Of a stretch of 64,000 bases of DNA, positions 1-64,000 are shown in pieces. The position numbers were made by a program, and so were the translations under genes. Every line of letters begins with the position of its first letter. Position 1 is the first letter of the stretch. Source of the DNA: Parabacteroides faecis (lineage in GTDB: Bacteria > Bacteroidota > Bacteroidia > Bacteroidales > Tannerellaceae); NCBI RefSeq assembly GCF_014647375.1, contig NZ_BMPB01000016.1, positions 124,001-188,000 of the forward strand, written 5' to 3'. The notes beneath the pieces were generated by a model that made no database searches, had not been told where the DNA came from, and saw nothing but the letters and a program-made list of their open reading frames with translations.

Positions 1-1
1 A

Positions 2-628
2 TTTGTTTATCCGGTTCGGGAAAGCATGCCTAAAGTGGATTTCCCGGAAGTGGAAATTCATTGGTATGATGGTGGTTTTATGCCAGAGCGTCCGACAGGA
101 TTTCCCCAGGGACGTCCGCTGATGGGAGTGAGTGGTGGTTTGACAATTTTTCATGGAACGAAGGATACGTTGCTTTGCGGCTCTTACGGACTCAGGCCCT
201 GGCTGCTCTCCGGACGTGTACCGAATATTCCCAAAACGATTCGCCGTGTAGATAGAGCGATGGAGGGTGGTCATGAACAGGATTGGGTACGTGCATGCAA
301 GGAAAGTCCGGAAAATCGTGTAAAAACCAAATCTGATTTCTCGGAAGCGGGTCCGTTCAATGAAATGATCATGATGGGGGTATTAGCAGTTCGTCTGCAA
401 TCTTTGAATAAAATATTGGAGTGGGATGGAGCGAATATGGAATTTGTGAATATCGGTGACAATGAACAAATCCGGCAGATGATTTCAAACGGTTTTATAA
501 TCAAGGCTGGTCATCCTTCGTTTAATGCTAAAATGTCGGATCCGATCAATGCTAAAGAGTTTGCTGCCGGATTGATTAAACATAATTATCGTACGGGGTG
601 GAATCTTCCTTTGGAAAATATCCTGTAA
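2..628 (+). CDS. Gfo/Idh/MocA family oxidoreductase, C-terminal part (cut by window edge)
   Basis: The reading frame is open from base 2, so the 5' end lies outside the window. The visible 208 residues match the C-terminal substrate-binding half of the secreted Bacteroidetes type of Gfo/Idh/MocA dehydrogenase. The recognisable parts are a Trp-Tyr-Asp-Gly-Gly strand, a GVSGGLTIFHGTKDTL segment and the closing segment FNEMIMMGVLAVRLQ. The NAD(P)-binding Rossmann domain is not in view. Such enzymes oxidise or epimerise sugars and are often exported in this phylum. The substrate cannot be read from the sequence. The next gene starts 14 bases after the stop, so co-transcription is possible, although nothing else links it to the export genes. 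Confidence 0.85.
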   Translation, partial: FVYPVRESMPKVDFPEVEIHWYDGGFMPERPTGFPQGRPLMGVSGGLTIFHGTKDTLLCGSYGLRPWLLSGRVPNIPKTIRRVDRAMEGGHEQDWVRACKESPENRVKTKSDFSEAGPFNEMIMMGVLAVRLQSLNKILEWDGANMEFVNIGDNEQIRQMISNGFIIKAGHPSFNAKMSDPINAKEFAAGLIKHNYRTGWNLPLENIL

Positions 629-642
629 AAAGAACTGTAATT

Positions 643-2034
643 ATGGAAGCTCCTCAGAATATACATCCGGAAATCTTGTCTGCCATTCGTTTATTGTCGG
701 AAGACAGAAATATGAATATGGATACAGCCGTATCAATAATAGAAGATACAGTGTATAATTGTGATTTAAGTATATATCCGGATTTTTCAACCGGTTTAGC
801 TGGTATTGGATGTGGCATCCAGTATATGATTTGTACCGGGTTAATAGAAGGGCGGGCTGATGAGGTTCTTGAAGAATGGGATCAGTATCTTTTTTCTGTA
901 GTTTGTTTTCGTATGCATACTGATTTAACCCATGCAACAGGGTTAATGGGAATAGCTTCTTATTTTTTAGGGAGATTAGAAGATCTCCATGCTGGTGATG
1001 GTAATTTGAGTACTGTGATAAGCAAATCTGTATTGTTATCTATTTTGGATATTTTGTTGATTCGATTGGGAGTTGAAGGCTATGCTTCTTTTGAAATCAG
1101 AGAACAATCCCCGATCAGTACGATTGAAAAGCAGGATATCAAATTGTTCATACGGCATTTTTTACAGCATAATATATGCAATGAACTGGCTTTGAAATTA
1201 TGGGATAGGATGGAACAAAAATATATTTTACCGGCAAGGAAATGTGAGAATTCGATCTGTACGGATATGGGGGACGTAACTATTGTTATACCGATACGTG
1301 TAGATAGTAGTATCCGGATAGCAAACTTGCTAACTATAATTCGTTTGTATTCGGATCTTGAAAATATACATTTTATAATCTGGGAAGCAGATAACTTGCA
1401 GCGTCTTTATATAGAAGAGAGTGAACGAATTGATTATTTGTTCTGTCGGGATAATAATCCCGTGTTTCATCATACTCATTATCGAAATGAGATGATAAAA
1501 CAGGCAAAAACTCCGATTGTAGTAGTGTGGGATGTGGATGTTTTAGTCCCTGAGGAACAGTTGTATAAAGCAGTAAATGATATAAGAAATAGGCATGCTA
1601 TTTTATCCTATCCTTATGATGGAGTTTGTTATAGTCTGTCGTCTGATATTAGTGATAATTTCAGGGAGACGTTGGACTGGGGAGTTTTACTTTCTGAAAA
1701 GGAAAAATTTCCGACCATGTTCGGGCAATTGACTGTCGGAGGTATATTCGTTGTCGATCGTGAAAAATACATGCAGGCCGGAATGGAAAATGAGTATTTT
1801 ATCGGTTGGGGACCGGAAGATATTGAACGGTTAAAACGGCTTACGATTTTGGCTCTGCCTGTATCCCGGGTAACAGGGAGTATCTATCATTTATACCATC
1901 CTAGAAAGTTAAACTCTGGATATGTGGATCAATCTCAAAATTTGTCAGCAAAACAAGAACTGCTTCGAGTATGCAAAATGAGTAGAGGTGATTTATTGAA
2001 AGAGATCGCTGATTGGTCATGGATTTGTAAGTAG
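643..2034 (+). CDS. LanC-like fragment fused to GT-A glycosyltransferase (galactosyltransferase-like)
   Basis: This 463-residue protein has two parts. Residues about 10-130 carry two Gly-rich motifs (STGLAGIGCGIQ near 50, ATGLMGIASYFLGR near 100) like the helical repeats of LanC-like lanthionine cyclases. No zinc-binding Cys/Cys-His set is visible, so cyclase activity is unlikely. From about residue 210 there is a GT-A glycosyltransferase fold. It has a DVD metal-binding motif near 297 and a WGPEDIERLKRL segment near 389, typical of the C-terminal region of galactosyltransferases. The frame also opens at 598, but that would overlap the previous gene; the ATG at 643 avoids this. A C39 peptidase exporter follows 40 bases later, which suggests a role in modifying an exported peptide. 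That role is an inference. Confidence 0.7.
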   Translation: MEAPQNIHPEILSAIRLLSEDRNMNMDTAVSIIEDTVYNCDLSIYPDFSTGLAGIGCGIQYMICTGLIEGRADEVLEEWDQYLFSVVCFRMHTDLTHATGLMGIASYFLGRLEDLHAGDGNLSTVISKSVLLSILDILLIRLGVEGYASFEIREQSPISTIEKQDIKLFIRHFLQHNICNELALKLWDRMEQKYILPARKCENSICTDMGDVTIVIPIRVDSSIRIANLLTIIRLYSDLENIHFIIWEADNLQRLYIEESERIDYLFCRDNNPVFHHTHYRNEMIKQAKTPIVVVWDVDVLVPEEQLYKAVNDIRNRHAILSYPYDGVCYSLSSDISDNFRETLDWGVLLSEKEKFPTMFGQLTVGGIFVVDREKYMQAGMENEYFIGWGPEDIERLKRLTILALPVSRVTGSIYHLYHPRKLNSGYVDQSQNLSAKQELLRVCKMSRGDLLKEIADWSWICK

Positions 2035-2074
2035 AATTTTGTGATAATTAGTTATAAAATCGAATGTTAATCCC

Positions 2075-4270
2075 ATGAAAAGAATATTTCCTCATTATCA
2101 CCAACTAGATGCTTTTGACTGTGGCCCAACCTGTCTCCGCATGATAGCGAAGTACTATGGTTGTACCTATTCGGTTCAATATTTACGTGAACATGCTTTC
2201 ATCTCACGTGAAGGAGTATCGATGCTGGGTATTAGCGATGCTGCGGAACTAATCGGATTTCGAACAATGGGGGTGAGGATTACATTGGAACAATTGCGGA
2301 CAGAAGTTCCCATGCCATGTATTTTGCATTGGAACCAGGAGCATTTCGTTGTTTGCTATAAAATAAAGAATGGAAAATATTATATTGCGGATCCGGCTAA
2401 CAAGAAAGTTGCCTATGATGAAAAGGAGTTGGAACGTTGCTGGTGTAGCACTTTGGTACAAGGGAAAAATACCGGAGCTGCTTTGTTATTAGAACCCGGA
2501 CCGGACTTTTATGATCGCGGAGAAATGGAGGAACGAAAAGATAGGAAATTTTCTTTTTTCTTTCGTTATCTGACTCCTTATAAGCGGGAACTTTTTCAGT
2601 TGATACTCGGAATGCTGACGGCAAGTATCTTGCAGTTAATCATGCCGTTTCTAACTCAAAGTCTGGTTGATACCGGTATTCGGGATAGTAACCTGAATTT
2701 TATTACTCTGATTCTGATTGCTCAGTTAGTTATTTTTATTGCCAGGTTGTCAGTTGATTTTATCCGTAGTTGGATTTTATTACATGTTAATACCCGAATC
2801 AATATCGCTTTGATTTCTGATTTTCTGGCGAAGCTGATGCGTTTACCCCTTCATTTTTTCGATACGAAAAAGGTAGGGGACATTATGCAACGTATTGGGG
2901 ATCATAACAGGATAGAATCTTTTATGACAGGTTCTTCAATTAGCACTTTATTCTCTTTTGTCAATTTTATAGTTTTTGGTTTTGTCCTGGCATATTACGA
3001 TCTATCTATACTTGGACTTTTTTTGTTGGGGAATGGCTTGTATGTCGCCTGGATCTTAGCATTTATGAAATATCGGCGTGACTTGGATATCAAACGTTTT
3101 GCACAAGCTTCCAATGAACAGAGTAATCTATTCCAGTTGATCACCGGTATGCAGGAAATCAAACTGAATAATTGTGAAACAGAAAAACGCTGGGAATGGG
3201 AACGTATCCAGGTGAAATTATTTAAGATTAGTATTAAAGGGTTAGCTTTAGGGCAATATCAACAGCTCGGGTCGGTGTTTTTTAACCAAACTACCAATAT
3301 CCTTATCTCCTTTCTCGCCGCCCGGGCTGTTGTTTCCGGAAAAATGACGTTAGGTATGATGATGTCATTGACTTATATTGTGGGGCAGCTGACGGCTCCT
3401 ATTGAACAGTTTATTGGTTTTGCCCGCTCGTTCCAGGATGCGAAGATCAGTCTGGAACGTTTGGGCGAGATCCACCAGCGGGAAGACGAAGAACAAATGT
3501 TGGCTATGAAAGTGAACACTTTGCCTGAGAACCGGGCTTTGCATATTGAAGATGTGAGTTTCAGTTATGACGGGGCGGATCGGGATTATGTATTAGAGAA
3601 GGTAAGTTTGACAATTCCACAACATAAAGTGACGGCGATTGTCGGTGCAAGCGGAAGCGGGAAGACGACGCTTATCAAGTTATTGCTCGGTTTTTATGAT
3701 CCTAACAAAGGACATATAAAAGTGGGTGATCTGTTGTTGAAAAATATCAATCCGCATGTATGGCGGGCACGTACGGGGTGCGTGATGCAGGATGGCTTTC
3801 TCTTTTCAGATTCGATCGCAAAGAATATTGCGATAGGCGCGGAGGTGATCGATAAGGAACGGTTGTTGCATGCAGTGACTGTCGCTAATATCCGGGATTT
3901 TATCGATTCGTTGCCGTTGGGTTACAATACGAAGATCGGTATGGAAGGAAACGGAGTGAGCCAGGGGCAGCGACAACGGATCCTGATCGCACGGGCGGTG
4001 TATAAGAATCCGGAGTTTATTTTTCTGGATGAAGCGACAAATGCGCTGGATGCGAATAACGAACGGGAGATCATGGAACATCTGCATCAGTTCTATAAAG
4101 GAAGGACAGTGGTTGTTGTAGCTCACCGGCTGAGTACGGTACGGGATGCAGATAAAATAGTGGTGCTGGATAAGGGACAGGTCGTGGAAGAAGGTACGCA
4201 TGAGGAACTGACGGCACAGCGAGGCGTTTATTATAAATTGGTGAAGAACCAGTTGGAATTGGGTTCGTAG
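2075..4270 (+). CDS. Peptidase C39-containing ABC transporter (peptide/bacteriocin exporter)
   Basis: The 731-residue protein cleaves double-glycine-type leaders and exports the mature peptide across the inner membrane. Residues 1-135 form the C39 cysteine protease: Q10, catalytic C16 in FDCGPTCLRMIAKYYG, and a His in HWNQEHF followed by the ADPA segment. Residues about 160-440 are the six-helix ABC membrane domain. The ATPase domain has Walker A GASGSGKTT near 524, a signature written as GVSQGQRQ in place of the usual LSGGQ near 627, and Walker B FIFLDEATNALD near 650. All catalytic positions appear intact. It sits between the LanC-like/glycosyltransferase gene and an HlyD-type adaptor. No precursor peptide gene was found in the gaps between these genes. 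Confidence 0.93.
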   Translation: MKRIFPHYHQLDAFDCGPTCLRMIAKYYGCTYSVQYLREHAFISREGVSMLGISDAAELIGFRTMGVRITLEQLRTEVPMPCILHWNQEHFVVCYKIKNGKYYIADPANKKVAYDEKELERCWCSTLVQGKNTGAALLLEPGPDFYDRGEMEERKDRKFSFFFRYLTPYKRELFQLILGMLTASILQLIMPFLTQSLVDTGIRDSNLNFITLILIAQLVIFIARLSVDFIRSWILLHVNTRINIALISDFLAKLMRLPLHFFDTKKVGDIMQRIGDHNRIESFMTGSSISTLFSFVNFIVFGFVLAYYDLSILGLFLLGNGLYVAWILAFMKYRRDLDIKRFAQASNEQSNLFQLITGMQEIKLNNCETEKRWEWERIQVKLFKISIKGLALGQYQQLGSVFFNQTTNILISFLAARAVVSGKMTLGMMMSLTYIVGQLTAPIEQFIGFARSFQDAKISLERLGEIHQREDEEQMLAMKVNTLPENRALHIEDVSFSYDGADRDYVLEKVSLTIPQHKVTAIVGASGSGKTTLIKLLLGFYDPNKGHIKVGDLLLKNINPHVWRARTGCVMQDGFLFSDSIAKNIAIGAEVIDKERLLHAVTVANIRDFIDSLPLGYNTKIGMEGNGVSQGQRQRILIARAVYKNPEFIFLDEATNALDANNEREIMEHLHQFYKGRTVVVVAHRLSTVRDADKIVVLDKGQVVEEGTHEELTAQRGVYYKLVKNQLELGS

Positions 4271-4290
4271 GGGTGGTTCGCGAACCACCC
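4271..4290. repeat. Perfect 20-bp palindrome between exporter and adaptor genes
   Basis: GGGTGGTTCGCGAACCACCC begins at the first base after the exporter stop codon and ends 17 bases before the adaptor ATG. It is its own reverse complement, with a NruI-like TCGCGA centre. It could fold as an mRNA hairpin that stabilises or attenuates the transcript, or it could be a dispersed REP-like element. I saw no second copy in this window. Confidence 0.8.
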
Positions 4291-4307
4291 TTATAGGGGA
4301 CAGTCAT

Positions 4308-5252
4308 ATGGAAACAGGAAAAAAAATAGAATTACGCAGTGAAGAGGTACAAGAGGTGATGGGACAAATCCCTGCCTGGATTGTACGATGGGGTATTACG
4401 TTGTTGTTTGTTGTGGTACTGGCTCTTTTGGTGGGTAGTTATTTTTTTATTTATCCGGATGTGATTGAGACGGAGATGACATTGACAAGCCGGGAACCGG
4501 TGGTGAAGGTCGTGGCCCGTTCGTCGGGAAAGATCAGCGGACTTTATGCCTTTAACGGACAGGAAGTGAAAATGGATGCTCTGCTGGCTGTGGTGGAGAA
4601 TCCTGCGAAGACGGAAGATGTACTTCGATTAAAGAAATTATTAGCTCGTTATATGGGTGAGCCGGAACGACTGAGTTATTATTTATTGCAGGATGTATGG
4701 TTGCTGGGTGATATTCAACCGGCATATATGGATCTGGCATCGAAAGATGTTTCTGCCCGTGATTACCGTGCTTCGGTCGGGCAGTTGCTGGCGGCGATCC
4801 ATGCCTGGGAGATGTCGTATTGTCTGATAGCACCCTCGGACGGACGAGTGCAACTGCTTGTTCAGGAGGCTCCGAATCAGTATTTATCGTCGGGCGATGT
4901 GTTTGCGCGTATTGTACCCAAAGAGGGAGAAACCTGGGTCGGACGGGCATTGCTGCCGTTACAACGGTCGGGAAAGGTAAAGACCCGGCAGCGGGTGATC
5001 GTGCGTTTTACGAATTTCCCGGATCAGGAATTTGGAATTGTGAACGGCATCGTTTCGACGATCTCGTTGGTGCCTGCGGAAGACAATTATATGGTGGAGA
5101 TTGCCTTCCCGAACGGACTGACCACCAATTATGGGAAGTGCTTGCCCGTATCTCATGAAATGAAAGCCACCGCCGAAATTGTAACTGATGATTTACGTTT
5201 GATAGAACGCTTCTTTCAACCACTGAAAAAGATACTGAAAGAGGGGTTCTAA
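4308..5252 (+). CDS. HlyD-family membrane fusion (periplasmic adaptor) protein, short form
   Basis: The 314-residue protein should bridge the C39 ABC exporter to an outer-membrane channel. It has a cytoplasmic N-terminus, one membrane helix at about residues 24-48, and two lipoyl half-motifs: VKVVARSSGKISGLYAFNGQ, and CLIAPSDGRVQLL about 100 residues later. A beta-barrel region containing VIVRFTNFPDQEFG follows. Related Bacteroidetes adaptors have a long coiled-coil hairpin between the two half-motifs; here that region is only about 90 residues, so the hairpin is short. The gene lies 37 bases after the exporter gene and is probably in the same operon. Confidence 0.85.
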   Translation: METGKKIELRSEEVQEVMGQIPAWIVRWGITLLFVVVLALLVGSYFFIYPDVIETEMTLTSREPVVKVVARSSGKISGLYAFNGQEVKMDALLAVVENPAKTEDVLRLKKLLARYMGEPERLSYYLLQDVWLLGDIQPAYMDLASKDVSARDYRASVGQLLAAIHAWEMSYCLIAPSDGRVQLLVQEAPNQYLSSGDVFARIVPKEGETWVGRALLPLQRSGKVKTRQRVIVRFTNFPDQEFGIVNGIVSTISLVPAEDNYMVEIAFPNGLTTNYGKCLPVSHEMKATAEIVTDDLRLIERFFQPLKKILKEGF

Positions 5253-5291
5253 AATCTTTTCGTAGCCAATATATCTCGTTTAGTGGCTTTC

Positions 5292-5326
5292 GTGCCGGGA
5301 AGGATGAATAATCCCCTTCCCGGCAC
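5292..5326 (+). terminator. Hairpin after the export operon
   Basis: The arms GTGCCGGGAAGG (5292-5303) and CCTTCCCGGCAC (5315-5326) pair perfectly over 12 bp around an 11-nt loop. Only a short TTT follows, and the next ATG is at 5330. The hairpin could terminate the exporter operon and also occlude the ribosome-binding region of the next gene. Confidence 0.6.
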
Positions 5327-5329
5327 TTT

Positions 5330-5788
5330 ATGAAAAATTCACTGATGGTACAGCTGGGTGCCAAACCTACCCTCCAGCATTTCCGTAAAATAGTGATGAA
5401 CCTGCCGACGAGAGAAAGAGCCGGTTTTATGAAAGAAGCTTTCGGATTGGCTTTCTCTGAATGGAGAAGTCTGGATGTCGTTTATCAAAAGTTTCTGGTT
5501 GCGCTGATAAAAAGTGAACGGCAACAGTTTGTAGAGTTTGTACGTAAGGAGACTGTCCTGGGTGAATTCCTGTATGACCTGAAAAACGAAGACCTGTTTG
5601 TAAGAATCCTGAATCTTCTGGAACGGCCGTCTAAAAAGCATAAAACCTCTTATTCCAGGTTGGCTTTTTCTGTTTTATTTGCGTTTAATGTGGATTGGGA
5701 AATAAAGGGTTTATCGGATAAGATCAGGTATGCGAAAGCGGATAGGGATGATTTGTTTGAGTTGTTTGAAGGGATAAAGATTGATTAA
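5330..5788 (+). CDS. Hypothetical protein, 152 residues
   Basis: I do not recognise this protein. It has no signal peptide and no membrane segment. It appears largely alpha-helical and charged, with many Phe, Leu and Lys/Glu residues (for example FMKEAFGLAFSEW and FVEFVRKETVLGEFLYDL). The start at 5330 lies immediately behind a 12-bp hairpin; a second in-frame ATG at 5345 is possible. It stands alone between the export operon and the lysis-like cassette. Codon use is like its neighbours, and the length of uninterrupted frame makes it a credible gene. No function is proposed. Confidence 0.6.
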   Translation: MKNSLMVQLGAKPTLQHFRKIVMNLPTRERAGFMKEAFGLAFSEWRSLDVVYQKFLVALIKSERQQFVEFVRKETVLGEFLYDLKNEDLFVRILNLLERPSKKHKTSYSRLAFSVLFAFNVDWEIKGLSDKIRYAKADRDDLFELFEGIKID

Positions 5789-5975
5789 CATATTATCCCA
5801 ATTCTCCCCTTGTCGATCTTAATGATTGTGAAATATCGCTGCTTTTGAAAAGCAGTAAGAGCTGTGTTTTCAATACCTTTTTAAGATTCGTTATGATGCT
5901 AGTCTTTTGTTCATTAGTTTGTTACGTCTTTTTTTAGCCCTATTCTTATTGCTTTTTAGCCTTTTTCTGCCAACA

Positions 5976-5983
5976 TACCTTTG
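5976..5983 (+). promoter_or_regulatory. -7 box upstream of the HU-like gene
   Basis: TACCTTTG matches the Bacteroidetes -7 consensus TAnnTTTG. It lies 38 bases before the ATG at 6021, a usual leader length. The upstream stretch is T-rich, but I see no exact TTTG at the expected distance. The rest of the gap 5789-6020 holds only a small CTGCTTTT/AAAAGCAG inverted repeat (5839-5855). Confidence 0.55.
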
Positions 5984-6020
5984 TGTCGTACTTAATTATT
6001 CACTAAAAACATTTTTAATT

Positions 6021-6464
6021 ATGGCACAAGGTTACAAGTTGGTTCTGCGCCCGTCAGAACCGGGAGTCAAAGATTCCAAGAAGTTGTATTATGCGGTATC
6101 TAAAAGTACAGGATTTACGGATATCAGACGCTTATGCAAGTTGGTTGCTGCGAGAAGTACGGTCTCGAGCGCAGATGTGAAAGCGGTACTGGATAATCTG
6201 AATTATATTCTGGATCTGGAATTGCAGGATGGTCGTATTGTTCAGTTGGGTGAATTCGGTAATTTCCGTATTACGGTCGGGAGCGAGGGCGTAGAGGATA
6301 AAAAGAAGTTCTCTGCAAGTATGATTCGTGCTCCGAAGATTGTTTTCACTCCCGGGTTTGATTTACGTGAGACTAAGAAAACGATGGGTTATTCATTGAT
6401 TACTCCGGAAGTTGAAAAAGCGGAGAATCCCGGAGGTGGTGGGGACCGTCCGGAAATTGAGTAA
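6021..6464 (+). CDS. HU-like DNA-binding protein (HU-HIG type)
   Basis: From the ATG at 6021 the product is 147 residues. It has the extended HU fold found in many Bacteroidetes: a helical dimerisation part (VSKSTGFTDIRRLCKLV), then the beta-arm region with LGEFGNFRITVGSEG, and a Pro/Gly-rich acidic tail (NPGGGGDRPEIE). The frame continues upstream to 5907, but that segment is an artificial hydrophobic extension across the promoter; 6021 starts at the family's usual position. In Bacteroidetes these HU-like genes often precede phage-like cell-wall hydrolase genes, as here, where three small envelope or lysis genes follow tightly. Confidence 0.85.
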   Translation: MAQGYKLVLRPSEPGVKDSKKLYYAVSKSTGFTDIRRLCKLVAARSTVSSADVKAVLDNLNYILDLELQDGRIVQLGEFGNFRITVGSEGVEDKKKFSASMIRAPKIVFTPGFDLRETKKTMGYSLITPEVEKAENPGGGGDRPEIE

Positions 6465-6475
6465 ACCGGTCGAGG

Positions 6476-6682
6476 ATGAAAAGAATGAATGTTCAACTGG
6501 TAATGGCCGTGCTGCTTTGTGCAGCCGGTCTTATCCTGGTCTTTTCCGGTTTTTGGGTGGCTCCGGCTGGAGAGATACATAACAGTGTGTTAGTAGCTTT
6601 CGGAGAGATCAGTACGTTTGCCGGAGCATTATTTGGGGTAGATTATTCATATAAAATAAAAAAGAACGAAAATGAAAAATAA
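6476..6682 (+). CDS. Small membrane protein with two helices, holin-like
   Basis: The 68-residue product has two hydrophobic segments, about residues 7-28 (VMAVLLCAAGLILVFSGFWV) and 38-56, and ends in a Lys/Asn/Glu-rich cytoplasmic tail. Its last codons overlap the start of the M15 peptidase gene by 11 bases, so translation is probably coupled. Size, topology and place immediately upstream of a peptidoglycan peptidase are as in phage class II holins. There is no diagnostic sequence motif, so holin function is an inference from context. Confidence 0.65.
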   Translation: MKRMNVQLVMAVLLCAAGLILVFSGFWVAPAGEIHNSVLVAFGEISTFAGALFGVDYSYKIKKNENEK

Positions 6683-7151
6683 AGAATTTACATTTGAAAA
6701 GCCTTTGACAGTAAAGCAACAAGCATGGAGATGCAAACATCCGGATTGGATCAGTGATCATTTTTACATGGGGGAGTTTATCTACAGTGCAGTTGCTGTA
6801 GAACAGGGCCTGAACAATACTCCACCACCGGAAGCGCAGAAAGCGATTAGAAATCTGGTTAGAAAGTTATTGGAGCCGCTTCGGGAATATGCGGATTGTC
6901 CTATGGGAATGCATATTTCCAGTGGCTATCGGAGTGAAGAATTGAATCGTCTGGTAAGAGGTGTTGTTAACTCGCAGCATATGACGGGAGAAGCAGCCGA
7001 TATTTATACATTCGGAAGTTGCCGCTTGTTGGAGGCTTTACAGAAAAGCCGTTTGAATTTCGACCAGGCAATTTATTACCGTCGTCGTGAGTTTATCCAT
7101 TTGTCATTGAAATTGACGGGTAAGAACCGTCGCCAGGTGATTATCAAATGA
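6672..7151 (+). CDS. M15 family zinc D-Ala-D-Ala-type peptidase (endolysin-like)
   Basis: The 159-residue protein belongs to the peptidase M15_3 group, which cuts peptidoglycan cross-links or stem peptides. Visible catalytic features are the substrate-binding Arg in ISSGYRSEELN, the zinc motif SQHMTGEAADI (His and Asp about residues 101-110) and the third zinc His in FIHLSL near the C-terminus. There is no signal peptide, as for phage endolysins that need a holin to reach the wall. It overlaps the small membrane protein gene upstream (11 bases) and the lipoprotein gene downstream (ATGA), so the three form one translation unit. Confidence 0.88.
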   Translation: MKNKEFTFEKPLTVKQQAWRCKHPDWISDHFYMGEFIYSAVAVEQGLNNTPPPEAQKAIRNLVRKLLEPLREYADCPMGMHISSGYRSEELNRLVRGVVNSQHMTGEAADIYTFGSCRLLEALQKSRLNFDQAIYYRRREFIHLSLKLTGKNRRQVIIK

Positions 7152-7582
7152 GAGCTGTTCTTTACTTGTTTTTGGCGGTGATAGGATTATCCGGCTGTGT
7201 GACACGCAATCGAAGCAGGGAGCAGTTTTATGCGTATAAGGATTCGATGGTGTATATACAGTTGGATACATCCTGTTTACATTATGATCGGCAGAAGCAT
7301 TTGCGGGGTAACTCCCGATTGAAGGAAATTTATTTTTCTTCACCGGATAGCTCAGGCAAGCAGCATGTGGAACGTGTTGCGTATGTTACGGAAGAATGGA
7401 GCATGACGGATTCTGCAGAAGTCCTTTCTACAAAGAAGAGTGCAACAGAAAAGCAGGACATTAATAGCATTATATCGACGGAGAAAGTGATAACAAAACA
7501 TGAACCGGGACATATTGCCGGATGGGTGTTGGTTCTGTTTTTGCTTTCTTTTGTCTATTGGTTATGGAAAAAAGTGAGATGA
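7148..7582 (+). CDS. Lipoprotein with C-terminal membrane helix, unimolecular-spanin-like
   Basis: The 144-residue product begins with a lipoprotein signal ending in the lipobox LSGC (Cys17) and ends with a hydrophobic helix WVLVLFLLSFVYWLWKKVR. The segment between is about 100 residues, polar and periplasmic. A lipid anchor for the outer membrane plus a C-terminal inner-membrane helix is the architecture of phage u-spanins such as T1 gp11, which disrupt the outer membrane at the end of lysis. The gene overlaps the M15 peptidase gene by 4 bases. No sequence family is recognised, so the assignment rests on architecture and context. Confidence 0.6.
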   Translation: MRAVLYLFLAVIGLSGCVTRNRSREQFYAYKDSMVYIQLDTSCLHYDRQKHLRGNSRLKEIYFSSPDSSGKQHVERVAYVTEEWSMTDSAEVLSTKKSATEKQDINSIISTEKVITKHEPGHIAGWVLVLFLLSFVYWLWKKVR

Positions 7583-7650
7583 TTAAATAGCTTTATCTTT
7601 TGAGTTTTTGAAAATAAAATTTTACCTTGCATTCGTTAATTATACAAGCC

Positions 7651-8568
7651 ATGAAAAAGATCATTTATTCTTTTGTTTTTATTTTTTGCGCCTTACTGAC
7701 TTTACAGGCGCAAACAATGATAGTTGGATCCTATAATCTGAGGTATGCCAACAATGGGGATTCAACAAAGGGAGACGGTTGGGGACAACGTTATCCTTAT
7801 ATTGCTCAACTGGTACAGTTTCACGGTTTTGAAATATTCGGAACCCAGGAAGGTTTGTATCCTCAGTTACAGGATTTGAAACAAGCCATGCCTGGCTATG
7901 ATTATATCGGTATAGGACGTGAGGATGGCAAACAGGCAGGGGAACATTCTGCTATTTTTTACCGTACGGATAAGTTTGAAGTGCTGGAACATGGGAATTT
8001 CTGGTTATCTGAGATAACGGACTGTCCGAATAAAGGGTGGGATGCAGTTCTTCCCCGGATTTGTACCTGGGGAGAGTTCCGGGATAAACAGACTGGTTTT
8101 ACCTTTTTGTTTTTCAATCTCCATATGGACCATGTGGGGGTACAAGCCCGTGCCGAGAGTGCGAAATTGATTTTGAAGAAAATAAAAGAGTTTCCTAAAA
8201 AGTTACCTGCTATCCTGACCGGTGATTTTAATGTCGATCAAAACAGTGAGTCTTATAAATTGTTGGACGGTTCCGGTGTCATGCGTGACTCGTATGAAAT
8301 TGCGGATTTCCGCTATGCGCCAAATGGAACATTTAATGGTTTTCATACGGATCGAAAGACCGAAAGCCGTATCGATCATATTTTCCTGACAAAAGAGTTC
8401 GATGTGAAAAAGTATGGGGTATTAACCGATACCTACCGTTCGGAAGTGGCTGAAAGTTCTCAGAAGGAACAGAATGGTAATTTTCCCAAAGAGGTATCTT
8501 TGAGTAAATATAAGGCTCGCACCCCCTCAGATCATTTTCCAGTGATGGTCGTTTTGTCAATCTTATAA
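7651..8568 (+). CDS. Secreted endonuclease/exonuclease/phosphatase family protein
   Basis: From the ATG at 7651 the product is 305 residues with a signal peptide ending near LTLQAQ. The fold is the DNase I/sphingomyelinase-like EEP superfamily. Visible motifs are GSYNLRYAN (Asn), FGTQEG (metal-binding Glu), FFNLHMDHVG, TGDFNVD (Asp and Asn) and the final PSDHFPV (Asp-His pair). Members hydrolyse phosphodiester or phosphomonoester bonds; which substrate is used cannot be told. The frame begins at a TTG at 7627, but the signal peptide fits the later ATG. The BspA-like gene follows 10 bases downstream. Confidence 0.88.
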   Translation: MKKIIYSFVFIFCALLTLQAQTMIVGSYNLRYANNGDSTKGDGWGQRYPYIAQLVQFHGFEIFGTQEGLYPQLQDLKQAMPGYDYIGIGREDGKQAGEHSAIFYRTDKFEVLEHGNFWLSEITDCPNKGWDAVLPRICTWGEFRDKQTGFTFLFFNLHMDHVGVQARAESAKLILKKIKEFPKKLPAILTGDFNVDQNSESYKLLDGSGVMRDSYEIADFRYAPNGTFNGFHTDRKTESRIDHIFLTKEFDVKKYGVLTDTYRSEVAESSQKEQNGNFPKEVSLSKYKARTPSDHFPVMVVLSIL

Positions 8569-8578
8569 ATGAATTATT

Positions 8579-10108
8579 ATGAAAACACCTAAGACAACTT
8601 TTTCTTTCTTCTTTCCAACTTTGTTGGTATTGGGACTATTATTGGTTTCCGGCGAAAAGTTATCGGCGGAAGATCTTGGTTATGAACTGAAGGATGGTAC
8701 ATTGACTATTTTGATGTATGGTGGTTTTGATGATTGGAAAAAGGCTAGTGTTGCTGATAGGAACTCTGTCACTCAGATTACGATAGAGGAAGGAGTTCCC
8801 ATTGTTCCGAATCAGATATTTAAATATATGTCGCATGTAAAATCCGTGCATATTCCATCGTCCGTGACTTCGATCGGAGCAGGAGCCTTTTTAGCTTGCA
8901 GGGATTTGTCATCCGTAACATTTGCAGAGAATTCCAATTTGAAATTGATCGGAAGATATGCTTTCTATCAGACATATCTGGCTTCGATCACTGTTCCGAC
9001 TACTGTGGAATGGATCGGGAAGGCTGCTTTTAGAAATTGTTCGAATCTGTCGTCAGTGCAATTTGCAGAAGAGGCGTGTTTGAAGACGATCGGAGAGTGG
9101 GCTTTTTATGAGACAGCTCTCAGGTCGGTTGCTATTCCTTCTTCTGTAGCAACAATCGGGAAGGCTGCCTTTTGGGGATGCAGAAAATTGTCGTCCATAG
9201 CATTTTCCGAGAACATGAAGCTTGAAAAGATCGGTGATGGTGCTTTTTCCAGAACGGCTATAACATCTGTTACCATCCCGTCTTCTGTCGTGGCTATCGG
9301 AGAGGGGGCTTTCAGACTCTGTAAAAGATTGTCGTCGGTCACTATTGATGGTTCGAAACTGGAAACGATCGGGGGACGGGCTTTTTCCGAGACTTCTCTG
9401 ACTTCTTTTTCGATCCCGTCTTCTGTTACTACGATTGGTGCAGGCGCTTTTGCGAAGACGTTTCTGAAATCGATAGTGGTCCCTTCTTCGGTGACAAATA
9501 TAGAAGGAGCGGCTTTTACGGATTGCAGAAGATTATCCTCTGTTACATTTGCCGGAAAATCGGAGTTGGAACAGATTGGAGCTGCCGGATTCTATGGAAC
9601 AGCTTTGGAATCATTGGAAATTCCTTTTTCAGTGAAGACAATCGGAGCAGGTTCGTTTTCTCATTCTGCTCTTAAATCGGTTACCATACCTGCCTCTGTT
9701 ACAAATATAGGGCGTGCCGCCTTTTATGAAACATCTCTGGCTTCTGTTATTATACCGTCCTCTGTACGAACGATCGGAAAAGAGGTTTTTTATAACTGCA
9801 CCAAGCTGACAGACGTTACTTTTTTGTCGTCGGAAGCTCCGGCCGGTTTTGAAGAGAATGTGTTTGGCGGGTGTTTCTCTTTGGAGGCTATTAATGTTCC
9901 GGAAAGTGGTTCCGGCTATTCGGGAGGACCTTGGGCTAAGTATGAGGATATTATCAAACGTCAGGTCATATCTATATCTTCCGGCTCGTTAACTGCATTG
10001 TATAATTGGTTTTCTGTAGGCGGAATGGGGAATTGGAGTGTTCTTAATCCTCTGTTCTATGTTATATTTTTGACTATATGTGGCTTGAAGAAAATGTTTT
10101 TGGGATAA
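8579..10108 (+). CDS. BspA-type leucine-rich-repeat surface protein
   Basis: The 509-residue protein has a signal sequence (residues about 1-30) and then about 14 copies of a 23-residue LRR_5 (BspA/TpLRR) repeat. The core repeat reads like SVTIPSSVTTIGAGAF followed by a short loop and LSSVTF. These repeats form a solenoid used in adhesion or protein binding by oral and gut Bacteroidetes. The C-terminus, after a capping region (PAGFEENVFGG), ends with a hydrophobic helix (LFYVIFLTICGLKKMFLG) instead of the usual sorting domain, which suggests membrane anchoring. It is 10 bases after the EEP gene and 19 bases before the lipoprotein gene. Confidence 0.88.
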   Translation: MKTPKTTFSFFFPTLLVLGLLLVSGEKLSAEDLGYELKDGTLTILMYGGFDDWKKASVADRNSVTQITIEEGVPIVPNQIFKYMSHVKSVHIPSSVTSIGAGAFLACRDLSSVTFAENSNLKLIGRYAFYQTYLASITVPTTVEWIGKAAFRNCSNLSSVQFAEEACLKTIGEWAFYETALRSVAIPSSVATIGKAAFWGCRKLSSIAFSENMKLEKIGDGAFSRTAITSVTIPSSVVAIGEGAFRLCKRLSSVTIDGSKLETIGGRAFSETSLTSFSIPSSVTTIGAGAFAKTFLKSIVVPSSVTNIEGAAFTDCRRLSSVTFAGKSELEQIGAAGFYGTALESLEIPFSVKTIGAGSFSHSALKSVTIPASVTNIGRAAFYETSLASVIIPSSVRTIGKEVFYNCTKLTDVTFLSSEAPAGFEENVFGGCFSLEAINVPESGSGYSGGPWAKYEDIIKRQVISISSGSLTALYNWFSVGGMGNWSVLNPLFYVIFLTICGLKKMFLG

Positions 10109-10127
10109 TTAGATAAAAGAAGTGGTT

Positions 10128-11249
10128 ATGAAAACGGGTTGTTTGATATTTTTACAGATTATTTTTCTTGTTATAATGGGATGTAAAAAAGAGTCGGATG
10201 TCAATAAAGACTCTCTTCCTGTTTTTGATATGGAAGCAACTATTGGTAGGCAGGTTCCTGATACCTTTATGTGGAATAGTATTGCTAAAAAGATTACCTA
10301 TGTTCCTCTTTCTACATCTCCGGATGCTTTATTTGGATCAGCTCAACTTATACATATTGATAAGGATTTTTATTGTATGGTAGATCAGAAAACGGGTTCT
10401 ATTTTTTATTCAAATAAGAAGGGAAAGATCATTCATTCGTTTTCCAAGAAGGGACAAGGGCCTGGGGAGTATGCGTGGCTTACTTATGTTTCTATGAACC
10501 TGAAAGATTCTACTATCAGTGTATTTGATCAGAAGAGTGAGAAATATATAGTTTATGATCTGAGGGGTAATTTTGTAAAAGAAACTATGCTGAAAGAGAA
10601 GGGGCTGAATACGGTTCATTTGGTTTCAGATGATTTTGCTGTTGCAAAAGGACGGGATGTCGGTGATTATAGACTTTGTGTGACTGATAAAGATTTGAAT
10701 ATTCGGGAGAATTTGTTTCCAATGGATACTACCCTTACGGAAATGGAACGTTTCTGTATGATTTGGCAACTTAATTATAGTAGAAATCGGGATATGTTTA
10801 TTGCCAATTTTGCTAATGAAGATACTATTTTCGCAGTAACAGCTAAAGGGGCTGAACCTGTTTGTGTTTTAAAAAAAGGAAAATATACTCTTCCTGAAGA
10901 GGAGGCAAAGAAACCAATGGATATAACATCTTCCCCTTATATTCGTTCGATGTGGTTATCTTCTGTTCTTGATTATTATTTGATAACATATTTGTTTGAA
11001 AATCAGATTTATGATGAGGTATGGAGTGCAAAGGATAATAGAATAGTGTCACGTTTGTTATGTGAAAATGGAGAGTGGGGATTTCCTCTTTGTCTACCGT
11101 CTGGGAAAAAAGTGTTGCTTAATACAAGGATGTTGTATGTCAACGGTAATATTGTCGCTTCATTTATTGATGCATCTACTGCTGCTGAAGGTGGAATAGT
11201 TGGTGTAGATGAGGATGATAATCCGGTGTTGGTGGTAATGGAATTGTAA
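10128..11249 (+). CDS. 6-bladed beta-propeller lipoprotein
   Basis: Starting at the ATG at 10128 the product is 373 residues, with a lipoprotein signal ending in IMGCKK (lipobox MGC). The body resembles the Bacteroidetes 6-bladed beta-propeller family: a start with a YVPLSTSPDALFG segment, IFYSNKKGKIIHSFSKKGQGPGEY (shown here in part by its KKGQGPGEYAW motif), and repeated YDLRGNFV/VTDKDLNIRE strands. Such lipoproteins are common and their ligands are unknown. A GTG at 10122 is in frame, but the ATG fits the signal peptide better. Probably co-transcribed with the two genes before it. Confidence 0.75.
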   Translation: MKTGCLIFLQIIFLVIMGCKKESDVNKDSLPVFDMEATIGRQVPDTFMWNSIAKKITYVPLSTSPDALFGSAQLIHIDKDFYCMVDQKTGSIFYSNKKGKIIHSFSKKGQGPGEYAWLTYVSMNLKDSTISVFDQKSEKYIVYDLRGNFVKETMLKEKGLNTVHLVSDDFAVAKGRDVGDYRLCVTDKDLNIRENLFPMDTTLTEMERFCMIWQLNYSRNRDMFIANFANEDTIFAVTAKGAEPVCVLKKGKYTLPEEEAKKPMDITSSPYIRSMWLSSVLDYYLITYLFENQIYDEVWSAKDNRIVSRLLCENGEWGFPLCLPSGKKVLLNTRMLYVNGNIVASFIDASTAAEGGIVGVDEDDNPVLVVMEL

Positions 11250-11315
11250 GAAATGATAATAGTCTTGTGGAAAACTAATTAATTGCGTTTCTTTGTACCC
11301 GTAAATAATTAGGAT

Positions 11316-12068
11316 ATGGCAGACGAACAACAGATGGTGCTCCGGACGGAGGACCTGGTGAAAAAATATAGAACACGTACGGTAGTGAACCATGTTTCTA
11401 TCAATGTGAAACAAGGGGAGATTGTTGGATTGCTCGGTCCGAACGGGGCGGGGAAGACGACAACATTCTATATGACTGTAGGACTGGTCACACCTAATGA
11501 AGGGAAGATCTTCCTGAATGATATGGAGATCACCAAGTTCCCGGTTTATAAACGTGCCCGTAACGGTATCGGTTATCTGGCACAGGAGGCTTCGATTTTC
11601 CGTAAGATGACAGTGGAAGATAATATCCGCTCCGTATTGGAAATGACGGAGACGACTCCGGAATATCAGAAAGAGAAGCTGGAAAGCCTGATCGCTGAGT
11701 TCGGTCTGAACAAAGTGCGGAAGAACCTGGGAGACCAGTTGTCGGGTGGTGAAAGGCGTCGTGCTGAGATTGCCCGCTGTCTGGCCATCGACCCTAAATT
11801 CATCATGTTGGATGAACCGTTTGCCGGTGTCGACCCGATTGCCGTACAGGATATCCAGACCATTGTTGCCAGACTGAAACATAAAAATATCGGTATCCTG
11901 ATTACCGACCATAATGTGTACGAGACGTTGAGTATCTGTGACCGTGCCTATTTGTTGTTCGAGGGAAAAGTGCTTTTCCAGGGAACGGCAGAACAGTTGG
12001 CAGAGAACGAGATCGTCCGCGAAAAGTATCTGGGTAAAGACTTCGTATTACGGAAGAAAGACCTGTAA
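11316..12068 (+). CDS. lptB: LPS export ABC transporter ATP-binding protein LptB
   Basis: The 250-residue ATPase powers extraction of lipopolysaccharide from the inner membrane by LptFG. It has Walker [10 protein letters not shown] near residue 43, Q-loop in [12 protein letters not shown], signature LSGGERRR, Walker [14 protein letters not shown] and the switch His in ITDHNV, all in LptB form. Length is as usual for the family. The lptFG and lptA genes are not adjacent here; an OstA-like LPS transport protein is encoded at 24949. The gene is convergent with the CPBP protease gene, with only 4 bases between the stops. Confidence 0.95.
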
Positions 12069-12072
12069 TCAG

Positions 12073-12987
12073 TTATTGATAATTGTTGGATTGTTTTTGT
12101 ATTGAAAGTCTTCTGATATGCTGTACGCATACAATGAATAATAATAATGTAATGACGGCCAGTGCCGAATAAGGTAACAGATTGGCATTGGATATGTCTC
12201 CGGAGATAAATTCATTTTCTTTCAACCGGCTATCCGACATACCGATCACGGCAAATGCGTTGTTGACGAAATGGGCAAATACAGGGACCCAGATGTTTCT
12301 GCTCCAGTATAACAAGTAGCCGAAATAAGCTCCCAGCAACATACGGGGAAGGAATCCGTAGAACTGTAGGTGGAATGCGCTGAATATTATGGCGGCCGAC
12401 CAGATAACAATGTGATGGTTGGTGGTCCACTGTCCGATAATACGTTGTAATGCTCCCCTGAATAAAAACTCTTCGGTGATACCAGCCATCACGGCCATAA
12501 CAAGCAGATTGGATAACACTATCAGGAGTCCGTCGCCTGCTAAAAGTGTATTGGTCAACTGTTCGGCAAGTGCTTCCTGCGTTTGCATCCAGTTTTCAAT
12601 AGGCGCCATGAATGAGGGCAATACCATTTGCTTGTTCAGCAATGCAGTCAGGGTGGTTGTCGGCGACATCAGGACCATACTCACCAGTACGAGCGCCAGG
12701 ACACGGTTATCCGTATTTCGTTTTATACAAAGGTAATCTGCCGGATCGGGGCTGCATAACCAGGCTACAGCTAATGCCGGGAACAGGAAGGTCCCCACTG
12801 CTGAAACAAACTGCATCATCCGCATCATGCCGGGGTATTGAGATAGATTACCGGAGATGCCATGAAACGTGAAAAATATTCCCGTGCCGATCAGGGATGA
12901 AAGGATGGCTCCGAACAAAAGACAGAGTAGCAGGAGCAATAACTGGAACAGTGCCGGTTTACCGGCGTATATACCTTTTAATCTCAT
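12073..12987 (-). CDS. CPBP family intramembrane glutamic endopeptidase
   Basis: The 304-residue protein has about eight hydrophobic segments and the three conserved CPBP (Abi/CAAX protease) motifs: EEFLFRGAL with the Glu-Glu pair, FSAFHLQF with a His, and FAHFVNN with a His and Asn. These residues form the active site of Rce1-like glutamic proteases. The substrate is unknown. The start gives the usual Arg/Lys-rich N-terminus before the first helix (MRLKGIYAGKPALFQ). Confidence 0.92.
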   Translation of the reverse strand: MRLKGIYAGKPALFQLLLLLLCLLFGAILSSLIGTGIFFTFHGISGNLSQYPGMMRMMQFVSAVGTFLFPALAVAWLCSPDPADYLCIKRNTDNRVLALVLVSMVLMSPTTTLTALLNKQMVLPSFMAPIENWMQTQEALAEQLTNTLLAGDGLLIVLSNLLVMAVMAGITEEFLFRGALQRIIGQWTTNHHIVIWSAAIIFSAFHLQFYGFLPRMLLGAYFGYLLYWSRNIWVPVFAHFVNNAFAVIGMSDSRLKENEFISGDISNANLLPYSALAVITLLLFIVCVQHIRRLSIQKQSNNYQ

Positions 12988-13011
12988 TTTGAATATAAAT
13001 ATACGGACATA

Positions 13012-13047
13012 AAAAAACTTCTGCCCAAATATAGGTAGAAGTTTTTT
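13012..13047 (-). terminator. Terminator of the RRM protein gene
   Basis: The arms AAAAAACTTCTGCC (13012-13025) and GGTAGAAGTTTTTT (13034-13047) pair over 14 bp with one G-U and an 8-nt loop. Read on the minus strand it ends in a T tract and lies 22 bases beyond the stop of the RRM gene. On the plus strand it also ends in Ts. Confidence 0.75.
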
Positions 13048-13068
13048 ATTTTTTCGAGGTAGAGTGAA

Positions 13069-13314
13069 TTACATTTTCGGTCTGGCTTCTTTTACTACCA
13101 TCTGACGACCTTCGAATTCAGCTTCGTTCAATTCTGCAATAGCTTTTTTCGCTGCTGCATCATCAGGCATTTCTACGAATGCAAAACCTTTCGATTTACC
13201 TGTTTCACGGTCTATGATGATCTTTACAGAATCTACCACTCCGTATTCTTCCATTACTTGTTTCAGATCTTCTTCCCGAACACGATAGTTCAGGTTACCA
13301 ATGTAAATGTTCAT
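13069..13314 (-). CDS. RRM-domain RNA-binding protein
   Basis: The 81-residue protein is a single RNA recognition motif with RNP2 IYIGNLNY at the N-terminus and RNP1 KGFAFVEM near residue 44. It ends in a short basic tail (VVKEARPKM). Small single-RRM proteins of this type are abundant in Bacteroidetes and Cyanobacteria and bind RNA in a cold- or growth-responsive way. The gene stands alone with its own terminator. Confidence 0.93.
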   Translation of the reverse strand: MNIYIGNLNYRVREEDLKQVMEEYGVVDSVKIIIDRETGKSKGFAFVEMPDDAAAKKAIAELNEAEFEGRQMVVKEARPKM

Positions 13315-13561
13315 AAAAATAGAAATAATTAAAAAATAAAATTGTTACTGATGAAAGTAGTAAACCGGAATTTCGTAACAATGATAGATAAATCGACAAG
13401 TAACAAGTAAATGAAGAAATAAAAACAATGTTATTTACGTTCAAGGTAATTCCCCTTTCACATTACAAAGGAATACATTTATTTTAGATAAACAAGATTT
13501 TGGGTTGAAAAAAATAATATGTGTCTAAATTGGGCTTACTTAGAACAAATTAAGTAAACAA
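13315..13561. other. Intergenic leader and spacer, no gene seen
   Basis: This AT-rich stretch separates the divergent RRM and trigger factor genes. I find no reading frame, tRNA or strong inverted repeat in it. It must contain the RRM promoter on the minus strand, but no clear TAnnTTTG box stands out there. Confidence 0.6.
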
Positions 13562-13593
13562 TTTGCGAGATTAAAAGAATAACTCTAATTTTG
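13562..13593 (+). promoter_or_regulatory. Promoter of tig
   Basis: A TTTG at 13562-13565 and a TAATTTTG at 13586-13593 are separated by 20 bases, a full match to the Bacteroidetes housekeeping promoter TTTG-N19-21-TAnnTTTG. The tig ATG is 46 bases downstream. Confidence 0.85.
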
Positions 13594-13638
13594 CAGCCTA
13601 AAATTCGATACGACTATTAATTAAATAAATCATTCAGA

Positions 13639-14991
13639 ATGAACGTTTCGCTTAAGAACATTGATGCCGTTAGCGGTATTGTGAAATTAGAAATAGTGAA
13701 GGCTGACTATGCTGAACAGGTTGAAAAGAGCCTGCGCAACTTCCGTCAGAAAGCAAATGTACCGGGTTTCCGTAAAGGAATGGTACCGATGGGTATGGTA
13801 AAAAAAATGTATGGAAAGCACGTGCTGGCTGAAGAAGTTAACAAGTTGGTTTCTGAAAATCTATTCAATTATATCCGCGATAACAAATTGAACATTTTAG
13901 GCGAACCGATGCCTAACGAAACAGAACAACAGCCTATTAATTTCGATACGCAGGAAGATTTCGAATTTTGTTTTGACGTAGCTTTGGCTCCGGAGATCAA
14001 AATCGAACTGAGCAAGAACGATAAGCTTCCTTACTATCAGGTTGCCATCGATGAAGAGATGATGAACCAGCAGGTAGATGCTTATACTGCTAACTTCGGC
14101 GCTTACGACCAGGTTGAAGAAGTTGAGGAAAAAGACATGGTAAAGGGTACTGTTGCCGAACTCGAAAACGGATCTCCGAAAGAAGGCGGTATCGTTGTCG
14201 AAGATGCAGTACTGATGCCTTCTTATATGAAGGATGAGGCTGAAAAAGCGAAATTTATCGGTGCGAAGACTAACTCTGTGATCGTTTTCAACCCGAACAA
14301 GGCTTATGAAGGAGCTGAAGCTGAGATCGCTTCTTTCCTGAAAGTCGATAAAGAAGCTGTAGCCGGTATCACTGGTGACTTCAGTTTCGAGATCAGTGAA
14401 ATTACACGTCACAAAAAAGCGGAACTGAACCAGGAGTTGTTCGACAAAGTATTCGGCGAAGGTGTTGTTACCAGCGAAGAAGAATTCAAGAACAAGATCA
14501 AAGAAGCATTGGCAGAACAGTTTGTTCCTCAGAGCGACTTCAAATTCCTGCTGGATGCACGCGAAATATTGGTACAGAAAGCCGGTGAACTGCAGTTTGC
14601 TGACGGATTGCTGAAACGTTGGTTGCTGGCTGCAAACGAAAAGAATACACCGGAAAAACTGGACGAAGAATATCCTCAGATCATCGAAGACCTGAAATAT
14701 CAGCTGATCAAGGAAAATCTGGTGAAGGGCAATAACCTGAAGGTTGAAGATGCAGATATCGAAAGCTTTGCAAAACGTGTGGCTAAAGCTCAGTTTGCAC
14801 AGTACGGTATGCTTTCTGTTCCTGAAGAGGTATTGGCTAACTATGCAAAAGACATGCTGAAGAACAAGCAGACTTTGCAGAACATTATCGACCGTGCAGT
14901 AGAAGAAAAACTGGCTGCCTGGTTGAAAGAACAGGTCGAACTGGATGTAAAAGAAGTTTCAGCAGAAGAGTTCAACAAACTCTTTGAATAA
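13639..14991 (+). CDS. tig: Trigger factor, ribosome-associated chaperone
   Basis: The 450-residue protein binds nascent chains at the ribosome exit tunnel. The N-terminal ribosome-binding domain carries the signature region NVPGFRKGMVPMGMVKKMYG (the GFRKG loop, residues about 42-50). The central region (about 150-250) takes the place of the FKBP-type isomerase domain but is divergent, as usual in Bacteroidetes. The long helical C-terminal chaperone domain follows. clpP and clpX come next, the common tig-clpP-clpX order, although clpP appears to have its own promoter. Confidence 0.95.
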   Translation: MNVSLKNIDAVSGIVKLEIVKADYAEQVEKSLRNFRQKANVPGFRKGMVPMGMVKKMYGKHVLAEEVNKLVSENLFNYIRDNKLNILGEPMPNETEQQPINFDTQEDFEFCFDVALAPEIKIELSKNDKLPYYQVAIDEEMMNQQVDAYTANFGAYDQVEEVEEKDMVKGTVAELENGSPKEGGIVVEDAVLMPSYMKDEAEKAKFIGAKTNSVIVFNPNKAYEGAEAEIASFLKVDKEAVAGITGDFSFEISEITRHKKAELNQELFDKVFGEGVVTSEEEFKNKIKEALAEQFVPQSDFKFLLDAREILVQKAGELQFADGLLKRWLLAANEKNTPEKLDEEYPQIIEDLKYQLIKENLVKGNNLKVEDADIESFAKRVAKAQFAQYGMLSVPEEVLANYAKDMLKNKQTLQNIIDRAVEEKLAAWLKEQVELDVKEVSAEEFNKLFE

Positions 14992-15081
14992 TATTATTCT
15001 TCGGAAACTATAGTATTTATTATGGTTTCAGTAAGAAAAAGGGGTTTCTCTCTAAAAAATATCTTAGCGGATAGCAAATAA

Positions 15082-15114
15082 GTTGTTTCTTTCAGAAATT
15101 TATTTATAACTTTG
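15082..15114 (+). promoter_or_regulatory. Promoter of clpP
   Basis: A GTTG at 15082-15085 (one mismatch to TTTG) and a TAACTTTG at 15107-15114 are 21 bases apart. The leader that follows (to 15181) has an AGGG/CCCT mini-hairpin with a run of seven Ts (15132-15149) inside an outer AAGTCA/TGACTT pair, so some attenuation is conceivable. Confidence 0.65.
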
Positions 15115-15181
15115 TTATTCCGATAAGTCAGAGGGAAATCCCTTTTTTTATGACTTTCGGTTATACAATAAACAGTAGACT

Positions 15182-15850
15182 ATGGACGATTTTAGAAAGT
15201 ATGCAACAAAACATTTGAGGATGAACAGTAATGCGCTGGATAGTTATATGAATATCACCAGCAGTTATATTTCTCCGACGATTATTGAAGAACGTCAGCT
15301 GAATGTTGCGCAGATGGACGTGTTTTCCCGCTTGATGATGGACCGTATTATCTTCCTGGGAACGCAGGTCGACGATTATTCGGCCAATGTGATTCAGGCA
15401 CAATTACTATATCTGGATTCAAGCGACCCCGGTAAGGATATATCCATTTATATTAACTCTCCCGGTGGTTCCGTATATGCCGGTTATGGTATTTATGATA
15501 CTATGCAGTTTATCGGTTGTGATGTTTCTACTATCTGTACAGGTATGGCTGCTTCTTTTGCAGCCGTATTGCTGGTAGCCGGAACGAAAGGTAAACGTAT
15601 GGCATTGCCTCATTCACGCGTGATGATCCACCAACCTCTGGGCGGTGTACAAGGACAGGCTTCGGATATCGAGATCACAGCTCGTGAGATCCTGAAGGTT
15701 AAGAAAGAACTGTACACTATTATCTCAACTCACTCAGGAAAACCTTATGAAGAAGTGGAACGCGATAGCGATCGCGACTATTGGATGACTGCCGAAGAAG
15801 CGAAAGCTTACGGTATGGTTGATGAGATCCTGGTTCGTAATAATAAATAA
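15182..15850 (+). CDS. clpP: ATP-dependent Clp protease proteolytic subunit
   Basis: The 222-residue serine protease forms the tetradecameric chamber that degrades substrates fed by ClpX. The nucleophile is Ser125 in [10 protein letters not shown] and the catalytic His is H150 in [12 protein letters not shown]; the Asp lies in the RDSDRD segment. The N-terminal extension of about 25 residues before the conserved core is common in this phylum. clpX follows after 67 bases containing a hairpin. Confidence 0.96.
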
Positions 15851-15859
15851 CAAACATAG

Positions 15860-15892
15860 AGACAAGGCCCTTTTTTGTGCCTTGTCTTTTTT
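15860..15892 (+). terminator. Hairpin between clpP and clpX
   Basis: AGACAAGGC (15860-15868) pairs with GCCTTGTCT (15879-15887), followed by a six-T run. It looks like an intrinsic terminator that may act as a partial attenuator, since no clear separate clpX promoter is visible in the short gap. Confidence 0.7.
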
Positions 15893-15917
15893 GACAATTT
15901 AATAAACAAAAAAATCT

Positions 15918-17147
15918 ATGGCCAAAACAGGCGACGTTTGTACGTTTTGTGGAAGGAGCAGCCGGGACGTTAACATGCTGATAAATGGGATATCCGGTGC
16001 TATCTGTGACGAGTGTGCACAGCAAGCGTATGAAATTGTAAAAGAACAACAGCCTGCCAGGAAAAGCTCTTTAGGGCTTGACCAGGCGGAACTGCCGAAG
16101 CCGGAGGATATAAAAAACTTTCTGGACCAATATGTGATAGGACAGGATGACGCCAAGCGTTATCTTTCTGTTTCTGTATATAACCATTATAAGAGGTTGC
16201 TTCAGAAAGTCACTTCGGATGATGTGGAGATCGAGAAGTCTAATATTATTATGGTTGGCGCAACTGGTACGGGAAAAACCTTGCTGGCGCGTACGATCGC
16301 AAAATTGCTGCATGTGCCGTTTGCCATTGTGGATGCGACGGTGCTGACCGAAGCCGGTTATGTGGGAGAAGATATTGAAAGTATTCTGACTCGCCTGTTG
16401 CAGGCTGCCGATTATGACGTGGATGCTGCACAGCGGGGGATTGTATTTATTGATGAGATAGATAAGATCGCGCGTAAAAGTGATAATCCGTCTATAACCC
16501 GTGATGTAAGCGGAGAAGGTGTACAGCAGGGATTATTGAAACTGTTGGAAGGTTCGATCGTAAACGTACCTCCCCAGGGCGGAAGAAAACATCCTGAACA
16601 GAAAATGATTGCGGTAGATACGAAAAATATCCTGTTTGTCTGTGGCGGAGCGTTCGACGGTATCGAGAAGAAAATTGCCCAGCGTCTGAACACCCGTGTC
16701 GTAGGATATTCTGCCAGCAAGGAAACTGCCCAGGTAGACAGGAACAACTTCCTGAAATATATTACGCCGACAGACCTGAAATCGTTCGGGTTGATCCCGG
16801 AGATTATCGGTCGTCTGCCTATTCTGACTTATTTGAACCCGCTTGACCGGAGCACGCTACGCAGCATTCTTACAGAGCCGAAGAATTCGATCATCAAGCA
16901 GTATGTCAAGCTGTTCGAGATGGATTCCATTAAACTGTCGTTTGATGAAGACGTTTACGAATATATTGTAGACAAAGCTCTGGAATTTAAGCTGGGAGCC
17001 CGTGGCCTTCGTTCGATAGTCGAGGCCATCATGATGGATGCTATGTTCAGCATGCCGTCTGAAAAGAAAAAGAAACTCCATGTTACTTTGGAGTATGCGA
17101 AGGAGAAGTTTGAAAAATCAGATGTAAACCGTTTGCAGATAGCGTAA
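15918..17147 (+). CDS. clpX: ATP-dependent Clp protease ATPase subunit ClpX
   Basis: The 409-residue AAA+ unfoldase selects substrates for ClpP. The N-terminal zinc-binding domain shows Cys pairs in CTFCGR and CDECAQ. Walker A is GATGTGKT near 113-120 and Walker B is [10 protein letters not shown] near 174. Sensor and pore-loop segments (AGYVGEDIE) are present. The C-terminal domain contains [11 protein letters not shown]. All parts are intact and the length is normal. Confidence 0.96.
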
Positions 17148-17175
17148 TGCCTGCGGTTTGTAAAATATAATAAGT

Positions 17176-19359
17176 ATGGCGAAGAAGGATAGTATAACTG
17201 AGCATTTAAAGACTCATTTTGGTTTTGATACCTTTAAAGGAAATCAGAAAGCAATCATTGAAAATGTGCTGGCCGGGAATGATACCTTTGTGTTGATGCC
17301 CACCGGTGGAGGTAAGTCTCTCTGTTACCAGTTGCCTTCTATTATGATGGAAGGTACGGCGATCGTAATTTCCCCCCTGATCGCTCTGATGAAGAATCAG
17401 GTGGATGCCATGCGTAATTTCAGCGAAGAAGACGGAGTGGCCCATTTTATTAATTCATCACTGAATAAGTCGGCGATCGACCAGGTGAAGGAAGATATTA
17501 TGGCTGGCCGAACGAAGCTGCTTTATGTTGCTCCCGAATCACTGACAAAGGAAGAAAATGTCGAATTCCTGCGCAATGTGAAAATCTCATTTTACGCAGT
17601 GGATGAGGCCCATTGTATCTCTGAATGGGGGCATGATTTCCGCCCGGAATACCGGCGGATACGTCCGATCATCAATGAGATAGGAAAACGTCCGTTGATT
17701 GCGCTGACTGCTACCGCGACTCCGAAGGTACAACATGATATCCAGAAAAACCTGGGTATGATAGATGCTTCAGTTTTCAAATCCTCCTTTAACCGTTCTA
17801 ATTTATATTACGAAGTTCGTCCGAAGGATGAAAATATAGACCGCGAGATCATTAAATATATTAAAGCCAACGAAGGTAAATCGGGTATTGTTTATTGTCT
17901 GAGCCGCAAGAAGGTAGAGGAGTTTGCCGATATTCTGAAGGCAAACGGGATCAAAGCGCTTGCTTATCATGCCGGAATGGATTCGCAACAACGGTCGGCC
18001 AATCAGGATGCGTTCCTGTTGGAAAAAGCAGACGTTATTGTGGCTACTATCGCATTCGGTATGGGGATCGATAAGCCTGACGTGCGTTATGTCATTCATT
18101 ACGATATACCGAAGAGTCTCGAAGGTTATTACCAGGAAACAGGCCGTGCCGGCCGTGATGGCGGCGAAGGGCAGTGTATCGCCTTTTATGCTTATAAGGA
18201 TTTACAGAAGCTGGAGAAGTTTATGCAGGGTAAACCTGTAGCGGAACAGGAGATCGGCAAGCAGCTGTTGCTTGAAACAGCCGCCTATGCTGAAACATCC
18301 GTATGCCGTCGTAAAGTCCTGTTGCATTATTTTGGTGAAGAATACCTGGAAGATAATTGTGGAAATTGTGATAATTGTTTGAACCCCAAAAAGCAAGTGG
18401 AAGCGAAAGAGTTATTGAGTGCGGTACTTGAAGTGATAAGTACTTTAAAAGAAAAATTTAAGGCAGACTATATTGTCAGTATGTTGGTCGGGAATGAGAC
18501 CTCCGAAATTCAATCTTACAAACACAATGAAATGGAAATCTTCGGTTCCGGAACGGACGAAGACGACAAGACCTGGAATGCGGTGATCCGTCAGGCACTG
18601 ATCGCCGGTTATCTGACAAAAGATATCGAGAATTATGGTTTGCTGAAAATATCGCCGAAGGGAAAAGACTTCATGAAGAAACCGGTATCTTTCAAAATAA
18701 CGAAGGATAACGAGTTTGAAGAGGAAGAAGAATCAGAAGTTCCTGTACGCGGGGGGGCTACCTGTGCCGTAGACCCAGTCCTTTATTCTATGATGAAGGA
18801 TTTGCGTAAGAAATTATCCAAACGGTTGGAAGTTCCTCCTTTTGTGATTTTCCAGGATCCGTCATTGGAAGCGATGGCAACGACTTATCCGGTCACTTTG
18901 GATGAGTTGCAGAATATCCCCGGTGTTGGTGCCGGTAAGGCAAAACGCTACGGACAGGAATTCATAACACTGATCAAGAAGCATGTCGAAGAAAATGAGA
19001 TCGAACGTCCGGAAGATTTGCGTGTCCGTACTGTAGCCAATAAGTCGAAGCTGAAAGTTTCCATTATCCAACGGATCGACCGGAAGGTTGCCCTGGATGA
19101 GATCGCATTGACGAATGGCCTTGAATTTAACGAATTGCTGGATGAGATCGAAGCGATCGTTTATTCGGGAACACGTATCAATATCGATTACTTTGTAAAT
19201 GATGTGATGGATGAAGATCACATAGAAGATATCTATGAATATTTCAAGGATTCCGAAACGGATGACCTGGAAGATGCGATCGAAGAATTAGGCGGCGATT
19301 ATACGGAAGAAGAAATTCGTCTGGTACGCATTAAGTTCCTTTCCGAGATGGCCAATTAA
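17176..19359 (+). CDS. recQ: ATP-dependent DNA helicase RecQ
   Basis: The 727-residue 3'-5' helicase acts in recombination and fork repair. Visible motifs are motif I PTGGGKSLCYQLP, motif II VDEAHCISEWGHDFRP, and motif VI QETGRAGRDG. The zinc-binding RQC region has CRRKVLLHYFGE and CGNCDNC. An HRDC-type domain (about 530-610) and an extra C-terminal helical region follow. This long form is usual in Bacteroidetes. A run of seven Gs at 18751-18757 lies in the linker between RQC and HRDC, but the frame is intact across it. Confidence 0.95.
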   Translation: MAKKDSITEHLKTHFGFDTFKGNQKAIIENVLAGNDTFVLMPTGGGKSLCYQLPSIMMEGTAIVISPLIALMKNQVDAMRNFSEEDGVAHFINSSLNKSAIDQVKEDIMAGRTKLLYVAPESLTKEENVEFLRNVKISFYAVDEAHCISEWGHDFRPEYRRIRPIINEIGKRPLIALTATATPKVQHDIQKNLGMIDASVFKSSFNRSNLYYEVRPKDENIDREIIKYIKANEGKSGIVYCLSRKKVEEFADILKANGIKALAYHAGMDSQQRSANQDAFLLEKADVIVATIAFGMGIDKPDVRYVIHYDIPKSLEGYYQETGRAGRDGGEGQCIAFYAYKDLQKLEKFMQGKPVAEQEIGKQLLLETAAYAETSVCRRKVLLHYFGEEYLEDNCGNCDNCLNPKKQVEAKELLSAVLEVISTLKEKFKADYIVSMLVGNETSEIQSYKHNEMEIFGSGTDEDDKTWNAVIRQALIAGYLTKDIENYGLLKISPKGKDFMKKPVSFKITKDNEFEEEEESEVPVRGGATCAVDPVLYSMMKDLRKKLSKRLEVPPFVIFQDPSLEAMATTYPVTLDELQNIPGVGAGKAKRYGQEFITLIKKHVEENEIERPEDLRVRTVANKSKLKVSIIQRIDRKVALDEIALTNGLEFNELLDEIEAIVYSGTRINIDYFVNDVMDEDHIEDIYEYFKDSETDDLEDAIEELGGDYTEEEIRLVRIKFLSEMAN

Positions 19360-19381
19360 TACACGGATCATTTCCGATCGG

Positions 19382-19431
19382 AATTAAAAAGGTTCCTTCC
19401 CGCAAACAAAAGGGAAGGGGCCTTTTTAATT
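19382..19431 (+). terminator. Strong terminator after recQ
   Basis: A 20-bp stem (19382-19401 with 19412-19431) contains two G-U pairs, has a 10-nt loop and AT-rich ends (AATTAAAAAGG and CCTTTTTAATT). It works as an intrinsic terminator in either direction. Confidence 0.85.
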
Positions 19432-19457
19432 TTCTTTCGAAAGGATTTTTTTAATCG

Positions 19458-19488
19458 TTGCATAGTTCCCGGAAAAATCGTATATTTG
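19458..19488 (+). promoter_or_regulatory. Promoter of guaB
   Basis: A TTG at 19458-19460 is followed after 20 bases by TATATTTG at 19481-19488, a near-full match to the Bacteroidetes promoter. The guaB ATG is 29 bases further on. No purine riboswitch structure is visible in this short leader. Confidence 0.8.
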
Positions 19489-19505
19489 CGCGCAATAATT
19501 TTTAA

Positions 19506-20993
<1,488 letters not shown>

Positions 20994-21022
20994 TAAATGC
21001 GCATAAATGCCGTTATATAAAA

Positions 21023-21080
21023 AACACTAATTTAATAGGGTAGCATACTTTTTGGGGATGCTATCCGTTAGATTAGTGTT
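21023..21080 (+). terminator. Hairpin after guaB
   Basis: AACACTAAT (21023-21031) pairs with ATTAGTGTT (21072-21080) outside, and GGGTAGCATA pairs with TGCTATCC inside, around a TTTTTGGGG-containing loop. The T run after it doubles as the -7 box of the next gene (TATTTTTG, 21080-21087). Confidence 0.7.
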
Positions 21081-21087
21081 ATTTTTG
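21080..21087 (+). promoter_or_regulatory. -7 box for the SurA/PpiC operon
   Basis: TATTTTTG fits TAnnTTTG and lies 33 bases before the ATG at 21121. No TTTG at 19-21 bases upstream; the nearest, at 21051-21054, is 25 bases away, so the promoter is probable but not canonical. Confidence 0.5.
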
Positions 21088-21120
21088 TAATGTGTACGTA
21101 GTATGATAAACGGATTTTTG

Positions 21121-22692
21121 ATGAAAAAGTTACTTGTATTATCTTTATTATTCGCTTGTTTAACCGGAGAAGCCGCTAATAAGGCAGACTCTGTAGTAAT
21201 GACTGTGGCAGGAAAACAGGTTCTCTTGGACGAATTTGTTTTTATGGCGCGGAAGAATGGTGAAGTTAATTTATCTGATCGTAAATCGTTGGAAAATTAT
21301 GTGGAGTTATATAAGAACTTCAAATTGAAAGTGGCAGCTGCAGAAGCAGAAGGCCTCGACAAAACGAAAGAGTTTACCGACGAGCTGGAAGGATACCGCG
21401 CTCAGTTGACATCGAGTTACTTATCGGATAAGGAAGGGGAAGATGCTGCTGTCCGTGCAGAATACGATCGCCTGGGAGAGGTGCTGGAATTAAGCCATAT
21501 TCTCTTTCGTCTGCCCGAGAAAACGGTTTCGAAAGATACGGTTGCCGTCTACGAGAGAGCGATGAAGGCTTATGAACGTATAAAAAACGGAGAAGATATA
21601 GCCGCTGTCGGTCAGGAACTAACCAAGCTGGACTCAACAAAGCAGACCGGGTACGAGTATGCGCGTTGCCTGTTGCCTATGCAGACGATAAAAGCATTTG
21701 AAAATCAGGCATACGCTATGAAGCCGGGTGAGTTATCCATGCCCGTTCGTACTACTTTGGGATTTCATATCATCAAATTACATAGCCGCAAACCCAATCC
21801 CGGAATGCGCCACGTTGCCCATATTCTGATCCCGTTCCAGAAAGACTCTGTCACCCGTAGCGATAGCGAAACGCTTGCTCTGGCTGAAGAGGTTTATCAG
21901 AAAGTACAGAATGGTGCTGATTTCGGGGAGCTGGCAGAGGAAAATTCTTCGGATGGTGCTTCTGCACGGAAGGGGGGAGAATTACCCTGGTTCGGTGTCG
22001 GAGAGATGGTCGAACCGTTTGAGAAAGCCGCCTTTGCTCTGAATACTCCGGGCGAGTTGTCTAAACCTGTTAAAACACGTTTCGGCTATCATATCATCAA
22101 ACTGATCGGCAAAAGCGGAATACCCTCTTTTGAAGAAAAGAAAAAATCCTGGTCACGTCTGATGGCACAGGGAGAACGTAATTTTGAATATTATAAGGCG
22201 TTCGACGAACGGATGAAAAAAGAATACGGGTATGTATTCTATCCGGAAGCTTATGACGAACTGGTTGCTTTGTGCAATGATCATTTTCCGACCGATAAGG
22301 AATTCTATGAAAAGGCTAAGGATATGAATAAGACGCTGATCCATCTGGTGGATACGGATTTTCCGCAGAGCGAATTTGCCTATTATATCCAGCGTTGTCC
22401 GTTCTCGACAAAAACGTATGCCGGTGATTTTATGCAGGAGGTATTCGATTTGTTCGTACGCGATATTGTAACTACGTCAGAACGCAAAAATCTTATCACG
22501 AAGCATCCTGAATTTACACATCTCATGCAGGAATATCGTGATGGCATCCTGTTGTTCAATATCAGTAACCGGCAAGTCTGGAGTAAACCTGCCGCCGAGC
22601 AACCTGAGTTGGAAAAAGCCTGGTTGAAGGAGTTGAACAAGGAATATCCTGTTACGATTAATTGGAAATTGTTGAAAAAACTAAAGAAATAA
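21121..22692 (+). CDS. Periplasmic PpiC-type peptidyl-prolyl isomerase with two parvulin domains
   Basis: From the ATG at 21121 the product is 523 residues with a signal peptide (KKLLVLSLLFACLTGEAA). Two consecutive parvulin rotamase domains are visible, each with the closing GYHIIKL or GFHIIKL strand and a GGELPWFGVGEMVEPF-like centre in the second. The remaining C-terminal 170 residues are helical. It is the first of three SurA-like genes in a row; together they probably assist folding of outer-membrane proteins. An ATG at 21103 is also in frame but would put a hydrophilic stretch before the signal peptide. Confidence 0.9.
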   Translation: MKKLLVLSLLFACLTGEAANKADSVVMTVAGKQVLLDEFVFMARKNGEVNLSDRKSLENYVELYKNFKLKVAAAEAEGLDKTKEFTDELEGYRAQLTSSYLSDKEGEDAAVRAEYDRLGEVLELSHILFRLPEKTVSKDTVAVYERAMKAYERIKNGEDIAAVGQELTKLDSTKQTGYEYARCLLPMQTIKAFENQAYAMKPGELSMPVRTTLGFHIIKLHSRKPNPGMRHVAHILIPFQKDSVTRSDSETLALAEEVYQKVQNGADFGELAEENSSDGASARKGGELPWFGVGEMVEPFEKAAFALNTPGELSKPVKTRFGYHIIKLIGKSGIPSFEEKKKSWSRLMAQGERNFEYYKAFDERMKKEYGYVFYPEAYDELVALCNDHFPTDKEFYEKAKDMNKTLIHLVDTDFPQSEFAYYIQRCPFSTKTYAGDFMQEVFDLFVRDIVTTSERKNLITKHPEFTHLMQEYRDGILLFNISNRQVWSKPAAEQPELEKAWLKELNKEYPVTINWKLLKKLKK

Positions 22693-22705
22693 GAAAGAGA
22701 AGGTT

Positions 22706-23560
22706 ATGAAGTATTGCTTCATTTTTATAGCATTCGTATCTTTGCTGTGTTCTTGTAAACGGACCCAGCCTACCGATGATGCGGATGTGCTGGTAAGAGT
22801 GAAGGACCGGACGTTGAAACGTTCGGAAGTGGTTAGTCTGATTCCGCGGGGGGCGTCCTCTGCGGATAGTTTGTTGTTAGCCGAAAGCTTTGTAAAAAAG
22901 TGGGTCAAGGATGCACTGGTTTACGAAGTTGCCCAGCGGAACCTGGGAAACGAAAAGGAAGAGGTCGACAAGCTGGTAGAAGAATACCGCCATTCGCTGG
23001 TCCGTTACCGGTATCAGGAGCGCCTGATCAAAGAAAAGTTGTCGGCTGATATCCGCGAAAGCGATAAGCTGAACTATTATGAAGAGAATCAGAAAAAGTT
23101 TACACTCGACAAAGCCCTGATCAAAGGACTTTTCCTGAAAATACCGGTGGATGCTCCCGGTTTATCGGATGTAAAGGGGTGGTACAAATCGACTTCTGAG
23201 GCTTCTTTGGAAAAAATTGAGAAGTATAGTGTGCAGAATGCCGCTATTTATGACTACTTTTACGACAAATGGGTGGATTTTGACGAGGTGATGGATAATA
23301 TCCCCGTTCATGTATCCAATCCGAATGCTTATCTGAAGGCGAACAAGTTCGTGGAAGTGGCCGATAGTAGTTATTGCTATCTGCTGAATATCAAGGAGTA
23401 TCTTTCGGAAGGGAGTGTGGCTCCGTATGATTATGCAAGTTCGCAGATCACAGAGATGCTGATCAATCAGCGGAAAGTGGATTTTTTGAAGACGTTTGAA
23501 GAAGAGTTATATAAAGATGGAATCAGAGGAGGTGATGTAAAGTTTTATACGGAACCGTAA
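22706..23560 (+). CDS. SurA-like lipoprotein lacking a parvulin domain
   Basis: The 284-residue product has a lipoprotein signal ending in LLCSCKR (lipobox CSC region). The rest is helical and Lys/Glu-rich, like the N-terminal chaperone part of SurA/PpiC proteins (VKKWVKDALVYEVAQRN, YYEENQKKF). No rotamase motif is seen, so it is likely a chaperone only. It lies 13 bases after one PpiC protein gene and 21 bases before another. Confidence 0.8.
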   Translation: MKYCFIFIAFVSLLCSCKRTQPTDDADVLVRVKDRTLKRSEVVSLIPRGASSADSLLLAESFVKKWVKDALVYEVAQRNLGNEKEEVDKLVEEYRHSLVRYRYQERLIKEKLSADIRESDKLNYYEENQKKFTLDKALIKGLFLKIPVDAPGLSDVKGWYKSTSEASLEKIEKYSVQNAAIYDYFYDKWVDFDEVMDNIPVHVSNPNAYLKANKFVEVADSSYCYLLNIKEYLSEGSVAPYDYASSQITEMLINQRKVDFLKTFEEELYKDGIRGGDVKFYTEP

Positions 23561-23581
23561 TTTGTAACTTATAAAGGTAAT

Positions 23582-24952
23582 ATGATGAAAAAGATTTTAA
23601 CTGTATTCTTTCTTGCCTGCTTATCTTGTGTGGCAATGGCACAGGATAAGGATAATGTGATTGATGAGATAGTGTGGGTGGTAGGAGATGATGCTATTTT
23701 ACGTTCGGACGTAGAAGCGAGACGTTTGTTTATGCAGAACGAAGGACAGCGTCTGGATGGCGATCCCTATTGTGCGATTCCTGAGCAGATGGCAATACAG
23801 AAATTGTACCTGAACCAGGCGAAGATCGATAGTATCGAGGCCAGTGAAAGCCAGGTGATACAACAGGCCGACCAGTGGATAAACTGGGCGATCAACCAGA
23901 TCGGATCGAGGGAAAAGCTAGAGGAATATTACGGAAAGAAGGTTTCGCAGATCAGAGACGAGCAAAAGGAACAGTTCCGCGAACAGCAGATCGTATCGGA
24001 AATGCAGCGTAACCTGATCGGTGAGATCAAACTGACTCCTTCCGAGATCCGTAAGTTCTATAACCAGTTGGCGAAAGACAGCCTTCCGACTATCCCGACA
24101 ACGGTGGAAGTGCAGATCATTACGTTTGAACCGAAGATTCCGTTTGACGTAACTGATGCCATCAAGGCCCGTCTGCGCGATTTTACTGAACAGATCAATA
24201 GCGGTAAGATGGAATTTTCCACATTGGCCCGTTTATATTCGGAAGACCCTGCTTCTGCACCCCGTGGTGGTGAAATGGGATTTATGAGTAAGACAGACCT
24301 GGTGCCCGAGTTTGCAAATGTGGCATTCAACCTGTCTGACCCGAAACGTGTGTCGCAAGTCGTTCAGACTGAATATGGATACCATATCATCCAGTTGATC
24401 GAAAAACGTGGTAACCGTATCAATTGCCGCCATATTCTGTTAAGGCCGAAAGTATCTGAAAAGGAACTGACAGAGGCCACAGTGCGTATGGATTCCCTGT
24501 ATACGGATCTGAAAGCCGACAAATTCTCGTTCGAGGAAGCCGCTACATTCGTTTCCTATGATAAAGACACCCGTAACAACAAGGGATTGATGGTTAATCA
24601 GAACCATGAAGGAAATAATTACGGTACTCCGAAGTTTGAAATGCAGGAACTTCCCCAGGAAGTAGGTAAGATTGTATATGATATGCAGGTGGGTGACATC
24701 TCCAAGCCATTTACCATGATTACCGACAAACAAAAGGAAGTGGTTGCTATCGTGAAACTGAAATCCCGTACAGAACAACATAAGGCAAATCTTTCTGATG
24801 ACTTCCAGGCAATGAAGAATTTGGTGGAACAACGGAAAAGAGAAGAATTATTGGACGAGTGGATCAAGAAAAAGCAAAAGTCAACCTATGTACGTATTGC
24901 CGAAGGATGGCGTAATTGCGATTTCAAGTATCCGGGTTGGGTGAAAGAATGA
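23582..24952 (+). CDS. SurA-type periplasmic chaperone/peptidyl-prolyl isomerase
   Basis: The 456-residue protein has a signal peptide (KILTVFFLACLSCVAMAQ), an N-terminal SurA chaperone module (DEIVWVVGDDAILRSDVE is the typical first helix-strand unit) and two parvulin domains. The first has RGGEMGFMSKTDLVPEFA and GYHIIQLIEKRG. It should chaperone beta-barrel proteins through the periplasm. The gene ends in the ATGA overlap with the OstA-like gene, so outer-membrane protein and LPS assembly functions are co-expressed. Confidence 0.92.
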   Translation: MMKKILTVFFLACLSCVAMAQDKDNVIDEIVWVVGDDAILRSDVEARRLFMQNEGQRLDGDPYCAIPEQMAIQKLYLNQAKIDSIEASESQVIQQADQWINWAINQIGSREKLEEYYGKKVSQIRDEQKEQFREQQIVSEMQRNLIGEIKLTPSEIRKFYNQLAKDSLPTIPTTVEVQIITFEPKIPFDVTDAIKARLRDFTEQINSGKMEFSTLARLYSEDPASAPRGGEMGFMSKTDLVPEFANVAFNLSDPKRVSQVVQTEYGYHIIQLIEKRGNRINCRHILLRPKVSEKELTEATVRMDSLYTDLKADKFSFEEAATFVSYDKDTRNNKGLMVNQNHEGNNYGTPKFEMQELPQEVGKIVYDMQVGDISKPFTMITDKQKEVVAIVKLKSRTEQHKANLSDDFQAMKNLVEQRKREELLDEWIKKKQKSTYVRIAEGWRNCDFKYPGWVKE

Positions 24953-26694
24953 AAATTGTAAACAAGTTTTTTCTTACAGGACTATTCTGTCTGCTGACGG
25001 TTTGTGTATTTGCACAAACGCAGGATTCTATTCCCGTCAGGCAGGATTCGGTATCTGCTAAAGCTAAGGTCGTTAAACAGGATACGATCCCCGTTAAGGT
25101 GGATACCGCGACTGTTGAACCGCAGAAAAAGATACAGCCTGTAATGAAACAGGATACTATCTCCCGTCAGGGAGAGACACTTACCGCCGATACGGTTACA
25201 CCTCAAAAAACATTGGTGTATCTGATCCATGCCAACACCTTGTCTTTTGATAAGGAAGTCAAGGCGGATGCCCAGTTTTTGCGGGGAGATGTCGTTTTCC
25301 GGCATGACAGTTCATACATGTATTGCGACAGTGCTTACTTTTTTGAGACGACCAACTCGTTGGAAGCTTTCAGCAATGTGCGGATGGAGCAGGGGGATAC
25401 CTTGTTCGTGTATGGAAATTACCTGTTTTATGACGGGAATACGCAGATCGCTTATCTGCGGGAAAATGTTCGTATGGAGAACGGGCAGGTGACGCTTTTT
25501 ACCGATAGCTTGAACTATGAACGTATTCCTGATATCGGTTATTATTTCGACGGAGGTCTGATCGTTGACTCCCTGAATCAGTTGTCTTCTTTCTACGGAC
25601 AATATTCTCCGGGAACGAAGCTGGCTATTTTTAATGATAGCGTACGTCTGGAAAATCCGAATTTCACGCTTTATTCGGATACGCTTCATTACGATACGGA
25701 GTCGAAGATCGCAACTATATTGGGACCTTCCATTATTGTTTCCGACAGCGGAACGATCCACTCTTCCCGTGGATGGTATAATACGGAGACGAATACCGCT
25801 TTGTTGTTGGACCAGTCTGAAGTCTATTCGGGTAACAGGGTCCTGATCGGTGATTCTATTTCGTATGATAAGGATGCCGGTTTTGGTGAGGCATTCGGGA
25901 ATATGTGTCTGCGTGATACAGCCCAGAAAGTGACGCTGGAGGGCCAGTACGGTTTTTATAATGAACGGACGGAGTATGCTTTTGCTACCGACAGTGCACG
26001 TTTCCTGGAGTATTCACAGGGAGATACATTGTATCTGCATGCCGATACACTCGAGATGACGACGATCGATTCGACCGCCCGTGAGATAAAAGCTTTTTAT
26101 GGTGTACGTTTTTATCGTACCGATATGCAAGGTGTTTGTGATTCCATGCAATTTAATTCGCGTGATTCTATATTATATATGTATAAGGATCCGATTCTAT
26201 GGAATGAGCAATATCAGATATCCGGCGATACGATCGTTATTTATATGAATGACAGTACGATCGATTATGCACATGTGATCCAGTATGCGTTTGCGGTGCA
26301 GCATCTCGATTCGTCTTATTATAATCAATTGAAAGGAAATGACCTGAAAGCTTATTTTGAAGGTCAGGCTGTCCGGCAGATCGATGTCGAAGGGAATGCG
26401 GAATCTATCTTCTACCCGCTGGATAATGGGGCGATGATCGGTTTGAATGAGACCAAGAGCGGATTCCTGACAATCTGGGTGAAAGAGAATGCGCTTGAGC
26501 GGTTGAAGATATGGCCCAGTCCGCAGGGAAGTCTTACCCCGATACCCGACTTAAAGCCGGAACAGAAAACGCTGAAGGATTTTTATTGGTTTGATTACCT
26601 GCGTCCGAAAAACAAAGATGATATTTATCAGGTGATGAGAAAGAAGGTTGAAGACGCCCCGGTTCGAAGCAATAAGTTTAAACATGAGCAATAG
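24949..26694 (+). CDS. OstA-like protein, LPS transport periplasmic bridge family
   Basis: From the ATG that overlaps the surA stop (24949) the product is 581 residues with a signal peptide ending at VFAQ. A short Asp/Val/Thr linker of repeated QDT/QDS units follows. The body consists of OstA/LptA-type beta-jellyroll repeats (FDKEVKADAQFLRGDVVFRH, YCDSAYFF, LYLHADTLEM). LptA proteins form the periplasmic bridge for lipopolysaccharide; this long form is typical of Bacteroidetes. A longer frame opens at 24916, inside surA, but has no reason to be used. Confidence 0.9.
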   Translation: MKIVNKFFLTGLFCLLTVCVFAQTQDSIPVRQDSVSAKAKVVKQDTIPVKVDTATVEPQKKIQPVMKQDTISRQGETLTADTVTPQKTLVYLIHANTLSFDKEVKADAQFLRGDVVFRHDSSYMYCDSAYFFETTNSLEAFSNVRMEQGDTLFVYGNYLFYDGNTQIAYLRENVRMENGQVTLFTDSLNYERIPDIGYYFDGGLIVDSLNQLSSFYGQYSPGTKLAIFNDSVRLENPNFTLYSDTLHYDTESKIATILGPSIIVSDSGTIHSSRGWYNTETNTALLLDQSEVYSGNRVLIGDSISYDKDAGFGEAFGNMCLRDTAQKVTLEGQYGFYNERTEYAFATDSARFLEYSQGDTLYLHADTLEMTTIDSTAREIKAFYGVRFYRTDMQGVCDSMQFNSRDSILYMYKDPILWNEQYQISGDTIVIYMNDSTIDYAHVIQYAFAVQHLDSSYYNQLKGNDLKAYFEGQAVRQIDVEGNAESIFYPLDNGAMIGLNETKSGFLTIWVKENALERLKIWPSPQGSLTPIPDLKPEQKTLKDFYWFDYLRPKNKDDIYQVMRKKVEDAPVRSNKFKHEQ

Positions 26695-26719
26695 CATTAA
26701 TTATTAAATTTATTAAGTC

Positions 26720-27025
26720 ATGGCACTTTTCTCATTTTATAATACACGTAAGCCCCGGCAGTTCAATCATAAGCCGATCTATTGGGATCCCCATAAAGAG
26801 GCGATGGAGGAACGCATGCGTAAAATTAAGCGCGAGATGGGAATGGAGGAACCGCTGGAAGATTATAAGCCGCAGATTAAAGGTACTTTCGTTGAAGGTA
26901 CTTCCCATCTGAAAAAAAGCCTTGACAGAGGCGACGATGCACGAAGCCGTAAATATAAGAGTGCTAAACTGGTCTTAGCCATTGCTATCCTCGGGGCATT
27001 ACTTTGGTTTTTATTTTGGTCATGA
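26720..27025 (+). CDS. Conserved small protein with C-terminal membrane helix
   Basis: The 101-residue product is basic and hydrophilic in its first 80 residues (YWDPHKEAMEERMRKIKREM) and ends in one hydrophobic helix (LVLAIAILGALLWFLFWS), so it is tail-anchored with its bulk in the cytoplasm. I know no function. Its stop overlaps the mutL start (ATGA), so the two are translationally coupled. A gene of this size between the OstA-like gene and mutL is, to my knowledge, common in Bacteroidales. Confidence 0.8.
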   Translation: MALFSFYNTRKPRQFNHKPIYWDPHKEAMEERMRKIKREMGMEEPLEDYKPQIKGTFVEGTSHLKKSLDRGDDARSRKYKSAKLVLAIAILGALLWFLFWS

Positions 27026-28929
27026 GCGATATAATTCATTTACTCCCCGATAGTATAGCCAACCAGATAGCGGCCGGTGAAGTTATTCAGCGTCCTGCTT
27101 CCGTCGTAAAGGAGCTGGTTGAGAATGCGATCGACGCAGGTGCCGGTCATATCCAGGTGAACATAAAAGATGCCGGCCGTACATTGATCCAGGTGGTCGA
27201 TGACGGGAAAGGTATGTCCGAAACGGATGCCCGTATGGCGTTCGAACGGCATGCGACTTCCAAGATATCTTCGGCCGAAGACCTCTTTTCTCTTCATACC
27301 ATGGGATTTCGCGGAGAAGCATTGGCTTCTATTGCTGCGGTAGCCCATGTGGAACTGCGTACACGTCTGAAAGGAACTGAACTGGGCACGAAACTATCTA
27401 TCGCCGGATCTACCCTGGAGGATATAGAGCCGGATGCCTGTACCGAGGGTAGTATTTTTTCGATCAAGAATCTATTTTTTAATGTACCAGCCCGCCGTAA
27501 ATTCCTGAAATCGAATGAGACGGAGTTTCGCAATATTATCAACGAATTCGAACGGATCGCGCTGGTCAATCCGCAGGTCGGTTTGGTACTGAACCATAAT
27601 GATACGGAAATATTTAATTTGCCGGAGTCAGGTCTGCGCCAGCGTATCATCAATGTATATGGCAAAAACCTGAACCAGAAATTGCTTTCTGTGGATGCAC
27701 AAAGCTCGCTGGTTACTATTTCCGGTTTCGTAGGCCGTCCCGATTCTGCTAAGAAACGGGGGGCGTTGCAATACTTTTTCGTGAACGGTCGCTTCATGAA
27801 GCATCCCTATTTCCATAAGGCTGTTATGCAGGCTTATGAACAGTTGATCCCTCCCGGCGAACAACCCAACTATTTTATCTATTTTACGCTTGATCCTTCT
27901 ACGATCGATGTAAATATCCATCCGACCAAAACCGAGATTAAATTTGAAAATGAGCAGCCTATCTGGCAGATCCTGATGGCGGCCACCCGTGAGGCACTTG
28001 CCAAATCGAGTGCTATTCCTACCATTGATTTTGACGTGGAAGATGCGATAGATATTCCTGTCTATAATCCTATCAAGGAGGCTGATAGCTTTAAAGCTCC
28101 TACCGTGCAGCTCGATTCGGGATATAATCCGTTCAAGTCGACGGCTACTCCGTCTTCTTATTCTCCTTCATCGTCATCGGCTTCGTCCTCTTCGTCTTCC
28201 CGGAAGTCGGAGTTCGACTGGTCCCAACTCTACCAGGGTTTTGAGAGTGATCGGGATGCCGTGCGTAAAGATCTGGAGATGATGGGAGAGGTGATCGATA
28301 CAGAGGCAAATGCTATGCCGGAACCGGTTCAGCCGTCTTCAGGTGGCGAGGCCTTGTTTGCCGACACGATTACTCCTTGTTACCAGTACAAAGGCCGTTA
28401 CATCATTACTTCGTTAAAGTCTGGATTGGCCTTGATCGATCAGTACCGGGCACATGTCCGTATTTTGTTCGACCAGTATCTGAATAATATGCGGCAGCAG
28501 AAGGGGGCATCTCAGCAAGTCCTTTTCCCGGAAATAATCGAATTTACAGCAGCTGAAGCAGCCGTATTACCCGCTTTGCTGGAGGATATGCGTTTTATCG
28601 GTTTTGAATTGTCAAACCTGGGAAACAACAGCTATGCAGTCAACGGATTGCCGTCCGGATTGGAAAATGTGGATCAGGTGGTGCTGATAAAGGATATTGT
28701 GAACCGGGCGATCGAGACCGGTTGTGAGGTGCATGAAGAGATTTGCGAATCAATCGCATTGTCTCTGGCTAAAGCAGCCGCCATACGTCCGGGTAAAAGC
28801 TTGTCGGCAGATGAAATGGATCATCTGATCGCTACCTTATTCTCCTGTCCTGACTCCAATCTGACACCGGATGGAAAGACGATCATTTCCCTGCTGACCG
28901 ACGAAGAATTGGAGAAACGGTTCAGATAA
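27022..28929 (+). CDS. mutL: DNA mismatch repair protein MutL
   Basis: From the ATG at 27022 the product is 635 residues. The GHKL ATPase domain is complete: IAAGEVIQRPASVVKELVEN, DDGKGM, RHATSKI and GFRGEALASIAA. A Ser-rich linker (around residue 380) separates it from the C-terminal dimerisation domain. In that domain the endonuclease motif DQHA(X)2E(X)4E is degenerate: here it reads IDQYRAHVRILFDQY, lacking the His and first Glu. Whether this MutL nicks DNA is therefore doubtful. The N-terminal extension to 27004 lies within the previous gene and is unlikely. Confidence 0.95.
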   Translation: MSDIIHLLPDSIANQIAAGEVIQRPASVVKELVENAIDAGAGHIQVNIKDAGRTLIQVVDDGKGMSETDARMAFERHATSKISSAEDLFSLHTMGFRGEALASIAAVAHVELRTRLKGTELGTKLSIAGSTLEDIEPDACTEGSIFSIKNLFFNVPARRKFLKSNETEFRNIINEFERIALVNPQVGLVLNHNDTEIFNLPESGLRQRIINVYGKNLNQKLLSVDAQSSLVTISGFVGRPDSAKKRGALQYFFVNGRFMKHPYFHKAVMQAYEQLIPPGEQPNYFIYFTLDPSTIDVNIHPTKTEIKFENEQPIWQILMAATREALAKSSAIPTIDFDVEDAIDIPVYNPIKEADSFKAPTVQLDSGYNPFKSTATPSSYSPSSSSASSSSSSRKSEFDWSQLYQGFESDRDAVRKDLEMMGEVIDTEANAMPEPVQPSSGGEALFADTITPCYQYKGRYIITSLKSGLALIDQYRAHVRILFDQYLNNMRQQKGASQQVLFPEIIEFTAAEAAVLPALLEDMRFIGFELSNLGNNSYAVNGLPSGLENVDQVVLIKDIVNRAIETGCEVHEEICESIALSLAKAAAIRPGKSLSADEMDHLIATLFSCPDSNLTPDGKTIISLLTDEELEKRFR

Positions 28930-28970
28930 CTAAATAATATAGTATATTTGCTCGTCTAATATTTAAGGGG

Positions 28971-29507
28971 ATGAGTGAACAGGAGTTCCATAGTATATAT
29001 AAATTGTACCATGAAAAACTGTGCTATTTTCTCAATTACTATACTCACGATGAGCAAGCTATTGAGGAAGTCGTACAGGATGTTTTTGTATATCTTTGGA
29101 AAGAGTCCGCCAATTTGAATATTACTTATCTCAAAACCTATCTGTATAGCAGTGCCCGGAACAGAATGTTGAACTACTTGCGAAATGAACATACACGAAC
29201 GATCGTATTGGAGCGATGGGCTAAAATGGAACTGGAAGAAAGGCAGGCGCAGGATTGTATCGACCGGGCAGAATTTTTTTTATTATTACAGGATACGATC
29301 GAGACTTTACCCCCTAAATGCCGGGAGATCTTCCTGATGAGCCGCGATGAGAAAAAAACTTATAAAGAGATTGCGAAAGAGAAAGATATTTCAGTAAAAA
29401 CCGTTGAAGCCCAGATGGGTATCGCGTTAAAAAAAATAAGGGAGAGGATGTTGTCACATTATAAAGAAGGAGGAGATATCTTCATGTTCCTGCTCACTTT
29501 GTTGTAA
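28971..29507 (+). CDS. ECF RNA polymerase sigma factor (FecI-like)
   Basis: The 178-residue protein has sigma region 2 (YFLNYYTHDEQAIEEVVQDVFVYLWKE) and region 4 (TLPPKCREIFLMSRDEKKTYKEIAKE and the recognition helix SVKTVEAQMG). This is the Bacteroides-type sigma-70 factor that works with FecR and an STN-bearing TonB receptor. It is followed 82 bases later by the FecR gene, then susC/susD, forming a complete cell-surface-signalling locus. Confidence 0.92.
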   Translation: MSEQEFHSIYKLYHEKLCYFLNYYTHDEQAIEEVVQDVFVYLWKESANLNITYLKTYLYSSARNRMLNYLRNEHTRTIVLERWAKMELEERQAQDCIDRAEFFLLLQDTIETLPPKCREIFLMSRDEKKTYKEIAKEKDISVKTVEAQMGIALKKIRERMLSHYKEGGDIFMFLLTLL

Positions 29508-29589
29508 TTTTCAGGAAATCAGAAAAAATATTATTTTGCTTTAAGGGTATTCTTTGGTGGGATGTGTCTATTATATAGAAACATAAAAA

Positions 29590-30597
29590 ATGGATCAGAA
29601 AATACCTCATACACTATTGGCGAAATACTTCGTAAACCAGGCTTCTGAGGAGGAATCGGAGGAAGTGAGAGTATGGCGCGCCCAATCACCGGAAAATGAA
29701 AGATTGTATCGGGAATATCAGCATGAGTGGGAAATAGCACATGCTGATTTTTCCAGGTTTGTAGTGCCTGACAGTGAGAAGATGTGGGGTAACATATTAT
29801 CCCGGATCAATGAACCGGTAAAGACAATTTTATATACCAGGAAGAAACTATATAAAGCTGTTGCTGTTGCGGCTTCTATCGCTTTATTGGTTGGACTTTC
29901 CTTCTCTGTCTGGCTTTCCGCCTTTTATCGTACGAATGGAAATGATCTGACTGCAGAAGCGGTATTTATCGTCCCTTCCGGACAAAAATCCCAGCTGATA
30001 CTGCCTGACGGGACACAGGTATGGATGAATTCCGATTCCAAATTGACTTATCCGGCAGACTTTTCTAAAAACCGGCGATTGGTAAAACTGGAGGGCGAAG
30101 CTTACTTTGATGTCGTGCATGATGAGAAGAATGAATTTATAGTGAATACCGGTACAGTCAATGTCCTGGTGCACGGCACATGTTTTTCTGTGACTGATTA
30201 TCCTGCCGATCCCTTTATTTCAGTGGCCTTGGATAAGGGAAGTGTCTCTGTGGAAACTACACGGGAGCATGACTTGCTGACCAGGTTGGTCCCGGGGCAG
30301 AAAGTTCAGATTGCTAAATCGGATATCAGCTGGAATGTCTCTGCTTTCGATGCAGAGACTTATAATATCTGGATGTTGAATAAATTGCAGTTTAAAGGAG
30401 ATTCCCTTTATGACGTCTTTAGGAAAATTGAACGTTGGTATGGGGTAAAGATCAGGTTGGAGAATGAAAATTCGTCTTATTCTTATTGGTTTACTCTGAA
30501 AACGGAGTCATTGACTGAGATGTTGAAACTGATTGATCAGATAACTCCTATAGACTATAAAATAAACGGAGAGGAGGTGACTATAAGATATAAATAG
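29590..30597 (+). CDS. FecR-type anti-sigma factor
   Basis: The 335-residue protein has a cytoplasmic N-terminal segment that should hold the sigma factor, a membrane helix at about residues 86-107 (AVAVAASIALLVGLSFSVWLS), a periplasmic FecR domain (SGQKSQLILPDGTQVWMNSDS is its first strand pair, seen in shortened form as LPDGTQVWMNSDSKL) and a C-terminal domain of the DUF4974 type (FKGDSLYDVFRKIERWYGVK). On ligand uptake by the SusC protein the STN domain would signal to this domain and release the sigma factor. Confidence 0.93.
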   Translation: MDQKIPHTLLAKYFVNQASEEESEEVRVWRAQSPENERLYREYQHEWEIAHADFSRFVVPDSEKMWGNILSRINEPVKTILYTRKKLYKAVAVAASIALLVGLSFSVWLSAFYRTNGNDLTAEAVFIVPSGQKSQLILPDGTQVWMNSDSKLTYPADFSKNRRLVKLEGEAYFDVVHDEKNEFIVNTGTVNVLVHGTCFSVTDYPADPFISVALDKGSVSVETTREHDLLTRLVPGQKVQIAKSDISWNVSAFDAETYNIWMLNKLQFKGDSLYDVFRKIERWYGVKIRLENENSSYSYWFTLKTESLTEMLKLIDQITPIDYKINGEEVTIRYK

Positions 30598-30629
30598 CAG
30601 ATGCCCCTTTACTTGCCTGTTGGTATAGT

Positions 30630-30735
30630 AAAGAAGAGGCATTATGAACCGTCATTCATAATGCCTGCGACCTTCAATATAACTCTTGTTCGAAGATTCT
30701 ATTCGTCGTAATGAATAGAATAGGGAGCTTATATT
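30630..30735 (-). ncRNA. Candidate antisense small RNA to the susC 5' leader
   Basis: A minus-strand -7 box at 30742-30749 and a minus-strand hairpin followed by T-rich sequence at 30638-30665 bracket about 100 bases opposite the fecR-susC gap. Antisense RNAs in this place are known for Bacteroides polysaccharide loci (the DonS type). No protein frame is convincing here. The boundaries are estimates. Confidence 0.4.
30638..30665 (-). terminator. Hairpin, likely terminator of an antisense RNA in the susC leader
   Basis: GGCATTATGAA (30638-30648) pairs perfectly over 11 bp with TTCATAATGCC (30655-30665) around a 6-nt loop. On the plus strand no T tract follows; on the minus strand it is followed by the T-rich TCTTCTTTACT. 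A minus-strand -7 box lies 77 bases away (see the next entries). Confidence 0.55.
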
Positions 30736-30741
30736 CAAGGG

Positions 30742-30749
30742 CAAAGATA
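30742..30749 (-). promoter_or_regulatory. Minus-strand -7 box inside the susC leader
   Basis: The plus-strand CAAAGATA reads TATCTTTG on the minus strand, an exact TAnnTTTG. It points away from susC. An ATTT lies 19 bases upstream on the minus strand, a weak -33 element. Confidence 0.5.
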
Positions 30750-30781
30750 CGATTTTTATTATAACCTTAAATTTTAAGAAG

Positions 30782-33700
30782 ATGTTTAAGATAAGAAAAA
30801 CGTTAATAATTACGTTGTTATCAATAATTTTTACCAATGTAGGATTTGCCCAATCCGTGAAAGTGACCTTGTCACTAAAGAATAGTACCTTAAAAGAACT
30901 GGTCTCTTCTGTAGAGAAACAAACAGATTATACATTTGTCTTTTATAATGAGATCAATTCGGATTTGCCTGTCTCTGTGACTTCCACTAATGAAACTCTC
31001 AAATCGGTTTTAGATAAAGTGCTGCCTCCGCTTAAAATATCTTTTGAAGTATCAGGAAATCATCTGATTTTGAAGAAAGCAACGGAACAGACTCAAAAGA
31101 AAGTGAGTGGATATGTCAAAGACGACAGCGGGGAAGGTATTATTGGAGCGAATGTCGTAGAAAAGGGAACGACCAATGGCACAGTTACGGATATGAACGG
31201 ATATTTTGAATTATCGGTTGCTGCTGATGCCGTTTTGCAGGTAACCTATATCGGCTATAACCCGAAAGAAATATCTGCCAATAACCGACAACCTATGGCT
31301 GTTCAATTAGATGAAGATTCAAAACAGATAGATGAAATTGTCGTTATAGGATATGGTACACAGAAAAAGATATCTGTTACCGGGTCGGTTGTTTCATTGA
31401 AAGGAGACGAAGTAATGAAGAGTCCGTCGATCAATGTCGCTAACTCTCTGATAGGACGTTTGCCCGGTGTTATTATCAATAACCGTTCGGGAGAACCGGG
31501 GCGGGACGATCCGTCCATTTTCATCCGTGGTAAAAGTACGACGGGAGATTCCTCTCCTCTGGTCCTGATCGATGGTGTGGAACGCGGAGGTCTGGGTGAG
31601 ATCAATCCGAATGATATTGAAAATATATCTGTGTTGAAAGATGCTTCGGCAGCGATTTATGGTGCAAGAGCAGCCAATGGTGTTTTATTGGTAACAACCA
31701 AACGCGGAAACACCATGAAGCCTTCTGTCAATTTTTCTTACAATCAAGGATTTTCGGAATCCACACGTACCCCTAAAATGGCCGACTCCTATACTTATGC
31801 TAAAGTATATAATGAAATAGAAGAAGGCGAAGGACGTGCTCCGAGATACACTGCGGATGAATTGGAGAAATACAGGAACGGTTCGGATCCGAATTACCCG
31901 AATACGGATTGGTATGGTTTTATTACCAAGAAGTTGACGCCGCAGCATCGGGTGAACTTATCGGTATCGGGAGGTAACGAACGTTTGAAATATTATTTGT
32001 CGCTGGGTGAGTCTCACCAAAGCGGACATTATAAGAATGGAACAACGGATGTCAGATTATACAATCTGCGTTCCAATATCGATGTGCAGGTAACAAAATA
32101 CCTTCAGATAGGGATGAATCTGGCAGGAAAAGTGGATGACAATCATTATCCGTTTTTCTCGACGAATGAAACCTATAGCCATATCTTTTTATATCTGCCC
32201 AGCTGGCAACCTTATTGGCCCGGAACCGATAAGTTGATGCCTAACCGTGGGAGTGAAAATATCCTGAATATGGTCAGCGATGCCGGCGGAACACGAGATA
32301 TAAAAACTACAGCCCTTCAGAGTACGGTTTCCTTCAAGCTGGATATCCCCTGGGTGAAAGGTCTGTGGCTGGATGGTAGTGCTAGTTACGATGCCGGCTA
32401 TGTTTTTACCAAAGACTTCCAGACCCCTGATTATGTTTATTATAAGGATGAAAATACAGGTGAATTGTATAAAGGACGTTCTGGTATGGGAAGCGATAAA
32501 GCTAATTTGTCGGAGAAATATGAAAACCCGACTAATCTGTATATGACGGCAAAGGTTAATTACGACCAGACCTTTGGCGCTCATCATGTCGGTGCCATGA
32601 TTGGTTATGAGCAGAGTGAAACGAAAGGAAACTATCTTCAGGCTTACAGAGGTGATTATGTTTCAACCTCGATACCGGAAATTTTTGCCGGTAGCAGTGA
32701 TAAAAATAAGCAAAGCAATGATGGTAGCTCGTCACAGACGGCGCGGCAGAATATCTTCGGACGTTTATCTTATGATTATGCAGGGAAATATCTAGGACAG
32801 TTTACTTTCCGTCGGGATGGTTCTCCTAATTTTCCGGAGAATAAACGGTTTGGCTTCTTCCCCGGCTTTTCTTTAGGGTGGAGAATCTCGGAAGAACCGT
32901 TTATGAAGAATTTGCTTTTTCTGGATAACCTGAAGATACGCGGTTCTTACGGAAAAATGGGTAACGACCAGGTGGGAGCTTATCAGTATCTGACAACTTA
33001 TAGTTATGGTAGTAATTATGTAATAGGAAAGAACGATGTAACCGGACTGGTTCAAAACGGTGTTCCAAATCCTAATATCACCTGGGAAGTAGCCAAGACG
33101 ACCAATATCGGTTTTGACTCCCGCTTATGGAATGGGTTACTGGGGATTGAGTTTGATTATTTTAAAACCAGACGTTCCAATATCCTGACAAAACGTTCGG
33201 CTATTATCCCGGATTATACAGGGTTGAAGTTGCCGGATGAGAATATAGGTATTGTAGATAATAAAGGATTTGAAATGATCGTTTCTCATGAAAACTATGC
33301 AAATCCGCTGAAATACCGACTGTCGGCAAATATTTCCTTTGCCCGTAACAAGGTTATTTTCAGTGATGAGCAACCGGCTGCAGAACCTTACCAGTATGCA
33401 ACCGGTCGACCGATAGGCTCTGAACTATACTATCATGCAATTGGTATTTTTGAATCGGCAGAACAGATCGAGTCGTTGCCTCATTTATTGAATGCACAAC
33501 CGGGGGATATCATCTATGAAGATGTCAACAAGGATGGACAGATCGACTCGAGAGACCGTATCCGTGTGGACCAGACAAGTACTCCCGAAATTGTCTATTC
33601 CTTTAATGCGAATTTCGAATATAAAGGCTTTGACCTCTCATTGCTGTTCCAGGGACAGGAAAACGCAAAACAATATTTCGGAAGTTATTTCCCGGTAATG

Positions 33701-34060
33701 AGTTATTCACTGGGTAACTTTATGGAATGGCGTGCCAATGATAGATGGACACCTGAAAATCCCAAGGCTTCTATGCCGCGTGGAAGTTCGAGCATGTGGA
33801 ATAATAATACGGAAGCTTCGACCCAGTGGCTGTTGAACGCCGGTTTCCTCCGTTTGAAAAACCTGGAGTTCGGTTATACGCTGCCTGCTTCTGTTTGTGA
33901 GAAGTTATGGGTGAAGAATCTGCGGGTTTCTTTCAGTGCGAATAACCTCTTTATCATTTACGATCATATGAAAGAATTAGGATTCGATCCGGAAACGACT
34001 GACTTCTGGTATTATCCACAACAACGGACATATAACTTCGGTATAAATGTAACATTCTAA
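30782..34060 (+). CDS. SusC/RagA-type TonB-dependent receptor with N-terminal STN domain
   Basis: The 1092-residue outer-membrane transporter has a signal peptide (ending near GFAQS), an STN domain (about residues 30-95: NSTLKELVSSVEKQTDYTFVF), a carboxypeptidase-regulatory-like domain (VSGYVKDDSGEGIIGANV) and the plug with the SusC signature DASAAIYGARAANGVLLVTT. A 22-strand beta-barrel ending in the aromatic FGINVTF follows. The STN domain fits with signalling to the FecR gene just upstream. With the SusD protein it forms the glycan import complex. Confidence 0.96.
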   Translation: MFKIRKTLIITLLSIIFTNVGFAQSVKVTLSLKNSTLKELVSSVEKQTDYTFVFYNEINSDLPVSVTSTNETLKSVLDKVLPPLKISFEVSGNHLILKKATEQTQKKVSGYVKDDSGEGIIGANVVEKGTTNGTVTDMNGYFELSVAADAVLQVTYIGYNPKEISANNRQPMAVQLDEDSKQIDEIVVIGYGTQKKISVTGSVVSLKGDEVMKSPSINVANSLIGRLPGVIINNRSGEPGRDDPSIFIRGKSTTGDSSPLVLIDGVERGGLGEINPNDIENISVLKDASAAIYGARAANGVLLVTTKRGNTMKPSVNFSYNQGFSESTRTPKMADSYTYAKVYNEIEEGEGRAPRYTADELEKYRNGSDPNYPNTDWYGFITKKLTPQHRVNLSVSGGNERLKYYLSLGESHQSGHYKNGTTDVRLYNLRSNIDVQVTKYLQIGMNLAGKVDDNHYPFFSTNETYSHIFLYLPSWQPYWPGTDKLMPNRGSENILNMVSDAGGTRDIKTTALQSTVSFKLDIPWVKGLWLDGSASYDAGYVFTKDFQTPDYVYYKDENTGELYKGRSGMGSDKANLSEKYENPTNLYMTAKVNYDQTFGAHHVGAMIGYEQSETKGNYLQAYRGDYVSTSIPEIFAGSSDKNKQSNDGSSSQTARQNIFGRLSYDYAGKYLGQFTFRRDGSPNFPENKRFGFFPGFSLGWRISEEPFMKNLLFLDNLKIRGSYGKMGNDQVGAYQYLTTYSYGSNYVIGKNDVTGLVQNGVPNPNITWEVAKTTNIGFDSRLWNGLLGIEFDYFKTRRSNILTKRSAIIPDYTGLKLPDENIGIVDNKGFEMIVSHENYANPLKYRLSANISFARNKVIFSDEQPAAEPYQYATGRPIGSELYYHAIGIFESAEQIESLPHLLNAQPGDIIYEDVNKDGQIDSRDRIRVDQTSTPEIVYSFNANFEYKGFDLSLLFQGQENAKQYFGSYFPVMSYSLGNFMEWRANDRWTPENPKASMPRGSSSMWNNNTEASTQWLLNAGFLRLKNLEFGYTLPASVCEKLWVKNLRVSFSANNLFIIYDHMKELGFDPETTDFWYYPQQRTYNFGINVTF

Positions 34061-34072
34061 ATACTATTTGAT

Positions 34073-35695
34073 ATGAAAAAAATAATCTATATATTAGCGG
34101 CTGTATTAGCTTTCAATTCCTGTGATGTTTTGGATATGAAACCTTTGGATAAAGTTTCGGATGCCGATGTCTGGGAAGACAGTGCATTGATAGAACTTTA
34201 TGTGAATGCTTCTTATAATTCTATTTACCATGAGTTCGGACAGGATATGCTGAGTGATGCGAGTGACGAAACATATTGTATCCATAACTGGGGAAATATG
34301 TGGGTTGTCCAGAAAGGAGAAATGACCTCTGATAATGTGACAGGTGTTTCCGTAAAGGTCAATTACTGGAGTAATGCATATAGTAATATTCGTTCGATCA
34401 ATGTTTTTTTCGACCGGATTGATGATGCTCCGGTTGAAACGGATTTAAAGCACAGAATGAAAGGGGAGATGAAGTTTATCCGTGCCTGGATCTATGCGAA
34501 TCTGATTTGGCGTTATGGCGACGTTCCTTTGATCACAAGCTTGTTCGAGTTGAATCAGGATTATAAGGTGACACGCGATTCTTATGGCGATTGTGTGGAT
34601 TTTATCACGAAGGAGTTGGATGAAGCGATCTCTTTATTACCTGCAAAATCGAGTGGCGAGACATTGGGACGTGCTACAGGTGATGCTTGTAAAGCTTTAA
34701 AAGCGAGAGTTTTATTATATGCGGCCAGCGAGCAGAATAATCCTTCCCATTCAAAAGAAAAATGGGAAGCAGCGGCAGAAGCGACGAAGGCCGTTTTGGA
34801 TGCCGGATATAGTTTGGGTAATGATTATCAGTCTGTCTTCCTGGAAGACAATGATGAAATAATCTTTGCGCGTTATTTTACACAGGCTAATTCTACAGAC
34901 TTTATGTTGTGGAACGGTCGTAATGGTTCTAATGGTTTTACCGGAGAGAATCCGACGCAGAATCTGGTGAATGCGTATGAGATGACGAATGGTGAATTAC
35001 CCTATCTGAATGAGGAGTTGCCGTTGAAGATAAATCCGGCTTCAGGCTATGATGAGTCGAATCCGTATGCCGGACGTGATCCGCGTCTGGATGCTTCGAT
35101 CCTGCATGATGGTTCTATGTGGGCCGGACGGGAAACGGAAACCTGGCATGGAGGACTCGATTCGCCGGAGAGCAGTATTGGTTCATGGAATGCCTCGAAG
35201 ACGGCTTATGCTTTCAAAAAGTTCATGGTCGAATCTATTCCACCTGCAGGGTCGTCCGTAAAGCCTGAAAATCCTTGGATATTCTTCCGATTGGCTGAAT
35301 TTTACTTGAATTACGCAGAGATTATGTATGAGCTGGGGAATGAAGAGCAGGCTCGTGAATATGTCAATAAAGTGCGTGGCCGCCAGAGTGTGAATATGCC
35401 GCCTGTTACTGTTTCAGGCGAAAAGCTTCGGGATAAGATCCGGAACGAACGCCGTGTAGAGCTGGCATTTGAAGGACATCGCTTTTTTGATGTAAGAAGA
35501 TGGGGAATTGCCGATAAGACAGAGAACAGGGATCTGCTGGCGATGAATATTCAAAAGAAGGAAGATGGCTCCAAAACGTATGAAATTTCATTATTATTGA
35601 AGCGGTCGTTCCTGGAACAGCATAAGCTGGTACCTATTCCCCGTACGGAGATAGATAAGAGCGAAGGTTCGCTGGTGCAAAATCCAGGTTATTAA
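34073..35695 (+). CDS. SusD/RagB-type nutrient-binding lipoprotein
   Basis: The 540-residue lipoprotein has its lipobox at FNSCDVLD, then the TPR-containing SusD fold: MKPLDKVSDADVW at the start, GEMKFIRAWIYANLIWRYGD, and the C-terminal NERRVELAFEGHRFFDVRRW segment. It caps the SusC barrel and binds the glycan. It lies 12 bases after susC. The ligand cannot be told from sequence. Confidence 0.96.
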   Translation: MKKIIYILAAVLAFNSCDVLDMKPLDKVSDADVWEDSALIELYVNASYNSIYHEFGQDMLSDASDETYCIHNWGNMWVVQKGEMTSDNVTGVSVKVNYWSNAYSNIRSINVFFDRIDDAPVETDLKHRMKGEMKFIRAWIYANLIWRYGDVPLITSLFELNQDYKVTRDSYGDCVDFITKELDEAISLLPAKSSGETLGRATGDACKALKARVLLYAASEQNNPSHSKEKWEAAAEATKAVLDAGYSLGNDYQSVFLEDNDEIIFARYFTQANSTDFMLWNGRNGSNGFTGENPTQNLVNAYEMTNGELPYLNEELPLKINPASGYDESNPYAGRDPRLDASILHDGSMWAGRETETWHGGLDSPESSIGSWNASKTAYAFKKFMVESIPPAGSSVKPENPWIFFRLAEFYLNYAEIMYELGNEEQAREYVNKVRGRQSVNMPPVTVSGEKLRDKIRNERRVELAFEGHRFFDVRRWGIADKTENRDLLAMNIQKKEDGSKTYEISLLLKRSFLEQHKLVPIPRTEIDKSEGSLVQNPGY

Positions 35696-35712
35696 TAATA
35701 AATTAATTCTCA

Positions 35713-37818
35713 ATGAAAAAACTGATTAGTGTTCTTATTTGTGTTTTGTTTGCAAGTGCAGGCATAAGCGGTCAGGTGAAGATCGACCGCAAGGCTGTTG
35801 TTGACAGGCATCGTATCGTGACAACGAAGACCGATCCCCGGAGTCCGGCTCAGGTAGGTAACGGAGAGTTTGCCTTTTCTGTGGATATTACCGGGTTACA
35901 GACTTTCGTTCCTTTCAATACGATGTCGCAGTGGAGTTGGCATAGTTTCCCTTTGCCGGAGGGGTGTAAGGTGGAGGATTTTAAAAGACTTACGATGGAT
36001 ACGCATGGAAGGGATGTCCCTTATGAACTTCCAAATCCCGAACAACCGGAACTTTCGGCGTGGCTGGCAGGAAATCCGCACCGTTTTAACCTCGGACGTA
36101 TCGGGTTGAAACTGACAAAGCCGGATGGAACAGTGGTGACCGAAGCCGATCTGTCGGATACCCGCCAGGAGGTGGACTTGTGGACAGGCATTATTCACAG
36201 TCAGTTTAAGTTGGATGGCATTCCCGTTTCAGTCAAAACAGCTTGTCATCCGACATCGGATGCGGTAGGTGTTTCTGTGGAAAGTCCTCTGATCCGTAAA
36301 GGGCAATTGATCGTATTCCTCGAATTTCCGTATCCCGTAAAATCCGAGTTTCAGGACTATTTGGGAACCAACGACCAAGCGGAGAGGCATCAGACCGTTC
36401 TTAAAGAACAAGCGAAGGACCGTGTACTGATTGCCAGGCAGATCGACGACACACATTATTATACTACACTGAGATGGACATCTCCGGCCCGCCTGCAACA
36501 GACAGCCGGGGATACTCCCCATCATTTTGAACTTTGTCCCGAAAATACCGACCGTCTGGACTTTTCCTGTCTTTATTCCCGTGAAGAGGAAAAAGGAGCA
36601 CCGGCGGCCGACCGGATATTCGGAGAAAGTACTGCAGGTTGGAAATCTTTCTGGGAGTCGGGAGCGGCAATCGACCTGTCCGCCAGTAAAGATCCCCGCT
36701 GGAAAGAATTGGAGAGAAGGATCGTATTGTCCCAGTTCGTAATGAAGATAAATGAGGCAGGTTCGCTTCCTCCTCAGGAAAGCGGACTGGTCAATAACGG
36801 TTGGTACGGTCGTTTCCATTTTGAAATGATTTGGTGGCATGGGGTCCATTATGCGTTATGGAACCGTTGGGACTTGCTGGATAAATCGCTTTCCGTTTAC
36901 CGTGATTATTTGCCGACTTCTGTAGAGAGGGCTAAAAGACAGGGTTACCAGGGTGCCCGTTGGCCGAAATGTACGGCAGATTTCGATCGTGAATGGCCTA
37001 ACCTGATCCATGCGACACTGATCTGGCAACAACCCCATCCGATTTATTTTGCAGAGTTGGATTATAGATTGCATCCTACCCGGGAGACCCTGGAGAAATG
37101 GAAACAGGTTATTTTCGGTACGGCTGATTTTATGGCCGATTATGCTTTCTATGTGAAAGATCGGGATCAGTATGTCTTAGGTCCTCCTGTATTTATCGTT
37201 TCTGAAAATACAAAGCCTGAAGAAACGATGAATCCGGCCTTTGAACTGAGTTATTGGAAATTCGGTTTACGGGTAGCTAACGAATGGCGTAAACGTCTTT
37301 CACTTCCGGTAGAGGAAAACTGGAAGCGGGTCGAAGAAAAACTATCTCCGCTGCCGGTTGAAGACGGTGTATATGTGACCCATGAAGGTATTCAGGATAT
37401 GTGGACCAAATATTCTTTTGAGCATCCGGCATTGATCGGAACCTATGGCATGCTGCCGGGAGACGGAGTCGATATACCGGTCATGGACAAGACATTATCC
37501 AAGGTTCATAATACCTGGAAATTGCATGATACGTGGGGATGGGATTTCCCGATGCTCGCCATGTGTGCGGCTCGTTTATCTCATCCGGATAAAGCGATTG
37601 ATTACCTGCTGAATTACCCGGCTTTCGATTTTGACGAACATGGTCTTGTCGGAGGAGGCAGGGCACCTTTCCCTTATTTCCCCGGAAACGGTGGATTGCT
37701 CACGGCTATCGCTATGATGGCAGGCGGATGGGATGGTTGCCCGGCTATGAAGGCACCGGGTTTTCCTCAGGATGGTTCGTGGACTGTAAAATATGAAGGC
37801 TTTAATAAATCACTGTAA
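35713..37818 (+). CDS. Secreted (alpha/alpha)6-barrel glycosidase-like protein
   Basis: The 701-residue protein has a signal peptide (KKLISVLICVLFASAGISGQ). Its N-terminal beta-sandwich (VGNGEFAFSVDITGLQTF) and the helical C-terminal half (FHFEMIWWHGVHYALWNRW, LHDTWGWDFPMLAMCAARL, PYFPGNGGLLTAIAMMAGGW) resemble the six-hairpin glycosidases of the GH65/GH95 type. The acid residues cannot be assigned without alignment. As the only enzyme in the locus it presumably acts on the glycan imported by SusC/SusD. It follows susD by 17 bases. Confidence 0.75.
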   Translation: MKKLISVLICVLFASAGISGQVKIDRKAVVDRHRIVTTKTDPRSPAQVGNGEFAFSVDITGLQTFVPFNTMSQWSWHSFPLPEGCKVEDFKRLTMDTHGRDVPYELPNPEQPELSAWLAGNPHRFNLGRIGLKLTKPDGTVVTEADLSDTRQEVDLWTGIIHSQFKLDGIPVSVKTACHPTSDAVGVSVESPLIRKGQLIVFLEFPYPVKSEFQDYLGTNDQAERHQTVLKEQAKDRVLIARQIDDTHYYTTLRWTSPARLQQTAGDTPHHFELCPENTDRLDFSCLYSREEEKGAPAADRIFGESTAGWKSFWESGAAIDLSASKDPRWKELERRIVLSQFVMKINEAGSLPPQESGLVNNGWYGRFHFEMIWWHGVHYALWNRWDLLDKSLSVYRDYLPTSVERAKRQGYQGARWPKCTADFDREWPNLIHATLIWQQPHPIYFAELDYRLHPTRETLEKWKQVIFGTADFMADYAFYVKDRDQYVLGPPVFIVSENTKPEETMNPAFELSYWKFGLRVANEWRKRLSLPVEENWKRVEEKLSPLPVEDGVYVTHEGIQDMWTKYSFEHPALIGTYGMLPGDGVDIPVMDKTLSKVHNTWKLHDTWGWDFPMLAMCAARLSHPDKAIDYLLNYPAFDFDEHGLVGGGRAPFPYFPGNGGLLTAIAMMAGGWDGCPAMKAPGFPQDGSWTVKYEGFNKSL

Positions 37819-37835
37819 GTAGATACGGAGTTTGT

Positions 37836-37853
37836 CCTTTCAGGTTTCAGCCA
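37836..37853 (+). repeat. Left 18-bp inverted repeat bounding the HU/VirE module
   Basis: CCTTTCAGGTTTCAGCCA here recurs as its exact reverse complement at 40231-40248, 2.4 kb away. The two copies enclose the HU-like and VirE-like genes. The copy overlaps the left arm of the local hairpin at 37847-37898. Confidence 0.85.
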
Positions 37854-37898
37854 CCTTTCAGCCTTGTAAAACAAACGGTTTGGCTGAAGGGTGGCTGA
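37847..37898. terminator. 17-bp hairpin between the glycosidase and HU-like genes
   Basis: TCAGCCACCTTTCAGCC (37847-37863) pairs with GGCTGAAGGGTGGCTGA (37882-37898) with one G-U and an 18-nt loop. The genes on either side converge, so a bidirectional terminator is reasonable, though neither side has a clean T run. It also contains part of the module-end repeat. Confidence 0.6.
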
Positions 37899-37904
37899 TT
37901 TGCC

Positions 37905-38516
37905 TTATTTTCTGTAATTTCCCGGTACCGGAGCATAAACCGGGAATTTGTGTAGCCCTTCTTTCTTCAATTTCCCCTCTTTTACCAATTCGGCCAGGCG
38001 GCGATTGGCTGTCCCTTTTGTGAATCCGCAGAGTTGCTGGAATTCCTGACGGGCGATCGATTCGTGAGTAGAGTAATAGCGGGTCAATAATTCGTCTATC
38101 TCTGCTGCCGAGCGGTTCTTCGAATGCTTTTTATAGACCGCCCTGACGAACCGGGTGGTGCTCAATTCTTTTTTCAACCCTATTTCCGGACGAAACGCCA
38201 CCGACTTGAACTGGATGGATTCGGCGCGTATCTCCTTTGGATCTTTTATCGCAGGACATTGCAGAGTCATTTCAAGATACCCCAGTCCCTTGATATGTAT
38301 CCTGTTCCCTTCTTTCAGGTTACGAATAATCATTTTACTTAGCATGGTTATTGTTGCTTCCACATCACCGGTGGTCAGGCTGCTGGCATCGTGTATTTCT
38401 TCTGCAAGCATATCTGAGTCGACTGTGCCTCTCGGCACGATACGGGCGTGCAAGCGCGGTTTTCGATTGCTTCCTTTCGGTATGGGATTTTTGTAGAAGT
38501 CGTATTCTGCTGACAT
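37905..38516 (-). CDS. HU-like DNA-binding protein with C-terminal helix-turn-helix region
   Basis: The 203-residue protein begins with an HU-HIG domain (YDFYKNPIPKGSNRKPRLHARIV, residues about 5-125, shown by NPIPKGSNRKPRLHARIV). A second, basic domain follows (residues about 135-195) with a helix-turn-helix pattern, FQQLCGFTKGTANRRLAELV, and a wing-like HKFPVYAP end. Such two-domain HU-like proteins are common in Bacteroidetes and their targets are unknown. It is transcribed divergently from a VirE-like gene; its leader holds a 22-bp-period repeat array that it could bind. Confidence 0.85.
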   Translation of the reverse strand: MSAEYDFYKNPIPKGSNRKPRLHARIVPRGTVDSDMLAEEIHDASSLTTGDVEATITMLSKMIIRNLKEGNRIHIKGLGYLEMTLQCPAIKDPKEIRAESIQFKSVAFRPEIGLKKELSTTRFVRAVYKKHSKNRSAAEIDELLTRYYSTHESIARQEFQQLCGFTKGTANRRLAELVKEGKLKKEGLHKFPVYAPVPGNYRK

Positions 38517-38572
38517 ATTCTTACTGTATTAATGAATAATTCCTGTCTGAATGCTTACTTATTTATCGTTTG

Positions 38573-38660
38573 ACAATTATAAAGCGATCTTTTCACAATT
38601 GTAGATCGATTATTCGATAACTGTAAAACTTTCGTCCTACAATTGTCGAACGCTTACTGT
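38573..38660. repeat. Four degenerate 22-bp repeats in the HU-like gene leader
   Basis: The core ACAATTGT or a close variant occurs at 38573 (ACAATTAT), 38595 (ACAATTGT), 38617 (ATAACTGT) and 38639 (ACAATTGT), spaced exactly 22 bases. The intervening bases are also partly conserved (CGAT, TATT); neighbouring units share up to 16 of 22 positions. The 22-base spacing places the cores on one face of the helix. The array lies between the HU promoter and start codon. Confidence 0.7.
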
Positions 38661-38667
38661 TTCCTTA

Positions 38668-38698
38668 CAAAAGTAACAGTTCTATATGACTTCTGCAA
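38668..38698 (-). promoter_or_regulatory. Promoter of the HU-like gene (minus strand)
   Basis: On the minus strand TTG (complement of 38696-38698) is followed after 20 bases by TACTTTTG (complement of 38668-38675), an exact TAnnTTTG. Transcription would begin near 38660 and run through the 22-bp repeat array to the start codon at 38516. Confidence 0.65.
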
Positions 38699-38754
38699 TA
38701 CTTGTTACCGACTTTTCCGGTAGATGAGATTGTAAGAAAATAGTTGCCTGTAAA

Positions 38755-38787
38755 TTTGTAAAACCTTGATATACGGTAGTATATTCG
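38755..38787 (+). promoter_or_regulatory. Promoter of the VirE-like gene
   Basis: TTTG at 38755-38758 and TATATTCG at 38780-38787 are 21 bases apart; the -7 box has one mismatch. The ATG at 38812 follows 24 bases later. Confidence 0.6.
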
Positions 38788-38811
38788 TGGAAAACAACTA
38801 AATTAATCTAT

Positions 38812-40098
38812 ATGTATATGCTGAAAAAAATGATTGAAAAATGGTATCGTCTGTTCATTGGACGGATGCTTGCCGGGAAAAATGATGTGGCGGAAACTGT
38901 GTCGGAGAAAATATCTTCAAAGCAGCTTACTACACCCCTTAAGAAAGACGGTTCTATGCAAAAAGGGACCGGCATGATGGTCTGTATGGAGCAGTTTTTG
39001 GAAGAACAGTATGATTTTCGTTTCAACATGCTGACGGAAGAGACGGAATACAGGAAGCGGAACGTTCCTTCGGTTGGTTTCCACCCTGTTGGACAGCGCG
39101 AATTAAACAGTTTCTGTATCGAAGCGCGAAAAAACGGAATCGATTGCTGGGACAGGGATGTGTCGCGCTATGTGTTATCGGATAGTATTTCTGAATATCA
39201 TCCGTTCCGTTTGTTTATGGAAGAATTGCCGGAATGGGACGGGACAGACCGGGTCATACCTTTGGCACGCCGGGTCTCATCGGACGGGTTGTGGGTGAGA
39301 GGGTTTCGCCGTTGGTTGCTGGGGATAGCGGCACAATGGCTGGGAACAGACCGCTTGCATTCGAACAGCGTTTCGCCGGTGTTGGTCAGCCGCGTGCAAG
39401 GTCGGCAAAAGTCTACTTTTTGTAAATTATTATTGCCCGGTGAGTTGAAACGATATTATACGGATTGTTTCGATTTGACGGCTCAATCTGCAGCCGAACG
39501 TAAACTGACTGAGTTCGGTTTGATCAATATGGATGAGTTCGATAAATTCACTTCCCGTAAGATGGCTTTGTTGAAGAATCTGATGCAGGTGGTCGATCCG
39601 TGTATTCGTAAGGCACATCAGAAAAGTTACCGTTCCTTGCCTCGCGTCGCTTCTTTTATTGCTACATCCAACCAGAAAGAGCTACTGACCGACCCAACCG
39701 GTAGCCGGCGTTTCCTTTGTGTGGAGATAGAACATAAAATTGATTGTTCTGCCATTGATTATCGCCAACTTTATGCGCAACTGAAAGCAGAGTTGGCAGC
39801 AGGTGAACGCTATTGGTTCACTTCCGAAGAGGAGGCGGAGATCATGACGGCCAATGAGGCGTTTTATAAGCATCCGGTGGAAGAGGAGGTGTTCAAATCT
39901 TGTTTCCGTCCTGCCGGATATGGCGAGAAGGCGTTGATGTTATCTGCCGCGGAGATTTTCCTGCGATTGAAAAAGCACAATCCGGCAGCGATGCGTTCAG
40001 TATCGGCAGGTAATTTCGGAAAGCTTCTTTCTTCCCTGGGAATTGAACGGAAACATACTGAAAACGGTAATTTGTATCTGGTGGTAGCACAGGGGTAA
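38812..40098 (+). CDS. VirE-like (BT4735-type) P-loop ATPase with DUF3874-like C-terminus
   Basis: The 428-residue protein has the virulence-associated-E/primase-helicase ATPase core: a Walker-A-like VQGRQKSTF near residue 195, Walker B INMDEFD near 241 and a sensor-like IATSN near 285. The N-terminal region (WDRDVSRYVLSDSISEYHPF) precedes the ATPase as in related proteins, and the last 90 residues resemble DUF3874. This class is related to SF3 helicases of mobile elements. It stands divergent to the HU-like gene; both are inside the 18-bp inverted repeats. Its role is unknown. A second ATG lies at 38818. Confidence 0.85.
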   Translation: MYMLKKMIEKWYRLFIGRMLAGKNDVAETVSEKISSKQLTTPLKKDGSMQKGTGMMVCMEQFLEEQYDFRFNMLTEETEYRKRNVPSVGFHPVGQRELNSFCIEARKNGIDCWDRDVSRYVLSDSISEYHPFRLFMEELPEWDGTDRVIPLARRVSSDGLWVRGFRRWLLGIAAQWLGTDRLHSNSVSPVLVSRVQGRQKSTFCKLLLPGELKRYYTDCFDLTAQSAAERKLTEFGLINMDEFDKFTSRKMALLKNLMQVVDPCIRKAHQKSYRSLPRVASFIATSNQKELLTDPTGSRRFLCVEIEHKIDCSAIDYRQLYAQLKAELAAGERYWFTSEEEAEIMTANEAFYKHPVEEEVFKSCFRPAGYGEKALMLSAAEIFLRLKKHNPAAMRSVSAGNFGKLLSSLGIERKHTENGNLYLVVAQG

Positions 40099-40385
40099 AA
40101 GGCGTTTTTGGGGGTGAAAAAAGATAAATTAACATTTCTCCTCAAAAAGAGAGGAAATGCTCTTTGACGGAGAGCAAAACGGTATTAATCCATCTTTCAG
40201 TTTTACGAGCTGACAATCAGTGTGATAAGTTGGCTGAAACCTGAAAGGTGGATTGTGTTATTATATATGTACACGTACATTAATCTATATCTATACTTCA
40301 ATTTAACATTTGGGGGGATTTAAAAAAATGCGAAAGTAATAATCTGATATCCAGAATATAAGTGCAGAAAAAATGATGAAAAGTG
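40099..40385. other. Intergenic region with small inverted repeats, no gene
   Basis: No frame is convincing. It holds a GCTCT/AGAGC hairpin (40159-40175), the right 18-bp inverted repeat (40231-40248) and an ATGTAC-AC-GTACAT palindrome (40267-40280). A partial CATTTC/GAAATG pair just after the VirE-like gene may be its terminator. Confidence 0.6.
40231..40248 (-). repeat. Right 18-bp inverted repeat bounding the HU/VirE module
   Basis: TGGCTGAAACCTGAAAGG is the exact reverse complement of 37836-37853. No obvious target duplication flanks the pair. Confidence 0.85.
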
Positions 40386-40418
40386 ATGACTGAATTAAAC
40401 GTCCCTTTTTTCTCGTCA
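40386..40418 (+). repeat. Left 33-bp inverted repeat of a putative invertible promoter
   Basis: The arm is identical to the reverse complement of 40560-40592 except that a GA at positions 7-8 is AG in the other arm. The inner 25 bases (40394-40418, from ATTAAACGTCCC to TCTCGTCA) are perfect. The enclosed spacer is 141 bp. Confidence 0.9.
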
Positions 40419-40438
40419 ACAAAAGTAATCATTCCTTT

Positions 40439-40446
40439 CAAATCTA
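40439..40446 (-). promoter_or_regulatory. Promoter -7 box inside the invertible segment, pointing away from the surface gene
   Basis: CAAATCTA on the plus strand is TAGATTTG on the minus strand, an exact TAnnTTTG. The -33 region upstream of it on the minus strand is AT-rich without a TTTG. After inversion of 40386-40592 it would lie at about 40532-40539 facing the gene at 40660. Confidence 0.5.
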
Positions 40447-40559
40447 CAATCCTTTTTGAGTAAAAATTATCTTTCCTATATTCTTTCTTATCAGTTAGAT
40501 AACAATCCTAGTACAAAAAAGCGGTTTTTTATTACGAAGTCAAAATGGACTCTAAAAAA

Positions 40560-40592
40560 TGACGAGAAAAAAGGGACGTTTAATCTAGTCAT
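40560..40592 (-). repeat. Right 33-bp inverted repeat of a putative invertible promoter
   Basis: Reverse complement of the left arm with two mismatches near its outer end. It ends 67 bases before the ATG of the large surface protein gene. Between it and that ATG I see no TAnnTTTG box on the plus strand. Confidence 0.9.
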
Positions 40593-40659
40593 TAACATTT
40601 GAGCGTCCGACAGAATACAGAACATTACGAACATTAGTATTAATATTAAATTTAGAATT

Positions 40660-43600
40660 ATGAACAAAAAGTTTTCTACGCTTGTAGGATGTCTTTTGCT
40701 GGGAACTGCGTTCTCGGTAAATGCACAAGATCTTCCTAAATGGTATGATAAGACTCAGGCTGATTTTGCATGGCCTAAAGAGGCTGATTTTGCCGTTAAG
40801 GGAAAAGTTCCAGGTTTTATTTTGAATAAGGATAACGTTAAAACCGCTGGAGATGCGCGTTATCAATTTAGCAATACTTTGAACAGTCTTGTTCCTGGTA
40901 TTTCTGTCGCTTTTGATACGGATAGTAAGAATGGTGTTGCAGAAGCGAATGTTGTTGCAGGTACGAAATTGGAAGAAGGAGCAGCAGGATGGGAAAAAAT
41001 CACACCTGTTTACGGTTCTTTTGACGGAGGTTTGGGTATTATCCCGGGTATGCAGAATAATGGTGAAGTATTTCTGACTCTTAACACACAAGGATTATCT
41101 AACCCGACAAGCATTGAATTTGATATTTATGCTGCTAAAGTTAAAGAAGGTAAGACTCCCAACCGTAATATTAAATGGAAAATTACGGCAAAGTCTTATG
41201 CTTTGAATGGGGCAGGTGATGCTGCAGATCTGAATATTGCGGCTGTAACAGCATCTGGACAGCAGCTTGATGCAACATCTTCTATAGAATATACTGCAAA
41301 CAATGCTGGTATTTTGGCCGGATCTAAATATACCATCCGTTTGAATGAAAATGCAAATGGTGGTAAAAACAGTTTGGCTAATAAAGTGATCGTATTCCAA
41401 ATTACTAATGAAAAAGCATCGGAAGCTGATAATAATGAAGCACAGGATAAAAATGAACCTGTAACAGTTGTTAAAGGTTTGAATTTTACTTATCAGCGTC
41501 CTGAAGTATTGTTCTCTACAACAGGTAAAATTGAAGAGTATGTGACTCCGGCTGTTTTTGCAGAAGAACTTAATGCCGGTGCCGGTTATGAAGTTTCTGA
41601 TAAATTGTATACTCGTATTGAGTATTTTAACCCAGCTGAAAATATAGACCTTACTACTGATAACTTAGAATTGGATTTATTATCTGTTTATAAGTTGTCG
41701 ATAGCTTATCCGTTTACCTTGGATGAAACTAAGTTGCCTGCAGGGCATCTTTTAACTTCTGAAACAAAAGATGGCGTAACTACTTACTGGATTAAAATAG
41801 ACAATAGTAAGCTGACTGCTGGTGGTAAATCTGACGGTTTGTTCACACTGGATAAAACGTATGACGGAAAGGATGGTAATAAGAAGTATATCACAGCTGC
41901 ATTCGATATCAAATTTGCTCCGAAGCAAGTGAAAGATTTTGATGCTTCTAAATATATCAATGCTGAAATTGTGGCTCGTGATGCATCTTTAGCTGAAGCT
42001 CAGTTGGATGGTACATCTGTTCCTTCGTTTATCATCAAGCCTTCGACAATGGCATTTGATGAATATGATCAGACAAAAGAAGCAGGTTTGGAAGTGAAGA
42101 ACTTACCTAAATTTACTAATGATGTAGATTGGATCGCTAATCTGACAAATAACAGCGGAAAACCGTTACAGCCAAAATGTGAAGCTGTTGGCTTTTATGC
42201 TTATGATAAGGATGGTAAATTGATCGATATAAATAAGGATGGAAAGTCTGACGCAAATGATTTTGTAAAAAATGACCAGTTTGACGAAACATTCTTGACT
42301 AATTCCGGAAATTTGAATACTGAAAAGTATAAGACAATTACGCTTGCTGTTAAATACGAAAGAGGAAACGTCTCAACAGACTTGGAACAATCCATTGATT
42401 TCCAGGAAGTGTTTGGCTTGAATAGAGCGTTGAAATTCGAAGGCAACATTGATGCAAACGATTACACCGGTAAAGATTTGGTTGATAAGGATGTTAAAAA
42501 GAATTTGGGTGCTATCTATCCGAATGATCTGAATGTGACAGGCAACAACCAATATGTATGGTTTACTTACGGATCTAACGGTTCGGTTGCTGAAGCTATG
42601 CAGTTACCTGATGGTAAAGTATTGAATGAAGGTGATTTAAAGGGTCATTACGAACGTTATTTCTATGCACCGTTTGAAGCGAATGCTCCGGAAAGTGCAC
42701 GTACTTCTCGTGTAGATACTATTTTCATTCATGCTAGTGAACTGATTCCGACAGTTGATAATAAAGCAATCGTGAAGTTTGCTATCGATCAGGAAGACAA
42801 TGCAGCCTCTAATGATTTCCGTTATAAGGCTTCCGATTCTTATGGTATTGATGTCGCTTACTTTAAGAACCCTGTTACCGGTGCCAAGATTGCAGCCAAT
42901 GAAAACTTCCGTGGCGGTGCTTATACCGATACTTTATATTTTGAAATTGACCTGAACAATGTGGCTATGGTTAAAGCTGTTAAAGAAAAAGGTCTCGAAA
43001 TCAATATGAAGTATGTTGCTGATACAGAAGAATGGGCAGGTGCTGACTATAATGGTGGCGAAACTCAAATCTTTAAAGTGATAACAGCTGACGCAAAAGG
43101 TCATAATGTTTTGCCGGTAAAAGGTCTGACCGATCGTGGCGTTGTTACGAATATTTATGCTCAGAACTATAAGGATTGGTATAAATTCCAGAAATGGGAA
43201 GATGGACCGGGTAGTGATGAGGTTTATGGCGAACAGTTCCCGAACGATTTCGGTACTTCTTATATCAATACTTGCATCAGCGGTGATAGCGCATCATTTG
43301 TGATCGCTGGTATTAACGTGATCGATACAGTAAAGGTTTCTACATTATCTAATCAGAATACCTCATTTGTTTATACACAGGATGAAGCTTCTGAAGCTTA
43401 TGGTACTTTCAGTGTAGATAAAAAGAATCATCTGATGACGATCGTTCCTAACGAATATGGTGAAATTTATGCTAAAATCAATGTTAAGTTTGCTCCGTCA
43501 GCCAATGATAAAGCCCTCGATACGTTGATTTACGAACCCAGACACAAAGCTAATGTGCTGAGAAAGTTCATTTACGAAGATCTGAAATTCGGTATTGGAA

Positions 43601-45342
43601 AACGTAGTGCTCATAAGGATACTAAATTCTATGGTATGGGCGATTTGATTTACCTTGTTAAGGATACGTTGTTCAATACACGTGATGTAATGGGTAAAAA
43701 TATTAAAGTTAGTGAAAACTATACTGGAAATTTAGGTGATGACGTAGAAAAAGTCAAAAAATTCGAATCTGGTTTGTTCTACGATGCAGGCTATACTTAT
43801 CAGGCAGATTCTTTGTTCTCTGTTATCCATGGTGATGCTAAGAAGCCGGTTCTGTTCTTTACGGATGAGAATGGTGCAGTTATCAATACAGCTAAAAAAC
43901 CAATGCAAATGGGTGAGATTGTTTTTGGTACAACTGCAGAAAAAACAATTAATATTGTAGGTCGTGAACTTCCGTTTGAAGATCTTGTTTGGCCGGTAGA
44001 TGAAACAAATAGTTCGACTATCTTCTTCACAAATAGTAATCAGGATATTTATCCTGTAAAAGATGCTAAATATCGTATCAAAGATTTGATGACAGTTCTT
44101 GGTGGTGATGTAACTATTCCTGTTACGATCAAGGCTAAACCGTCCGCTACCGCTCCTTGTGATACATTGACATCGCTGACTGTAAACGTTCCGGTACTTT
44201 GCTCTGTAGACAGTACAATCAATGTTTCATTCAAAACCGTGTTGGTTGGTCCGGAATTGAACGCATTCAAGCCAGGTGATATTCAGGGTGATCGTGCTAA
44301 TCTGACATGGAAGCCCGGATTTAAACAAGGTGAGGTTGAACATGAAGTTGTAGTGGGACTTGTTAAATATAATAAGAAGTCTTCTTCTATTTTTATTTCA
44401 GAAGTGTATGCTCATAATGGAACGTTGGCTGTTGAATTGTTCAATGGTACGGCTAGTAAATTGAATAAAGATATATTCGATATCTCTTCTCCTAACTATT
44501 ATTTGGTTTTGGAAGAATCTGGTAAAGTGATTGAAACCAGACCAATTGTTTCACAATATGATATAGTTGAACCTTATGGAGCAATTGCAGAATGGTTTAA
44601 TTATGACTTTAAGTCTAATACATTGTATACTGTTACTTTGAAACAAGGTAATATCACAATGGATGTATTCCAGTTCTCTACTCCGTCCACTCATATGGGT
44701 AGACGTGATGATCTGATTGCTGCTGGTCAGGAAGTGACAGAAAAGACAGATCCTTACAGAGCAGAAAAATATGATCAGGCACAGTGGACTAACGTTAATA
44801 TCTGGAATATGGGACTTGAATCAGGACAGATCGGATTTGCTGAAACTGTAGCTTATAATGAAACATCTAAACATGCAACAGCATTTGTTGCTTCATGGGA
44901 CGTTGCTAAATCAAGTATGTCTGGTCTTTATGATGGTACCTTGATTAAAGGACTTCATAATAATATCACTTATGATGTTTGGGTAATTCCGGCATTGACA
45001 ACAGGTATGGATTGTGTAAGTCGTGTAATTCCGACGAAAGGTGTTATTGCTACCAGCGATTCTAAACTGAATGGCGGTAATGTTATTGCAGATATTACAT
45101 TTGATATTCCGACTGCAAACGAAGATATCAATTCCAGTGTAACTGCTATATCTGTAGTTGGTGATAACGGAAAGGTTATTGTCCGTAATGCAGCAGGTAA
45201 GTCTGTCTCAGTTTATGATGTATTAGGAAAATCAGTTGTTAAAACAGTTATTTCTTCTAACGAAGTTGAATTTAATGCTCCGAAGGGTGTTGTAGTTGTA
45301 GCTGTTGAAGGTGAACCAGCTGTTAAAGCAATTGTAAAATAA
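40660..45342 (+). CDS. Large secreted surface protein with DUF6383-like C-terminal domain (S-layer-like)
   Basis: The 1560-residue protein has a signal peptide (KFSTLVGCLLLGTAFSVNAQ). A long, Asp/Asn/Thr-rich, mostly beta body follows with no catalytic motif. The last 75 residues (GKVIVRNAAGKSVSVYDVLG, ending AVKAIVK) resemble the DUF6383 domain that ends many Parabacteroides surface proteins and may serve in sorting or attachment. Codon use is biased towards a highly expressed gene. Large abundant surface glycoproteins of Parabacteroides distasonis are known to be phase variable by promoter inversion; the 33-bp inverted repeats just upstream suggest the same here. Function as an S-layer or adhesin is an inference. 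Confidence 0.8.
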   Translation: MNKKFSTLVGCLLLGTAFSVNAQDLPKWYDKTQADFAWPKEADFAVKGKVPGFILNKDNVKTAGDARYQFSNTLNSLVPGISVAFDTDSKNGVAEANVVAGTKLEEGAAGWEKITPVYGSFDGGLGIIPGMQNNGEVFLTLNTQGLSNPTSIEFDIYAAKVKEGKTPNRNIKWKITAKSYALNGAGDAADLNIAAVTASGQQLDATSSIEYTANNAGILAGSKYTIRLNENANGGKNSLANKVIVFQITNEKASEADNNEAQDKNEPVTVVKGLNFTYQRPEVLFSTTGKIEEYVTPAVFAEELNAGAGYEVSDKLYTRIEYFNPAENIDLTTDNLELDLLSVYKLSIAYPFTLDETKLPAGHLLTSETKDGVTTYWIKIDNSKLTAGGKSDGLFTLDKTYDGKDGNKKYITAAFDIKFAPKQVKDFDASKYINAEIVARDASLAEAQLDGTSVPSFIIKPSTMAFDEYDQTKEAGLEVKNLPKFTNDVDWIANLTNNSGKPLQPKCEAVGFYAYDKDGKLIDINKDGKSDANDFVKNDQFDETFLTNSGNLNTEKYKTITLAVKYERGNVSTDLEQSIDFQEVFGLNRALKFEGNIDANDYTGKDLVDKDVKKNLGAIYPNDLNVTGNNQYVWFTYGSNGSVAEAMQLPDGKVLNEGDLKGHYERYFYAPFEANAPESARTSRVDTIFIHASELIPTVDNKAIVKFAIDQEDNAASNDFRYKASDSYGIDVAYFKNPVTGAKIAANENFRGGAYTDTLYFEIDLNNVAMVKAVKEKGLEINMKYVADTEEWAGADYNGGETQIFKVITADAKGHNVLPVKGLTDRGVVTNIYAQNYKDWYKFQKWEDGPGSDEVYGEQFPNDFGTSYINTCISGDSASFVIAGINVIDTVKVSTLSNQNTSFVYTQDEASEAYGTFSVDKKNHLMTIVPNEYGEIYAKINVKFAPSANDKALDTLIYEPRHKANVLRKFIYEDLKFGIGKRSAHKDTKFYGMGDLIYLVKDTLFNTRDVMGKNIKVSENYTGNLGDDVEKVKKFESGLFYDAGYTYQADSLFSVIHGDAKKPVLFFTDENGAVINTAKKPMQMGEIVFGTTAEKTINIVGRELPFEDLVWPVDETNSSTIFFTNSNQDIYPVKDAKYRIKDLMTVLGGDVTIPVTIKAKPSATAPCDTLTSLTVNVPVLCSVDSTINVSFKTVLVGPELNAFKPGDIQGDRANLTWKPGFKQGEVEHEVVVGLVKYNKKSSSIFISEVYAHNGTLAVELFNGTASKLNKDIFDISSPNYYLVLEESGKVIETRPIVSQYDIVEPYGAIAEWFNYDFKSNTLYTVTLKQGNITMDVFQFSTPSTHMGRRDDLIAAGQEVTEKTDPYRAEKYDQAQWTNVNIWNMGLESGQIGFAETVAYNETSKHATAFVASWDVAKSSMSGLYDGTLIKGLHNNITYDVWVIPALTTGMDCVSRVIPTKGVIATSDSKLNGGNVIADITFDIPTANEDINSSVTAISVVGDNGKVIVRNAAGKSVSVYDVLGKSVVKTVISSNEVEFNAPKGVVVVAVEGEPAVKAIVK

Positions 45343-45355
45343 GAATAATAGAAAA

Positions 45356-45382
45356 TTAAAGGGTAGGATTCCTGCCCTTTAA
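45356..45382 (+). terminator. Hairpin after the surface protein gene
   Basis: TTAAAGGGTAGG (45356-45367) and CCTGCCCTTTAA (45371-45382) pair over 12 bp with one G-U and a 3-nt loop, 14 bases after the stop. A T run is lacking, so it may protect the 3' end of the mRNA instead of terminating. Confidence 0.6.
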
Positions 45383-45519
45383 CTAAAAGATATTTATAAT
45401 CAAAAATAAACTGTGCAGTAGGGACTGTTGCGCTTTGCATATAATCCCGGCTAAGTATTCCGTGATGGGTGAATAAGCAGTTTTAATACTAAAGTAATAA
45501 AATAAAGTTCTTCTGTTAG

Positions 45520-45590
45520 TATCTTTGTGAAGAGAGAAGGCAGACACAAGACAAACCCCGTTGGTTTTAAGCCAGCGGGGCTTTGTTGTT
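45520..45590 (+). ncRNA. Candidate short transcript: promoter box followed by terminator
   Basis: A TATCTTTG -7 box (45520-45527) is followed within 25 bases by a strong hairpin (45551-45586, CCCCG/CGGGG core, with ACAAA/TTTGT at its base) and a T-rich end. The transcript would be about 55 nt. It could be a small RNA, or an attenuated distal leader of the str operon. No -33 element is clear. The rest of 45343-45800 holds a further TAACTTTG box at 45653-45660 and the rpsL promoter. Confidence 0.35.
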
Positions 45591-45703
45591 AAATAATAAT
45601 AAATAGTTTGAATTCACCTGTTCTATAACAGAAACAAACGGGAACTATTATGTAACTTTGCACCGTTTTTAGCGCAAGTTATGTAGAAAAACACCCGTAA
45701 CTC

Positions 45704-45734
45704 GTTGGTTATACGGAAATAATGCGTATCTTTG
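45704..45734 (+). promoter_or_regulatory. Promoter of the str (rpsL-rpsG-fusA) operon
   Basis: GTTG at 45704-45707 and TATCTTTG at 45727-45734 are 19 bases apart. The rpsL ATG is 66 bases downstream. Confidence 0.75.
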
Positions 45735-45800
45735 CAGCCTGAAATAGAAAAAAGAGATAAATATAATTATAACACATTCAAAGTTTAAAAAGAAAAAGAA

Positions 45801-46176
45801 ATGCCTACAATTCAGCAATTAGTTAGAAAAGGAAGGGAAACTTTGGTGGTAAAAGGTAAATCACCTGCATTGGATGCTTGTCCTCAGAGACGTGGCGTTT
45901 GTGTACGTGTTTACACTACAACACCGAAAAAGCCTAACTCTGCAATGCGTAAAGTAGCGAGAGTTCGTTTGACAAATGGTAAAGAAGTAAACTCTTACAT
46001 TCCGGGAAATCGTATTAGTACGTGGTGGTCGTGTAAAGGACCTTCCTGGTGTACGTTATCACATTGTACGTGGTACCTTGGATACAGCTGGCGTTAACGG
46101 TCGTACTCAGCGTCGTTCTAAATACGGTGCAAAACGTCCTAAAGCAGGTGCTGCTCCAGCAAAAGGAAAGAAGTAA
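45801..46176 (+). pseudogene. rpsL: rpsL, 30S ribosomal protein S12, frameshifted by an apparent 26-nt deletion
   Basis: Residues 1-69 are normal S12 up to NSYIPG. The universally conserved EGHNLQEHS that should follow is absent, and the frame then shifts and stops at 46097. From 46009 a +1 frame continues with [18 protein letters not shown] and runs 55 codons to a stop at 46174-46176, the rest of S12. Restoring 26 bases at about 46008 would give an intact 133-residue protein. S12 is an essential decoding-centre protein, so this is most likely an assembly or sequencing error; a second intact copy elsewhere is the alternative. The gene otherwise starts the str operon. Confidence 0.93.
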
Positions 46177-46329
46177 AAATCACCCTTTCAAACTGAGAAT
46201 TTAAATTAAGTATTAAAGCTGGTTTGAGTTATTTGGATAGGCTATAAGGTTGAGTAAATGGTTCAGCGGAACCGTTGAAGACAAAATTAAAAAGGCAACC
46301 AAAGACAAAAACGAAATTTTTGAAACAAA
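46177..46329 (+). other. rpsL-rpsG intercistronic leader
   Basis: The gap of 153 bases is long for this operon and holds a GGTTC/GAACC hairpin (around 46260-46274). In other bacteria S7 regulates its operon by binding here, so a control site is possible. No gene is visible. Confidence 0.4.
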
Positions 46330-46806
46330 ATGAGAAAAGCAAAACCAAAGAAAAGACAGATCCTCCCGGATCCTGTTTTCGGTGATGTAAAGGTTACGAG
46401 ATTCGTTAACCATTTAATGTATGATGGCAAGAAAAATACTGCCTTCGAAATTTTCTATTCCGCTCTGGAAAACGTTAAGGCTAAATTGCCTAACGAAGAA
46501 AAGTCTGCTCTCGAAATTTGGAAAGCTGCACTCGACAATATTACTCCTCAAGTCGAAGTGAAGTCACGCCGTGTAGGTGGTGCTACTTTCCAGGTACCTA
46601 CTGAAATTCGCCCCGATCGTAAAGAATCAATTTCTATGAAGAACCTTATTATCTTCTCACGTAAGAGAGGTGGTAAGACGATGTCTGACAAGCTGTCTGC
46701 AGAGATTGTAGATGCTTTCAACAACCAGGGTGGCGCATTCAAAAGAAAAGAAGATATGCATCGTATGGCTGAAGCTAACCGTGCATTCGCTCACTTCAGA
46801 TTTTAA
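46330..46806 (+). CDS. rpsG: 30S ribosomal protein S7
   Basis: The 158-residue primary 16S rRNA-binding protein has the [24 protein letters not shown]-type N-terminus (seen as [20 protein letters not shown]) and ends in [13 protein letters not shown]. Length and motifs are normal. It lies between rpsL and fusA as in the str operon of most bacteria. Confidence 0.97.
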
Positions 46807-46826
46807 TTTAGCATAAAGGATATACA

Positions 46827-48950
46827 ATGGCAAACGATAAACAATTAACGTTTACAAGAAACATCGGTATCATGGCGCACATCGATGCAGGTAAGACTAC
46901 GACTTCTGAGCGTATTCTTTTCTACACAGGTTTGACGCATAAGATCGGTGAAACACATGATGGTACTGCTACCATGGACTGGATGGCTCAGGAGCAGGAA
47001 CGTGGTATTACAATTACTTCCGCTGCTACAACTACATTCTGGAATTACTTGGGTAACAAGTATAAGATCAATCTGATCGATACTCCGGGACACGTTGACT
47101 TTACAGTAGAGGTTGAACGTTCTCTTCGTGTACTGGACGGTGCTGTTGCTACTTTTTGTGCAGTGGGTGGTGTTGAACCCCAGTCTGAAACCGTATGGCG
47201 TCAGGCTGATAAATATAATGTACCTCGTATCGGTTACGTGAACAAAATGGACCGTTCAGGTGCGAACTACTACGAAGTGATCCGTCAGATGAAGGATGTA
47301 CTGGGCGCTCGTCCATGTCCTATCCAGATTCCTATCGGTGCTGAAGAAACTTTCAAAGGTGTAGTAGACTTGGTTAAAATGAAAGCTATTTTCTGGCATG
47401 ACGAATCAATGGGTGCTGAATATAGCGTAGAAGAAATCCCTGCTGATCTGCAAGCTGAAGCTGAAGAATGGCGTGATAAGATGTTGGAGGCTCTGGCAGA
47501 ATGCGATGACGCTTTGATGGAAAAATATTTTGATGATCCTTCTACTATAACTGAAGAAGAAATCAATGTAGCGATCCGCAAAGGAACATTGGCTATGCAG
47601 ATCAATCCGATGACTTGTGGTTCTTCTTTCAAGAATAAGGGTGTTCAGACTCTGTTGGATGCAGTTTGTGCATATCTGCCGTCTCCGGAAGATACTCCTG
47701 CTATCGAAGGTACAGATCCTAGTGATCCTGAAAAAGTGATTATCCGCAAGCCGTTGTTCGAAGAACCGATGACAGCTTTGGCATTTAAGATCGCAACAGA
47801 CCCGTATGTAGGTCGTCTGTGCTTCTTCCGTGTATATGCAGGTGCTATCAATGCCGGTTCTTATGTATTGAATACCCGCTCTGGTAAAAAAGAACGTATC
47901 TCTCGTTTGTTCCAGATGCACTCAAACAAACAGAACCCGATGGAAATGATCGGTTGTGGTGATATTGGTGCAGGTGTTGGTTTCAAAGATATTCGTACAG
48001 GTGATACGCTGTGTGACGAAAATCATCCGATCACACTGGAATCTATGGACTTCCCGGATCCGGTTATCGGTATCGCTGTAGAGCCTAAGACTCAGAAAGA
48101 CATGGATAAACTGGGTATGGGATTGGCTAAATTGGCTGAAGAAGACCCGACATTCCGTGTACAGACTAACGAAGATACAGGTCAGACTGTTATTAGCGGT
48201 ATGGGTGAGCTTCACCTGGATATTATCGTTGACCGTCTGCGCCGCGAATTTAAGGTTGAATGTAATCAGGGTAAACCTCAGGTTACTTACAAAGAAGCTA
48301 TCACTAAATCTGTTGAACTTCGTGAAGTTTATAAGAAACAGTCTGGTGGTCGTGGTAAATTTGCTGATATCATCGTTCGCGTTGAGCCGGCTGACGAAAG
48401 CTTCGAAGGAACTCTGCAGTTCATCGACGAAGTAAAAGGTGGTAACATTCCTAAGGAATTTATCCCGTCAGTACAGAAAGGTTTTGAAAAAGCTATGAAG
48501 AACGGTATCCTTGCCGGTTATCCGTTGGATAAACTGAAAGTGACTTTGATCGATGGTTCATTCCACCCGGTTGACTCTGACCAGTTGTCTTTCGAGATCG
48601 CAGGTATCCAGGCATTCAAGAGTGCTTCTGAAAAAGCAGGTCCTGCTTTGATGGAACCGATCATGCAGATGGAAGTTGTTACTCCGGAAGAAAGTATGGG
48701 TGATGTTATCGGTGACTTGAACAAACGTCGCGGCCAGGTAGAAGGTATGGAAACAAGCCGTACCGGTGCACGTGTAGTGAAAGCTAAAGTACCTCTGGCT
48801 GAAACATTCGGTTATGTAACAGCTCTTCGTACTATCACTTCAGGTCGTGCAACATCTTCAATGCAGTTCTCTCACTATGCTCAGGTATCCTCTTCTATTG
48901 CTAAGCAGGTACTGACAGAAGTACAGGGTCGTGCTGATTTGATCAAATAA
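46827..48950 (+). CDS. fusA: Elongation factor G
   Basis: The 707-residue translational GTPase drives tRNA-mRNA translocation. G1 is AHIDAGKTT (residues about 17-25), switch II has DTPGHVD, and G4 is NKMD. Domains II-V follow with [10 protein letters not shown] in domain I and [14 protein letters not shown] in domain III. The str-operon position supports the main EF-G and not the Bacteroides second paralogue. No tuf gene follows; rpsJ begins 21 bases later, so str and S10 operons are directly joined. Confidence 0.96.
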
Positions 48951-48971
48951 TTTAGAAACATATATAACAAT

Positions 48972-49277
48972 ATGAGCCAAAAGATCAGAATTAAATTAAA
49001 GTCTTACGATTATTCTCTGGTAGACAAGTCTGCCGAGAAGATCGTGAAGACGGTAAAGGCTACAGGTGCTGTTGTTAGCGGACCGATTCCCCTGCCTACA
49101 CACAAACGTATCTTTACTGTGAACCGCTCTACTTTCGTTAATAAGAAATCTCGTGAGCAGTTCGAACTATCATCTTATAAAAGATTGATAGATATCTATA
49201 GCTCAACTGCAAAAACAGTTGACGCATTGATGAAGCTGGAATTACCCAGCGGTGTTGAAGTAGAAATTAAAGTGTGA
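48972..49277 (+). CDS. rpsJ: 30S ribosomal protein S10
   Basis: The 101-residue protein has the S10 core [20 protein letters not shown] and [18 protein letters not shown]. It binds the 30S head and, as NusE, antitermination complexes. First gene of the S10 group, 21 bases after fusA. Confidence 0.97.
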
Positions 49278-49298
49278 GTTATTTAAAAATTAAGTGAA

Positions 49299-49916
49299 AT
49301 GCCAGGATTATTAGGAAAAAAAATCGGAATGACATCCGTTTTCAGTGCCGAGGGAAAGAATCTTCCATGCACTGTTATCGAAGTGGGTCCTTGTGTTGTT
49401 ACACAGATCAAGACTTTGGAGAAAGATGGCTATGAAGCTGTACAGTTGGGTTTCGAAGACAAAAAAGAGAAACACACAACGCAGCCGGAAATGGGTCACT
49501 TCAAAAAAGCCGGTGTAACTCCCAAGAGATACTTGGCCGAGTTCAAGAATTTTGAAACTGCATACAATCTGGGTGACGTGATCACTGTGGATTATCTGGA
49601 AGATGCAGGTTTTGTTGATGTAGTAGGTACATCAAAAGGTAAAGGTTTCCAGGGTGTAGTAAAACGTCATGGTTTCGGTGGTGTAGGTCAGACTACTCAC
49701 GGTCAGCATAACCGTTTGCGTGCTCCCGGTGGTATCGGTGCTTGTTCTTACCCTGCAAAGGTATTCAAGGGCATGCGTATGGCCGGACAGATGGGTAATG
49801 AACGTGTAACAGTTCAGAACCTGGAAGTGATCAAGGTAATGCCGGAACATAATCTTTTATTGGTTAAAGGATCTGTTCCAGGAGCAAAAGGTTCAATCTT
49901 ATTAATTGAAAAGTAA
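49299..49916 (+). CDS. rplC: 50S ribosomal protein L3
   Basis: The 205-residue protein has the L3 signature [20 protein letters not shown], whose loop reaches the peptidyl transferase centre. Its last base overlaps the rplD ATG (TAATG), so the two are coupled. Confidence 0.97.
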
Positions 49917-50545
49917 TGGAACTGAGCGTATTTAATATTAAAGGTGAAGATACCGGAAGAAAGGTAACTTTGAACGATGCTATCTTCGGCATTGAACCAA
50001 ATGATCATGCCATTTACCTGGATGTAAAACAGTATTTGGCTAACCAGCGTCAGGGTACTCACAAATCGAAAGAAAGAAGTGAGATCTCTGGTAGTACACG
50101 CAAACTGATCCGTCAGAAAGGTGGTGGTGGAGCCCGTCGTGGTGATATCAACTCTCCAGTATTGGTTGGTGGTGCTCGCGTTTTCGGTCCGAAACCGAGA
50201 GATTATGAGTTCAAATTGAACAAGAAGGTAAAGGGTCTGGCTCGTAAGTCTGCATTGGCTTATAAAGCTAAAAATAATGCAATTGTAGTTATTGAGGATT
50301 TCGCTCTGGAAGCTCCGAAAACTAAAGAATTTGTAACAATTGCTAAAAACCTGAAAGTGGCTGATAAAAAGTTACTTATGGTTTTACCGGAGAAAAATAA
50401 TTTTGTATATTTGTCGGCTCGTAATTTAGAAAAGACAAGTGTTATAACAGCCTCTGAATTAAACACATACAAAGTGCTTGATGCAGCTAATTTGGTTTTG
50501 ACTGAGAGCTCTATTGCTGTTATAGAAAAACTTTTTAATGCATAA
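49916..50545 (+). CDS. rplD: 50S ribosomal protein L4
   Basis: The 209-residue protein has the tunnel-lining loop with [20 protein letters not shown] and [18 protein letters not shown]. In enterobacteria L4 regulates the S10 operon; no such leader is seen before rpsJ here because fusA precedes it. Confidence 0.96.
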
Positions 50546-50556
50546 GGAGTAAAGAA

Positions 50557-50850
50557 ATGGGAATTATCATTAAACCTATAGTAACAGAGAAGCAAACAGC
50601 GATTACAGAAAAAATGGCTAATCGCTATGGTTTTCGTGTTTCTCCTGATGCCAACAAGTTGGAGATCAAAAAAGCTGTACAGGATATGTATAATGTAACC
50701 GTAGTTGATGTTAACACCATCAACTACTCTGGCAAGCAGAAAAGCCGTTATACAAAATCAGGTATTATCAATGGTAAACAGTCAGCTTTTAAGAAGGCAA
50801 TCGTAACGTTGAAAGAAGGAGAAACAATTGATTTCTTTAGTAATATCTAA
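50557..50850 (+). CDS. rplW: 50S ribosomal protein L23
   Basis: The 97-residue protein, at the exit of the tunnel, has the [17 protein letters not shown] start and the conserved [17 protein letters not shown]. An unusually good Shine-Dalgarno sequence for this phylum (AAGGAG, 50544-50549) lies 7 bases before the ATG. Confidence 0.95.
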
Positions 50851-50858
50851 AAAAAGAA

Positions 50859-51683
<825 letters not shown>

Positions 51684-51703
51684 TCTGATTAATTAAGTAA
51701 ACT

Positions 51704-51973
51704 ATGAGTCGTTCACTAAAAAAAGGCCCGTATATTAACGTAAAGCTGGAAAAGAAAGTCTTGACTATGAATGAGTCAGGAAAGAAAGCTGTAGTTAAGA
51801 CATGGGCAAGAGCTTCAATGATCTCGCCTGATTTCGTAGGCCATACTATTGCAGTTCATAATGGAAATAAATTTATTCCTGTTTTTGTAACCGAGAATAT
51901 GGTAGGTCACAAGCTGGGAGAGTTTTCTCCTACTCGTACGTTCCGTGGACACGCCGGTAACAAGAAAAAATAA
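51704..51973 (+). CDS. rpsS: 30S ribosomal protein S19
   Basis: The 89-residue protein has [19 protein letters not shown] and the conserved [20 protein letters not shown] and TRTFRGHAG segments. It binds the 30S head with S13. Confidence 0.97.
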
Positions 51974-52026
51974 GTATCGGTAGTAACAGGAATTCAGGAA
52001 TCTGAAAATAAAAAGAATCAATAAAA

Positions 52027-52437
52027 ATGGGTGCTAGAAAAAGAATATCAGCTGAAGCAAGAAAAGAAGCCCAAAAGACCATGTACTTCGCAAAGTTGCG
52101 TAACGTACCTACTTCTCCGCGTAAGATGCGTCTCGTTGTAGACATGATCCGCGGTATGGAAGTATTCCGTGCGCTTGGTGTTTTGAAGTTTTCTAACAAG
52201 GAAGCTGCAGCAAGAGTAGAAAAATTGCTTCGTTCAGCAATTGCCAATTGGGAGCAGAAAAATGAACGTAAAGCAGAAACTGGTGAGTTGTTTGTTTCTT
52301 CAATCAGCGTAGATTGCGCTACTACATTGAAGAGAATGCGTCCGGCTCCCCAGGGTAGAGGATACAGAATTCGTAAACGTTCGAACCATGTAACCTTGTT
52401 TGTTGATACACTTAGTAAAAACGATAGTCAAAATTAA
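52027..52437 (+). CDS. rplV: 50S ribosomal protein L22
   Basis: The 136-residue protein has the core [18 protein letters not shown] and the tunnel loop [21 protein letters not shown] 53-base gap separates it from rpsS. Confidence 0.96.
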
Positions 52438-52443
52438 TTGTAG

Positions 52444-53181
52444 ATGGGACAAAAAGTTAATCCGGTTAGTAATCGTTTAGGAATCATCCGTGGTTGGGAT
52501 TCCAATTGGTATGGCGGCAAAAATTACGGAGATACTTTGCTGGAAGATAGCAAGATCCGTAAATACTTGAATGCTCGTCTTGCTAAAGCTAGTGTATCTC
52601 GTATCGTTATTGAACGTACGCTTAAGTTGATCACAATAACAGTTTGCACATCACGTCCGGGCATTATCATCGGTAAAGGTGGTCAGGAAGTTGATAAATT
52701 GAAAGAAGAGTTGAAAAAGATTACCGACAAAGAAGTTCAGATCAACATCTTTGAGGTAAAAAGACCCGAATTAGACGCAGTTATTGTTGCAAACAATATT
52801 GCACGTCAGCTTGAAGGAAAAATTGCTTACCGTCGCGCTATCAAGATGGCTATCGCCTCTACCATGAGAATGGGTGCCGAAGGTATTAAAGTGCAAGTAT
52901 CTGGTCGTTTGAATGGTGCTGAAATGGCCCGTTCTGAAATGTACAAAGAAGGAAGAACTCCGTTACACACTCTGAGAGCAGATATCGATTACGCTTTGGC
53001 TGAAGCGTTGACGAAAGTTGGCTTGCTGGGTATTAAGGTATGGATCTGCCGTGGTGAAGTTTATGGTAAGAGAGATCTTGCTCCTTCATTCACTGCTTCT
53101 AAAGATTCAGGCCGCAGAAATGAGAATGCCGGTGGCAACAGAGGAGATAAGAACTTCAAGAGAAAAAAAGCTAATCGTTAA
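52444..53181 (+). CDS. rpsC: 30S ribosomal protein S3
   Basis: The 245-residue protein has [19 protein letters not shown], the KH domain with [16 protein letters not shown], and [20 protein letters not shown]. The last 30 residues are a basic, Asn/Arg-rich tail usual in the phylum. It lines the mRNA entry. Confidence 0.96.
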
Positions 53182-53200
53182 ACGTTAGAATTAAGAAGAG

Positions 53201-53635
53201 ATGTTACAACCAAAGAAAACCAAGTTCAGAAGACAGCAGAAAGGCCGCATGAAGGGTGAAGCTCAACGTGGCAACCAGCTGGCATTCGGTTCGTTTGGTA
53301 TAAAAGCGTTAGAGAATAAATGGATTACCGGTCGCCAGATTGAAGCTGCCCGTATCGCGGTAACTCGTTATATGCAACGTCAAGGTCAGGTTTGGGTTCG
53401 GATTTTCCCGGATAAACCTATTACAAAGAAACCGGCCGAAGTACGTATGGGTAAAGGTAAAGGTAACCCGGAAGGATTTGTTGCACCTGTTACTCCAGGT
53501 CGTCTTATTTTCGAAATCGAAGGTGTTCCCTTTGATGTTGCAAAAGAAGCATTGCGCTTAGCGGCTCAGAAGCTTCCTGTAACAACGAAATTTGTTGTGA
53601 GACGTGATTATGATATGGCTAATCAAAATGCGTAA
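53201..53635 (+). CDS. rplP: 50S ribosomal protein L16
   Basis: The 144-residue protein has [19 protein letters not shown] and [20 protein letters not shown]. It positions the A-site tRNA on the large subunit. Confidence 0.97.
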
Positions 53636-53640
53636 TTGTT

Positions 53641-53838
53641 ATGAAGATTGCAGAAATTAGAGAATTAAGCACAAAAGAATTGCTTGAAAGAGTAGATGCT
53701 GAGGTTGCTGCCTACGATCAGAAGGTTATTAACCACACTATCTCTCCGACAGACAACCCTGCTCAGATTAAACAACAACGCAGGATGATTGCGCGCATGA
53801 AAACAGAATTGCGCCAGAGAGAACTTAACAACAAATAA
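53641..53838 (+). CDS. rpmC: 50S ribosomal protein L29
   Basis: The 65-residue helical protein has the EIRELSTKELLERVDAEV start and the QQRRMIARMKTELRQREL end. It sits at the tunnel exit with L23. Confidence 0.94.
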   Translation: MKIAEIRELSTKELLERVDAEVAAYDQKVINHTISPTDNPAQIKQQRRMIARMKTELRQRELNNK

Positions 53839-53847
53839 TTGAGCCTG

Positions 53848-54105
53848 ATGGAAACTAGAAATTTAAGAAAAGAAAGAACGGGCGTGGTTACTAGCAACAA
53901 GATGGATAAAAGCATCACTGTTGCTATTAAATGGAAGGAAAAACACCCCATTTATGGTAAGTTCGTTAACAAAACGAAGAAATATCATGCTCACGACGAA
54001 AAGAACGAGTGCAATATCGGTGATACCGTAAAAATTATGGAAACTCGTCCTTTGAGCAAAACAAAGAGATGGAGACTTGTTCAAATAATCGAAAGAGCTA
54101 AGTAA
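53848..54105 (+). CDS. rpsQ: 30S ribosomal protein S17
   Basis: From the ATG at 53848 the product is 85 residues with [19 protein letters not shown] and the OB-fold signature [24 protein letters not shown] at 53839 would add three residues but the ATG agrees with the family. Confidence 0.95.
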
Positions 54106-54106
54106 C

Positions 54107-54472
54107 ATGATACAACAAGAATCTAGACTAGTAGTAGCAGATAACAGTGGCGCAAAAGAATGTTTGTGTATCCGTGTATTAGGCGGTACAAGAAAACGTT
54201 ACGCTTCTGTTGGGGATGTAATTGTAGTTGCAATTAAGAGTGTAATCCCATCAAGTGATGTGAAGAAGGGTGCTGTTTCTAAGGCTATCATTGTTCGCAC
54301 TAAAAAAGAAATCCGTCGCCCGGATGGTTCATACATTCGTTTCGATGATAACGCTTGCGTATTGTTGAATGCCGGTGGTGATATTCGTGGAAGCCGTATC
54401 TTTGGTCCGGTTGCCAGAGAACTTCGTGCAACAAATATGAAAATTGTTTCACTTGCACCTGAAGTACTTTAA
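54107..54472 (+). CDS. rplN: 50S ribosomal protein L14
   Basis: The 121-residue protein has [23 protein letters not shown]-like [10 protein letters not shown] and FGPVARELR. It begins one base after the rpsQ stop. Confidence 0.97.
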
Positions 54473-54490
54473 TTCGTAAAATTTAAGGTA

Positions 54491-54811
54491 ATGAGTAAAT
54501 TACATATCAAAAAAGGCGATATAGTTTTTGTTAATACCGGCGAAGACAAAGGTAAAACAGGTCGTGTTTTACAGGTACTCGTAGACGAGAACCGTGCTAT
54601 TGTTGAAGGTGTTAACATGGTATCAAAGCATACTAAGCCTAATGCAAAGAATCCGCAAGGAGGAATTGAAAAGAAAGAAGCTCCTATTCATCTTTCAAAC
54701 CTGAACGTGGTTGACCCGAAAACTGGAAAACCGACACGTATCGGACGTAAAGAAAATGCTGAAGGTGCTTTAGTTCGTTATTCTAAAAAATCAGGGGAGG
54801 AAATTAAGTAA
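54491..54811 (+). CDS. rplX: 50S ribosomal protein L24
   Basis: The 106-residue protein has the KOW motif [20 protein letters not shown] and [14 protein letters not shown]. Its last base is shared with the rplE ATG (TAATG). Confidence 0.96.
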
Positions 54812-55368
54812 TGAGCAATACTGCCAGTCTTAAAAAAGAATATCAGGACAGAATTGTTCCTGCTTTGACGAAAGAGTTCGGATATAAGTCGGTAATGCAG
54901 GTTCCCGTACTGAAAAAGATTGTTATCAATCAGGGATTAGGTATGGCTGCTGCTGATAAGAAGATCATCGATATCGCAATCAGCGAATTGTCTACAATTA
55001 CAGGTCAGAAAGCTGTTGCAACAGTTTCTAAAAAGGATATCTCAAACTTTAAGTTGCGTAAAAAAATGCCGATTGGTGTGATGGTAACATTGCGTCGTGA
55101 GCAGATGTACGAATTTTTGGAAAGATTAGTTCGTATCGCTCTTCCGCGTATTCGTGACTTTAAAGGTATTGAAAGTAAGTTAGATGGTAGAGGTAATTAT
55201 ACCATGGGTATTCAGGAACAAATCATTTTTCCTGAAATAAATATCGATAATATTACTAAAATATTAGGAATGAATATTACCTTTGTGACCTCTGCGAAAA
55301 CAGATGAAGAAGGGTATGCTCTGTTGAGAGAATTTGGGTTGCCTTTTAAAAATGCAAAAAAAGACTAA
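54811..55368 (+). CDS. rplE: 50S ribosomal protein L5
   Basis: The 185-residue 5S rRNA-binding protein has [20 protein letters not shown], and the conserved [19 protein letters not shown]. Coupled to rplX and followed by rpsN after 3 bases. Confidence 0.97.
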
Positions 55369-55371
55369 GTT

Positions 55372-55641
55372 ATGGCTAAGGAATCAATGAAAGCCCGCGA
55401 GGTTAAAAGAGCAAAGCTTGTGGCTAAATATGCAGCTAAAAGAGCTGAACTGAAGGCTGCCGGCGACTATGAAGCTCTGCAGGCTTTACCTAAAAATGCT
55501 TCTCCTGTACGTTTGCACAATCGTTGCAAGATCACAGGACGTCCGAAAGGGTATGTACGCCAGTTCGGCATTTCACGTATTCAATTCCGTGAAATGGCAT
55601 CCAATGGTTTAATCCCGGGTGTAAAGAAAGCAAGTTGGTAA
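55372..55641 (+). CDS. rpsN: 30S ribosomal protein S14 (zinc-independent form)
   Basis: The 89-residue protein has [20 protein letters not shown] and ends [11 protein letters not shown]. It has the longer N-terminus and lacks the four-Cys zinc site of the short S14 form. Confidence 0.96.
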
Positions 55642-55695
55642 GTTTTTTTATTTAAATATTGTCCGGGTGGCCGGATCAATTTAATTCATTTATAT

Positions 55696-56091
55696 ATGAC
55701 AGATCCTATTGCAGATTATTTGACAAGATTGCGTAACGCAATCAAAGCGAAGCACAGAGTTGTTGAAGTGCCGGCGTCAAATTTAAAGAAAGAGATCACT
55801 AAGATCCTCTTCGAAAAGGGTTACATTCTTAATTTTAAGTTTGTAGAAGATGGTCCTCAGGGTACAATTAAGATTGCCCTGAAGTATGACCTGGTAAACA
55901 AAGTGAATGCAATCAAGAAGCTTCAAAGAGTTTCTACTCCAGGTTTGCGTAAGTACACTGGTTACAAAGAAATGCCGAGAGTATTGAATGGTTTAGGTAT
56001 TGCCGTTCTTTCTACTTCTAAGGGTGTGATGACTGACAAAGAAGCCCGCGATCTTAAAATCGGTGGTGAAGTATTATGTTATGTTTATTAA
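55696..56091 (+). CDS. rpsH: 30S ribosomal protein S8
   Basis: The 131-residue protein has MTDPIADYLTRLRNAIKAKH, the C-terminal RVLNGLGIAVLSTSKGVMTD and GGEVLCYVY. In other bacteria S8 represses the spc operon; a site is not evident here. Confidence 0.97.
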   Translation: MTDPIADYLTRLRNAIKAKHRVVEVPASNLKKEITKILFEKGYILNFKFVEDGPQGTIKIALKYDLVNKVNAIKKLQRVSTPGLRKYTGYKEMPRVLNGLGIAVLSTSKGVMTDKEARDLKIGGEVLCYVY

Positions 56092-56107
56092 TTAGGAGGA
56101 AAGAAGA

Positions 56108-56659
56108 ATGTCAAGAATAGGAAAATTACCAATTCATGTGCCAGCCGGTGTAACGGTTACGATTAAGGATAGCGTAGTGACTGTAAAAGGTCCTAAGGGC
56201 GAAATGACTCAGGCTGTTAATCCTGATATTAATGTAACTCTGGAAGATGGAGTTATTCATTTAACAAGACCGACAGACGACAAGAACCATCGCGCATTAC
56301 ATGGTTTATATCGTTCTTTGATCAACAATATGGTGATCGGTGTATCTGAAGGATACAAAAAAGAACTGGAACTGGTGGGTGTTGGTTATCGTGTGTCTAA
56401 CACAGGACAGTTACTGGATCTTTCTTTAGGTTATACTCACAATATTTATTTGCAGTTACCGAAAGAAGTGAAAGTTGAAACGAAGACTGAGAGAAATAAG
56501 AATCCTCTTATTATCCTTGAATCAGCTGATAAACAATTAATAGGTCAGATTTGTGCAAAGATTCGTTCATTCAGAATGCCGGAACCGTATAAAGGTAAGG
56601 GTATTAAGTTCGTGGGTGAAGAAATTCGCAGAAAGTCTGGTAAATCAGCAGGTAAGTAA
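56108..56659 (+). CDS. rplF: 50S ribosomal protein L6
   Basis: The 183-residue protein has MSRIGKLPIHVPAGVTVTI and the C-terminal signature EPYKGKGIKFVGEEIRRKSG. A strong Shine-Dalgarno sequence (AGGAGGA, 56094-56100) 7 bases upstream is unusual for the phylum. Confidence 0.97.
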   Translation: MSRIGKLPIHVPAGVTVTIKDSVVTVKGPKGEMTQAVNPDINVTLEDGVIHLTRPTDDKNHRALHGLYRSLINNMVIGVSEGYKKELELVGVGYRVSNTGQLLDLSLGYTHNIYLQLPKEVKVETKTERNKNPLIILESADKQLIGQICAKIRSFRMPEPYKGKGIKFVGEEIRRKSGKSAGK

Positions 56660-56680
56660 TCTACGTAAACTGAAATTATC

Positions 56681-57025
56681 ATGACAACGAAGGAAGAAAG
56701 AAGATTAAAAATAAAACGAGGTATACGTGGCAAAGTTTCAGGAACTCCTGAATGTCCGCGCCTTACTGTGTTTAGAAGCAACAAGCAGATCTATGCACAG
56801 GTTATAGATGATACTACAGGTAAAACTTTGGCTGCTGCTTCATCTTTGAAATTAGATGTTAAGGCTCCTAAAAAAGAAATCGCTGCCCAGGTTGGTGGAT
56901 TGATCGCTAAAAGCGCTCAGGAAGCTGGTGTAAAGGCTGTAGTTTTCGACCGTAACGGTTACCTGTATCATGGGAGAATTAAAGAATTAGCAGATGCTGC
57001 ACGTAACGGCGGCCTTAAATTTTAA
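56681..57025 (+). CDS. rplR: 50S ribosomal protein L18
   Basis: The 114-residue 5S rRNA-binding protein has [20 protein letters not shown] and [20 protein letters not shown]. Its last base overlaps an in-frame ATG of rpsE. Confidence 0.96.
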
Positions 57026-57030
57026 TGAAG

Positions 57031-57549
57031 ATGGCAGGAGTTAATAATAGAGTTAAATCGACCAACGACTTAGAGTTGAAGGACAGATTGGTTGCAATCA
57101 ACCGCGTAACTAAAGTAACAAAAGGTGGACGTACTTTTAGTTTTGCTGCTATTGTAGTAGTAGGAAACGAAGATGGTATCATCGGTTGGGGCTTAGGTAA
57201 AGCCGGTGAAGTAACGACAGCTATCGCTAAAGGTGTAGAAGCTGCTAAAAAGAATTTGATCAAGGTTCCTGTTCACAAAGGTACTATTCCTCACGAACAG
57301 CTTGCTAAATTCGGTGGCGCACAGGTATTGATCAGACCGGCATCTCACGGTACCGGAGTAAAAGCCGGTGGTGCTATGCGTGCTGTATTAGAAAGTGTTG
57401 GTATTACTGACGTTTTGGCAAAATCAAAAGGATCTTCAAACCCTCACAACTTAGTAAAAGCTACTATTGCTGCTTTGGGTGAATTGAGAAGTCCGTTTAC
57501 TGTTGCTCAGAACAGGGGTATTGCTGTTGAAAAAGTGTTTAGAGGTTAA
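57031..57549 (+). CDS. rpsE: 30S ribosomal protein S5
   Basis: The 172-residue protein has [20 protein letters not shown] and the loop [20 protein letters not shown]. The second ATG at 57031 (MAGVNNR) fits the family start; the first, at 57025, is joined to the rplR stop and is also possible. Confidence 0.95.
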
Positions 57550-57565
57550 TTAGGGAGGAAAAATT

Positions 57566-57742
57566 ATGGCAACTATTAAAATTAAACAAGTTAAGAGTAG
57601 AATTAAATGCCCGAAAGACCAAAAAAGAACACTTGATGCACTGGGCCTGACAAAATTGAACCGTGTAGTAGAACATGAAGCTACTCCGGCTATCTTGGGC
57701 ATGGTTGAGAAAGTGAAACATTTGGTTTCAGTAGAAAAGTAA
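57566..57742 (+). CDS. rpmD: 50S ribosomal protein L30
   Basis: A 58-residue frame starting MATIKIKQVKSRIKCPKDQ, with the L30 core LDALGLTKLNRVVEHEATPA and the end KVKHLVSVEK. AGGGAGGAA (57552-57560), 5 bases before the ATG, is a strong Shine-Dalgarno sequence. It lies between rpsE and rplO as expected. Confidence 0.96.
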   Translation: MATIKIKQVKSRIKCPKDQKRTLDALGLTKLNRVVEHEATPAILGMVEKVKHLVSVEK

Positions 57743-57771
57743 TAATTGGTTGAAAAAATAAATTATAAGAT

Positions 57772-58218
57772 ATGAACTTATCAAATTTAAAACCTGCTGA
57801 AGGATCTACTAAGACCAGAAAAAGAATCGGCCGTGGTCCGGGTTCAGGATTAGGAGGTACTTCAACAAGAGGTCATAAAGGAGCGAAGTCTAGATCTGGT
57901 TATTCAAGAAAGATCGGATTTGAAGGTGGTCAGATGCCAATTCAGAGACGTTTGCCTAAATTTGGTTTCAAGAATATTAACCGTGTGGAATATAAAGCTA
58001 TCAATATCGCAACATTACAGTTAATGGCTGAATCTCAGAACATAACTAAGATTGGTGTTGATGAATTGATCGAAGCTGGTTTTATTTCTGCATCTCAACT
58101 GGTTAAAATTCTTGGTAATGGTAGTCTTACTGCTAAATTAGAAGTTGAAGCTCACGCTTTCTCTAAGAGTGCAGAAGCAGCTATCCAGGCCGCAGGTGGA
58201 ACTGTTGTTAAACTCTAA
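57772..58218 (+). CDS. rplO: 50S ribosomal protein L15
   Basis: The 148-residue protein has the Gly-rich N-terminal arm [20 protein letters not shown] and [18 protein letters not shown]. Three bases separate it from secY. Confidence 0.97.
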
Positions 58219-58221
58219 GTC

Positions 58222-59562
58222 ATGAGAGCAGTTGAAACAATAAAAAATATCTGGAAGATTGAGGATCTGAGAAATCGGATCCTCACCACTCTTTTATTGG
58301 TGGCTATATATCGCTTCGGAACGTATGTAGTGCTTCCTGGTATTGATCCTCAAGCGTTAACCGCTTTACAGGCGCAGACAAGAGGCGGATTGCTTGCACT
58401 GTTGGATATGTTTTCAGGTGGTGCATTTTCTAATGCTTCTATTTTTGCATTGGGTATTATGCCCTATATTTCCGCTTCAATTGTTATGCAGTTGTTAGCC
58501 ATTGCAGTTCCTTCTTTCCAGAAATTGCAGAGAGAAGGAGAGAGTGGTCGTAGAAAGATCAATCAGTGGACTCGCTATTTGACAGTAGCTATCCTGTTAT
58601 TCCAGGGACCTACTTATCTGGTGAACTTAAGCGTTCAGCTTAAAGCCGCTGGAGCAGCATTACCTCCGGGTATCCTGTTCACCGTTTCTTCTACTATTAT
58701 TCTGGCTGCAGGAAGTATGTTTATCTTATGGCTAGGTGAAAGAATTACAGATAAAGGTGTTGGAAATGGTATTTCATTTATCATTTTGATTGGTATCATA
58801 GCCCGTCTGCCGCATTCATTGTTCCAGGAATTTATTTCAAGAACAAGTGAAAAAACTGGTGGTCTGGTTATGTTCTTGTTTGAAATGCTGTTTCTTTTAC
58901 TTGTTATTGCCGGTGCTATTTTATTGGTTCAGGGAACTCGTAAAGTACCCGTACAGTATGCTAAGAGAATCATAGGTAACAAACAGTATGGTGGTGCTCG
59001 TCAGTATATTCCTTTAAAGGTGAATGCTGCAAACGTAATGCCTATCATCTTTGCTCAGGCAATTATGTTTATTCCTATTTCTATTGTAGGATTCTCCAGT
59101 ACTGGTGATCAGAGTGGTTTTTGGGCTGCATTTATGGATAATACCGGTTTCTGGTATAACTTTGTCTTTGCAGTATTGATTATCCTCTTTACTTATTTCT
59201 ATACAGCTATCACGATCAATCCGACGCAGATGGCTGATGATTTGAAGAGAAACAATGGATTTATTCCGGGTGTTAAACCGGGAAAAAGTACCAAAGACTA
59301 TCTGGATACAATCATGGACCGCATTACTCTTCCGGGTGCATTCTTCCTGGCATTGGTAGCTATTATGCCTGCTTTTGCTAGAATCGCCGGTGTTAGTATG
59401 GAGTTCTCACAGTTCTTTGGAGGAACATCTTTGTTGATTTTGGTTGGTGTAGTGTTGGATACATTACAGCAAGTAGAAAGTCATTTGTTGATGCGTCATT
59501 ATGACGGTTTGTTGAAGTCAGGAAGAATTAAGGGTCGTACAGGCTCAGTTGCCGCTTATTAG
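58222..59562 (+). CDS. secY: Protein translocase channel subunit SecY
   Basis: The 446-residue protein has about ten membrane helices and forms the Sec channel with SecE and SecG. Signatures are ALGIMPYISASIVMQLL in the second helix region, the plug preceding it (GLLALLDMFSGGAF), and the cytoplasmic loop with NPTQMADDLKRNNGFIPGVK containing the SecA/ribosome contact. It ends RIKGRTGSVAAY. In the spc operon between rplO and map, as usual. Confidence 0.97.
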   Translation: MRAVETIKNIWKIEDLRNRILTTLLLVAIYRFGTYVVLPGIDPQALTALQAQTRGGLLALLDMFSGGAFSNASIFALGIMPYISASIVMQLLAIAVPSFQKLQREGESGRRKINQWTRYLTVAILLFQGPTYLVNLSVQLKAAGAALPPGILFTVSSTIILAAGSMFILWLGERITDKGVGNGISFIILIGIIARLPHSLFQEFISRTSEKTGGLVMFLFEMLFLLLVIAGAILLVQGTRKVPVQYAKRIIGNKQYGGARQYIPLKVNAANVMPIIFAQAIMFIPISIVGFSSTGDQSGFWAAFMDNTGFWYNFVFAVLIILFTYFYTAITINPTQMADDLKRNNGFIPGVKPGKSTKDYLDTIMDRITLPGAFFLALVAIMPAFARIAGVSMEFSQFFGGTSLLILVGVVLDTLQQVESHLLMRHYDGLLKSGRIKGRTGSVAAY

Positions 59563-59566
59563 TAGA

Positions 59567-60352
59567 ATGATCTATTTAAAAACAGATGAAGAAATCGAGT
59601 TGATGCGTTCGGCCAATCAATTGGTCGGTCGGACACTGGGAGAATTGGCAAAACATATTGCTCCCGGGGTGACAACTCTTCAACTCGATAAGATTGCTGA
59701 AGAATTCATTAGGGATAATGGAGCTGTTCCAGCCTTTTTAGGGTATGGTGGTTTTCCTAACTCAATATGTGCTTCTGTCAACGAACAAGTAGTACATGGT
59801 ATTCCTTCCTCAAAAGCTGTTTTAAAGGAAGGTGATGTAATATCTGTCGATTGTGGAACGATATTGAATGGTTTTGTTGGTGATTCTGCTTATACATTTT
59901 GTGTAGGTGAAGTTGCTCCGGAAGTAAAGAAATTGTTGAAAACAACAAAAGAATCTCTTTATCAGGGAATTCAACAGGCTGTGGAAGGAAAACGTGTTGG
60001 GGATGTAAGTCATGCAGTGCAGACATACTGTGAGTCGAAAGGTTACTCTGTTGTAAGGGAACTGGTGGGACATGGTATCGGACGCAAGATGCATGAAGAA
60101 CCTGAAGTACCCAATTATGGACGATATGGCTGCGGACCTTTATTGCGTAGTGGAATGTGTATCTGCATTGAACCTATGATCAATATGGGAAGTAAAAATA
60201 TCGTTTTTGAAAAGGATGGTTGGACAGTGCGTACAAAGGACAGAAAGTGCTCTGCTCATTTTGAACATTGTATAGCGATCAGACCTGACGGTCCTCAAAT
60301 TTTGTCTTCATTTGAATTTTTAGAAGAAGTCCTAGGAAGTAACGCAATTTAA
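59567..60352 (+). CDS. map: Type I methionine aminopeptidase
   Basis: From the ATG at 59567 the product is 261 residues. Metal ligands are visible as the two Asp of [20 protein letters not shown], the His of [13 protein letters not shown], the Glu of CICIEPM and the Glu of [11 protein letters not shown]. It removes the initiator Met from nascent proteins. The upstream extension to 59549 overlaps secY and is not used. Ten bases separate it from infA. Confidence 0.96.
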
Positions 60353-60362
60353 TTTGATTTAT

Positions 60363-60581
60363 ATGGCTAAACAAGCAGCTATTGAACAAGATGGAGTTAT
60401 TGTAGAAGCATTGTCGAATGCAATGTTTCGTGTAGAATTGGAGAACGGACATGAAATTACAGCTCACATATCAGGAAAAATGCGTATGCATTATATTAAA
60501 ATTCTTCCTGGTGATAAGGTGAGAGTGGAAATGTCTCCGTATGATTTATCAAAAGGTAGAATTGCTTTTAGATATAAATAA
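60363..60581 (+). CDS. infA: Translation initiation factor IF-1
   Basis: From the ATG at 60363 the 72-residue protein has [20 protein letters not shown], and the OB-fold end [20 protein letters not shown]. It blocks the A site during initiation. Confidence 0.97.
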
Positions 60582-60593
60582 AAATAACTAGAT

Positions 60594-60710
60594 ATGAAAG
60601 TAAGAGCATCTTTAAAGAAGCGTACCCCTGAATGTAAGATTGTAAGAAGAAAGGGTCGCTTATATGTAATTAACAAGAAAAACCCTAAGTATAAACAACG
60701 TCAGGGATAA
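60594..60710 (+). CDS. rpmJ: 50S ribosomal protein L36
   Basis: A 38-residue frame starting [20 protein letters not shown] and ending NPKYKQRQG. Only one Cys of the zinc set remains (ECKIV), so it is the zinc-independent form. It lies between infA and rpsM as in most bacteria. Confidence 0.96.
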
Positions 60711-60744
60711 TTTATTATTTTTGCAAAATAATTAAGTAAGTAAT

Positions 60745-61125
60745 ATGGCTATAAGAATAGTTGGTGTAGACTTGCCACAAAATAAAAGAGGAGAAATCGC
60801 TTTGACTTATATCTATGGTATCGGTCGGAGTGCTTCAAAATCTATTTTAGAGAAAGCAGGCGTTGATCGTGATATCAAAGTGAAAGACTGGACAGATGAT
60901 CAGGCCGCAAAAGTACGTGAAGTCATTGGCGCTGAGTACAAGGTAGAAGGTGATCTTCGTTCTGAAGTTCAGCTAAACATCAAGCGTCTGATGGATATCG
61001 GATGCTACAGAGGTGTTCGTCACCGTATTGGTTTACCATTGAGAGGTCAGAGCACAAAGAACAATGCTCGTACTCGTAAGGGTAAGAAGAAAACTGTTGC
61101 AAATAAGAAAAAAGCTACTAAATAA
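60745..61125 (+). CDS. rpsM: 30S ribosomal protein S13
   Basis: The 126-residue protein has [20 protein letters not shown] and the conserved [20 protein letters not shown]. It contacts S19 and the P-site tRNA. First gene of the alpha group. Confidence 0.97.
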
Positions 61126-61136
61126 TAAGAGTTGAT

Positions 61137-61526
61137 ATGGCAAAAAAAACAGTCGCAGCAAAGAAGAGAAACGTAAAAGTAGACGCTTACGGTCAAGCTC
61201 ATATTCATTCTTCTTTCAATAACATTATTGTGTCTCTTGCCAATAGCGAAGGTCAGGTTATTAGTTGGTCTTCTGCAGGTAAGATGGGATTCAGAAGTTC
61301 TAAAAAGAACACTCCGTATGCCGCTCAGATGGCAGCACAAGATTGTGCTAAGGTAGCTTATGATCTTGGTTTGAGAAAAGTAAAAGTATTCGTAAAAGGA
61401 CCGGGTAACGGACGTGAGTCTGCTATCAGAACTATCCATGGTGCCGGTATTGAAGTAACTGAAATCGTTGACGTTACTCCGCTGCCTCACAATGGTTGTC
61501 GTCCTCCGAAAAAGAGAAGAGTATAA
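61137..61526 (+). CDS. rpsK: 30S ribosomal protein S11
   Basis: The 129-residue protein has [20 protein letters not shown] and the C-terminal [17 protein letters not shown]. Located on the 30S platform. Confidence 0.97.
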
Positions 61527-61649
61527 TTAACTATAGTTTCTTGAACATTGAATCCGGAATTGTGAATAGATTGCACAAAGACCTTATCCTCTCTGTAATC
61601 GCGGCTGCACGGTTCCAGATTCAGACAGAAAAATTAAAACAATAAAAAA
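61527..61649 (+). promoter_or_regulatory. Leader before rpsD with inverted repeat
   Basis: GAATCCGGAA (61550-61559) can pair with TTCCAGATTC (61613-61622) with one mismatch. A 123-base gap is long within this operon, so it may be an S4-binding control site, which is known before other S4-regulated genes. This is an inference. Confidence 0.35.
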
Positions 61650-62255
61650 ATGGCAAGATATACTGGACCAAAAACAAGAATTGCCCGTAAGTTTGGTGAG
61701 GCTATATTCGGACCGGATAAAGTTCTTTCTAAAAAGAATTATCCTCCCGGACAACATGGTAACGCCAGAAAAAGAAAAACTTCTGAATACGGAATTCAGC
61801 TTCGCGAGAAGCAAAAAGCAAAATACACTTATGGTGTATTAGAAAAACAATTTAGAAACCTGTTTGAAAAAGCACAGCGTTCAAAAGGTATTACCGGTGA
61901 AGTTCTGCTTCAGTTACTGGAAGGCCGTCTGGACAATGTAGTTTTCCGTTTGGGTATGGCTCCTACAAGAGCAGCAGCCCGTCAGTTGGTTTCTCACCGT
62001 CACATTACAGTTGATGGTAAGGTTGTAAATATTCCTTCTTACTCTTTGAAAGCCGGTCAGATCGTTGGTGTTAGAGAGAGATCTAAGTCTATGGAAGTGA
62101 TTGCTGATGCATTATCAGGATTCAATCACAGCAAATATCCTTGGATTGAGTGGGATCAGTCTTCTTTAAGCGGAAAATTACTGCATCTGCCGGAAAGAAC
62201 TGACATTCCTGAAAACATTAAAGAGCAGTTGATCGTAGAATTGTATTCTAAATAA
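61650..62255 (+). CDS. rpsD: 30S ribosomal protein S4
   Basis: The 201-residue primary assembly protein has [20 protein letters not shown] and the S4 RNA-binding motif [20 protein letters not shown] followed by [14 protein letters not shown]. Four bases precede the rpoA frame. Confidence 0.97.
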
Positions 62256-62267
62256 TAATTGATTTCC

Positions 62268-63260
62268 ATGGCGATATTAGCATTTCAAAAACCCGATAAA
62301 GTATTAATGTTGGAAGCGGACAATTTCTTCGGAAAGTTTGAATTTCGTCCGTTGGAACCCGGCTATGGTATTACTATAGGTAATGCTCTGCGCCGTATTC
62401 TCCTGTCGTCGCTTGAAGGTTTTGCTATTACATCCATTAAGATCGAAGGGGTTGACCATGAATTTGGTACAATCCCCGGTGTTATTGAGGATGTAACAAA
62501 CATTATCTTGAACTTGAAACAGGTACGGTTCAAGCATATTGTAGACGACATAGAGAATGAAAAAGTAAGTATTACTGTTTCGGGTTCCGAAGTGTTCAAA
62601 GCCGGTGATATAGGTAAACAACTGACCGGATTCGAAGTATTGAATCCAGATCTGGTTATTTGCCGTTTGGATCCGAACGCTAGTTTCCAGATTGAATTAA
62701 CGATAAATAAAGGACGCGGATATGTACCCGCTGACGAAAACAGAGATCCGAATGCGGACGTTCACGTTATTGCTATTGACTCTATTTTCACTCCTATACG
62801 TAACGTTAAGTATTTAATCGAGAACTTCCGTGTTGAGCAAAAGACGGACTACGAAAAGTTGGTTCTTGAAATAGCCACAGATGGTTCTATTCATCCGAAG
62901 GAAGCGTTGAAAGAAGCTGCTAAGATTCTGATTCATCATTTTATGTTGTTCTCAGATGAAAAGATTGCGATCGAGACAGTGGATACTGACGGCAATGAAG
63001 AATTCGATGAAGAAGTTCTTCACATGCGCCAGTTGCTTAAGAGCAAGCTAGCAGATATGGACCTTTCCGTTCGTGCTTTGAATTGCTTGAAAGCTGCAGA
63101 TGTTGAAACATTGGGTGAACTGGTTAAATTTAACAAGAATGACTTGTTGAAATTCCGTAACTTCGGTAAGAAGTCGCTCACTGAACTTGATGAACTGCTT
63201 GAAAGCCTGAACCTTTCATTCGGTATGGATATCACGAAATATAAATTAGATAAAGAGTAA
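62268..63260 (+). CDS. rpoA: RNA polymerase alpha subunit
   Basis: From the ATG at 62268 the 330-residue protein has the N-terminal dimerisation domain ([20 protein letters not shown]) and the C-terminal domain with [20 protein letters not shown] and [19 protein letters not shown]. The frame opens at 62259, but that is not an ATG. Normal length. Confidence 0.97.
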
Positions 63261-63268
63261 GTAAAGCG

Positions 63269-63766
63269 ATGAGACATAATAAGAAATTTAATCATTTAGG
63301 TCGTACAAATACTCACCGTGAAGCAATGCTGTCTAATATGGCTTCTTCTTTGATCAAGCATAAGAGAATCTTTACGACAACAGCAAAAGCGAAAGCACTT
63401 CGTAAGTTTGTTGAACCTCTGATCACAAAATGTAAAGAGGATACAACTCACTCAAGACGTGTAGTATTTAGTACTTTACAGGATAAAAACGCTGTAACAG
63501 AACTTTTCAAAGAAGTAGCTCAGAAGATCGGCGATCGTCCGGGTGGTTATACCAGAATCATTAAGACTGGTAACCGTTTAGGTGATAACGCTGCAATGTG
63601 CTTCATTGAGTTAGTTGATTACAACGAAAACATGTTGAAGGATAATGCAACTAAGAAAACTACGAAAACAAGACGTTCTCGTAAAAAATCTACAGCTGCT
63701 GAAACAGCTGCTCCGGTTGCTGAAGCTCCTGCAACAGAAGCAACAGAAGAAAAGGCTGCAGAATAA
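63269..63766 (+). CDS. rplQ: 50S ribosomal protein L17 with Ala/Glu-rich tail
   Basis: The 165-residue protein has [20 protein letters not shown] and the L17 core up to about residue 125 ([18 protein letters not shown]). A tail of about 40 residues first basic ([12 protein letters not shown]), then Ala/Thr/Glu-rich ([11 protein letters not shown]), follows; tails of this kind are common in Bacteroidetes L17. Last gene of the cluster. Confidence 0.96.
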
Positions 63767-63780
63767 TTTCTGTAAGTTAT

Positions 63781-63828
63781 ATAAAACAAAGACAGCCGTC
63801 ATTTTTATGACGGCTGTCTTTGTTTTAT
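63781..63828. terminator. Perfect 22-bp bidirectional terminator after rplQ
   Basis: The arms 63781-63802 and 63807-63828 (core GACAGCCGTCAT/ATGACGGCTGTC, with AAAACAAA and TTTGTTTT ends) pair perfectly around a TTTT loop. It serves both the ribosomal operon and the convergent gene on the minus strand. Confidence 0.92.
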
Positions 63829-63844
63829 ATGGATATTAAATATC

Positions 63845-64000
63845 TTATTTAATATTTTCCAATGCTTCCTGTGCTGTAGCATTAGAAGGATCAATTGCCA
63901 GTATCTTATTCCAGTATGATTTGGAACTCTCCATATCCTCTTTAAGATAATAGTAATAAGCTAGATAGCGGTAACATTCCGTTAATTCATTACGATATTT
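63845..64000 (-). CDS. TPR-repeat protein, C-terminal end (cut by window edge)
   Basis: The minus-strand frame is open to the window edge and gives the last 51 residues. It includes a tetratricopeptide-like repeat (YRYLAYYYYLKEDMESSKSY and WNKILAIDPSNATAQEAL) ending ENIK. The start and most of the protein lie outside the window, so function cannot be stated. Confidence 0.8.
   Translation of the reverse strand, partial: KYRNELTECYRYLAYYYYLKEDMESSKSYWNKILAIDPSNATAQEALENIK

What the first reader, a model, noticed from the sequence alone, without database searches (positions are those of the whole stretch)
40386..40592. Putative invertible promoter, in OFF orientation, upstream of a 1560-residue surface protein
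Two 33-bp arms (25 inner bases perfect, two mismatches outside) enclose 141 bp. Inside lies TAGATTTG on the minus strand, an exact Bacteroidetes -7 box pointing away from the gene at 40660, and no such box faces that gene between the right arm and its ATG. Flipping the segment would move the box to about 40532-40539, giving a leader of roughly 110 bases. Promoter inversion controlling surface glycoproteins is known in Parabacteroides distasonis; this repeat sequence and target may be an undescribed member. Alternatives are a MITE or a long hairpin. The arms differ by GA versus AG, which may mark crossover history.
Basis: partly seen in the sequence, partly recalled or inferred. Interest (0 to 1): 0.85.

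Follow-up and report, generated by a model that had tools for sequence, protein, structure and literature searches.

The report
Invertible promoter before surface-protein gene
A short DNA segment carrying a promoter sits between two matching recombination sites in front of a large surface-protein gene of a gut Parabacteroides, so flipping it should switch the gene on; here it points away from the gene, and at sister loci in related species the same kind of switch is found flipped.

Summary
The inverted repeat is real and far beyond chance. It is one of 19 such segments in this 6.66-Mb Parabacteroides genome. Each arm is a 32-bp near-palindrome whose 2-bp centre is shared by both arms of a segment, as expected for a serine invertase; an Mpi-family invertase gene is present. 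One correction: the conserved promoter is TTG-N19-TACTTTTG at 40420-40449 (minus), one base from the left arm. It points away from the 1560-residue gene, so this copy is OFF. At a sister locus P. goldsteinii and an unnamed congener differ by a clean inversion of the segment; a second case exists. In 7 genomes 75 of 78 classifiable segments are OFF, 3 ON. Homologous genes stand behind the same arrangement in a genome taken to be P. distasonis ATCC 8503, the species of a published phase-variable S-layer glycoprotein family; hence a new member of a known kind. Less expected: gene bodies are often unrelated behind conserved promoters (35 of 49 flank-matched pairs), and each of 8 genomes has an arm-less copy with a forward promoter. 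No read-level or expression data were available.

The parts
40386..40418 (+). left arm; 32-bp crossover dyad 40387-40418, predicted 2-bp centre TC at 40402-40403
40560..40592 (-). right arm; dyad 40560-40591, predicted centre GA (TC on the other strand) at 40575-40576
40419..40559 (.). 141-bp spacer carrying the promoter; inverts together with the inner half-sites (predicted)
   Evidence: sister loci
40420..40449 (-). promoter P1: TTG (40447-40449), 19 bases, TACTTTTG (40420-40427); points away from the gene = OFF
40439..40446 (-).
   Evidence: position read by eye
40514..40543 (-). degenerate second promoter-like motif TTG-N19-CTTTTTTG, same direction; an intact box stands at a similar place in some sister segments
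   Evidence: read by eye
40593..40659 (+). leader between right arm and start codon
40660..45342 (+). 1560-residue surface-protein gene, start MNKKFSTL, with C-terminal DUF6383
45109..45336 (+). DUF6383, C-terminal domain whose model resembles type IX sorting domains
40137..40176 (-). two minus-strand terminator-like hairpins that could stop the OFF-direction transcript
   Evidence: 3 terminator-like sites on both strands in 39900-40750, 0.5 +/- 0.7 in shuffles

Best explanation
40387-40591 is a promoter-inversion switch. A serine invertase, most likely the Mpi-family protein encoded at C13:214213-214815 of the same genome, binds the two 32-bp dyads, cuts at the shared 2-bp centre (TC) and inverts the DNA between. 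In one orientation promoter P1 (TTG-N19-TACTTTTG) reads into the right arm and the leader of the 1560-residue gene (ON). In the assembled orientation it reads the other way, toward terminator-like hairpins before the upstream gene (OFF). The product is probably carried to the cell surface by the type IX system and belongs to the surface-protein family known from P. distasonis. Shown here: family, site anatomy, promoter conservation, orientation, and both orientations at sister loci in relatives. Inferred: which invertase acts, inversion of this very copy, transcription and surface display.
For: 19 two-arm segments in the own genome, 19 of 19 with the same 2-bp centre in both arms. In a set of 79 from 7 genomes 78 share the centre; partners shuffled among loci gave a mean of 22.4 and a maximum of 37 in 10000 shuffles. 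A single core change in one Hin site blocks ligation in the inverted orientation (PMC4817059, passages). A TAnnTTTG box lies within 12 bases of the arm in 78 of 79 segments, 73 of 79 with TTG at exactly 19 bases. Natural inversion at one sister locus: P. goldsteinii L293 against G038 L321 has flanks on the plus strand at 92.7% and 98.9% and the segment on the minus strand at 94.6%; with the segment turned, one alignment of 761 columns at 94.0%; also own L057 against L122, the same G038 locus. Second case: L350 (ON) against L336 (OFF). Four control pairs run through in one orientation. Mpi equivalog 323 bits, cut-off 272. C-terminal domain: Foldseek ranks 1-4 are type IX entries; SprA and two PorU-type genes in the genome.
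Against: No reads, so inversion inside one population is not shown. The window locus is OFF in both genomes where I could read it (own, and G013 L294), so no ON copy of this very locus was seen. Mpi is over the cut-off in 32 of 39 genus genomes while the strict arm-and-box pattern is in 5 of 39, and G022, one of those 5 (490 contigs), has no Mpi match over the cut-off (best 168.5 bits); so co-occurrence does not single out Mpi. Two weaker Mpi-like paralogues and 23 tyrosine-recombinase matches (22 over the cut-off) also exist in the genome. One pair of 79 (L297, a three-arm locus) has unequal centres, and by the same score one of 6 segments of G004 (L358) does too. TIGR04183 scores 19.5 bits for the window domain, below its cut-off of 23; no Foldseek hit reaches E 0.001 and unrelated folds follow from rank 5.
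Confidence: 0.92

Rival explanations
1. A once-invertible segment now fixed OFF: the arms survive but this copy no longer flips (two mismatches in the outer half-site, a centre found in no other segment of this genome), so the gene is silent or read from elsewhere.
For: TC centre in 1 of 19 own segments; OFF in both readable genomes; 75 of 78 family members OFF.
Against: Centres and inner half-sites of this copy agree perfectly; outer-half differences are common (mean 3.3 against 1.9 in inner halves, 79 pairs); a TC centre also occurs in a G038 segment.
Confidence: 0.06
2. A family of miniature transposable elements with terminal inverted repeats that happens to carry a promoter.
For: Many copies of similar length with 32-bp terminal repeats.
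Against: No target-site duplications: 14 of 19 share no run of 2-10 flank bases, 4 share 2, 1 shares 5; the arm stands 65-120 bp before the start codon in the 48 assigned segments of G009, G013 and G038; same centre within but not between copies; clean inversion between species.
Confidence: 0.02
3. A long hairpin acting in RNA as terminator or attenuator, not a DNA switch.
For: The arms could pair in a transcript crossing the segment.
Against: Does not predict the conserved promoter beside the arm, the shared 2-bp centre, or inverted sister alleles. I did not fold the RNA.
Confidence: 0.02
4. Inversion is real but done by another recombinase: one of the two weaker Mpi-like paralogues or a tyrosine recombinase.
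For: L048 and L049 score 188 and 185 bits to the Mpi model, below its cut-off of 272; 23 matches to the tyrosine-recombinase family; G022 has arms but no Mpi match over the cut-off.
Against: A dyad with a 2-bp centre fits a serine invertase; the full Mpi equivalog is present and 95-96.5% identical in G009, G013 and G038, three of the four other genomes with the arm pattern.
Confidence: 0.13

Closest known systems
Phase-variable S-layer glycoprotein (Dgp) family of Parabacteroides distasonis (Fletcher et al. 2007; paper not held; known to me from review passages, reference lists and recall)
   Same: Genome G004 (contig 4,811,379 bases, the length I recall for ATCC 8503) has MNKKFST-type genes behind inverted-repeat segments of about 215-220 bp with TTG-N19-TACCTTTG; 6 of 6 fetched segments OFF (for one, L361, my script placed no intact start), plus one arm-less copy with a forward promoter
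   Different: Arm and spacer sequences have diverged; I compared seven G004 loci only, and none was matched to this locus
Mpi-controlled promoters of Bacteroides fragilis (13 regions, 7 of them capsule promoters; PMC4747536, passages)
   Same: Mpi-family serine invertase in the genome and many distant small promoter segments; TAnnTTTG promoters
   Different: Main targets here are surface proteins with DUF6383; the dyad was not compared with B. fragilis sites
Hin/hix DNA inversion of Salmonella (PMC4817059, passages)
   Same: Site whose core must match between the two copies for inversion
   Different: From recall: one segment with its invertase gene and an enhancer; here one distant invertase and many segments; no enhancer was sought

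Membership tests
Bacteroidales invertible promoter | promoter between inverted repeats upstream of a gene | tested here: met
Bacteroidales invertible promoter | both orientations occur | tested here: met
   met for sister loci between species; not seen for this very locus (2 of 2 OFF)
Bacteroidales invertible promoter | inversion within one population changes expression | not testable with these tools
   no reads or RNA data
Mpi serine-invertase regulon | Mpi-family invertase in the genome | tested here: met
   NF009949, 323 bits, cut-off 272
Mpi serine-invertase regulon | dyad crossover sites with matching 2-bp centre | tested here: met
   19 of 19 own segments, 78 of 79 in the wider set; 5 of 6 in G004
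Mpi serine-invertase regulon | inversion depends on Mpi | not testable with these tools
   needs a deletion mutant
P. distasonis Dgp-type surface proteins | homologous start, promoter segment and C-terminal domain | tested here: met
   matches to the DUF6383 region lie about 2.6-3.2 kb downstream of the L358, L359 and L362 starts in G004. That G004 is the published strain, and that these are the published genes, rests on recall
P. distasonis Dgp-type surface proteins | product is a glycosylated S-layer protein | not testable with these tools
   needs protein chemistry
Type IX secretion cargo | C-terminal Ig-like sorting domain | tested here: inconclusive
   Model mean pLDDT 73.5; Foldseek ranks 1-4 are type IX entries, best E 0.006; TIGR04183 below its cut-off for the window domain, though 11 of 11 members match at E up to 1
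Type IX secretion cargo | secretion machinery in the genome | tested here: met
   SprA 2929 bits, two PorU-type genes over the cut-off
MITE | target-site duplication at the repeat ends | tested here: not met
   14 of 19 share no run of 2-10 flank bases, 4 share 2, 1 shares 5; the window copy shares none

The most novel reading that the evidence does not exclude
A two-layer surface-variation system. Invertase-switched promoters are kept silent by default, at least one arm-less copy per genome stands behind a fixed forward promoter, and recombination between the conserved start (MNKKFST leader) and the conserved sorting domain swaps the gene body behind an unchanged promoter, so each switch position can be re-armed with an unrelated surface protein. 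The 2-bp centres would also sort segments into groups that can or cannot recombine with each other.
Probability: 0.4. Interest if true: 0.72.

Novelty: new member of a known kind. Interest (0 to 1): 0.5.

Why it matters
It extends a published P. distasonis switch family to large-genome Parabacteroides species, with natural inversions between species as evidence, and gives exact crossover and promoter predictions per locus. The strong OFF bias (75 of 78) and the unrelated gene bodies behind conserved promoters raise testable questions: why nearly symmetric sites do not give equal numbers of both states, and whether surface proteins are exchanged as cassettes.

Tried and rejected
Tyrosine-recombinase control: listed, not pursued, because the sites look like serine-invertase dyads. 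MITE: tested by flank duplications. Second promoter P2: intact in some sister segments, degenerate here. Mutual exclusion: 0 or 1 ON in each of 7 genomes, but with 3 ON of 78 this is not distinguishable from rare independent ON states, so not claimed. PDB sequence search with the DUF6383 profile: 6 weak matches, best E 0.052, none a type IX protein. Sigma-70 scan of the region: 4 sites against 2.8 +/- 2.0 in shuffles; the E. coli consensus does not apply here. The genome-contig scan gave 101 stretches, 80 of them listed; 10 of the 80 are Parabacteroides records, the rest are from other organisms and were taken as chance matches and not read. DUF6383 in print: 2 papers in the held library, one seen in a passage. 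Literature searches were seen as listings; passages were seen of PMC10773633, PMC12118408, PMC9409006, PMC4747536, PMC10939037, PMC9722745, PMC12632263, PMC11647740, PMC2943079, PMC3090145, PMC11892184, PMC11285876, PMC4817059 and PMC8748976. No paper was read whole, and I make no statement that anything is absent from print.

Rows dropped or not counted: of the 95 places (whose backwards control gave 3 matches), the 11 of the own genome were replaced by 14 own loci taken from the dyad and DUF6383 lists (the pattern misses L050, L065 and L088); of the other 84 two were not fetched (G013:C66:21845 and G038:C8:3875456, no start codon in the match). L089 and L090 (DUF6383, other start, no dyad) were not counted. 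L297 has no box beside the chosen arms and is unassigned. In one search the own loci L050, L065 and L088 were left out. In one search my script found no gene start in 11 of 30 Mpi loci.

Full report
Observation. The longest perfect arm in 30 simulated windows was 16 nt against 25 observed. The gene 40660-45342 is an open frame of 1560 residues ending in DUF6383.

A family. Allowing 3 mismatches, 23 arm matches occur in the own genome and none for the backwards control. 14 segments match a strict two-arm pattern, and reading further single-arm places with a dyad score brings the number to 19. Eleven lie before genes of the MNKKFST/DUF6383 kind. Some others lie before genes that by eye look like polysaccharide genes or sigma factors; these were not tested against families.

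Site anatomy. Each arm is close to TGACTAGAAAAAACG-NN-CGTTTTTTCTAGTCA, an inverted repeat in itself. The central two bases, read inward, are the same in both arms in 19 of 19 own segments and vary between segments (TT, AT, GT, AA and TC; TC only here). In a set of 79 segments from 7 genomes 78 agree; shuffled partners agree in 22.4 on average, 37 at most in 10000 shuffles. The exception, L297, is a three-arm locus. In G004 5 of 6 agree by the same score. For Hin, a single core change in one site prevents ligation in the inverted orientation (PMC4817059, passages). This fits a serine invertase cutting at the centre.

Promoter. A TAnnTTTG box lies beside one arm in 78 of 79 segments: at 0-2 bases in 58 and at 12 in 1 of the 59 assigned segments of G000, G009, G013 and G038, and at 10-11 bases in the 19 of G012, G014 and G015. 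TTG stands exactly 19 bases before it in 73 of 79. The published consensus is -33 TTTG and -7 TANNTTTGY (PMC8748976, passage); the window has ATTG and TACTTTTGT. After inversion the box ends one base before the right arm, so transcription should start in the arm and run through a leader of about 95 nt (inferred).

State. In the own genome 11 of 11 segments before this gene family point away from the gene. I searched seven Parabacteroides genomes for the conserved start (95 places), fetched 82 places outside the own genome and added 14 own loci. Of these 96 loci 79 have a dyad pair: 75 OFF, 3 ON (one each in G038, G014 and G015), 1 unassigned; 17 have none. Under equal odds 3 or fewer ON of 78 has probability 2.6e-19; this assumes independence and rests on one assembly state per genome. 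In G004, taken as P. distasonis ATCC 8503 from its length (recalled), 6 of 6 fetched segments are OFF.

Natural inversion. The ON locus of G038 (L122, L321) lies next to a gene that by eye is surE, as does the OFF locus of the own genome (L057); the upstream flank of the OFF locus L293 of G013 matches that of L321 at 92.7%. Flanks align on one strand and the segment on the other; turning the segment gives one alignment of 761 columns at 94.0% for L293 and of 324 at 85% for L057. L350 (ON, G015) and L336 (OFF, G012) show the same: upstream flank 83%, leader side 96.5% on one strand, segment 87% on the other. The third ON locus, L341, has no flank partner in the set; its segment runs opposite to the other, OFF segments that it matches. 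Four control pairs run straight through.

Invertase. C13 holds an Mpi-family gene (323 bits, cut-off 272); two paralogues score below the cut-off. It is 95-96.5% identical in G009, G013 and G038 and 78% in G004. Mpi is over the cut-off in 32 of 39 genus genomes while the strict arm-and-box pattern is in 5 of 39, as arms differ between clades; G022, with the pattern, has no Mpi match over the cut-off (490 contigs). So the assignment is likely but not proven.

Target. The C-terminal domain models with seven strands (mean pLDDT 73.5). The four best Foldseek hits are type IX translocon or sorting-domain structures, E 0.006-0.02; from rank 5 unrelated proteins are mixed in. TIGR04183 matches 11 of 11 members at E up to 1, below its cut-off for the window domain. 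SprA and two PorU-type genes are present. A P. gingivalis study lists DUF6383 as a putative type IX targeting domain (PMC9722745, passage). Nine S-layer glycoproteins are reported for P. distasonis (PMC11647740, passage).

Body replacement. The window locus and its G013 counterpart share the upstream gene (74%), segment and leader (77%) and downstream flank (91%), yet the gene between shows no DNA match at E 1e-5 up to its last bases; the proteins share the start (residues 1-37) and the C-terminal domain (49%), with one weak match between (27%, E 0.001). Over 71 loci of four genomes, 49 pairs with matching upstream flanks were compared; in 35 residues 29-99 show no similarity, in 14 they do, up to 97%. 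Some flank matches may be paralogous, and only the first 99 residues were compared.

Arm-less copies. 17 of the 96 loci have no dyad pair. In each of the seven genomes one of them has a forward TTG-N19-TAnnTTTG about 110-115 bp before the start; G004 has one at 108. Four of the 17 (L273, L281, L309, L311) have no forward box within 260 bp. In the G012/G014/G015 group the promoter of the arm-less copies aligns with the ON orientation of a segment. They look like fixed-ON forms; expression is not shown.

Noticed in passing
window 40684-45304 against L308: Gene body unrelated between conserved leader and conserved C-terminal domain at a syntenic locus; 35 of 49 flank-matched pairs show the same over residues 29-99.
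   Followed up: partly
L086, L286, L302, L316, L334, L339, L346, L356: Arm-less members with a forward promoter about 108-115 bp before the start, one in each of 8 genomes read; the proteins behind similar promoters are in several pairs unrelated.
   Followed up: partly
L062:6874-6905: A single dyad-like site (25 of 30 matches) 58-89 bp before the Mpi-family gene, identical in G000, G009, G013 and G038; 14-20 matches in the 15 other genomes where my script found the gene start. Possible self-regulation.
   Followed up: partly
L098:1159-1541 (also L297): A locus with three dyads in a row before one gene in P. goldsteinii; could give more than two arrangements.
   Followed up: no
L060, L067: Dyad-bounded segments before genes that by eye look like sigma factors, with no TAnnTTTG box inside; role unclear.
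   Followed up: no
window 40137-40176: Minus-strand terminator-like hairpins placed to stop the OFF-direction transcript before the upstream VapE-like gene.
   Followed up: no
window 63779-63830: Another perfect 24-bp inverted repeat with a 4-base loop near the window end.
   Followed up: no
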